A stretch of 33,973 nucleotides of DNA from Chromatiales bacterium (lineage in GTDB: Bacteria > Pseudomonadota > Gammaproteobacteria > RBG-16-57-12): contig JALSJH010000089.1 in the NCBI GenBank assembly GCA_026989455.1, forward strand, positions 1 through 33,973, given 5' to 3'. Positions 1 through 33,973 of this stretch are shown one piece after another (positions within the stretch are counted from its first letter, which is position 1; the number at the start of each line of letters is the position of its first letter). The notes under the pieces are model-generated. The model saw nothing but the letters and a program-made list of their open reading frames with translations, had not been told where the DNA came from and ran no database searches. The position numbers were made by a program, and so were the translations under genes.

Positions 1-163
1 GGGCTACTTCACGCCCCATATCAGCCCAGCTACTACCCTGCCACTGATCTGACTCCTGATCATACTCTCGATAGGCGGGCAGATCGGGGGTTCGCGCCAC
101 CCGCTCACGAAATAGGCCGTCAAGGGTAGTGACTTGATCACGTTTGATTGCGTTGTCGCTCAT
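1..163 (-). CDS. Long-chain acyl-CoA synthetase (AMP-binding), N-terminal part only
   Basis: Only the first 54 codons are in the window; the gene continues past position 1. The ATG at 163-161 is preceded by a strong ribosome binding site (AAAGGAGCT, 3 nt before the start). The visible protein begins MSDNAIKRDQ and then has the pattern LDGLFRERVARTPDLPAYRE followed by a W-x-G-x-S-W segment. This is the usual opening of long-chain fatty acid-CoA ligases of the FadD15/FAA type, where it precedes the adenylation domain. The enzyme would activate free fatty acids with ATP and CoA. It lies downstream of fadE-fadI-fadJ on the same strand, which fits fatty-acid catabolism. The adenylation motifs are outside the window, so the family call rests on the N-terminus and context. 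Confidence 0.75.
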   Translation of the reverse strand, partial: MSDNAIKRDQVTTLDGLFRERVARTPDLPAYREYDQESDQWQGSSWADMGREVA

Positions 164-172
164 GATAGCTCC

Positions 173-232
173 TTTAGGGATCTCTGATTAAGCCAGCATA
201 AAACATTCATGACTTATTCAGAGCTTTCTTTA
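173..232 (-). repeat. Internally deleted copy of the palindromic intergenic repeat (copy 1)
   Basis: Read on the minus strand, this 60-bp stretch matches the outer ~45 bp of the full repeats at 8054-8220 and 33430-33597, through ATGAATGTTTTATGCTGGCT. It then jumps directly to the opposite end (TAATCAGA). About 105 bp of the middle is missing while both ends are kept. The two ends can pair as CTCTGA-TAAG with CTTA-TCAGAG. Its first bases supply the fadJ stop codon, and its far end touches the ribosome binding site of the acyl-CoA synthetase gene. Confidence 0.8.
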
Positions 233-2251
233 CCAGCGGGCATCCGGTGTAAAACGCTCACCATGTTCTTGCTGTAGATGATCTAAACGTTGCTTTAACT
301 GATCGCGACCACACTTGGCAGTGTAGTTCATCGGCCCACCCCTGAATGGCGCAAAGCCCGTACCAAAGATAATACCGGCATCCAGCAGATCCTCATCCTC
401 AACCACCCCTTCACGCAAACAGGCCATCGCCTCATTCACAAAGCGTAAAATCATGCGGTCGGTCAGATCGTCCGGTGGCGGGGTACCCGTATCACTAGGT
501 TTCAGCGGCTTACCCTTCTTGTATTTGTAAAAACCTTCGCCACTCTTACGCCCTAATTGCCCGGCGGCGACCATGCTGCGGAGTTTTTCAGGCACCTCAC
601 CGCCTAACTCTTGGGAGAGTATTTCTGCCACATGCAGACAGATATCCAACCCCACCGTATCCGCTAGCTCAATCGGCCCCATGGGCATACCAAACTTGGT
701 TGCCGCTTGGTCTATCAATACGGCGGGCACCCCTTCGGACTCCAATATCACCGCCTCAATAAGGTAGGGCATGAGTATCCGGTTAACCAGAAAGCCCGGG
801 GAACTTTTAACTGGCAGCGGCAGTCGGCCAATCTGTTTGGTAAACGCGCAACCGGCATCAATCAGTGCTTCGTTGGACTCTGCTCCACGGACAACCTCCA
901 CCAACTGCATCTGTGCCACTGGGTTAAAAAAGTGTAGACCAATCAGACGGGAAGGGTCATCCAGCACACCGCTAATAGCCTCCAACGGAATGCTCGAGGT
1001 ATTGGTTGCCAGCAACGCATCGGGTTTTGCCTTTGCTTCAACCTCTTTAAATAGTTGCTGTTTCGCCTCTACATTTTCAAAAATTGCTTCAATAATCAGA
1101 TCCGCCTCGGCAATGCCTCGCCCCTCAATATCGGGGCGCAGGCGATCCATTGCATCACGAATTTTTAGCGGGTGTTTCAGCTTCTTTTTGTATAGCCCGT
1201 GTGCTCGCCCTATGGCACGGCCAATCACCTCATGACTACGATCTTGCAGTGTTACTTGTAGCCCCTGCATGGCACACCAGGCCGCAATATCGCCCCCCAT
1301 CACACCACCACCGATCACATGCACCCGCTCTGCTTTAAAGTCACTTTTACTGCCCAATCCTTTCATGCGCTCTTGCAGGAAAAAGACCCGAATCAGATTC
1401 TGTGCGGTATCCCCCATCACCAGGCGGGCGACCGAAACCGCCTCCTCCTTCATCATCACCTTAGGGTCAGAAGCGTACTTCTCCCACAGTTCGATGACCG
1501 CATAGGGTGCCGGGTAGTGCTCTTGACGTGCCTTTTTTGCCAATTTCCTGCGCATCATGCCGGCCAGCAGTGGCCGCAACAACCCGTAGCTAACCCACGC
1601 TTTCCACCCCTTGACTTTTTGGGGTGTGGGCTGCTGTTGTAACAGTTGAGTGGCGGCGCTGAGCTTGTGCCGTTCGGGCACCGCATGATCAACCACCCCC
1701 ACCTTGGCGGCAGCCTTGGCACTCAAAGAACGCCCGGTGAGCATCAGATCCATGGCAGCCGGTGCGCCAATGAGCGGTGGCAGACGTACCGTGCCACCAA
1801 ACCCTGGGTGAATACCCAACTTAACCTCTGGCAGACCTAGCTTGGTTTTAGGGTCATCAATGGCAATACGGTAGCGGCAAGCCAGTGCTAGCTCCATGCC
1901 ACCGCCAAGGCAGAAGCCCTGAATCAGCGCCACCGTTGGGCAGTGCAGTGCCTCCAGGCGGTCAAACACCCCTTGAGCACGGCGCACTAGGGCAAAGCCG
2001 TCGTCCTGATCTTTTAAGGTGGTAAATTCACCAATATCAGCACCGGCAATAAAGCCACTGCTTTTAGCTGAGGTGATCACCACGCCGGCAGGTTTATCAT
2101 ATTCAAGCTCTTCGAGTAGTTCGTCCAACTCCTCAATAACCGCCCGGCAGAGTATGTTTGTTTTGCTCTCCGCCCGATCAAGATAGAGCCAGGCAATCTC
2201 ATCACGCCCCTGCTCTTTACGCCAATGCTGGTAGCTCTTCTTCTCGCCCAT
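230..2251 (-). CDS. fadJ: Fatty acid oxidation complex alpha subunit (enoyl-CoA hydratase / 3-hydroxyacyl-CoA dehydrogenase)
   Basis: This is a 673-residue bifunctional beta-oxidation enzyme, slightly shorter than E. coli FadJ (714) or FadB (729). Residues ~15-200 are a crotonase domain with the oxyanion-hole segment GFIAGAD and the two expected acidic catalytic residues, Glu120 in CLGGGME and Glu142 in LPEVKLG. Residues ~309-480 are the NAD-binding 3-hydroxyacyl-CoA dehydrogenase domain with the nucleotide motif GGGVMGG and the catalytic His440 in GLHFFNP. Residues ~485-660 are the helical C-terminal domain. The ATG follows a GGGAGGTGG site. The stop of fadI is 2 nt upstream, so the two subunits are almost certainly co-translated. 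Pairing with a FadI-type rather than FadA-type thiolase favours the FadJ name. No key residue is missing. Confidence 0.93.
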   Translation of the reverse strand: MGEKKSYQHWRKEQGRDEIAWLYLDRAESKTNILCRAVIEELDELLEELEYDKPAGVVITSAKSSGFIAGADIGEFTTLKDQDDGFALVRRAQGVFDRLEALHCPTVALIQGFCLGGGMELALACRYRIAIDDPKTKLGLPEVKLGIHPGFGGTVRLPPLIGAPAAMDLMLTGRSLSAKAAAKVGVVDHAVPERHKLSAATQLLQQQPTPQKVKGWKAWVSYGLLRPLLAGMMRRKLAKKARQEHYPAPYAVIELWEKYASDPKVMMKEEAVSVARLVMGDTAQNLIRVFFLQERMKGLGSKSDFKAERVHVIGGGVMGGDIAAWCAMQGLQVTLQDRSHEVIGRAIGRAHGLYKKKLKHPLKIRDAMDRLRPDIEGRGIAEADLIIEAIFENVEAKQQLFKEVEAKAKPDALLATNTSSIPLEAISGVLDDPSRLIGLHFFNPVAQMQLVEVVRGAESNEALIDAGCAFTKQIGRLPLPVKSSPGFLVNRILMPYLIEAVILESEGVPAVLIDQAATKFGMPMGPIELADTVGLDICLHVAEILSQELGGEVPEKLRSMVAAGQLGRKSGEGFYKYKKGKPLKPSDTGTPPPDDLTDRMILRFVNEAMACLREGVVEDEDLLDAGIIFGTGFAPFRGGPMNYTAKCGRDQLKQRLDHLQQEHGERFTPDARW

Positions 2252-2253
2252 GA

Positions 2254-3561
2254 TTAATCCACCTCCCGTTCAAGCAGCATCGCGCCACCTTGTCCGCCAC
2301 CAATACAGAGGCTGGCAATACCACGTCTGGCGTTACTCCTCTTCAGTACATGCAACAGATGCAAAACGATACGCGCACCGCTAGCACCTACCGGATGGCC
2401 TAAACTCACACCACCACCATCCACATTCAACCGTGCCGACGCTATTTCACCCAAGGCCGCTGACAACCCCAGCTGCTGCTGACAGTAGCGCTCATCTTTA
2501 CAGGCCTCAACACAGGCCAACACTTGAGCGGCAAAGGCCTCATTAATCTCCCAATAATCCACATCAGCCAGCGCAAGCCCCTGTCGTTGCATAATGGGAG
2601 CCATGGCATGGACGGGGCCTAGCCCCATTTCAGAAGGTTCCAGCGCAGCCCAGTGGCTATCCACAATCGCTCCTAACACCGGCAGTTTATACTTTTCAAC
2701 CGCCTCGGCGCTGGCGAGCAGCAGCAGGGTTGCACCATCGGTAATCTGAGCACTGTTAGCCGCGGTTACCTTGCCAAAATGGCGGTCAAAAACTGGCTTT
2801 AATTTTGTCAACTTCTCTACACTGCTATCGCCACGAACCCCATCATCACTGAGGTGAACATTACCCTCCTTGTCATAGATCGGTACAATTTCATCCATCC
2901 ACCCCTGCGCCTGTGCATGAGCTAAGCGGTGGTGGCTACGCACCGCATACTCATCCATCTCTCGTCGGGAGATATTAAAACGGTGGGCAATAATCTCCGC
3001 CGTCTGCCCCATGCCTAGGCCATTGATCGGATCGGTAAGGCCACACAGCAGACCCACAATGGGCTTAAGATGCCCCGCCCTTAATTGGGTGAGCACCTTC
3101 AGTTTATCCAGTGGCTTTTTAGCGCCATACAGATCGGCCATCCAGTTGACCATTGTCTCGTTCAACAACAGCGGGGCATGGCTCATCGCTTCTACCCCGC
3201 CGGTTAAGACGAGTTCGGCGCGACCGTTGGCAATATTGCTTGCCGCACTATCCAGCGCCTGCATACCCGAAGCGCAGTTACGCTGCACCGTCCAGGCCGG
3301 GGTGGTGATGCCACAGGAGAGACGCAGCGCGATTACCCGAGCGATATTGGCCTCATTAGGACCTGGCATCACACACCCCATCACCACTTCATCAATTTCG
3401 TGGGGGGCAAACGGCATACGTGACAGAAGTGCTCTGCCCGCCTGCACGGCAAGATCAGCCGCGTGGAAGGGGCCGGTTTTACCCTTTGCTTTTAAAAAGG
3501 GCGTTCTCGCACCATCCACTACATAGACCGGGCGTGCCAGGTGTGTTGTTTTGTTTGACAT
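2254..3561 (-). CDS. fadI: Acetyl-CoA C-acyltransferase (3-ketoacyl-CoA thiolase), FadI type
   Basis: This 435-residue protein has almost exactly the length of E. coli FadI (436), longer than FadA (387). It performs the last step of beta-oxidation, cleaving 3-ketoacyl-CoA with CoA. The acylated cysteine is Cys96 in QRNCASGMQ, the His is His389 in SLGHPVGASG, and the second Cys is Cys419 in CIGGGQGG. All thiolase catalytic residues are therefore present. The start ATG has an AGGAG site 8 nt upstream. It lies 11 nt after fadE and 2 nt before fadJ on the same strand, forming the beta subunit of the complex encoded next door. Confidence 0.93.
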   Translation of the reverse strand: MSNKTTHLARPVYVVDGARTPFLKAKGKTGPFHAADLAVQAGRALLSRMPFAPHEIDEVVMGCVMPGPNEANIARVIALRLSCGITTPAWTVQRNCASGMQALDSAASNIANGRAELVLTGGVEAMSHAPLLLNETMVNWMADLYGAKKPLDKLKVLTQLRAGHLKPIVGLLCGLTDPINGLGMGQTAEIIAHRFNISRREMDEYAVRSHHRLAHAQAQGWMDEIVPIYDKEGNVHLSDDGVRGDSSVEKLTKLKPVFDRHFGKVTAANSAQITDGATLLLLASAEAVEKYKLPVLGAIVDSHWAALEPSEMGLGPVHAMAPIMQRQGLALADVDYWEINEAFAAQVLACVEACKDERYCQQQLGLSAALGEIASARLNVDGGGVSLGHPVGASGARIVLHLLHVLKRSNARRGIASLCIGGGQGGAMLLEREVD

Positions 3562-3572
3562 AAGTCCAGCTC

Positions 3573-5987
3573 CTAGTGTGCCAAATCTTCGTGGCTAAAA
3601 TCATCCACTTGAATCACTTTCCAGCGCGCTTCAGCAGCCGCCTTCACCTTATCAGCCTCATCCTGGGTAATAAACGCCTTTTCCAGCGCTTGTTCGGCCT
3701 GTCTCTCTTTGCTGCCACCCTCAATCTCGCCACTTTTCACCAGTTTTCCAAGGGTTTTTTCCACCGGCTCCGCGACAACCACCTTGATCAGCGCATCATC
3801 TAATCGCGCCAATTGCTGATCCTCTTTTTCTGGAAGATAGATACCATCCGTCAGCCGATCTCGCGCAGCAGAGGGGGATAAAATCGACTCCGCCACCCGG
3901 CTCCCCAACACATCACTGGGTGTGCGATAACGCAGCCCCAGCGGAAATACAACCGCCCGCATCAGGTAAGCCGCTGGCCGATGCGGAAAGTTACGCAAAA
4001 ACCCATCTAAGCTCTCCTGTATTTGGTAGAGCGCGGTTTCACACGTCCACTCCATCAACGACTTATCGGCCCCTTGCCGCCCCTGAGTGTGGTAGTGCTT
4101 TAATACCGCAGAAGCGAGGTAGAGTTGACTGAGAACATCCGCCAGGCGACCCGACAATTTCTCACGCCGCTTCAATGAACCGCCTAACACCAACATCGCC
4201 ACATCAGCCACAAATGCGAATGCCGCACTCATGCGGGTCAACTGCTGGTAGTAGCGTTTGTCCGCACCCACCGTGGGGCTGGCCGCCAACTTGCTGCGGG
4301 TCAGTGCCAGAAAAAGTGCCCGGGAGGCGTTGCTGACCGTAAAACCAACGTGCCCAAACAGCGCCTTATCAAAGCTCTCTAGGTCATCACTGTGGCACGA
4401 TTGAATCTCTTTAATTACATAGGGGTGACAACGAATCGCACCCTGACCAAAGGTAATCATGGTGCGGGTCAGGATATTTGCCCCCTCTACCGTGATCGCA
4501 ATGGGAATCGACTGGTAGGGGCGCGCCAACAAATTTTGCGGCCCCATGCAGATCCCACTGCCACCCTGAACATCCATTGCGTCATTCAGCACCTCTCGCA
4601 TCCGCTCCGTCATGTTGTATTTGGCAATCGCTGAAATAACGGCTGGCTTTTCACCCAGATCGACAGCAGTCGCCGTCAGCGTGCGTGCCGCTTCCATCAT
4701 ATAGGTGTGACCGGCAATACGGGTTAACGCCTCTTCGACCCCGTCAAACATCCCTATGGGTGTTTTAAACTGCTGACGAATACGCGCATAGGCACCGGTG
4801 GCCCGGCACGACAACTTACCCGCACCAGTTGAGAGCGCTGGCAGTGAAATCGAACGCCCTGCGGCCAGGCACTCCATCAGCATGCGCCACCCCTGGCCAA
4901 CCATCTCAGGCCCACCAATCACCCACTCCATGGGGATAAACACATCGTTACCCTGATTGGGGCCATTCATAAACACCATATTCAGTGGTAGATGGCGACG
5001 ACCGATCACCACCCCTTCGGTCTCGGTCGGAATCAGCGCACAAGTGATCCCCAGCGCCACCTCTTCACCCAGCAGCTGATCCGGGTCGTAGAGCTTGAAC
5101 GCCAAGCCCAAAAGGGTCGCCACAGGGCCAAGCGTAATATAGCGTTTATTCCAATTAAGACGAATGCCCAGCACCTCTTCGCCCGCAAACTCACCCCGAC
5201 AAATCACCCCTTTGTCGGGCATCGCACCGGCATCACTACCATTCTCTGGTCCAGTCAGGGCAAAGCAGGGGACCTCTTTGCCGCTGGCCAAACGCGGCAG
5301 ATAGTGTTCACGCTGCGCCTCGGTACCGTAGTGAAGTAGCAACTCACCAGGCCCCAGAGAGTTGGGCACCATAACGGTAACCGCCGCTGTGATCGAACGG
5401 CTGGCAATTTTACTCACCACTGCCGAGTGTGCCAGCGCTGAAAATGCCAACCCACCATACGATTTGGGAATAATCATGGCGAAAAAGCCATTCTCTTTAA
5501 TGAATTGCCACACTTCTGGCGGCAGATCTTTATGCTCATGGGTGATCTCCCAATCATCCAGCATGGCACAGAGTTGATTGGTCGGGCCATCAAGAAAAGC
5601 CTGCTCCTCTTCACTAAGCGTTGAGGTGTTAATTCTTAATAGTTTTTCCCAGTCGGGCTTACCACTAAACAGATCGCCATCCCACCAAACCGTCCCCGCA
5701 TCCAGCGCCTCTTGTTCCGTTTTACTCAATGCAGGCAGTACCCGCTTGAAAAAAGTTAACGCCTTGGCGCTCACCAGCCCCTGGCGCAGTGATGGCGCAT
5801 TAAGTATCACCAGCACCGCAAGTGTCACCAACCACAAAGGTATCAGCAGCCAACCACTAGCCCCCACCCAGCTGATAAACAGCAACATGCCGAGTACCGC
5901 ACCACTCGCCGTCAGCAGTGCTAACCGGTGGTAACTGACGGCCCAGAGGGTCGCAATAAAAAGAAATAGCGCTAAAAGTGTGCTCAT
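3573..5987 (-). CDS. fadE: Membrane-associated acyl-CoA dehydrogenase FadE
   Basis: The protein has 804 residues (E. coli FadE has 814) and catalyses the first, FAD-dependent step of beta-oxidation. Two hydrophobic segments (residues ~1-30 and ~32-65) should anchor it to the inner membrane, as in the FadE family. Residues ~75-500 form the acyl-CoA dehydrogenase core, with the substrate-binding segment CFALTGPENGSDAG, the C-terminal helices with MDVQGGSGICMG, and an acidic residue in ITVEGANIL that is the likely catalytic base region. The C-terminal 300 residues (DUF1974-like) are specific to this family. A GAGAGG site lies 10 nt before the ATG. It is followed at 11 nt by fadI, so fadE-fadI-fadJ-acyl-CoA synthetase reads as one operon. 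No FadR-type regulator is visible nearby. Confidence 0.93.
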   Translation of the reverse strand: MSTLLALFLFIATLWAVSYHRLALLTASGAVLGMLLFISWVGASGWLLIPLWLVTLAVLVILNAPSLRQGLVSAKALTFFKRVLPALSKTEQEALDAGTVWWDGDLFSGKPDWEKLLRINTSTLSEEEQAFLDGPTNQLCAMLDDWEITHEHKDLPPEVWQFIKENGFFAMIIPKSYGGLAFSALAHSAVVSKIASRSITAAVTVMVPNSLGPGELLLHYGTEAQREHYLPRLASGKEVPCFALTGPENGSDAGAMPDKGVICRGEFAGEEVLGIRLNWNKRYITLGPVATLLGLAFKLYDPDQLLGEEVALGITCALIPTETEGVVIGRRHLPLNMVFMNGPNQGNDVFIPMEWVIGGPEMVGQGWRMLMECLAAGRSISLPALSTGAGKLSCRATGAYARIRQQFKTPIGMFDGVEEALTRIAGHTYMMEAARTLTATAVDLGEKPAVISAIAKYNMTERMREVLNDAMDVQGGSGICMGPQNLLARPYQSIPIAITVEGANILTRTMITFGQGAIRCHPYVIKEIQSCHSDDLESFDKALFGHVGFTVSNASRALFLALTRSKLAASPTVGADKRYYQQLTRMSAAFAFVADVAMLVLGGSLKRREKLSGRLADVLSQLYLASAVLKHYHTQGRQGADKSLMEWTCETALYQIQESLDGFLRNFPHRPAAYLMRAVVFPLGLRYRTPSDVLGSRVAESILSPSAARDRLTDGIYLPEKEDQQLARLDDALIKVVVAEPVEKTLGKLVKSGEIEGGSKERQAEQALEKAFITQDEADKVKAAAEARWKVIQVDDFSHEDLAH

Positions 5988-6025
5988 GGCATTAGCCTCT
6001 CACTGTTCCACATTGAGTATTATTA

Positions 6026-6871
6026 CTACTTTTCATCCGCTGTTTTCTCCACTATCGGGGGTACAAAACAGTCCCCTTTTGCGTTGCAGACCAGACCATG
6101 GTCATCCCAAGGTAGTTGACGGTAGGCGGCTAAATTATCAAAGCCCATAAAGGGGTATTTAACAATTTCGAAATAGGGTGAACAATCAAAGTCGCTCGGC
6201 TTGTAGAGCCGGGTATTACGCTTATAGAGTCGATAGCGACCGTCCGCCTCCTTGTGAATAACCGGAAGAATCGGATAATCCACACTATTAAACGCTGAGG
6301 CGATCATACTGGAGCAGACCGTTTTAGTGGGAATGCCCGCATTGTGTTCGAACAGTGTAGAGCGCCAGCGCCTAGGCAAAATGCCATAGGGAAAGAGAAA
6401 GCGTGCCAAATCAAGCATCTGCCTGAAGTCATATTCAACCCCAAGGTGCTGCACTACATGTTTAATCACCGCCTGTGTATCGAGGGGCGACAACCCTTTG
6501 GGGCGGCAGATTCTCAAGTGCTCGCCACGGTAAGCCTCCAGCGGCGTGACAAGGGTGCCTCTGCCGAGAATAGGCTCAATCAGCAGCTGGGCGCTGGGAT
6601 CGCCCTCATAATGAGCCTCTACCAGCTCCCGTAACGCCGGGTCATCGATATCATGCAAACGCCCCACATAGATAGCCGAGTGCGTCCAGATACTCTGGGT
6701 AATGGTTTTGATCACCTGACTAACACGGCTGCGCCCCTCCACTAGCAAGACATCACACGGGCGGACTTCAAAAGCGAGCCGATCAAAATCACACAGCGGC
6801 ACATCGTGAATCTCGCATTCATGATTCAACCACTCTGCCAACCATTTACTAAAGCGTGCTTTCAACCCCAT
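6026..6871 (-). CDS. YiiX/YebB-like permuted NlpC/P60-fold hydrolase
   Basis: The 281-residue protein shows the circularly permuted papain-like arrangement of the YiiX/YebB (peptidase C92) group. An N-terminal His motif comes first (WTHSAIYVG, His64 with the ATG start). A segment with a conserved acidic residue follows (LLIEP), and the nucleophile Cys186 in KTVCSSMIASAF comes last. Some members of this superfamily are lipid-acting (the LRAT group) and others cleave amide bonds, so the substrate is open. I prefer the ATG at 6871; a GTG lies one codon upstream, and neither has a strong ribosome binding site. The gene is 38 nt upstream of fadE on the same strand and may be the first gene of the fad operon. 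I see no signal peptide, so a cytoplasmic location is likely. Confidence 0.8.
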   Translation of the reverse strand: MGLKARFSKWLAEWLNHECEIHDVPLCDFDRLAFEVRPCDVLLVEGRSRVSQVIKTITQSIWTHSAIYVGRLHDIDDPALRELVEAHYEGDPSAQLLIEPILGRGTLVTPLEAYRGEHLRICRPKGLSPLDTQAVIKHVVQHLGVEYDFRQMLDLARFLFPYGILPRRWRSTLFEHNAGIPTKTVCSSMIASAFNSVDYPILPVIHKEADGRYRLYKRNTRLYKPSDFDCSPYFEIVKYPFMGFDNLAAYRQLPWDDHGLVCNAKGDCFVPPIVEKTADEK

Positions 6872-6996
6872 CACATACCCATTGTTACCACGATTATCAG
6901 GTGCCTACCTTTATTCATTCAGAAGCCGCCACCCACTCAACTGATAACGGCGAAGCCATTCTTTACTGAAGGGGACCTCTTTAATTCATAAAACCA

Positions 6997-7051
6997 GTAC
7001 GCCATCAATATGATAATTACGGATTCAGCATTTATCACATTGATGGAGTAC
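6997..7051. repeat. 20-bp inverted repeat in the divergent intergenic region
   Basis: Arm 6997-7016 and arm 7032-7051 are reverse complements at 18 of 20 positions (GTAC-x-CCATCAAT-x-TGATAA) around a 15-nt loop. It has no T-tract and lies between two divergent genes, so it is not a usual terminator. It may be an operator or the remnant of a small palindromic repeat. No second copy was noticed in the window. Confidence 0.7.
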
Positions 7052-7087
7052 TAGTCTAGCGACCATATTATATTGTCGCTGTACTAG
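7051..7087. repeat. Second inverted repeat abutting the first
   Basis: CTAGT at 7051-7055 pairs with ACTAG at 7083-7087. Inside these, AGCGACCATA at 7058-7067 pairs with TATTGTCGCT at 7071-7080 (one mismatch), leaving a TTA loop. The heptamer GTACTAG also occurs as a direct repeat at 7048-7054 and 7081-7087. The structure is directly followed by a possible -10 box (TATGAT, 7090-7095) for the AEC permease gene, so it could be a regulator site for that gene. Confidence 0.55.
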
Positions 7088-7143
7088 GGTATGATGACCC
7101 ACCTTATGACCCTCTTTAATCTTACCCCCAAAGGAAGCGATGA

Positions 7144-8058
7144 ATGTATGAGGTGTTAGCACAAATGGCCGGGTTGATTGCCTGCGGTATCTTTTGGCGC
7201 ATAAAAAAGCCCATGGGGCTGGCCGCCGATGATGTGCGCATTCGCCTTACCAGCCTGGTTTACAACCTACTGCTTCCGGCACTGGTGCTACTGGTGCTGT
7301 GGCGTGCACCACTCAATTTGGATGTGCTTAAAATTGCCACCGTTGCCGCCGCAGGTGTCTTAACGGGCCTGCTGTTAGGGGGTATTATCTATAGGTGGAT
7401 GAAGGTCCCCGGCACGATTGCAGGCGCGATGATTATCGCCAGTGGTTTTCCCAATGCAACCTATCTTGGCCTGCCGGTGCTTGAGAGCACGCTGGGTGAG
7501 TGGTCGCGCAGCGTGGCGATTCAATATGACCTGTTTGCCTGCACCCCGCTACTACTCACCGTTGGCATGATGGTCGGGGCTGCTTATGGTGAAGGAGAGA
7601 AGGACCAGCATCCACTGCGTGCCGTACTCAAAGTCCCACCACTGTGGGCGGCAATCGCTGCAATAGCACTAAATACCGCTGCGGTACCCATGCCCAGTGT
7701 TATTGAGGGGTGGCTCTCCATGATGGCGGGTGCGGTCATTCCGCTGATGTTGATCGCCCTTGGCATGGGGTTGCAGTGGAAAAGTTTTACCCTTGCCAGC
7801 TTGCCTATTATGGCCCCGGTAGTGGTTATACAGCTGCTATTAACACCTATTTTAGTGCTGTGGCTCTCCCAGCAGCTAGGCCTCGAAGGTGAGCTGCTTG
7901 CCGCCGTGGTACTCGAGGCGGCAATGCCCTGCATGGTGCTCGGCCTGGTCATCTGCGATCGATTTAAACTGGATACACCACTCTACGCCTCGGTGGTCAC
8001 ACTCACCACCGGACTCTCCATTATCTCACTCCCTATCTGGTTTGAGATCTTAATTTAA
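7144..8058 (+). CDS. AEC-family permease (auxin efflux carrier / malonate transporter-like)
   Basis: This 304-residue integral membrane protein has about ten hydrophobic segments across its whole length. The halves show the typical AEC features: a conserved Asn-Pro region (ASGFPNATYLGLPVLES) near residue 100 and a second crossover-like segment (EAAMPCMVLGLVI) near residue 260. Members export or import small organic anions or amino-acid-like compounds across the inner membrane; the substrate cannot be read from the sequence. The ATG has an AAAGGA site 8 nt upstream. The gene is divergent from the YiiX-like gene. Its stop codon lies inside the left end of repeat copy 2. Confidence 0.85.
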   Translation: MYEVLAQMAGLIACGIFWRIKKPMGLAADDVRIRLTSLVYNLLLPALVLLVLWRAPLNLDVLKIATVAAAGVLTGLLLGGIIYRWMKVPGTIAGAMIIASGFPNATYLGLPVLESTLGEWSRSVAIQYDLFACTPLLLTVGMMVGAAYGEGEKDQHPLRAVLKVPPLWAAIAAIALNTAAVPMPSVIEGWLSMMAGAVIPLMLIALGMGLQWKSFTLASLPIMAPVVVIQLLLTPILVLWLSQQLGLEGELLAAVVLEAAMPCMVLGLVICDRFKLDTPLYASVVTLTTGLSIISLPIWFEILI

Positions 8059-8220
8059 GGAAGCTCTGATCAAGTCATGAATGTTTTATGCTGGCTGAAA
8101 TCGCCCTCATTTATCCCGAAAATTGCACCAATAGAGCAACTATTACTGTGTATTTCGGAACAAATGAGAGCAAGATCCTCTTAACCTAAATTCATCCAGA
8201 CTTAATCAGAACTTGCTTAA
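8054..8220 (+). repeat. Full-length palindromic intergenic repeat (copy 2), MITE/ERIC-like
   Basis: This 167-bp element begins TTTAAGGAAGCTCTGAT and ends ATCAGAACTTGCTTAA, giving imperfect terminal inverted repeats of about 30 bp. Inner arms (CTCATTT-x-x-x-CCGAAA against TTTCGG-x-x-x-AAATGAG) extend the hairpin. It has no coding capacity. The reverse complement of 33430-33597 is the same element: the first 49 positions differ at one base, and the middle and right parts are more diverged. The TAA stop of the AEC gene is embedded in its first bases. Confidence 0.85.
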
Positions 8221-8243
8221 CCAATTTTGGACTGTAATAGAAC

Positions 8244-9173
8244 ATGAAAAACTCGACAACAATGCTGGGGGTAGCCTCATACCTCACACTGGCCATCATA
8301 CTCTTTTGGCTCTTCTCGACTCAGCCCTCCACACCACAACAACCTGTTGAGAGCTTACCGTTAGTTATAGAGGTGGACACCCCAAAAAAAGTGACCGAGC
8401 TCGCCGCTCTGCTGGTATCTCACGGGCTGGAGTGGCCACTGGAAAAACGGGAGATCCCGGCACTATTGATAAAGACACTGCCACAGGATATGCCTGAGAT
8501 TTACTCTAGCGAAGAGCGAAAGTCGATTTTCCTACGCACCTTGCTACCCATTGTATTACTGGAAAATCACCACATTGAAAAACAGCGGGTGATACTGGAA
8601 AAAATGGTTACCCAGCAGAGTGAATTTAACGGTCAACAGATAGCGTGGCTCGAAGAGCGGTTAAAACATTACCGCCTCTCCAATAAGGCAGATGAGCCAA
8701 AGCAGCTAGAGCAATTACTACAACGCCTCGACCAACTCCCGCCCTCACTCATGCTGGCACAAGGTGCCATTGAATCCGGCTGGGGAACCTCCCGCTTCGC
8801 GCTACAGGGCAACAGCCTTTTTGGTCAGTGGTCCTACTCAAAAAATAGCGGCTTGGTGCCCGAAGCCCGCAACCAAGGCGCCAAGCATGTCGTACGCAGC
8901 TTCGACAGCCTGCAAGCCTCAGTTCGCGCCTACATGCGCAATTTAAATACCCACTTAGCCTACAAAACATTACGTGAAATAAGGTCAACCATGCGAACCA
9001 AGCAACAACCACTCGACTCAATCGAACTTGCTGATGGGTTGCAAAGCTACTCACAACGAGGCGAAGCCTATGTGGAAGATGTAAAGCTGATCATTCGCAG
9101 CAACAAGCTAACTCAATACGACAATGTAGAGCTACTACAAGCAACTGCCAAGGTAGTTGCCTCTCGATTGTAG
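8244..9173 (+). CDS. Bax-like glucosaminidase, membrane-anchored peptidoglycan hydrolase
   Basis: The protein has 309 residues. Residues ~8-25 form a single hydrophobic anchor or uncleaved signal, so the rest should be periplasmic. Residues ~155-300 are a glucosaminidase domain of the Bax/FlgJ type (glycoside hydrolase family 73-like). The catalytic acid Glu177 is in AQGAIESGWGTSRFA, followed by NSLFGQWSY and the aromatic and Tyr segments near SYSQRGEAYVEDVK. The middle region (~70-150) is helical and unassigned. Members cleave the glycan strand of peptidoglycan. The ATG has only a weak ribosome binding site. The gene follows repeat copy 2 by 23 nt. No recognisable cell-wall operon surrounds it. 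Confidence 0.85.
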   Translation: MKNSTTMLGVASYLTLAIILFWLFSTQPSTPQQPVESLPLVIEVDTPKKVTELAALLVSHGLEWPLEKREIPALLIKTLPQDMPEIYSSEERKSIFLRTLLPIVLLENHHIEKQRVILEKMVTQQSEFNGQQIAWLEERLKHYRLSNKADEPKQLEQLLQRLDQLPPSLMLAQGAIESGWGTSRFALQGNSLFGQWSYSKNSGLVPEARNQGAKHVVRSFDSLQASVRAYMRNLNTHLAYKTLREIRSTMRTKQQPLDSIELADGLQSYSQRGEAYVEDVKLIIRSNKLTQYDNVELLQATAKVVASRL

Positions 9174-9383
9174 CTGCGAAACGGTAGTACCAGCCGCTAC
9201 CGCTGCATGAGAGATCTGGATTCAGCGGATACCACAGGCCATAGCATCGTTATGTTTTGTGCCCGCAGAACCCCCGGTGAAACCAAACGCCTGTGCATTT
9301 TTTCGTAAATTAATGAAATATTCAGGGTAGGTGGTAAACTTCCACACTGTAAAAAGGGAATTCTTTTTTGAAGGAAAAGAGAG

Positions 9384-10058
9384 ATGAAAATAACACCATT
9401 GATAATACTGGCCAGTGGGCTCTTGCTGACTCCATTGGTCACCTATGCCAGTGAAGCAAAAACACCCGACATCATCGACAGCATCAAGCCATTCGAAAAC
9501 TGTGAGCCTGCCTCACTTCATGCTCAACAGGTGCTAAGCAGAGTCACTCAGCTGATTGATTATCAAGGTGAAGAGATCACTCTCTGCCGCTCCCTCTCCA
9601 CTCCTTCCATCGCGGCCTGGAGCAAACTTGTGCGCATGGAAAAACACCCCTATGTTAATTGGAAAAAGCGCCCTATTACCGCCCCCTTCATAAGCTACAA
9701 CCCACACTATTTCGAACAACTTCACATCGCCCAGGGTGATGCGGTGATCTACGCGGTGCTGGCGCAACAAGTTGGACACCACATTAAAGAGCACACAAAC
9801 TTTCAAACGCCGTTGGCCGGACTCTCCCCAGAGCCTGAAAAAATAGTAGCTGCCGACTATTTTGTGGGCACTCTATTCGCCCGGTTGGAACTCAGTCACG
9901 AGCAGTTAGTACAAGCACAGCAGCGTTTTTTCAATCTAGCGGAGCAACCCTCTGCCAGCGTTTTAAAGCAGCGCCAAAGAGCGCTGCTCGATGGCTGGAG
10001 GAGAGCAGGCGGCGAGCCGTCAGCGCTACCAGACATTTCTCCACAACAACGCTGGTAG
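9384..10058 (+). CDS. Secreted zinc-metallopeptidase-like protein lacking the HE pair (predicted inactive)
   Basis: The 224-residue protein has a signal peptide (residues 1-22, cut after TYA). Residues 126-137 read LAQQVGHHIKEH, which lines up with the HExxH helix of neutral zinc peptidases (AHELGHH). The first His and catalytic Glu are replaced by Gln128-Gln129, while His132-His133 remain. The downstream segment EKIVAADYFVG (152-162) resembles the third-ligand helix (E-x-x-AD-x-FAG) of those enzymes. The fold seems kept but the active site lost, suggesting a binding or scaffold role. The ATG has a strong AAGGAAAAGAGAG leader. The next gene begins 2 nt after the stop. Assignment to a named family is uncertain; it could be an unrelated helical protein. 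Confidence 0.55.
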   Translation: MKITPLIILASGLLLTPLVTYASEAKTPDIIDSIKPFENCEPASLHAQQVLSRVTQLIDYQGEEITLCRSLSTPSIAAWSKLVRMEKHPYVNWKKRPITAPFISYNPHYFEQLHIAQGDAVIYAVLAQQVGHHIKEHTNFQTPLAGLSPEPEKIVAADYFVGTLFARLELSHEQLVQAQQRFFNLAEQPSASVLKQRQRALLDGWRRAGGEPSALPDISPQQRW

Positions 10059-10060
10059 CT

Positions 10061-11242
10061 ATGTTGAAGCCGTGGGATGTCATCATCATCGGTGCCGGTG
10101 CTTCCGGGTTAATGTGCGCCATCGAAGCGGGCAAGCGTGGCCAGCGGGTGCTGTTATTGGAAAAATCAAAAAAAGCGGGCAATAAAATCCGTATGTCTGG
10201 CGGTGGGCGCTGTAACTTTACTAACTATGGGGTCTCCGCAGAGAACTACCTAAGCGATAACCCCCACTTCTGTAAATCGGCCCTCTCACGCTTCAGCCAG
10301 TGGGATTTTTTAGCCTTGGTACAGCGCTACGACATCCCTTTTCATGAGCGAGATCATGGTCAGCTGTTTTGTAATGAGAGCGCTAAAGATATTTTAGAGA
10401 TGTTGCTGAGCGAGTGCCATCAAGTCGGGGTTGAAATTCGCTTAAGCAGTACGATTCAGAAAATAGAGCAGCACCCCGACCATTTTTGCATCGATAGCAA
10501 CCGGGAAACACTCCATTGCCAATCACTGGTTATCGCCACCGGTGGCTTATCGATCCCCACCACGGGTGCCAGTCCCTTTGGCTATCAGATAGCCGAGCAG
10601 TTTGCGATCCCCCTAAAACCCACCCGTGCGGGACTTGTACCCTTCACATGGCATGCCAATGATAAACAGCGCTTTGCCTGCTTATCGGGTATTGCTATCA
10701 ATAGTGTGGTGACCCATGCTCTTACCCAGTTTCGTGAAAGCCTGCTCTTTACCCACCGCGGCCTCAGTGGCCCGGCCATTCTGCAAATATCCAGCTACTG
10801 GCAAGCTGGCGAGCACATAGAGATTGATCTGTTACCCGACGTTGATCTGCTCACACACCTAAAACAGATGCAGCAGCAACACCCTCAACAACAGATCAAA
10901 ACAGTACTCAACCAACAACTGCCCAAACGACTTGTCAGCGCTTTTATCGACCAAACACTACTGGAGCAGCCATTAGCCAATAGTCGTTTTGAGCAATTTG
11001 CGATGATTGTGGAACAATTCAAGCAGTGGCGCGTCAAACCTGCGGGTACTGAGGGTTACCGCACCGCTGAGGTCACACTGGGCGGGGTGGATACCGATGC
11101 CATCTCCTCCCGAACCCTGGAAGCAAAAAATAGCCGGGGACTCTATTTTATTGGTGAAGTATTGGATGTTACCGGTGAGCTAGGGGGGTATAATTTTCAA
11201 TGGGCCTGGGCTTCAGGCTGGTGTGCGGGGCAGTATGTATAA
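10061..11242 (+). CDS. YhiN/BaiN-type NAD(P)/FAD-dependent oxidoreductase (HI0933-like)
   Basis: This 393-residue flavoprotein has the dinucleotide-binding motif GAGASG at residues 11-16, then EKSKKAGNKIRMSGGGRCNFTN, the signature of the HI0933/YhiN family. The C-terminal FAD motif region (LYFIGEVLDVTGELGGYN) is also complete. Related enzymes include the bile-acid-reducing BaiN of gut clostridia, but the physiological substrate of proteobacterial members is unknown. The start follows the previous stop by 2 nt. The next gene starts inside its last codons, so these two or three genes are translationally linked. Confidence 0.88.
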   Translation: MLKPWDVIIIGAGASGLMCAIEAGKRGQRVLLLEKSKKAGNKIRMSGGGRCNFTNYGVSAENYLSDNPHFCKSALSRFSQWDFLALVQRYDIPFHERDHGQLFCNESAKDILEMLLSECHQVGVEIRLSSTIQKIEQHPDHFCIDSNRETLHCQSLVIATGGLSIPTTGASPFGYQIAEQFAIPLKPTRAGLVPFTWHANDKQRFACLSGIAINSVVTHALTQFRESLLFTHRGLSGPAILQISSYWQAGEHIEIDLLPDVDLLTHLKQMQQQHPQQQIKTVLNQQLPKRLVSAFIDQTLLEQPLANSRFEQFAMIVEQFKQWRVKPAGTEGYRTAEVTLGGVDTDAISSRTLEAKNSRGLYFIGEVLDVTGELGGYNFQWAWASGWCAGQYV

Positions 11243-11747
11243 AACCATTATTTTCATACTCAGCCTACTAATCAGCACACCACTGCTGGCGTTTGAAATA
11301 GAGATCACACCGGAGCAGATACAGCAGGTGGCAGAAAAACAGTTTCCGATCAAAAAGCAGGCACTGTTTGTCCAGATTGAACTGAGCAATCCTAAAATAA
11401 CCCTCGCGGGCCAGCGCCTCACTTTGGCGATGCAGATTGCCGCCTACTACCCCAACCAGACCATGAGCCAAGGCACCACGGTGGTCGATGGCAAGCTGGG
11501 GTATAACGAAAAGAGTGGTGAGTTCCTACTGATTCAACCCAGAGTACAAGAAGTCACTATAGAGGGACTTGCTTCACAACATAACGAGTGGCTAAGAGAT
11601 ATTATCTCACCACTGGTTGCACAGTCGGTAACAGCGGTTGTACTCTACCGCCTGGATGAAAAGCAGTTTGGTGATCGCATGACCAAAAACAGCCTTAAAA
11701 GCATCACTATTCGAAATGGCATTTTGTACGCGGAGATAGCGTGGTGA
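11235..11747 (+). CDS. DUF1439 (YceB-like) periplasmic protein
   Basis: The 170-residue protein has a signal peptide (residues 1-18, ending LLAF). The mature part matches the YceB/DUF1439 pattern: an opening helix EITPEQIQQVAEKQFPIKKQ, then alternating beta strands with NPKITLAGQRLTLAMQI and a C-terminal ITIRNGILYAEI. E. coli YceB is a lipoprotein with a lipid-binding-like fold, but here no lipobox cysteine is visible, so this one should be soluble. I chose the ATG at 11235 because the signal peptide starts there; a GTG at 11223 would add only four residues. It overlaps the flavoprotein gene by 8 nt. Confidence 0.75.
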   Translation: MYKTIIFILSLLISTPLLAFEIEITPEQIQQVAEKQFPIKKQALFVQIELSNPKITLAGQRLTLAMQIAAYYPNQTMSQGTTVVDGKLGYNEKSGEFLLIQPRVQEVTIEGLASQHNEWLRDIISPLVAQSVTAVVLYRLDEKQFGDRMTKNSLKSITIRNGILYAEIAW

Positions 11748-11832
11748 GTGAAATAGAGAGTGGGCGTTCCATTCCTCTCCCCACACGATTAAACTTAACC
11801 CACAATTTTTTCACCAAAAGAATGGATTATTT

Positions 11833-13413
11833 GTGAAAAGACAACTACACCATCTAATCACCCACACCGCCGACGCTCTCCCCGCCAATATAGCGGTTAA
11901 ACATAAGCAGAGAAGTGTTGATTACCACACGCTGGCTGCTCACATTACCGAAGCGGCTGCGGGCTACCAGCAACTGGGGCTGGAGAGATCTGAGCGCGTC
12001 GCTATCTATCTACCCAAGCTCATCGAAACCGTGGTCGCCAGTTTTGCCACCAGCTATGCCGATGGGGTAATGGTGTCGGTTAATCCGATACTTAAACCTG
12101 AGCAGGTCAAATATATACTGAACGATTGCAATGCCCGAATTCTGGTGACCTCCAGCCAAAAAGCGGCACAACTCAAAGAGGTGCTCGCCCAGTGCCATGA
12201 CCTCCACACACTGATTATCGTGGACGATAAAACATTAAATTTTGCGCCACCGCCCCACTTTACAACAATGGGCTGGAACACTTTTACCCGCCTCAGCAGT
12301 AACACGCCACACAACCAGAACATCGACAGCGATATGGCGGCCATTCTCTACACCTCGGGGAGTACCGGCAAACCGAAAGGGGTTGTGCTCTCCCATCGCA
12401 ACCTCATCGCGGGTGCGGAAAGTGTTGCCAGCTACCTGAATAATCGACAGAGTGATAAAATTCTGGCGCTGCTGCCCTTTAGTTTTGACTACGGCTTTAG
12501 TCAACTAACCAGTGCCTTTATCAGTGGTGCACAAGTACACCTTCTCGACTACCTGCTGCCACGGGAGGTACTAAATCTCATCGCTCAAGAGCAGATTACT
12601 GGGCTGGCAGCCGTTCCCACACTTTGGAGCCAGCTTGTAGAGCTAAATTGGCACCCTCAGATCAAACAGTGCCTGCGCTATATCACTAACTCCGGCGGCG
12701 CGATGCCGGCAACCACCCTACAAGAATTGCGTAATCAGCTACCTGAAACCGAGCTCTATTTGATGTATGGCCTGACGGAGGCTTTTCGCTCAACCTACCT
12801 ACCGCCGGATCAACTTGACCTAAAGCCCGGTTCAATCGGTAAAGCCATTCCAAATGCAGAGGTGATGGTGCTCAGGGAAGATGGTAGCCTCTGCGCTGCG
12901 GGTGAACCCGGCGAGCTGGTTCACCGAGGGGCGCTGGTTGCGCTCGGTTACTGGAACAACCCGGAGAAGACAGCCAAACGCTTCAAGCCTGTTCCATCTC
13001 ACCATGGTGGCTGTATGCCCGCTGAAATTGCCGTCTGGTCAGGAGACAAGGTATACCGTGATGAAGAGGGCTACCACTACTTTATCGGGCGGGAGGATGA
13101 GATGATAAAAACCTCAGGTTATCGTGTAAGCCCAACCGAAGTAGAAGAGGTGCTCTATGAGAGCGGGCTAGTCAAGCAAGGGGTTGCCTTCGGTGTTCCA
13201 CACCCGGTAATGGGGCAGGCAATCCTTGCCGTTGTCACCCTGCGTGAAGGGGAAGAGGGTAAATTGCTGCAGCGATACTGCAAACAATTCCTACCTACCT
13301 TTATGCAGCCGCAAATTATTATTAAAAAGGGGCCGCTGCCACATAATCCCAATGGAAAGATTGATCGCGCCGGGATTTTCAGAGGGTATCAAGATTACTA
13401 TCTAACAGAGTAA
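11833..13413 (+). CDS. Acyl-CoA ligase (AMP-forming), exosortase-A-system type
   Basis: The 526-residue adenylate-forming enzyme has the P-loop-like motif ILYTSGSTGKPKGV at residues 171-184, the motif YGLTEAFRSTYLPP, the hinge GREDEMIKTSGYRVSP and a C-terminal NGKIDR lysine. All core catalytic motifs are intact. The wording of the sequence (VLSHRNLIAGA, LPFSFDYGFSQL, NSGGAMP, GALVALGYWNNPEKTAKRF) closely follows the TIGR03098 ligases that normally sit in EPS/exosortase-A (PEP-CTERM) loci. No exosortase, PEP-CTERM protein or carrier protein is visible here. The start is GTG with a poor ribosome binding site. The next gene is a hexapeptide acyltransferase, so the pair may activate and transfer an acyl or amino-acid group onto a glycan. 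Confidence 0.85.
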   Translation: MKRQLHHLITHTADALPANIAVKHKQRSVDYHTLAAHITEAAAGYQQLGLERSERVAIYLPKLIETVVASFATSYADGVMVSVNPILKPEQVKYILNDCNARILVTSSQKAAQLKEVLAQCHDLHTLIIVDDKTLNFAPPPHFTTMGWNTFTRLSSNTPHNQNIDSDMAAILYTSGSTGKPKGVVLSHRNLIAGAESVASYLNNRQSDKILALLPFSFDYGFSQLTSAFISGAQVHLLDYLLPREVLNLIAQEQITGLAAVPTLWSQLVELNWHPQIKQCLRYITNSGGAMPATTLQELRNQLPETELYLMYGLTEAFRSTYLPPDQLDLKPGSIGKAIPNAEVMVLREDGSLCAAGEPGELVHRGALVALGYWNNPEKTAKRFKPVPSHHGGCMPAEIAVWSGDKVYRDEEGYHYFIGREDEMIKTSGYRVSPTEVEEVLYESGLVKQGVAFGVPHPVMGQAILAVVTLREGEEGKLLQRYCKQFLPTFMQPQIIIKKGPLPHNPNGKIDRAGIFRGYQDYYLTE

Positions 13414-13483
13414 AAATTGGCGTAACGACTCAACCTCCTACTAAAAAAAGAGGCTTAATAGCAAAAATAACAAGGAAATAACA

Positions 13484-14056
13484 GTGAAGTCACTACTAAA
13501 ACGGATAGCTGAAATAGTCAGCTTTCTGTTACTTATTCCGATTTTGGTTTTAGTTCTCCTGGAAAGGAAGCTACTGCCTAACTCACACACCATTTATACT
13601 ATTTTCGCACAATGCATGGCCACTATTCCGGGCATCATCGGCGACTACCTACGCCGTATTTTTTATCGATTTGCCATAAAAGAGTGCGGCGCGGACTTCA
13701 CCATCAGCTTCGGCTCATTCTTCTCCCACCGTGAAGCCTCAGTGGGCGACCGGGTCTATATCGGCTCTGGCTGCATCGTGGGAAGAGTAGCCATTGAAAA
13801 TGATGTACTGATAGCCAGCAAGGTCAGCATTCCCAGTGGCCGCCACCAGCACCAAATGAGCTGTTCACAGGGTGCCTCCAGAGAGGTTAATTATGAACAG
13901 CTCACGATTGGCCAAGGGGCATGGATTGGTGAAGGAGCCATGATACTGGCCAGTGTCGGTGAAAAATCAGTGGTCGGCGCGGGCAGCGTATTGGTGAAGT
14001 CAATCGATGCCAACGTGACCGTGGTTGGCAACCCCGCCAGAGAGATCTCAAAGTAA
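13484..14056 (+). CDS. Hexapeptide-repeat (left-handed beta-helix) acyltransferase with N-terminal membrane helix
   Basis: The 190-residue protein starts with GTG after a clear AAGGAA site 6 nt upstream. Residues ~8-28 form a hydrophobic helix (ISFLLL-type segment), unusual for soluble CatB/Maa-type enzymes. Residues ~72-185 show the hexapeptide pattern of left-handed beta-helix transferases, with runs such as ASVGDRVYIGSG, AIENDVLIASK, LTIGQGAWIGEGA and VVGAGSVLVKSI, ending VVGNPAREI. The SGRHQHQ segment could hold the catalytic His. It probably acylates a sugar on or near the membrane. It lies 70 nt after the acyl-CoA ligase on the same strand and converges on uppP with 5 nt between stops. 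Confidence 0.8.
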   Translation: MKSLLKRIAEIVSFLLLIPILVLVLLERKLLPNSHTIYTIFAQCMATIPGIIGDYLRRIFYRFAIKECGADFTISFGSFFSHREASVGDRVYIGSGCIVGRVAIENDVLIASKVSIPSGRHQHQMSCSQGASREVNYEQLTIGQGAWIGEGAMILASVGEKSVVGAGSVLVKSIDANVTVVGNPAREISK

Positions 14057-14061
14057 CAGGG

Positions 14062-14859
14062 TCAGCTGAACATCCACAACAAGATAACACCCAGCACCAG
14101 CCGATAGATAACAAACGGCAGCATCCCCACCCGCTCCACCAGTTGCAGGAAAAAGTGAATACAGAGATAGGCGGTTAATGCCGAAAAGAGCACACCTAGG
14201 GCGATGGCGTTCCAGTCAACTGGCAGCGCACTCTCCAGCAGCTCTTTTCCTTTCAGACCACCGGCGGCCATAATTAACGGAATCGAGAGCAGAAAAGAGA
14301 AGCGGGCCGAGGCGACTCGCGTCATACCCAACATCAACCCGGCGGTCATGGTAATACCGGAGCGTGAGGTACCGGGAATCAGCGCCAGCGCCTGAGCAAA
14401 TCCGATAAAAACAACCCCACCCCAGCTCAACTCATATTCGGTTTTGCGCCCTTTGGCAAAATGGTCAGCCGCCCACAACAGCAAACCAAAGCCAATGGTG
14501 GCCCAAGCGATAATAATCGGCGAACGCAGGTAAAGTTCAATGATATCGTTAAGAAAAAAACCGATTAACCCAGCGGGAATAGTCCCTACCGCCACTGCCC
14601 AAGCAAGGCGACTCTCGCCAACACTCTCTCGTTTTACCACCGAAAGTGTCCAGTCGCGGATCAACACCCGTAGCTCCTGGCGAAAATAAACCACTACCGC
14701 ACACAGTGCGCCCACATGTACCGCCACATCGAAGGCGAGCCCCTGATCCGGCCAATCGAAAATAGTCGGCAATAAAATGAGATGTGCCGAGCTGGAGATA
14801 GGCAAAAACTCCGTTATGCCTTGAATCACCGCCAGCCAGAATGCCTGTAATAAATCCAT
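14062..14859 (-). CDS. uppP: Undecaprenyl-diphosphatase UppP (BacA)
   Basis: The 265-residue polytopic membrane protein recycles the lipid carrier by dephosphorylating undecaprenyl diphosphate. Both family signatures are present: QGITEFLPISSSAHL (residues 13-27, with Glu17 and His26) and PGTSRSG (162-168, with Arg166). The length matches the family (E. coli 273). The ATG has an AGGATTTAGG leader. The gene is followed on the opposite strand by the acyltransferase gene with only 5 nt between stops, and no terminator hairpin was found there. Confidence 0.95.
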   Translation of the reverse strand: MDLLQAFWLAVIQGITEFLPISSSAHLILLPTIFDWPDQGLAFDVAVHVGALCAVVVYFRQELRVLIRDWTLSVVKRESVGESRLAWAVAVGTIPAGLIGFFLNDIIELYLRSPIIIAWATIGFGLLLWAADHFAKGRKTEYELSWGGVVFIGFAQALALIPGTSRSGITMTAGLMLGMTRVASARFSFLLSIPLIMAAGGLKGKELLESALPVDWNAIALGVLFSALTAYLCIHFFLQLVERVGMLPFVIYRLVLGVILLWMFS

Positions 14860-14901
14860 AACCTAAATCCTAATATCTTCTCTTGGGTATTTCATGAGTT
14901 A

Positions 14902-16098
14902 CTAAAGCCGCCCCCGCTGATCATTCATCATAAATCCTTGCAGCGGCAATGCTAACCCCTTTTGCAGGGCGATCACTTTAAACAGCTCTCCCATCTCATT
15001 GGGCATGGTCAGTTTTCTTACCTGCTGGGCAATCAACATCTGCTGCTTGATATCATCAGGATCATTATCCGCCAATCGTTCGGTGAGGCCTAGCGACATC
15101 AAAAAATAGGCTTGTGAGGTAAAACCACTCACATCAAAACCGGCACGGTGTGCCTCTTCAGCAACCTGCGTAAAATCAACATGGGCAGTAATATCTTGCA
15201 GACCGAGCAGGATCAGTGGATCAGCGTGGCTGCGATGCCGGTAGTGACACATCAAGCTGCCGCCACTGCGTTGCGGGTGGTAGAACTCATGCTGAGGATA
15301 ACCATAATCAACCAAAAATACCGCCGCCTCTCCCAGTGCGCTTGCCATCGATTGTAACCATGGGCCAACCGCCGCGTTATATTCCGAGCGGTATCCATCA
15401 GGCCGTTGTTTCGCCAGCTCAGCCAGCGTGCCAACCTTGGACAAATCCTCACCTGTTTCACTCAAGGCGTAAGTGAGCCCTTGCTCACCCAGCACCACTT
15501 TGACCTCTTGCAGCCCCTCGCCTTGCACCTCAAACAGATTAACCGGCATCGCATCCAGCACTTCGTTAGCGAATACCACGCCGTTAATCGGCACTTCAGG
15601 CAGCGCATCCAGCCAGACCACCCGCTCTGATAACTGTGGTAAATTTTCACGCAGCCGCTGCTGCTGTCGCTGCCGTAAGTCCGCACTCAACTCTATAATG
15701 TAATAGTGGTCTGGCAGGCAATCGATTCGCGCCAGCTCACGCATAATTTCTAGCGCCATCACACCACTACCGGCACCGTACTCAAGAATATCGCCACCAT
15801 CCAACGCGCGCAAAACCTGTGCCGCCTGATGGGCTAGGCAGTGTGAAAAGAGGGGGGAAATTTCAGGCGCAGTAACAAAGTCACCCGCTTCGCCAAATTT
15901 TTGCGCCCCAGCTGTATAATAACCGAGACCCGGAGCATACAGCGCTAGCGCCATAAAGCGAGCAAAGCTTATACTACCGCCCTCGGTCTCAATTTCATCG
16001 GCAATCTGTTCAAACAGCGCTCGGCTATGGGCCTGGGCAAAGGCATCGGGTACCGGTAGTTGGCTGCACTGCGCCGCCACGTCACGAAATTGTTTCAT
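14902..16098 (-). CDS. MidA/NDUFAF7-like SAM-dependent methyltransferase (DUF185)
   Basis: The 398-residue protein carries the family opening SISFARFMALALYAPGLGYY, the segment KFGEAGDFVTAPEISPLF and the SAM-binding motif ILEYGAGSG (residues 104-112), then ANEVLDAMPV and VDYGY. The mitochondrial homologue NDUFAF7 dimethylates an arginine on a complex I subunit; the bacterial target is not established. The ATG lies 60 nt from the divergent pteridine reductase start. It is followed by uppP at 42 nt, so the two may share a transcript. Confidence 0.88.
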   Translation of the reverse strand: MKQFRDVAAQCSQLPVPDAFAQAHSRALFEQIADEIETEGGSISFARFMALALYAPGLGYYTAGAQKFGEAGDFVTAPEISPLFSHCLAHQAAQVLRALDGGDILEYGAGSGVMALEIMRELARIDCLPDHYYIIELSADLRQRQQQRLRENLPQLSERVVWLDALPEVPINGVVFANEVLDAMPVNLFEVQGEGLQEVKVVLGEQGLTYALSETGEDLSKVGTLAELAKQRPDGYRSEYNAAVGPWLQSMASALGEAAVFLVDYGYPQHEFYHPQRSGGSLMCHYRHRSHADPLILLGLQDITAHVDFTQVAEEAHRAGFDVSGFTSQAYFLMSLGLTERLADNDPDDIKQQMLIAQQVRKLTMPNEMGELFKVIALQKGLALPLQGFMMNDQRGRL

Positions 16099-16158
16099 AC
16101 CGTTTATTCGCTCTTAAAACACGTTAAGATTAAAATTAAATGAGAAAAGGGGCTAACG

Positions 16159-16917
16159 ATGGCGAAGGATACCACACCGAAAGCAGTGCGTAAGGTTGCA
16201 ATCATCACCGGTGCAGCCCATCGAATTGGCGCTTCGATTACACAGAAGCTGCATCAATCGGGCATGAACGTGGTGCTGCACTACCGTCACTCCCACCAAG
16301 AAGCCCAGTGCCTCTGTGACGACCTCAACGCCATCCGTCCTCACTCCGCAGCAGCCTTACAAGCCGACCTACACCACCAAGAGAGCCTGTCGCCACTCAT
16401 CGAAAAATCGCAACGGCAGTGGGGACGACTGGATCTACTGGTCAACAACGCCTCCAGCTTTTATCCAACTGAGGTGGCCGATGTTACTGAAGAAATTTGG
16501 AATGAGTTGCTGGGTTCAAACCTCAAGGCACCCTTTTTTCTCTCACAAGCCGCCGCACCCCACCTTAAAAAGCAGCGGGGATCGATTGTAAACATTGTCG
16601 ATATCCACGCTGAGCGCCCGCTCAAAAACCACCCGCTCTACTCAATCGCCAAAGCAGGCCTGGTGATGATGACAAAATCCCTCGCGTGTGAACTAGGCCC
16701 GGAAATTCGCGTCAATGGGGTAGCTCCTGGTGCTATCCTATGGCCGGATCACGATATGGATGATGAGACGCGGGCGCGTATCATTTCGCGCACGTTTCTC
16801 CAGCGTCAGGGGGAGGCCGATAATATTGCCGAGGCAGTGCTGTTTTTAGCCCGCAGCGCGCCCTACACTACCGGTCACATACTCACCGTAGATGGTGGTC
16901 GCTCTTTAAACAGCTAG
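16159..16917 (+). CDS. Pteridine reductase (short-chain dehydrogenase/reductase, FolM/PTR1-like)
   Basis: The 252-residue SDR has TGAAHRIG at residues 17-24, where the Arg instead of the usual Gly-x-x-x-Gly spacing residue is the pteridine-reductase signature for NADPH. It also has NNAS at the active-site strand and the catalytic Tyr161-x-x-x-Lys165. The C-terminal region reads VNGVAPGAILWPD. It likely reduces dihydropterins or dihydrofolate. folK and folB follow within 1.3 kb on the other strand, which supports a folate or pterin role. Its start is divergent from the MidA-like gene. Confidence 0.88.
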   Translation: MAKDTTPKAVRKVAIITGAAHRIGASITQKLHQSGMNVVLHYRHSHQEAQCLCDDLNAIRPHSAAALQADLHHQESLSPLIEKSQRQWGRLDLLVNNASSFYPTEVADVTEEIWNELLGSNLKAPFFLSQAAAPHLKKQRGSIVNIVDIHAERPLKNHPLYSIAKAGLVMMTKSLACELGPEIRVNGVAPGAILWPDHDMDDETRARIISRTFLQRQGEADNIAEAVLFLARSAPYTTGHILTVDGGRSLNS

Positions 16918-16989
16918 CTATGTTTTTTGAGGAAAATAGTGCCATAATCAGTGTGGTATCTGCTCTCACAGAATAAAGGTCAAAAAGCC

Positions 16990-17661
16990 ATGAAACGCCT
17001 TATTTTTACCCTGCTACTTCTACTGTTCGCTAGCGGAACCGTCGCTGCCGAAGTGGTGAAATATGTTAATGACTATCTGCTGATCACACTCCGCAGCGGC
17101 CCCGGCTCGCAGTTCAAAATTGAGAAAAACCTGGGGTCAGGCACTCGACTTACGATTCTGCAACAGAGTGAAGATGGCAAGTTTAGCTTGGTGCGTACCG
17201 ACAAAGGTGTAGAGGGCTGGGTGCTCAATCAATACCTGGTGAATAGACCCGTTGCACGACAGCTGCTTGGCCAAGTGCAGAGCGAGCTGGCCACGCTTAA
17301 AGAGCAACATCAAACACTACAACAGCGCCATGCTGAAATCAGCGATGAGAAAGAGAGCATAACCCAAGAGCGCACCGCACTGAGTGAGCAGCTTGAGACA
17401 ACAGAGCATAAACTGGAAGTTTTAGAAGAGGTTGCCGCCCGGCCAATTCAGTTGGAGAGTGAAAATAGTCGGCTTACCAACGAGATGGTGGAGCTAAGGA
17501 ATCGTTTGCGTATTACCGAAGAGAAAAACCGGGCACTGGAGGATAGTGAAGCGCGTCAATGGTTTGCAGTGGGTGCGGTGGTGCTATTTCTTGGCATCAT
17601 CCTCGGCCTGATCATACCCCGCCTAAAGCCACGTCGTAGCGACTCTTGGGGGGGGATTTAA
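16990..17661 (+). CDS. TIGR04211-type SH3 domain protein (YgiM-like), envelope
   Basis: The 223-residue protein starts with a signal peptide (MKRLIFTLLLLL...AAE, ~20 residues). It continues with a bacterial SH3 domain (residues ~22-85: ITLRSGPG, GTRLTIL, GVEGWVLNQYL), a long coiled coil (~95-185) and a C-terminal transmembrane helix (~192-212) followed by a short basic tail. This order is the TIGR04211/YgiM pattern. The ATG at 16990 is chosen over a GTG 39 nt upstream because the signal peptide begins there. The gene lies 72 nt after the pteridine reductase, and its stop overlaps the convergent folK stop by 4 nt. Confidence 0.87.
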   Translation: MKRLIFTLLLLLFASGTVAAEVVKYVNDYLLITLRSGPGSQFKIEKNLGSGTRLTILQQSEDGKFSLVRTDKGVEGWVLNQYLVNRPVARQLLGQVQSELATLKEQHQTLQQRHAEISDEKESITQERTALSEQLETTEHKLEVLEEVAARPIQLESENSRLTNEMVELRNRLRITEEKNRALEDSEARQWFAVGAVVLFLGIILGLIIPRLKPRRSDSWGGI

Positions 17662-18149
17662 CTCCAGTCGAAAGGCACCACCCACAAGGTGTGCTCGGGC
17701 ACTTTAAATTCAGCCCAGAGCTGCTGATAACGCTGCCCACAAATGGGGTGTCGCTGCTCGGGCACCAATTCGGCCAACGGCTGTAACACATGAGCATACT
17801 TGCCGATCTCTGCCCGGGGGATATCCAACCCCTGAGCACGATAGTCCTCTTGACCAAACAGCAAAATATCCAGATCTAAGGTGCGTGAACTAAATTTGGT
17901 ACTGCTGCGTATTCGACCATAGCGGGTCTCGATCTCCCGCAGTGTCGAAGCCACTGCGGTAACCGGCTGATCACTCTCAAAGCTCAACACCAAGTTGTAA
18001 AAGTCATCCCCTTCAAATCCAACCGCTTGGCTTTGATAGACTGAAGAGAGGCTAAGCTCGCCGTAACTCACACGCAGCGCATCCACTCCCCGGCGTATAT
18101 TCTTCTCCCGCTCAATATTGGAACCGACACTGACAAAAACAGTGGTCAT
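17658..18149 (-). CDS. folK: 2-amino-4-hydroxy-6-hydroxymethyldihydropteridine diphosphokinase
   Basis: The 163-residue enzyme transfers pyrophosphate from ATP to hydroxymethyldihydropterin in folate synthesis. It begins TTVFVSVGSNIEREKN, has the pterin-binding FYNLV segment and the signature SRTLDLDILLFG, all typical of FolK. Its ATG overlaps the folB stop as ATGA, so the two are translationally coupled in pathway order. The 3' end overlaps the convergent SH3 gene by 4 nt. Confidence 0.95.
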   Translation of the reverse strand: MTTVFVSVGSNIEREKNIRRGVDALRVSYGELSLSSVYQSQAVGFEGDDFYNLVLSFESDQPVTAVASTLREIETRYGRIRSSTKFSSRTLDLDILLFGQEDYRAQGLDIPRAEIGKYAHVLQPLAELVPEQRHPICGQRYQQLWAEFKVPEHTLWVVPFDWS

Positions 18150-18505
18150 AACCCGGCATTTCCACGCTCAATCAGCACGCCCACATCGTTCGCCCCGCGC
18201 AGCGCGCCCTTCTTATTCAGTCGCAAACGCACCCAAGGCACGCTAAATTCAGCCATAATAATTTCACAAATACGCTCAGCCAGCGTCTCTACCAACTGAA
18301 AATCGCTGCCGCTTACAAACTCGATCAAGCGCTTTGAAACGGCCTTGTAATCCAGGGTATCTTTCAGCTCATCACTGGCGGCAGCTTTGCGAATATCCGT
18401 TGCCATGTCAATATCAAAGCTGATGGTCTGGGTAATCTGGCGCTCCCAATCAAAAACGCCAATTACCGTGTCAATTTTAAGGTCACGAATATAGATAATG
18501 TCCAT
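18146..18505 (-). CDS. folB: Dihydroneopterin aldolase
   Basis: The 119-residue protein begins MDIIYIRDLKIDTVIGVFDWE, matching E. coli FolB (MDIVFIEQLSVITTIGVYDWE). This decides the ATG at 18505, which has an AGGTG site 5 nt upstream, over an in-frame start ten codons earlier. The substrate-binding Glu in VETLAERI and the Lys in RLNKKGALRGA are present. The enzyme makes hydroxymethyldihydropterin for FolK, whose gene overlaps by 4 nt. It is divergent from plsY, a common gammaproteobacterial arrangement. Confidence 0.94.
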   Translation of the reverse strand: MDIIYIRDLKIDTVIGVFDWERQITQTISFDIDMATDIRKAAASDELKDTLDYKAVSKRLIEFVSGSDFQLVETLAERICEIIMAEFSVPWVRLRLNKKGALRGANDVGVLIERGNAGL

Positions 18506-18648
18506 TGGCACCTGCTTTTTTGTTGTCAACCCCACCCCAACTTTTCAGCATAGCGATCTTCCTGTAAAAGCCTGGGTGGTATTAATAATTCAATTTATCC
18601 CCCATAATACCCGCCTTTATAACAGACAACTAGCAAAGTTCACCCACT

Positions 18649-19248
18649 ATGGATTACCTGTTAATTCTGATCGCCTATCTATTCGGCTCTCTCAACTCTG
18701 CCATCATTCTGTGCAAGGCGTTATCTCTGCCCGATCCCCGCGAGCAAGGATCAGGTAACCCTGGCGCCACCAATGTGCTGCGTTTTGGTGGAAAAAAACT
18801 CGCGGCAAGCGTGCTCTTTTTCGATATTTTAAAAGGGGTCATTCCGGTACTGATTGCGCTCATCATCGGTATGGAGCAAGCCCTCATCGCGGTGGTCGCT
18901 TTTGCCGCTTTTATTGGCCACCTCTATCCGCTATTTTTCAAGTTTAAAGGGGGTAAAGGAGTGGCCACCGCTTTCGGTGTACTGGTCACGATGAACTGGA
19001 TGGTAGGCCTCTCGATTCTGCTCACCTGGCTGGTTATGGCACTCACTTTCAGGCTCTCGTCACTCTCTGCACTCACTGCGTCGCTATTGGCTCCACTCTA
19101 TGCCTGGCTCTTTATCGGTGACGACATCACCACCCTCATCACCCTCATAATGTCCGCACTGCTGTTATGGCGACATCGCAGCAACATTCGCAACCTTCTG
19201 GCCGGTAAAGAGCCTAAAATTGGCAGCAAGAAAAAATCGGCCATTTAG
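18649..19248 (+). CDS. plsY: Acyl-phosphate glycerol-3-phosphate acyltransferase PlsY
   Basis: The 199-residue membrane protein has about five hydrophobic segments and the three PlsY motifs: GSLNSAII, GSGNPGATNVLR (the phosphate-binding loop) and the cytoplasmic FKGGKGVATAFG. It uses acyl-phosphate to acylate glycerol-3-phosphate, the first step of phospholipid synthesis. The ATG has a weak ribosome binding site. A TATAAC hexamer ~30 nt upstream could be a -10 box. Confidence 0.95.
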   Translation: MDYLLILIAYLFGSLNSAIILCKALSLPDPREQGSGNPGATNVLRFGGKKLAASVLFFDILKGVIPVLIALIIGMEQALIAVVAFAAFIGHLYPLFFKFKGGKGVATAFGVLVTMNWMVGLSILLTWLVMALTFRLSSLSALTASLLAPLYAWLFIGDDITTLITLIMSALLLWRHRSNIRNLLAGKEPKIGSKKKSAI

Positions 19249-19285
19249 GCTAAACTGATAACCTTCGAAAAGATCATACAACTCC

Positions 19286-20329
19286 ATGACAAAACAACGT
19301 AAAGCGGTCGCACTTATCTCTGGCGGCCTTGACTCTCTCCTCGCTGCCAAAGTGATGCTGGAACAAGGCATCCATGTAGAGGGGATCAATTTCTATACTG
19401 GCTTTTGCGTCGAAGGCCACACCCACGCCATCCGCAAAAAAGATAAAGCGAAACCAAAGCGCAACAACGCATTATGGTCTGCTGAACAGCTGGGTATAAA
19501 ACTGCATATTATCGATGTCATTGATGAGTACAAAGCCGTGTTGATCAACCCAAAACATGGCTACGGTGCCAACATGAACCCCTGCCTGGACTGCAAATGT
19601 TTTATGGTCAACAAAGCACGAGAGTGGGCGGAGGAGAACGATTTTGATTTCATCATCACCGGTGAAGTTGTCGGCCAGCGCCCCATGTCGCAGCGCCGTG
19701 ACACCATGAACGTAGTCAGCCGGGAGTCCGGCGCGGCTGATATACTGGTTCGTCCACTCTGCGCAAAAAACCTACCCGAAACCCTCCCAGAGCGCGAGGG
19801 GTGGATCACACGCGACCGCATGTATGACTTTAATGGCCGCAGTCGCAAACCACAAATGGCACTGGCCAGCCAATTTGGCTTTAAAGATTACGCCCAGCCC
19901 GCCGGAGGCTGCTGTTTCCTCACTGATGAGTCCTACTCCAAAAAGCTGGTCGACCTTTGGGATGCCCGCAACAGCCGCGAATATGAGATGGATGACATCA
20001 TGTTGCTAAAAGTGGGCCGCCACATTCGCCCCAAGCCCCACTTCAAGCTGATTATTGGCCGTGAAGATGGTGAAAACCGTTTTATGGATGGCTATCGAAA
20101 ACAGTTTGACCACTTCACCACCGTCAGCTGCCCCGGGCCACTGGTGCTCATTGATGGTGAGATGCAGATGGAAGATAGAGCACTAGCTGCCCGCCTAGTG
20201 GCACGTTTTAGTAAAGATAAAAACAGTGATGCGGTCACCGTATGCCTGCACCTGCGTGATGGCACAGAGGAAGAATTAACCGTGGCACCGCTGCGCAACG
20301 AAGAGATACCCGAGGCATGGCACATATGA
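19286..20329 (+). CDS. PP-loop ATPase for RNA thiolation (ThiI/MnmA-like core with NFACT-R-like C-terminus)
   Basis: The 347-residue protein has the pyrophosphatase-loop motif ISGGLDSL at residues 11-18, as in ThiI, MnmA and TtuA. Cysteines cluster at 100, 103 and 105 (NPCLDCKC) and at 209-210 (PAGGCCFL), fitting a persulfide or iron-sulfur chemistry. Residues ~245-330 (PKPHFKLIIGREDGENRFM and after) resemble the NFACT-R/DUF814 RNA-associated domain. The N-terminal THUMP domain of classical ThiI and the rhodanese are absent. It likely adenylates a tRNA uridine and inserts sulfur. Its stop overlaps the ATG of a TusA-like carrier (ATGA), which would deliver the sulfur. The exact modified base cannot be told. 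Confidence 0.75.
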   Translation: MTKQRKAVALISGGLDSLLAAKVMLEQGIHVEGINFYTGFCVEGHTHAIRKKDKAKPKRNNALWSAEQLGIKLHIIDVIDEYKAVLINPKHGYGANMNPCLDCKCFMVNKAREWAEENDFDFIITGEVVGQRPMSQRRDTMNVVSRESGAADILVRPLCAKNLPETLPEREGWITRDRMYDFNGRSRKPQMALASQFGFKDYAQPAGGCCFLTDESYSKKLVDLWDARNSREYEMDDIMLLKVGRHIRPKPHFKLIIGREDGENRFMDGYRKQFDHFTTVSCPGPLVLIDGEMQMEDRALAARLVARFSKDKNSDAVTVCLHLRDGTEEELTVAPLRNEEIPEAWHI

Positions 20330-20562
20330 GCCAACACACACTTGATGCACGCCGCCTGCTCTGCCCGCTGCCAGTCATACGCACCCAAAATGCCGCCAAA
20401 AAACTTAAGCCAGGCGACACGCTGTCTGTCACCTGCACCGACCCCGGTGCTGAATCAGATATTCCGACCTGGAGTCGCATCAATGGCCACAAAGTGATTG
20501 AAATCAAACATGATGATCAAGCAAGTGAGTTAATCATCACCATCGAAATCGGCGAGGGTTAA
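20326..20562 (+). CDS. TusA/SirA-family sulfur carrier protein
   Basis: The 78-residue protein has the family signature LDARRLLCPLPVI near residue 8, with the persulfide-carrying Cys in the CPxP motif, and the second strand GDTLSVTCTDPG. TusA proteins pass sulfur from cysteine desulfurase to RNA-thiolation or sulfur-oxidation enzymes. I prefer the ATG at 20326: it overlaps the PP-loop stop as ATGA and lies 10 nt from a GAGG site. The alternative ATG at 20317 is only 1 nt from that site. The overlap makes the PP-loop enzyme the obvious partner. Confidence 0.88.
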   Translation: MSQHTLDARRLLCPLPVIRTQNAAKKLKPGDTLSVTCTDPGAESDIPTWSRINGHKVIEIKHDDQASELIITIEIGEG

Positions 20563-20565
20563 CTC

Positions 20566-21744
20566 ATGGGGCAGAGCAACCAACCTAATGCCCCTCCCAG
20601 CCAGCACCACCTTCGTTACCGGGAGATTCGCAAAGTCACCCTTATCGGATCTGCGATTGACCTACTGCTGGCCATTTTAAAGCTACTATTTGGTTGGCTG
20701 GGCCAATCCCAAGCCCTCATTGCGGACGGCATCCACTCCCTATCTGATCTGGCAACGGACGTAATGGTCATCTACGCCGCCAAACATGCCAGCAAAGAGG
20801 CGGATCAAGGCCATCCATACGGCCATGGCCGCTTTGAAACCATCGCCACCATCCTCCTCGGCGGCACCCTCATCTTGGTCGCCATCGGTATCGCCTGGGA
20901 TGCCACCCTGCGGCTATTTGAACCCACCTCACTACTGTCACCCGGCTGGCTCGCGCTCTCCATTGCCGCCCTCTCGGTAATTCTTAAAGAGGCGATCTAT
21001 CAATACACCGCACACGCCGCCAAACGACTGCGCTCGCGAATGCTGCACGCCAACGCCTGGCACAGCCGCACCGATGCCATCTCATCTATTTTCGTCATCA
21101 TCGGCATCAGCGGTGCCATGCTCGGCCTCAACTACCTCGATGCTATCGCCGCAATTGCAGTTGCCATTATGATCGCCAAGGTAGGAGCCGACCTGGTTTG
21201 GCAAAGCGCCCAAGAACTCACCGATGCCGCGCTGGATCAAGAGCAGGTAAAAGCGATTGAAAAATGTATAACCAACATCAGCAGTGTCTGCAACCTGCAC
21301 ATGCTCAGAACGCGCCGCATGGGCGGTGATGCACTGGTCGATGTACATATCCAGGTAGAACCCTACCTCAGTGTTTCAGAGGGGCACCAAATCAGCGAAG
21401 TGGTTCGCACCACCCTCATCAGTCAGTTTGATGAAATCAATGATGTGATGGTACACATAGACCCTGAAGATGATGAACACACGCGCCCAAATACAGCGTT
21501 ACCACTGCGAGGCGAGGTTGAAAAGATACTGCGGGTAGCGTGGGAAAACGAACCGGAAAGCGCCCATATAACGCGCATCTTACTGCACTATTTTAATGGC
21601 GAAATCGTGGTTGAAATCACCCTGCCACTAAAAATATTGGCAAACAACCAAGATAGCGCCACAGTAAATCAACGCTTCTCAAAAGTCACCGCACAAGTGC
21701 ACTACCTCGCCAGCGTGAATATCTACTACCAAGAGACACCATAA
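20566..21744 (+). CDS. Cation diffusion facilitator (CDF) metal efflux transporter
   Basis: The 392-residue protein has about six transmembrane segments (~25-215) and a cytoplasmic dimerisation domain with an extra C-terminal ~90 residues. The transport site is of the His-Asp/His-Asp type: HSLSD (His57, Asp61) and HSRTD (His166, Asp170). In this family that often goes with zinc or cobalt rather than manganese. The segment DQGHPYGHGRFE is the usual CDF loop. It starts 3 nt after the TusA stop, so it belongs to the same operon. A terminator-like hairpin follows about 60 nt later. Confidence 0.9.
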   Translation: MGQSNQPNAPPSQHHLRYREIRKVTLIGSAIDLLLAILKLLFGWLGQSQALIADGIHSLSDLATDVMVIYAAKHASKEADQGHPYGHGRFETIATILLGGTLILVAIGIAWDATLRLFEPTSLLSPGWLALSIAALSVILKEAIYQYTAHAAKRLRSRMLHANAWHSRTDAISSIFVIIGISGAMLGLNYLDAIAAIAVAIMIAKVGADLVWQSAQELTDAALDQEQVKAIEKCITNISSVCNLHMLRTRRMGGDALVDVHIQVEPYLSVSEGHQISEVVRTTLISQFDEINDVMVHIDPEDDEHTRPNTALPLRGEVEKILRVAWENEPESAHITRILLHYFNGEIVVEITLPLKILANNQDSATVNQRFSKVTAQVHYLASVNIYYQETP

Positions 21745-21805
21745 GCGCAGCGCTCTCATCCTGACTCAATATGGCATATGAATTTCCCGCCAAGGGCTGA
21801 CATAT

Positions 21806-21850
21806 AAAAGCGGAAGAGCCCTCTCCTCGGGCTCTGTTTGCCGCTTTCTT
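21806..21850 (+). terminator. Probable rho-independent terminator after the CDF gene
   Basis: AGAGCCC (21815-21821) pairs with GGGCTCT (21829-21835) around a 7-nt loop, and the outer AAAGCGG (21807-21813) pairs with CCGCTTT (21841-21847). A short T-rich run (TTTCTT) follows. It separates the sulfur-relay/CDF operon from the TonB operon. Confidence 0.6.
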
Positions 21851-21877
21851 CCTTATCCGCCCCCTGCTGACTTCTCC

Positions 21878-21944
21878 CTGTAATAAAAGCTTATAAAAAC
21901 CGTAACAAAAGAGAAAGCATTTCGTCATATTCCACCCTTAGAAT
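21878..21944 (+). promoter_or_regulatory. Putative PhoB-controlled promoter of the TonB operon
   Basis: Heptamers resembling the PhoB half-site CTGTMAY lie at 21878 (CTGTAAT, perfect), 21900 (CCGTAAC, one mismatch) and 21922 (TCGTCAT, two mismatches). They are spaced 22 bp apart, that is two PhoB repeat units each. The units at 21889 and 21911 are poor, though the AAAA spacers recur. A -10 box TAGAAT (21939-21944) begins exactly 10 nt after the last heptamer, as in the E. coli phoA promoter, and there is no good -35 box. The first gene starts at 21986 behind an AAAGGG site. Confidence 0.5.
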
Positions 21945-21985
21945 TCACCACTTGGATTTTTCTTGATATTTAAAGGGTGACTTAC

Positions 21986-22738
21986 ATGGTTATCAACACC
22001 GCTAGGGTGCTTGTGGTACTTGCTGTTTTGTTGAGCTTGACGATGCCAGCTATGGCAGCGGATGAAGTAGAGCTGCTTTCGCAACGCTTAATTGAACTCC
22101 GAGGCCAGGTGGATGACTTGAATGCTGAGTTGGAGCTGACTCGGGAGTCGAGCCACCAGAAGATTAAAATGCTGGCAGAGCAGCGCTTTGAGCTGGAGGG
22201 GCGTGTTAATCGTGAGGCGCTTAAGCAGCAGCGGCTTCGTGCCACTTTGGAAAAAAATCGTAAGTTGGCTGCCGAAGCGGGTAGTGATGAGAGCCAACTG
22301 ACCCCTGTGCTGAATCGTGCCATGGATGAGCTTGAGGTGGTCATTACCCAAGGGCTGCCATTTAAGAGCGCTGAGCGTTTGATGGCACTCGAAGAGATTC
22401 GCAACAAGCTAAAAGCGGGTGTGGTCTCCCCTTCCCGTACTGCCAATCGCCTGTGGGCCTTCTGTGAAGATGAGCTGGGCCTTACCCGTGAGATTGGCAT
22501 CTATCGTCAATCTATCGATCTGAATGGCGAGATCATTCTGGCCGATGTGGCAAAGCTGGGCATGGTGATGCTCTATTTCCGTACGCCCGATCAACGTCAT
22601 GGCATGGCTCGCAAACAGGGCGATGGCTGGCACTTTCAATTGGTTGAAGAGAAACAGCAACCGCAGGTGGCTGATCTTTTTGATGCCCTTGATAAGCAGG
22701 TGCGTACCGGCCTGTTTGAACTGCCTAACGCGATCTAA
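21986..22738 (+). CDS. DUF3450 periplasmic protein, first gene of the TonB operon
   Basis: The 250-residue protein has a signal peptide (cut near MPAMAADE), then a long coiled coil (~residues 25-95), and a C-terminal globular part with ANRLWAFCEDELGLTREIG and GMVMLYFRTPDQRHG, typical of DUF3450. Such proteins are encoded next to TtpC/ExbB/ExbD/TonB genes in Vibrio and other marine gammaproteobacteria; their biochemical role is not established. I chose the ATG at 21986 (AAAGGG site 9 nt upstream) over a GTG at 21977. The next gene begins 13 nt after the stop. It probably contacts the periplasmic part of the long ExbB. Confidence 0.85.
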   Translation: MVINTARVLVVLAVLLSLTMPAMAADEVELLSQRLIELRGQVDDLNAELELTRESSHQKIKMLAEQRFELEGRVNREALKQQRLRATLEKNRKLAAEAGSDESQLTPVLNRAMDELEVVITQGLPFKSAERLMALEEIRNKLKAGVVSPSRTANRLWAFCEDELGLTREIGIYRQSIDLNGEIILADVAKLGMVMLYFRTPDQRHGMARKQGDGWHFQLVEEKQQPQVADLFDALDKQVRTGLFELPNAI

Positions 22739-22751
22739 TTTTGAGGTTTAG

Positions 22752-24155
22752 ATGATGAAGTTGATTAAACAAAGCTTACAAGTGGCTCTGCTGCTACCCG
22801 CCTTGATGGTGGGTGTGGCTAATGCAGAGCAGGCCGGCGTTCAAAGCACACTGCAACAAGCTTATCAAAAGGAGTTCGCTTTTCTAGAGACCCAGAAGCA
22901 TGAGCTGGAGAAGCGCCTGGCAGAGATCGTCTCGAAGAGCCGTAGGGACGAAACGCAGTTACGAGATGAGATTAAAGAGTGGGAGGTCAAAGCGCTGGAT
23001 ATGGAGCTGACCTCTGAACGTCTTGGCGAGTTGGCGGTTGAGGCTGAGCGTCAGATTGAGGTGAACCAGAGCAATAAGGATGCACTGCAATCTACTTTTG
23101 ATCAGGCGGAAGCGAGTCTGGCTGATTACCAGGTCAAGCTTACTGAGCAGAGTGACTACGACCTACAAGGTGCATCGGATCATCGTTTGAGCCAGTTATA
23201 TCATATCGCCGCGCAAAGCATTGCCCGCATGTCTGGCATTTATCGAGAGGAGGGCAGCTTCTTCCTAGCCGATGGTGCACAGGTCGACGGCACCCTTCTA
23301 CGCATCGGGAATGTTGCGGCACTGGGCAGCAGCCCTCAGGGGGGAGGTGTTTTGGCACCCGCCGGTGCGGGCGAGTTTAAGGTGTGGGGCGAGAATACCA
23401 AGATAGATATTGATCAGTTGCTGCGGGGTGACGGCCCTGCAACGCTGTCACTGTTCCTGTTTGAGTCTCTGAATAAAGGCGTTGAAGTCAGCAAAGAGGA
23501 GGGGGCAATTGCGGTCATCGAGAGTGGTGGTGTCATCGCCTGGACGATTGTTACGCTGGGTCTGCTGGGTCTGTTGCTGGTGATCTTACGAGGCTTCTTC
23601 CTGATGGGAGCGAGCACCGCTACCGGCAAAGTAGATCGCAAAGTGAGCAAGCTGGTTGCCGAGGGTAAGCGGGATGAGGCGATGGCGTATTGCAAAAAGC
23701 TCAAAGGCTCTACTTCACGGGTGGTGGCGGATACGCTGCGCAACCTCGACCGTGATCGGGATCATCTGGAGGACATTATCTCCGAAAGTATTCTGCACGA
23801 ATCTTCAACCCTGAACCGTTTTGGAGCCTTCATTATGGTCATTGCCGCCGTATCGCCGCTGCTGGGCCTGTTGGGTACGGTGACAGGGATGATCGCGACC
23901 TTCGATGTGATTACTGAGTTTGGAACCGGTGACCCTAAACTGCTCTCTGGGGGCATCTCCACGGCGCTGGTCACCACAGAGCTGGGGCTGATTGTGGCGA
24001 TTCCGATATTGATTCTCGGCACGCTGCTGAATGCCTGGAGTAATCGCATCAAGGACGAGATGGAGAAGGCGGCACTGCATATAAGCAATGCCTCCCTTGG
24101 CTCAACCGCTGGTATACCTCTGGTAGGGCAGGATAAGGCATGTACGAACTATTAG
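22752..24155 (+). CDS. Long MotA/TolQ/ExbB-family proton channel with periplasmic coiled coil (TtpC-like)
   Basis: This 467-residue protein has a signal peptide (~1-25), a periplasmic coiled coil (~30-135) and a beta-rich segment (~140-250). The ExbB channel core follows: transmembrane helices at ~260-285, ~357-385 (PLLGLLGTVTGMIATFD) and ~395-425 (GLIVAIPILIL). The length and order match TtpC (about 450 residues), which Vibrio TonB2 systems require besides the normal ExbB. The core is the MotA/TolQ/ExbB domain that forms the proton-driven motor with ExbD. A GAGG site precedes the ATG. It overlaps the next ExbB gene by 16 nt. Confidence 0.9.
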   Translation: MMKLIKQSLQVALLLPALMVGVANAEQAGVQSTLQQAYQKEFAFLETQKHELEKRLAEIVSKSRRDETQLRDEIKEWEVKALDMELTSERLGELAVEAERQIEVNQSNKDALQSTFDQAEASLADYQVKLTEQSDYDLQGASDHRLSQLYHIAAQSIARMSGIYREEGSFFLADGAQVDGTLLRIGNVAALGSSPQGGGVLAPAGAGEFKVWGENTKIDIDQLLRGDGPATLSLFLFESLNKGVEVSKEEGAIAVIESGGVIAWTIVTLGLLGLLLVILRGFFLMGASTATGKVDRKVSKLVAEGKRDEAMAYCKKLKGSTSRVVADTLRNLDRDRDHLEDIISESILHESSTLNRFGAFIMVIAAVSPLLGLLGTVTGMIATFDVITEFGTGDPKLLSGGISTALVTTELGLIVAIPILILGTLLNAWSNRIKDEMEKAALHISNASLGSTAGIPLVGQDKACTNY

Positions 24156-24745
24156 ACGGCTTTAACTACTACATGGATGCGGGTGGCTATGTAATGCCCC
24201 CGTTAATCCTTTTGGCGGTGTTGATGTGGTATGGCATTGGCTATCGCTGGTCGGTGATAAAACGCGGCAGCAAGCGCAGCGTGAGGAATTTAATCGAGCG
24301 CTATCAGGCCAGCAAATGGGAACAGCGCAGCGGCATTATTCCTGAGGCGGTTGAGCAGGGCATGGCGTTGAAACGACGCAACGTGCCCTATCTGCGCCGC
24401 CATCTGGATGATCTATTCAGTGACTACACCCTGGCGATGGGGCAGCACGTGGTGCTGATTCGTACCTGCGTGCTGATTGCGCCACTGTTGGGGCTGTTGG
24501 GTACGGTATCCGGCATGATCGAGACCTTTGATTCACTGGTAGATATGGCGATGTTTACTCAGGATGGAGGCATTGCCGGGGGGATCTCCCAAGCGTTAAT
24601 TACCACTCAGTTTGGTCTCGCCATTGCCATTCCAGGTCTGTTGGTTGCCCGCTACCTGGAGAGACGTCAAACACGTATTGAGATGGACTTGAATCAGATC
24701 AAGGACATTCTCTGTAGTATGCCGATTGCGGAGCAGAAGAGATGA
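24140..24745 (+). CDS. exbB: ExbB proton channel subunit (short)
   Basis: The 201-residue protein has three transmembrane segments: ~18-35, ~107-130 (IAPLLGLLGTVSGMIETFD) and ~150-175 (QFGLAIAIPGLLVARYLE). The conserved ExbB/TolQ Thr and Gly positions are all present. It is the standard-sized partner of the preceding long channel, so this system has two ExbB-type subunits. The start overlaps the previous gene by 16 nt and its end overlaps exbD by 4 nt (ATGA). Confidence 0.92.
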   Translation: MYELLDGFNYYMDAGGYVMPPLILLAVLMWYGIGYRWSVIKRGSKRSVRNLIERYQASKWEQRSGIIPEAVEQGMALKRRNVPYLRRHLDDLFSDYTLAMGQHVVLIRTCVLIAPLLGLLGTVSGMIETFDSLVDMAMFTQDGGIAGGISQALITTQFGLAIAIPGLLVARYLERRQTRIEMDLNQIKDILCSMPIAEQKR

Positions 24746-25146
24746 GATATCGTCAACGAGAGAGCACGGATCAAGAGATCAATATGTCACCCCTGATCGA
24801 CATGGTTTTCATCCTGTTGATCTTCTTCATGGTGAGCGCCACCTTTGTCAAAGATATGGATCTAGAGATCCAGCGTCCCAAGGCACAGAGCGCGACCCCC
24901 TCCTCCACTAAGGCAGTACGGGTCTATATCGATGCCCGTGGTGACACCTTTTTAGATAACCAACCGGTGCGTAGTTGGGTGATTCAATCACGACTACGCG
25001 AGATTCTGCGGCTAAATGGCGAAAGCACCGTATTGGTGATCACCGATGACAATGTACCGGCCAGCAAGCTGATTGAAGTAGTGGATCAGTGTCGCCTTGC
25101 CGGTGCGGCGGATGTGGGTGTTGTGACCGAACGCGAAGGGGGCTAG
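24742..25146 (+). CDS. exbD: ExbD biopolymer transport protein
   Basis: The 134-residue protein has one N-terminal transmembrane helix containing the essential proton-carrying Asp20 (SPLIDMVFILLIFFM) and a periplasmic domain ending in a typical ExbD fold (VLVITDDNVPASKLIEVVDQ). With ExbB it converts the proton motive force into movement of TonB. The ATG overlaps the exbB stop (ATGA). Confidence 0.94.
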   Translation: MRYRQRESTDQEINMSPLIDMVFILLIFFMVSATFVKDMDLEIQRPKAQSATPSSTKAVRVYIDARGDTFLDNQPVRSWVIQSRLREILRLNGESTVLVITDDNVPASKLIEVVDQCRLAGAADVGVVTEREGG

Positions 25147-25149
25147 TTC

Positions 25150-25788
25150 ATGTATCAGCAAAAAAAGCTGCGCAGTCGCGCCAGTGGCCTGCTGTGGATG
25201 GGGGGCGGTGTCTCACTGCTGTTTCTCATTCTCGGCTATCTCAACACGCCGGTTGTGCCAGATGAGAAGGAGCGCCTGGGTTCACAGGTCGCCTTTGAGG
25301 TGAAGCAACCGCCCAAACCAGAGCCAAAGAAGCAGGTTGAGCGTAAGCCACCACCCCGCAAGGCGAGCAATACGCCACCACCACCCATGTTGGATTTTGG
25401 AGGTGATCTTGCGGGAATTGATCTAGGTATGCCCGGTTTTGAGATGAATCAAATGGGCGCGATAGAGAGTGATCTGCTGGGTGACACCAGCGGTGTGATC
25501 ATGACCAGCGAAATGGTGGATCAGCCACCACGCGCCACAGTTGCCACTCAGCCGGAGTACCCTGCGCGTGCCAAGGCGAAAGAGATTGAGGGCTATGTGG
25601 TACTGAGTCTATTGATCAACGAACAAGGACGGGTGGAGACCATTAAGGTGATCGACTCCTCGCCATCGGGCACCTTCGATGATGCGGCGGTTCGTGCGGT
25701 GAAAGGTTGGCAATTTTCGCCGGCTAAATATGAAGGTAAGTCGGTAGAGACCTGGGCCAACCAGACTATCCGTTTCGATTTGGGTTAA
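25150..25788 (+). CDS. tonB: TonB energy transducer
   Basis: The 212-residue protein has a membrane anchor (~14-32), a Pro/Lys-rich linker (~50-80, with KQPPKPEPKK and TPPPPM) and a C-terminal TonB domain (~130-212) with EYPARAKAKEIEGYVVLSL and ending in IRFDLG. The linker is short compared with E. coli TonB (239 residues), as in Vibrio TonB2. It starts 3 nt after exbD, and its stop overlaps the next start by one base (TAATG). Confidence 0.93.
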   Translation: MYQQKKLRSRASGLLWMGGGVSLLFLILGYLNTPVVPDEKERLGSQVAFEVKQPPKPEPKKQVERKPPPRKASNTPPPPMLDFGGDLAGIDLGMPGFEMNQMGAIESDLLGDTSGVIMTSEMVDQPPRATVATQPEYPARAKAKEIEGYVVLSLLINEQGRVETIKVIDSSPSGTFDDAAVRAVKGWQFSPAKYEGKSVETWANQTIRFDLG

Positions 25789-26942
25789 TGATGATGTTGA
25801 AGAAGATATTAATTGCCCTGCTGCTCATCGGTTTATGTAGTGGCGCGGCCACAGCAGAAAAGAGCGATAAAGAGCTGGACTATCTGGGGTTGGCTGCACT
25901 ACTGATCAAGGATGGTCACTATGCGCGGGCTATCATCACACTGGAAGAGGTGGATCTAACGGATGAAGCGCTGGATAAGATTCGCTACTACACCCTAAAG
26001 GGCTTGGCAGAGCTGAATATGCGCAGCTATACCGCAGCCATTACCGCCTTTGAGCGGGCGATTGAAGTGGGGCAGAGTGCGCCGCTGGTGAATATCTATC
26101 TGGCTCAAGCCTATTACGGGGCAAAAGATTATCCCAGCGCTTTGAAGCAAATCGATAATGCGGGCGAAAAGGCGCTACAGATGCCCGGAATTATCATGCT
26201 AAAGGCACAGCTTCACTGGGAGCTACAACAGCCACAATTGAGCTGGCAAGCACTGCAACTGGGTGAACAGCGCTTTCCTGACAATGGGCAGTTCATGCGC
26301 CGCCAGGTATTCATTCTGATCTCACTGGAGTTATACCAACAGGCGGCAGCTAAAGGGCTGGAGTATGTAGCGCACTTCACGGTAGCGGTAGATGATTATG
26401 TAGCGATTGGTGAAGCGCTGCGTGCCAGTGGCCAAGCCACTGCCGCATTGAGCTTTCTCGAGCCCGCCCGTATCAGCAAGCCGGGTGATGTCAATGTACT
26501 ACTGGCACTATCACGCAGCTATGTCGACTTGGGGCGTATACATACCGCTGCCGGTCTGATGGAGCAGGCGGCGATGCAGGATGAAAAATATCTCACCGAT
26601 GCCGCAGAGCTTTATCGTCGCGCCGGTAAATTATTGCGGGCAAGCTACCTCAATGAGCAGGCCACTGATCAAGAGAAAAAGCTAAAGCAGCGTCTGGCGC
26701 TGCTGTTAGAGCAACAGGCGTTTCATAAGGTAGAGGCGATGGAGGATGCCTTATATCGTAACGGCATTCTGCAAGATCAGAATATCCGCTATGCCCTGGC
26801 CTATGCCGCCTACAAAAACAGCCACTACGATATTGCAGATCGGCACCTAAGCTATATCACCCAACCCAAACTGTTTCAGCGTGCAATCACCCTGCGTAAG
26901 GCGATGGAGAATTGTCGCGCCGAACAGTGGCTGTGTATCTAA
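25788..26942 (+). CDS. Secreted TPR-repeat protein of the TonB operon
   Basis: The 384-residue protein has a signal peptide (MMMLKKILIALLLIG...ATA, ~23 residues). TPR-like helical pairs follow from ~30 to ~375 (for example YYTLKGLAELNMRSYTAAI and VNIYLAQAYYGAKDYPSALK). It should be a periplasmic adaptor. A TPR gene in this place is a constant part of the DUF3450/TtpC/TonB clusters in marine gammaproteobacteria. It may bind TonB, the DUF3450 protein or the outer-membrane receptor. The start shares one base with the tonB stop. The receptor gene begins ~66 nt later. Confidence 0.85.
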   Translation: MMMLKKILIALLLIGLCSGAATAEKSDKELDYLGLAALLIKDGHYARAIITLEEVDLTDEALDKIRYYTLKGLAELNMRSYTAAITAFERAIEVGQSAPLVNIYLAQAYYGAKDYPSALKQIDNAGEKALQMPGIIMLKAQLHWELQQPQLSWQALQLGEQRFPDNGQFMRRQVFILISLELYQQAAAKGLEYVAHFTVAVDDYVAIGEALRASGQATAALSFLEPARISKPGDVNVLLALSRSYVDLGRIHTAAGLMEQAAMQDEKYLTDAAELYRRAGKLLRASYLNEQATDQEKKLKQRLALLLEQQAFHKVEAMEDALYRNGILQDQNIRYALAYAAYKNSHYDIADRHLSYITQPKLFQRAITLRKAMENCRAEQWLCI

Positions 26943-27008
26943 CCCGTAAAACCAAATTCCGGCGTGATCTTTGCGCAAATTCATGAAGTGTCCGGGCTAA
27001 GCTATCCA

Positions 27009-30000
27009 ATGAGAATAAGTGTAATGGGTTTTATCAAATCGTTTTTTATATCTGCTTTGCTGGCGCTCTCATCCACTGCTACAGCGGGTGATGCGCTAAT
27101 AAGCCTCTACTTTTTTAAGTCGGGCGTACCGCAATCCGGTGTGCAGCTCTATGACGGCGAGCAGCTGCTGAATGAGAGCGGCGAAAACGGTGCCATGCAT
27201 CTTTATCTTGCCGCTCGGCAATATCAGCTAACAATTAACCAACCAAGCGCTGGCTTTCAGCAAACTCTTGATTTGGTGTTAAGCGAAGATGAGAGTATGC
27301 AGCTGATTGTTACCCTGCCTAAGCAGCAAGGGGGATCTGCAATCTTTGATATAGAGAGCTCGCATAAGTCCGGTGATAGCTTGCTGGAGGTGGTTGCGAC
27401 AAAGCGTGAGAAAAAACAGGATGAGAGTGGGCCAAAGGGGACGATTCGTGGTCGGGTGATGTCGTTAACCGCAAGCCTGCCTGTTCCGGGTGCTAAGATT
27501 TTTGTGAGTGGCCTAGCGGGGGATTTTCGTAGCGATGTGGATGGCTATTTCTCTATTCAGGCTCCTGAAGATCGCTACTCTATTTCGGTGGTTCATTCCG
27601 ATTTCAGCACCCAGACACTCTCTTCGGTAGAGGTGGTTGCCAATGAAACCTTCGAGCATATTTTTGAGCTAACACCCAGCACCTTCGAGCTGAAAGAGCT
27701 GGTGGTCTCCGGGCCAGCGATTGAAGGGGGTTTGCTGGCGCTGAGCGATGAGAGGCGCACCTCCTCATCGGTCAGCGAGGTACTGGGAGCCAGTGAGATG
27801 TCCAGCAGTGGTGATAGTGATGCGGCCGGCGCATTGAAGCGCGTCACGGGGCTGACGATTGTTGGCGGAAAGTATATTTATGTACGTGGCATGGGTGAGC
27901 GCTACTCATCGGTCACCATGAATGGAACATCCCTACCCAGTCCAAACCCATATCGTCGTGCGGTTGAGCTGGATTTGATCCCCACCAATGTCTTGGGTGC
28001 AATTGTGGTGCAGAAGACCTACTCCCCAGAAATGCCGGGGGACTTTGGCGGTGGTGCGGTGCAGCTGCGTACCGCAAAATTGGCAGAGGATCGATTTAAG
28101 ACGCTATCGATCAGCGTCGGTGGCAATAGCCAAAGCCTGTTTCAAGAGGGGCGCACCTACGAGGGGGGTGCCTATGACCTGCTTGGCTTTGATGATGGCT
28201 CCCGTGCGATGCCGGGTAAGGTAGAGAGTGGCACCCAAGGTGGGCGCACAGATCTGAATGGTACGGATCAAGAGAATGAGGTGATCGCAGAGTCATTTTC
28301 CAGAAACTACGCGGTTGAAAATATGACCATCATGCCGAATGTTGGCATTAAATATAGTGTGGGTGACCGCTGGGAAGACTACTCAGGTGATAGCGATACC
28401 GGTTGGGGCTATCTATTCTCAGTGAAGTACAGCAATAACTGGTCACACCGCGCTGAAGAGGAGTGGGATTACAGCCTGAATGGTCAGGGCGGCCTGGTCT
28501 CTGAAGATGAGTACACCCGAGAGATTACCGAGAATGAGATCGAGCTGAGTGGCGTGCTTCACCTAGGCTATGAGATTGGCTCAGAACATGCCTTTGGTTC
28601 AACCACGATGCTGGCGCGCAAGACGGTTAAATCAGTAGAGTACGAAGAGCTCTTTCTTGCTGAAAATGAGATCACCGCACGCGATATCACACTGGATTGG
28701 GAAGAGCGCCAACTGTTTACTCAGCAGTTTACCGGCCAACACTATTTTGAACAGTGGCAAGATCTAAGTATGGATTGGAGTGCCACCTATGCACTAGCCA
28801 CCCAATATGCGCCGGATCGTCGTAAGTATCGCTATGAACAATCGGATGATGGTGTCTGGGCATTCTCCCGCTTCGGTGAGTCCAATCAGCGTTTCTTTGA
28901 TGAGATGAGTGACGAGGTTTTTTCCCTTGGTTTGGACTTTAAACTACCACTCTATGATTTATGGTCAGCAAACACCGATCTGAAATTTGGCTTGGCCTAT
29001 GAAGATAAAGAGCGTGACGCAAGCTCTGCGGGGTTCCGCCTGGTTAATAACCGTTACTGTAACAATGCGAACTGTCTAGTCTCTCCTGATGAGCTGATTT
29101 CTGATTCACCGAATGAGGTGCTGACGAACGATAATATCGGTGCAGACGGTTATGAGTTGGATGTAATTACCATGCCAGAGGATGCCTTTCGTGCACAACG
29201 AAAGGTCTCTGCACAATACCTGTTGGGCGAGTTCAATTATGAATCTGCAAAGGTGATGGCAGGGCTGCGCGCCGAACAGTACAACCCGTATGCCGAAACC
29301 TACCGTTTGGATAACCCTCTGGTGGCGGTTGAGACACCCGCCAAGAGTAGCCGTGTGATATTGCCAGCACTCTCGTTGACTTGGCTATTGAATCAACAGC
29401 ATCAAATGCGCTTTGCCTACTCCAAGACAGTAAATCGCCCTGAGCTAAAAGAGATTACCGATGCGCGTTGGTTAAATCGTGAAAACGGCAGCTACTATCG
29501 CGGCAACCCAGAGCTGGAGGAGGCTGAAATCAGTCACTTTGATATTCGCTGGGAAAATTATTTAACGCGCTTCGAAACGATCTCTCTGGCCCTGTTCTAT
29601 AAATCATTTGATAGACCCATTGAGGAGATTACCCGTTTGGGTGGCGGTAACGAGGTGACCTTTTTTAATGTCGCAGGGGCCACTAACTACGGTATCGAAT
29701 TGCAAGGGCGCGCATGGCTATCACGCTTCTTTGGCAGGAGCATGTCCCGGTTCTTTATTGATACCAATATGTCGCTAATTGAGTCCAGTGTTGAGCTGGG
29801 TGACGAAGCCGACAATATGACCTCAAAAGAGCGCCCGCTTCAGGGGCAATCACCTTGGGTGATCAACCTGAAGCTAGGTTATGAAAATCTAGTGGCCATG
29901 ACCGAATCTTCGTTGATGTTTAATATGGCGGGTGAGCGGATTACCAAGGTAGAAACTTCCGGTGTACCCGATGTCTATGAGCAGCCGGTTCCGACCTTGG

Positions 30001-30179
30001 ATTTTGTTTACCAAAAAACCTTGGTTGATGGCTTTCATGGTGAAAAGTGGAAGTTAAAAGTCAATATAAAGAACCTTCTTGATCCGACCATTGAGTCAAC
30101 CAAAGGTGGCCAGGTTGAGAAGCGCTATAAGAGAGGCCGCAGCATTAAAGTGACACTGGTATATGATTTTCCCTCCTAA
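27009..30179 (+). CDS. TonB-dependent outer-membrane receptor with two carboxypeptidase-regulatory-like domains
   Basis: The protein has 1056 residues from the ATG at 27009. The ATG at 27024 is equally possible, and an upstream GTG at 26964 would spoil the signal peptide. The signal peptide ends near TATA-G. Two Ig-like extensions (~28-110 and ~145-225) precede the plug (~255-380: GALKRVTGLTIVGGKYIYVRG, then FGGGAVQLRT) and the beta barrel (~400-1056). TonB-box-like stretches occur between the two extensions (LLEVVATKREKK, ~125-136) and just before the plug (ELKELVVSG, ~227-235). It should import a large ligand, or possibly move a protein, across the outer membrane, powered by the TonB genes just upstream. 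The ligand is unknown. A terminator follows. Confidence 0.92.
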   Translation: MRISVMGFIKSFFISALLALSSTATAGDALISLYFFKSGVPQSGVQLYDGEQLLNESGENGAMHLYLAARQYQLTINQPSAGFQQTLDLVLSEDESMQLIVTLPKQQGGSAIFDIESSHKSGDSLLEVVATKREKKQDESGPKGTIRGRVMSLTASLPVPGAKIFVSGLAGDFRSDVDGYFSIQAPEDRYSISVVHSDFSTQTLSSVEVVANETFEHIFELTPSTFELKELVVSGPAIEGGLLALSDERRTSSSVSEVLGASEMSSSGDSDAAGALKRVTGLTIVGGKYIYVRGMGERYSSVTMNGTSLPSPNPYRRAVELDLIPTNVLGAIVVQKTYSPEMPGDFGGGAVQLRTAKLAEDRFKTLSISVGGNSQSLFQEGRTYEGGAYDLLGFDDGSRAMPGKVESGTQGGRTDLNGTDQENEVIAESFSRNYAVENMTIMPNVGIKYSVGDRWEDYSGDSDTGWGYLFSVKYSNNWSHRAEEEWDYSLNGQGGLVSEDEYTREITENEIELSGVLHLGYEIGSEHAFGSTTMLARKTVKSVEYEELFLAENEITARDITLDWEERQLFTQQFTGQHYFEQWQDLSMDWSATYALATQYAPDRRKYRYEQSDDGVWAFSRFGESNQRFFDEMSDEVFSLGLDFKLPLYDLWSANTDLKFGLAYEDKERDASSAGFRLVNNRYCNNANCLVSPDELISDSPNEVLTNDNIGADGYELDVITMPEDAFRAQRKVSAQYLLGEFNYESAKVMAGLRAEQYNPYAETYRLDNPLVAVETPAKSSRVILPALSLTWLLNQQHQMRFAYSKTVNRPELKEITDARWLNRENGSYYRGNPELEEAEISHFDIRWENYLTRFETISLALFYKSFDRPIEEITRLGGGNEVTFFNVAGATNYGIELQGRAWLSRFFGRSMSRFFIDTNMSLIESSVELGDEADNMTSKERPLQGQSPWVINLKLGYENLVAMTESSLMFNMAGERITKVETSGVPDVYEQPVPTLDFVYQKTLVDGFHGEKWKLKVNIKNLLDPTIESTKGGQVEKRYKRGRSIKVTLVYDFPS

Positions 30180-30236
30180 CTTTATGCGTGGTAAACAGTA
30201 GACCCTAATCCCTGGGTAGAAAAGCAACTTGACATC

Positions 30237-30259
30237 AACCTCGCTTAGCGGGGTTTTTT
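30237..30259 (+). terminator. Rho-independent terminator of the TonB operon
   Basis: AACCTCGC and GCGGGGTT pair (one G-T) around a TTA loop, followed by TTTT. It lies 58 nt after the receptor stop and separates the operon from the lipoprotein gene. The rest of the 356-bp gap (30180-30535) holds only the promoter region described next; no gene was seen. Confidence 0.85.
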
Positions 30260-30445
30260 GTCGATTCAGCCCACTCATCTTTTGCCTCAACGCTTCGTTA
30301 TTTTCGTACACAATCGCTCAAATACCCTCGATGTGCTCGCTCTTTGCCTGCGAAAACGCCTCGCTTTGAAGCAAAACCCAACCAGGTTGAATAGTGGCGC
30401 TCTTTATCTAAATTTGTTTTTAAAAAAATAATGACCTTTTATCGT

Positions 30446-30501
30446 TTGTAGTATTTCTGTCACAGCACTGTCGTCATAGTTACATTTTAGGCGCATAGAA
30501 T
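30446..30501 (+). promoter_or_regulatory. Putative PhoB-box promoter of the lipoprotein gene
   Basis: Four heptamers stand on a strict 11-bp period: TTGTAGT (30446), CTGTCAC (30457), CTGTCGT (30468) and GTTACAT (30479). Compared with the PhoB half-site CTGTMAY, the second is perfect, the third has one mismatch and the first has two. The fourth has three, but resembles the CTTACAT unit of the E. coli pstS Pho box. A -10 box TAGAAT (30496-30501) begins exactly 10 nt after the last heptamer, with no recognisable -35. The start codon at 30536 has a GGAGAG site. Confidence 0.65.
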
Positions 30502-30535
30502 CAGCGGTGATTTCTATTAAAACTTGGAGAGATAA

Positions 30536-33427
30536 ATGGTTTTTCAAAAGAAACTCCTCGCACTGCTGGTTGCAGGCGCGGTAGCTGGTTTGGCCGGTTG
30601 TGGCGGTGGTGACTCAAGCTCTGATAGTGGGGGCACTACGCCGCCTCCTTCAGGCGCAAATGATCCCTATGAGGTATCCGCATGGTTTAACAATGGTGAC
30701 AATAACCGTGTTATTGATCCACAACTGGCATCTGATGGCCAGCCATCCGCAAGCTCTCCTGACTTGCAAGATGCCACTTATCTGTTTACTGCCAGCTCGC
30801 CAGATCTTCAGGATGCTGCCTACTCAATTATCGGTAGCAACCTAGGTAATGGCTTTGTTGACGTGGATTACATCGGTGCATTTCCACAAGACACTAACAA
30901 CAACTGGACCGAAGGCTGGACGGTTGGCCTGAATGGCAACACAACCGTATGGGCTCCGGCAGCAACACCGTCTGTGGATGGCAACTGCCCAACGGGTACA
31001 ACGCTGAATGGCTCAATCAATCTGCCTGTAGCTGTCGGCGGCGGTGCAATGGATCTGTGTACGCTAGCGGCGACCTATACGACCGATGGCTCTACTCTGG
31101 CGCTAACGGCTGACAATGTCTATGAGCTAGCATCAGGTACCGGCACCTATATTGGTAATGGTAATGGGGTGCTCAACGGTGTCACAGCCAGCTCCTCAGT
31201 AACGCTGGATATCCAAGCCGGCACGCTGATTCTAGGTGGCTCGCAAGAGGCGCTGGTCATCACCCGTGGCTCTGAAATTAATGCCATCGGTAGTGCACAA
31301 GACCCTATCGTAATGACTTCACGCGCCCAGTTTGATGCCTGGGTTGCGGGGGGTGACGGCACGGCTGACCGGGGTGAATGGGCAGGTTTTGCACTAATGG
31401 GTTACGCTCAGTCTAACGAGTGCGGCACCCCCTGTGACGTGGTTGCTGAAGGTGGCATTGGTTACTACGGTGGCACCAACGACGCAGATACCAGCGGTAC
31501 TATTCAGTATCTCGTGGTACGCCAAGCGGGTAATGACCTAGATGGCAACGGTAACGAGCTAAACGGTTTCACACTGTTTGGTGTCGGCTCTGCAACCACC
31601 ATGAATCACATTCAGGTTCATAAAGGTCTGGATGATGGTATTGAGCACTTCGGTTCAGAGACCTTTATGTCGCACATCGTCCTGACCGATAACGGCGACG
31701 ATAGCTTTGACTGGGGTCAAGGTTACCGGGGTGGTGCGCAATTCATGGTCATTAAACAGGCAGCAGATCAAGCGGATCGTGCTATTGAAGCGGATAATGA
31801 TGGCAGCAACCCCATTGTAACGCCAGTCTCCATGCCGACTCTGGCCAACATGACACTGATCGGTATGCCGAATGGCGCGCCGGGTGCAGACGGTATTCTG
31901 CTGCGTCGTGGTACGGGTGCCAAAATCTACAACTCCGTGGTAACGGGTTTTGCTGACAGCTGTATTGATCTGGATGGTTCCGATACAGAGAACCAGTTGA
32001 ATGCAGGCAACATCGTGTTTGAGAACGTGGTCATTGATTGCCCGAAAGAGAGCTTTGAAAGCGGCGACGCGGATGTGGCGGCTTCTGTCATTCAAGCGGC
32101 ATTCGATGCGGGTAGCAATAACCGCGAAGTTAATCCAAACCTGATGGCTTATGGTCAGCCAAATGCGATTGATGGTATGGGTTCTACTTTTGTAACCACG
32201 GACTACATTGGCGCATTCCCTCAGGATACGGCAGACAACTGGACGAACGGTTGGACAGTCGGCCTAAATGGTAACAACACCGTTTGGGATACGACAGCTC
32301 CGGTTGCAGATGCAACGTGTCCTGCAGGCACGACTGTAAACGGTACCAAGACACTGCCTACCAGCGTAAATGGTGGTGCGGGTGGCTCGATGGATCTGTG
32401 TACGCTAGCGGCCTCTTACGCGACCGATGGCTCGATCATCCATCTAACCGCAGACAACATCTATCAGCTAGCCTCAGGCACGGGCACTTATATCGGCAAC
32501 GGTAACATCGTGCTCAACGGTGCGGCTGCAGCGGCTTCAGTAACGCTGAAGATTGATGCAGGCACGCTGATTCTAGGTGGCTCGCAGGAGGCGCTAGTTG
32601 TAACACGTGGTTCAACGGTTGAAGCACGGGGTACCGCTGCTGATCCCATCGTAATGACCTCTGTTAGCCAGTTTGATGCTTGGGTTGCCGGTGGTGATGG
32701 TACCGCAGACCGAGGTGAGTGGGCTGGTTTCGCTTTGATGGGTTACGCCCAATCTAACGAATGTGGCACACCCTGTGACGTCGTTGCTGAAGGGGGCATC
32801 GGTTACTACGGTGGCACCAATGATGCGGATAACAGCGGTATTATTGAGTATCTGGTTGTTCGCCAAGCGGGTAATGACCTGGATGGTAACGGCAACGAAC
32901 TGAATGGTTTCACACTGTTTAGCGTCGGCTCTGCCACCACCATGAACCACATTCAGGTTCATAAAGGGCTAGATGATGGTATCGAGCACTTCGGTTCCGA
33001 GACCTTCATGTCACACATCGTACTAACCGACAACGGTGACGACAGCTTCGACTGGGGTCAAGGTTATCGAGGGGGTGCTCAGTTCATCGTCATCAAGCAG
33101 GCGGCAGATCAGGCAGACCGTGGTATTGAGGCGGACAACGATGGCGACAACCCACAGGCGACACCAATCTCAATGCCTACCCTGGCTAACATGACCATCA
33201 TCGGTCAGCCACTAGGTGATACGGGCGCGGACGGTATCATGCTGCGCCGGGGAACGGGTGCTAAAATCTATAACACCATCGTAACCGGCTTTGCCGATAC
33301 CTGTATCGACATCGATGATGATGCCACCTTCAACCGGGGTGGTACCAGCGCAACTGACCAGACCGGCGACCTGATGATGGCCAACTCTATCGTTAGCTGC
33401 CCAAATGAGAACTTTGACGAAGAGTAA
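30536..33427 (+). CDS. Outer-membrane lipoprotein with two large beta-helix-like repeats
   Basis: The 963-residue protein has a lipoprotein signal with lipobox LAG-Cys22. The next residue is Gly, so no Asp retention signal is present and outer-membrane placement is expected. A Gly/Ser/Pro-rich tether follows (~23-43). The body is two homologous repeats (~45-507 and ~518-963). Each has a linker with YIGAFPQDT and NWT-x-GWTVGLN, then a long repetitive Gly/Asp/Asn-rich part with EWAGFALMGYAQ, YYGGTNDAD, NELNGFTLF and DDGIEHFGSETF. The same phrase pattern occurs in secreted beta-helix proteins of Bacteroidetes found near TonB-dependent receptors. Six Cys per repeat are conserved. No catalytic motif of a phosphatase is visible. 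It is the last gene of the locus and has its own promoter. Function unknown; a surface ligand-binding partner of the receptor is my guess. Confidence 0.85.
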   Translation: MVFQKKLLALLVAGAVAGLAGCGGGDSSSDSGGTTPPPSGANDPYEVSAWFNNGDNNRVIDPQLASDGQPSASSPDLQDATYLFTASSPDLQDAAYSIIGSNLGNGFVDVDYIGAFPQDTNNNWTEGWTVGLNGNTTVWAPAATPSVDGNCPTGTTLNGSINLPVAVGGGAMDLCTLAATYTTDGSTLALTADNVYELASGTGTYIGNGNGVLNGVTASSSVTLDIQAGTLILGGSQEALVITRGSEINAIGSAQDPIVMTSRAQFDAWVAGGDGTADRGEWAGFALMGYAQSNECGTPCDVVAEGGIGYYGGTNDADTSGTIQYLVVRQAGNDLDGNGNELNGFTLFGVGSATTMNHIQVHKGLDDGIEHFGSETFMSHIVLTDNGDDSFDWGQGYRGGAQFMVIKQAADQADRAIEADNDGSNPIVTPVSMPTLANMTLIGMPNGAPGADGILLRRGTGAKIYNSVVTGFADSCIDLDGSDTENQLNAGNIVFENVVIDCPKESFESGDADVAASVIQAAFDAGSNNREVNPNLMAYGQPNAIDGMGSTFVTTDYIGAFPQDTADNWTNGWTVGLNGNNTVWDTTAPVADATCPAGTTVNGTKTLPTSVNGGAGGSMDLCTLAASYATDGSIIHLTADNIYQLASGTGTYIGNGNIVLNGAAAAASVTLKIDAGTLILGGSQEALVVTRGSTVEARGTAADPIVMTSVSQFDAWVAGGDGTADRGEWAGFALMGYAQSNECGTPCDVVAEGGIGYYGGTNDADNSGIIEYLVVRQAGNDLDGNGNELNGFTLFSVGSATTMNHIQVHKGLDDGIEHFGSETFMSHIVLTDNGDDSFDWGQGYRGGAQFIVIKQAADQADRGIEADNDGDNPQATPISMPTLANMTIIGQPLGDTGADGIMLRRGTGAKIYNTIVTGFADTCIDIDDDATFNRGGTSATDQTGDLMMANSIVSCPNENFDEE
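30701..32056 (+). repeat. Repeat unit A inside the lipoprotein gene
   Basis: Unit A aligns in frame with unit B at 32117-33424. The central parts are offset by exactly 1341 bp (447 codons), and the offset is 1416 bp at the start. Unit A has ~27 extra residues near its beginning, including a local duplication (SSPDLQDA twice, 16 codons apart). Protein identity in the central ~165 residues is very high, while many third codon positions differ. Confidence 0.9.
32117..33424 (+). repeat. Repeat unit B inside the lipoprotein gene
   Basis: This is the second copy of the ~440-residue unit. It ends directly at the protein C-terminus (CPNENFDEE), without the YIGAF/GWT linker that stands before each unit. 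In many relatives that linker closes the protein, so the array looks cut at a repeat boundary. Confidence 0.9.
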
Positions 33428-33429
33428 TC

Positions 33430-33597
33430 TTTAAGGAGTATCTGATTAAACCTGGATGAATTTAGGCTGAGAAGAAATTGTTCTCATTTTTTCCGAAATA
33501 CGCAGTAATAGTCACTCTATTGGTGCAACTTTCGGGATCGATGAGGAGGATTTCAGCCAGCATAAAACATTCATGACTTGATCAGAGCTTTCTTAAA
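33430..33597 (-). repeat. Full-length palindromic intergenic repeat (copy 3), MITE/ERIC-like
   Basis: This 168-bp element, inverted relative to copy 2, starts 2 nt after the lipoprotein stop (TTTAAGG) and ends CTTAAA. Its termini are inverted repeats, and the whole element can fold into one long hairpin. There is no open reading frame inside. Confidence 0.85.
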
Positions 33598-33621
33598 CAA
33601 GCTTCTTGCTTTAAAGGGAGG

Positions 33622-33651
33622 AAGGGGACTGAGCAATCAGTCCCCTTTTTT
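33622..33651 (+). terminator. Strong rho-independent terminator after the lipoprotein gene
   Basis: An 11-bp perfect stem (AAGGGGACTGA with TCAGTCCCCTT) closes on a GCAA tetraloop and is followed by TTTT. It would end the lipoprotein transcript downstream of repeat copy 3. Confidence 0.95.
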
Positions 33652-33973
33652 AGGTTTAAGGTTCTTATTATATTGCCCTAAGCCTCGAGTAGAGACGAGA
33701 AACAGTGTGTGACCGTTTGATTTTATCGTGTAATTATGCGCTTATACAGCAGGTTTAGGCATGGATACGCCCAGGTAAAATGATAATTGCTAATCTTGCC
33801 ATTATCGAACCACAGCACGGTTGTCTATTGTGTCCCCATAATTTTTGAGTACTTTCAAAGGAGAGGTGGCGTTTTGCCTTCTTTTTAGGCGTTTAAAAAA
33901 TATATTATTGATTCAGTTTGGCTTGAGAAAAATCGACAGAAATACTTGACCAATACAGCGTGGATAGGGGGGG
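33652..33973. other. AT-rich non-coding right end
   Basis: No open reading frame with a ribosome binding site was found in these 322 bp on either strand. An AAAGGAGAGG stretch near 33857 is not followed by a usable start codon, and TTGACC near 33947 could be a -35 box for a gene beyond the window. Nothing else is supported. Confidence 0.6.

Follow-up and report, generated by a model that had tools for sequence, protein, structure and literature searches.

A predicted PhoB-controlled TonB motor, receptor and ElpS-type lipoprotein module in a Chromatiales bacterium

The 33,973-nt stretch analysed here (hereafter the window) is contig JALSJH010000089.1 of a gammaproteobacterial Chromatiales assembly (GCA_026989455.1). 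It carries a seven-gene set (21977-30179) encoding a DUF3450 protein, a TtpC-like protein, ExbB, ExbD, TonB, a TPR protein and a TonB-dependent receptor (TBDT), followed by a gene for a beta-helix lipoprotein (Table 1). Since adjacent genes of the set overlap or lie within 21 nt of each other, we regard them as one operon, and the domain matches bear out the gene order given in the original prediction; ATG 21986 is a possible alternative start of the DUF3450 gene. The lipoprotein had likewise been described as beta-helix-like, in agreement with its model, and as a transcription unit of its own, in agreement with the terminator-like hairpin behind the operon and its separate promoter. The terminator 3′ of the lipoprotein gene was read directly from the sequence; a terminator scan did not pick it up, probably for its short T-run beyond the stem. 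No Rfam elements were found between 19000 and 33973. Recent acquisition as foreign DNA, judged by composition, was rejected, the GC content of the module being that of its flanks; genus mates nevertheless lack the module.

Table 1. Features of the locus in window coordinates.
Feature	Position	Strand	Evidence or detail
Operon PhoB-type promoter	21900-21944	+	CCGTAAC-aaaa-GAGAAAG-catt-TCGTCAT, 10 nt, -10 TAGAAT 21939-21944
DUF3450 protein (TtpB-type), divergent clade	21977-22738	+	PF11932, 113 bits
TtpC-like large ExbB/MotA-family protein	22752-24155	+	PF01618
ExbB	24140-24745	+	PF01618
ExbD	24742-25146	+	PF02472
TonB	25150-25788	+	PF03544, 86 bits
TPR protein (TtpD-type)	25788-26942	+	TPR families; position conserved among loci
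TonB-dependent receptor	26964-30179	+	PF00593, PF07715, PF13620/PF13715
Intrinsic terminator 3′ of operon	30237-30260	+	Terminator-like hairpin with T-run (30237-30255); splits operon from lipoprotein gene
Lipoprotein PhoB-type promoter	30446-30501	+	TTGTAGT-attt-CTGTCAC-agca-CTGTCGT-cata-GTTACAT, 10 nt, -10 TAGAAT 30496-30501
Predicted ElpS-family beta-helix lipoprotein, two tandem units	30536-33427	+	Lipobox by eye; homologs; model; repeat identity
Intrinsic terminator 3′ of lipoprotein	33622-33651	+	AAGGGGACTGA-gcaa-TCAGTCCCCTT-TTTT, read directly from sequence

The DUF3450 protein scores below its canonical relatives on PF11932 (150-325 bits) and falls on a separate branch of the tree (83/94). 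In the receptor, domain matches and the predicted structure place two N-terminal beta-sandwich domains, the second of them CarboxypepD_reg, before the plug and barrel, and structure comparison matched the model to TBDT folds such as PhuR, FecA and TbpA. The lipoprotein begins with MVFQKKLLALLVAGAVAGLAGC, in which the lipobox LAGC was recognised by eye without a predictor, and consists of two units (aa 103-508 and aa 548-961) with a mutual identity of 78.5%, the predicted structure showing, with confidence, a parallel beta-helix at its core. Invariant acidic residues form a ladder on this protein that may hold metal ions. A PDB sequence search with the lipoprotein gave no meaningful match, and a fold search against PDB and viral structures returned generic beta-helix matches only. 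Homologs of the lipoprotein are present in 28 of 370 genomes of the class.

Both promoters have the layout of Pho regulon promoters, in which 7-nt direct repeats with an 11-nt period replace the -35 element about 10 nt 5′ of the -10 box, although the operon promoter, judged by itself, fits less well. The lipoprotein promoter has four half-sites in 11-nt phase (30446, 30457, 30468 and 30479; box 30446-30485), and the operon promoter has three, at 21900-21906, 21911-21917 (weak) and 21922-21928. A generic matrix of two half-sites recognised the lipoprotein promoter (p 0.003) but gave only p 0.06 for the operon promoter by itself, a weakness resolved by a 34-nt PhoB-promoter matrix trained on homologous loci of other genomes with the window excluded. 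On both strands of the window this matrix ranked the lipoprotein promoter first (18.4 bits, shuffle p 0.0005) and the operon promoter second (17.6 bits, p 0.001), the next site scoring 8.9, so that the PhoB-like half-sites noted at first reading 10 nt before two identical TAGAAT boxes outscore every other site in the window. The same genome encodes phoBR-pstSCAB-phoU, its phoB (contig 93) being a true PhoB by a curated cut-off. The originally proposed comparison with Pho genes of this genome came out in favour: boxes similar to those in the window precede its pstS, pstC and phoB. A genome-wide search with the bare Pho consensus, whose matches include sites upstream of pstC and phoB, showed no enrichment (34 matches against 36 for the reversed pattern), and the case therefore rests on homologs. 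A Pho-like box was also met at a regulator gene on contig 64, which was rejected as PhoB, the box overlapping the gene start and the neighbour being RelA/SpoT.

The module is conserved in gamma- and betaproteobacteria and in some delta-type lineages, cultured carriers being Nitrosomonas ureae, Marinicella sediminis, Methylobacter luteus and Wenzhouxiangella. Receptor and lipoprotein genes are neighbours in 62 of 80 loci, and the lipoprotein accompanies the module through three differing gene arrangements. At a box score of at least 12, a Pho box lies upstream of 38/60 lipoprotein-linked DUF3450 motor operons (p 6e-18) and 45/85 lipoprotein genes (p 4e-16), each compared with 9/150 other genes; canonical DUF3450 loci have one in only 2 of 22 cases (p 1e-5). 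The predicted co-occurrence of DUF3450-TonB-receptor-lipoprotein synteny with conserved Pho boxes thus holds in many lineages. Of the two boxed canonical loci, one adjoins a lipoprotein-receptor pair, and such a pair is also present about 15 kb away from the second. Spacing between box and -10 element, which played no part in scoring, is exactly 10 nt at 38 of 83 homologous sites and 10+22 at 21 more. Beside the module, 24 of 135 loci have pst, PhoB/R, PhoX, PhoD or porin genes, and in two genomes motor, receptor, PstS, lipoprotein and PstCAB follow one another on a single strand. Phosphate control is not universal, since the module lacks a Pho box at three loci of Bdellovibrionia and Bacteriovoracaceae. 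Collectively, sequence comparison supports the anatomy of the locus, its Pho promoters, the conservation of pair and motor, the linkage to pst, phoBR, phoX and phoD, and the ElpS-type synteny described below, and the system is very probably turned on at phosphate depletion.

The order ttpB-ttpC-exbB-exbD-tonB-ttpD of the Vibrio TonB2 and TonB3 systems is identical to that of the window operon; the window TtpC-like gene matches Vibrio ttpC2 in place and neighbours, and TonB3 also has a receptor gene within the operon (PMC6957404). However, TonB2 is under Fur and iron control and serves iron uptake (PMC6957404), whereas the window operon has a Pho-type promoter, and its DUF3450 protein sits on a separate branch. 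Fur regulation characterises Vibrio TonB2 and does not extend to every TtpBCD-type motor. That the locus is a TonB2-type iron or haem system with promoters resembling Pho boxes by chance is very improbable: the gene order of an iron system and a barrel fold resembling haem and siderophore receptors speak for it, but the fold likeness is generic to TBDTs, Pho boxes recur with exact -10 spacing across many lineages, pst and phoB genes neighbour homologous loci, and Fur boxes are not enriched, none being found here (at best, the operon promoter gave a 10/19 Fur match, p 0.97).

For the pair itself, the closest precedent is in Caulobacter crescentus, where the phosphate-depletion-induced lipoprotein ElpS (CC0170), also with the lipobox LAGC, adjoins the TonB-dependent receptor CC0171, whose gene is reported as constitutive; purified ElpS had no phosphatase activity, and alkaline phosphatase activity was undiminished after elpS deletion (PMC2996285). 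In Alphaproteobacteria, homologs of the window lipoprotein (31-43% identity) lie in the order lipoprotein-receptor-gspC-D-E-F, and through their synteny the window pair is the predicted equivalent of ElpS-Cc0171. Unlike in the Caulobacter pair, the window receptor has extra N-terminal domains and a complete TonB motor in its operon, and the lipoprotein is duplicated. No type II secretion (T2SS) genes were seen beside the window pair, where the contig ends 546 nt 3′ of the lipoprotein; a T2SS next door, as in the alphaproteobacterial homologs, is a matter of context and does not define the protein. In Flavobacterium johnsoniae, the part of the study considered here reports FI/FII lipoproteins (PUSIII/PUSIV) that are related to ElpS (FII annotated IPR011050), are strongly induced by phosphate depletion and adjoin TBDTs with PF13715/PF14905, one of them in a phoBR cluster; unlike in the window, that part names no motor genes at these loci (PMC8115612). 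Through the ElpS link and this published comparison, the FI/FII-TBDT pairs are predicted to match the window pair. The original prediction of a counterpart to phosphate-responsive Bacteroidetes pairs thus holds for FI/FII, but not for the SusCD-like PusCD, a phosphate-responsive receptor with a surface lipoprotein (PMC8115612): a domain search found no SusD domain (PF07980/PF14322) in the window lipoprotein, and SusCD/PusCD membership was rejected.

Myxococcus xanthus Oar, a CarboxypepD_reg TBDT beside its own Ton genes and active in starvation, resembles the window receptor, but it is needed for export of the protease PopC, is not phosphate-specific and has no reported beta-helix lipoprotein (PMC6434023). 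By analogy, receptor and motor might place or release the lipoprotein at the cell surface in phosphate starvation, which we consider unlikely. The Oar-type domain with a complete Ton system alongside fits such export (PMC6434023), as do the T2SS-independent route by which ElpS passes the outer membrane (PMC2996285), the position of alphaproteobacterial pairs next to a secretion machine where other pairs adjoin the motor, and the many homologous lipoproteins that look soluble. Yet CarboxypepD_reg domains are also common among importers, Alphaproteobacteria retain the pair with no motor nearby, and cc0171 deletion left ElpS production running, production rather than surface display being what was reported.

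More doubtful still is a Pho-controlled action on glycans, in which the beta-helix, as lyase or hydrolase, would free phosphate-bearing glycans, such as teichoic-acid-like polymers, for uptake. Alginate epimerases and lyases, polygalacturonase and PL6 are its best, weak fold matches, none below 1e-3; invariant acids stand at equivalent turns of successive coils in alignment and model, and Lidbury et al. note polygalacturonase homology of the Flavobacterium relatives (PMC8115612). Against this, beta-helix proteins all resemble one another, TM-scores by query length are about 0.13-0.26 among the PDB matches listed, and no catalytic residues matched a known enzyme.

Taken together, the locus probably encodes a PhoB-controlled outer-membrane module for phosphorus scavenging. 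Upon phosphate starvation, PhoB would activate both promoters, the first yielding the receptor with its own TtpB-TtpC-ExbB-ExbD-TonB-TtpD motor and the second the ElpS-type surface lipoprotein. At the cell surface, the lipoprotein would most likely bind a phosphorus-containing polymer or ester or help to release it. Powered by its private motor, the receptor would carry the product inward to the periplasm, for phosphatases and PstS to handle next. Here we infer the surface location of the lipoprotein, the substrate, the direction of transport and the service of this motor to this receptor; the window TonB is one of three above cut-off in the genome, and the two others, with several further receptors, weigh against exclusivity. 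Further points against this reading are the weak half-site of the operon promoter, the loci that lack a Pho box, the enzymatic findings on ElpS (PMC2996285) and the many homologous lipoproteins that, by eye, seem to carry plain Sec signals and no lipobox, a poorer match to a fixed surface cap. A tentative broader possibility is that dedicated, Pho-controlled TonB motors and receptors, conserved in beta-, gamma- and delta-type proteobacteria, either display or export ElpS-type beta-helix proteins at the cell surface, TonB energy then serving to deploy a phosphorus scavenger outward, or form an energised outer-membrane import route feeding PstS directly.

The locus had been called a new type of system, which overstates the case: lipoprotein-receptor pairs tied to phosphate starvation (ElpS/Cc0171, FI/FII-TBDT) and motors with a receptor (Vibrio TonB3, Myxococcus Oar) are already known. 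New is the union of pair and motor in a predicted Pho-controlled module whose DUF3450 proteins form a clade of their own; the receptor's presumed private motor has no earlier link to phosphate, and we found no description of a Pho-controlled DUF3450/TonB motor in the open-licence literature. To our knowledge, how large phosphorus compounds pass the proteobacterial outer membrane in phosphate-poor water is poorly known. Two little-understood strands, the ElpS-type pair and the TtpB/C/D-type TonB motors, come together in this locus under a common regulator and beside pst, and the locus predicts two branches of DUF3450 motors, one for iron and the other for phosphate. The module also occurs in cultivable ammonia-oxidisers and methane-oxidisers, and the locus opens direct tests, for example of the phosphorus sources whose use depends on the receptor.

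The gene layout and promoters described in the original prediction were confirmed in the window, with Pho-like half-sites ending 10 nt 5' of TAGAAT at both promoters. The lipoprotein promoter carries four half-sites in an 11-nt phase, and the operon promoter carries a poor half-site between two good ones that are 22 nt apart. A generic Pho matrix, set from textbook knowledge, yielded p = 0.003 for the lipoprotein promoter and p = 0.06 for the operon promoter. A 34-nt matrix comprising box, 10-nt spacer and -10 was trained on 49 non-redundant sites of homologous loci, window excluded; its training sites were picked by the generic matrix plus an in-phase TANNNT -10, making it partly dependent on the hypothesis, with the window sites held out. 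Over the whole window, on both strands, its top two matches lie at 30468 (18.4 bits) and 21911 (17.6), and the third scores 8.9.

Transcript boundaries around the lipoprotein gene
Feature	Position	Strand	Remark
Hairpin with T-run	30237-30255	+	Ends operon, 5' of lipoprotein gene
Lipoprotein gene	30536-33427	+	Own promoter, own terminator
Terminator of lipoprotein gene	33622-33651	+	By eye

The 33,973-base window is contig 89 of an assembly of 2.37 Mb in 116 contigs (99% complete); judging from its relatives and gene content, the organism is probably a gammaproteobacterium. Contig 93 carries phoB, phoR, pstS, pstC, pstA, pstB and phoU in one run, and the encoded PhoB scores above the curated cut-off. 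Used as positive controls, three of these genes display boxes similar to those of the window: the pstC promoter reads CTGTCAC-attg-CTGTCAT, then 10 nt and TAAATT, and like boxes are present at pstS and phoB. With local background, the 34-nt scores are 26.3 (pstC), 13.1 (pstS) and 9.9 (phoB); scored alike, the window promoters reach 15.9 and 16.2.

As anticipated, conserved Pho boxes accompany the DUF3450-TonB-receptor-lipoprotein synteny. At a generic-matrix score of 12 or more, they lie upstream of 38/60 lipoprotein-linked DUF3450 genes and 45/85 lipoprotein genes, versus 9/150 other genes of the same loci, some of the nine being pstS or phoB (Fisher p 6e-18 and 4e-16, indicative values since related genomes are non-independent samples). 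Only 2 of 22 canonical DUF3450 loci have a box (Fisher p 1e-5 for the comparison with canonical loci, likewise indicative); one (L110) directly adjoins a lipoprotein-receptor pair (L038), and the other (L106) lies ~15 kb from one. Of 83 sites, 38 have a TANNNT -10 starting exactly 10 nt past the box; the distance is 32 nt (room for two additional half-sites) in 21 sites and 21 nt in 4, and no other single offset accounts for more than 7. This spacing has no part in generic-matrix scoring. A Fur-box search gave matches no more than chance. Collectively, these sequence data strongly support Pho control of the module. The generic matrix found no Pho box in Bdellovibrionia and Bacteriovoracaceae loci; in these predatory-type lineages (L196, L199, L212) the module is full, with the lipoprotein as first gene.

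A Pho-regulon gene lies inside the retrieved stretch of 24/135 loci, a few loci being the same genome twice (PhoB and PstS called by curated cut-offs; PhoX, PhoD and Porin_5 by Pfam). Genomes L043 and L046 each carry DUF3450-TtpC-ExbB-ExbD-TonB-TPR-receptor-PstS-lipoprotein-PstC-PstA-PstB on one strand; in L174 (Alcanivoracaceae) PstS-PstC-PstA-PstB-PhoU comes after the receptor, L057 has the order PhoB-PhoR-lipoprotein-receptor-porin-PhoU, and L203 (Nitrosomonas ureae) has lipoprotein-PhoX-PstS. A Porin_5 gene with a strong Pho-type promoter adjoins the module in L172 (9451-10665) and L057 (16802-18262), and is possibly a phosphate-starvation porin. The complete genome G304 (L039, L040, L136) holds two near-identical whole-module copies, each beside a phoB or phoB-like gene.

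Lipoprotein homologs occur in 28/370 genomes of the class. A receptor-alignment scan retrieved 80 loci, from Marinicella, Wenzhouxiangella, Methylobacter, Nitrosomonas, Lysobacterales and Alcanivoracaceae; its most distant matches are in records that bear the names Bdellovibrionia, Myxococcales, Bacteriovoracaceae and Desulfobacterales. The lipoprotein adjoins the module in 62; a contig end cuts most of the other 18, the clearest absences being L144 and L169. Its gene lies downstream (window, Nitrosomonas), divergently upstream (Marinicella) or first in the same direction (Bdellovibrionia, Myxococcales); that it is kept in all three layouts speaks for a functional link. The nearest relatives compared, genus and family mates G001, G002 and G003, lack lipoprotein, receptor and DUF3450 altogether, indicating a patchy distribution by gain or loss, although module GC resembles flank GC.

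Pfam and NCBIfam searches assigned the window lipoprotein to no family above cut-off. It consists of two units (78.5% protein identity), and its predicted structure is a parallel beta-helix whose pLDDT exceeds 90 across most of residues 150-530; fold comparison returned generic beta-helix enzymes only, none better than E = 0.001. The most conserved residues, E341, D366-D367-G-x-E370, D388-D389, D392 and E418, occupy equivalent turns of successive coils in the model's strand list, which suggests a putative metal-binding ladder along one face. The window gene (30536-33427) shares its duplication with G065 (L034) and with numerous further homologs of 900-1000 aa in gamma- and alphaproteobacteria, and one 1398-aa open frame in G706 (L228 region) has three matching stretches; most other homologs have one unit. 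Many homologs (L146, L195, L203, L165 and others) seemingly have an ordinary Sec signal plus an extra N-terminal domain (e.g. ...FEGQWYRGDQDNGTGWQMDYI...) and no lipobox.

In gene order the window motor matches Vibrio ttpB-ttpC-exbB-exbD-tonB-ttpD (PMC6957404), whereas its DUF3450 falls on a branch separate from canonical DUF3450 (a split with 29 rows on one side and support of 83/94), with lower Pfam scores (~90-132 bits versus 150-325 for full-length hits). Downstream of alphaproteobacterial-type lipoprotein homologs (another class of the same phylum) come receptor, GspC, GspD, GspE, GspF and GspG, the arrangement of Caulobacter ElpS-CC0171, to which the window pair is matched by this synteny. 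In L250, L252, L254-L258 and L260, of this type, the type II secretion cluster takes the place of the TonB motor. ElpS is produced upon phosphate starvation, its gene neighbours a TonB-dependent receptor gene and gspC-N, it is surface-exposed independently of the T2SS, and its overproduction raises supernatant phosphatase activity, ElpS itself being no phosphatase (PMC2996285). Flavobacterium FI/FII lipoproteins, reported relatives of ElpS and by that link putative counterparts of the window lipoprotein, adjoin TBDTs and are strongly induced by phosphate depletion (PMC8115612).

By analogy with Oar-PopC, a precedent for receptor-driven export (PMC6434023), the lipoprotein might itself be exported by the receptor, and the variable anchor among homologs (lipobox or plain Sec signal) is a hint in that direction. 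In the simplest account, which is import, the surface lipoprotein would capture, or help release, a phosphorus compound, the receptor would take it up powered by the co-expressed motor, and the product would be handed over to PhoX/PhoD/PstS. The proposal of a new type of system goes too far: known parts are combined here in a new way, which does not make the system a wholly new type.
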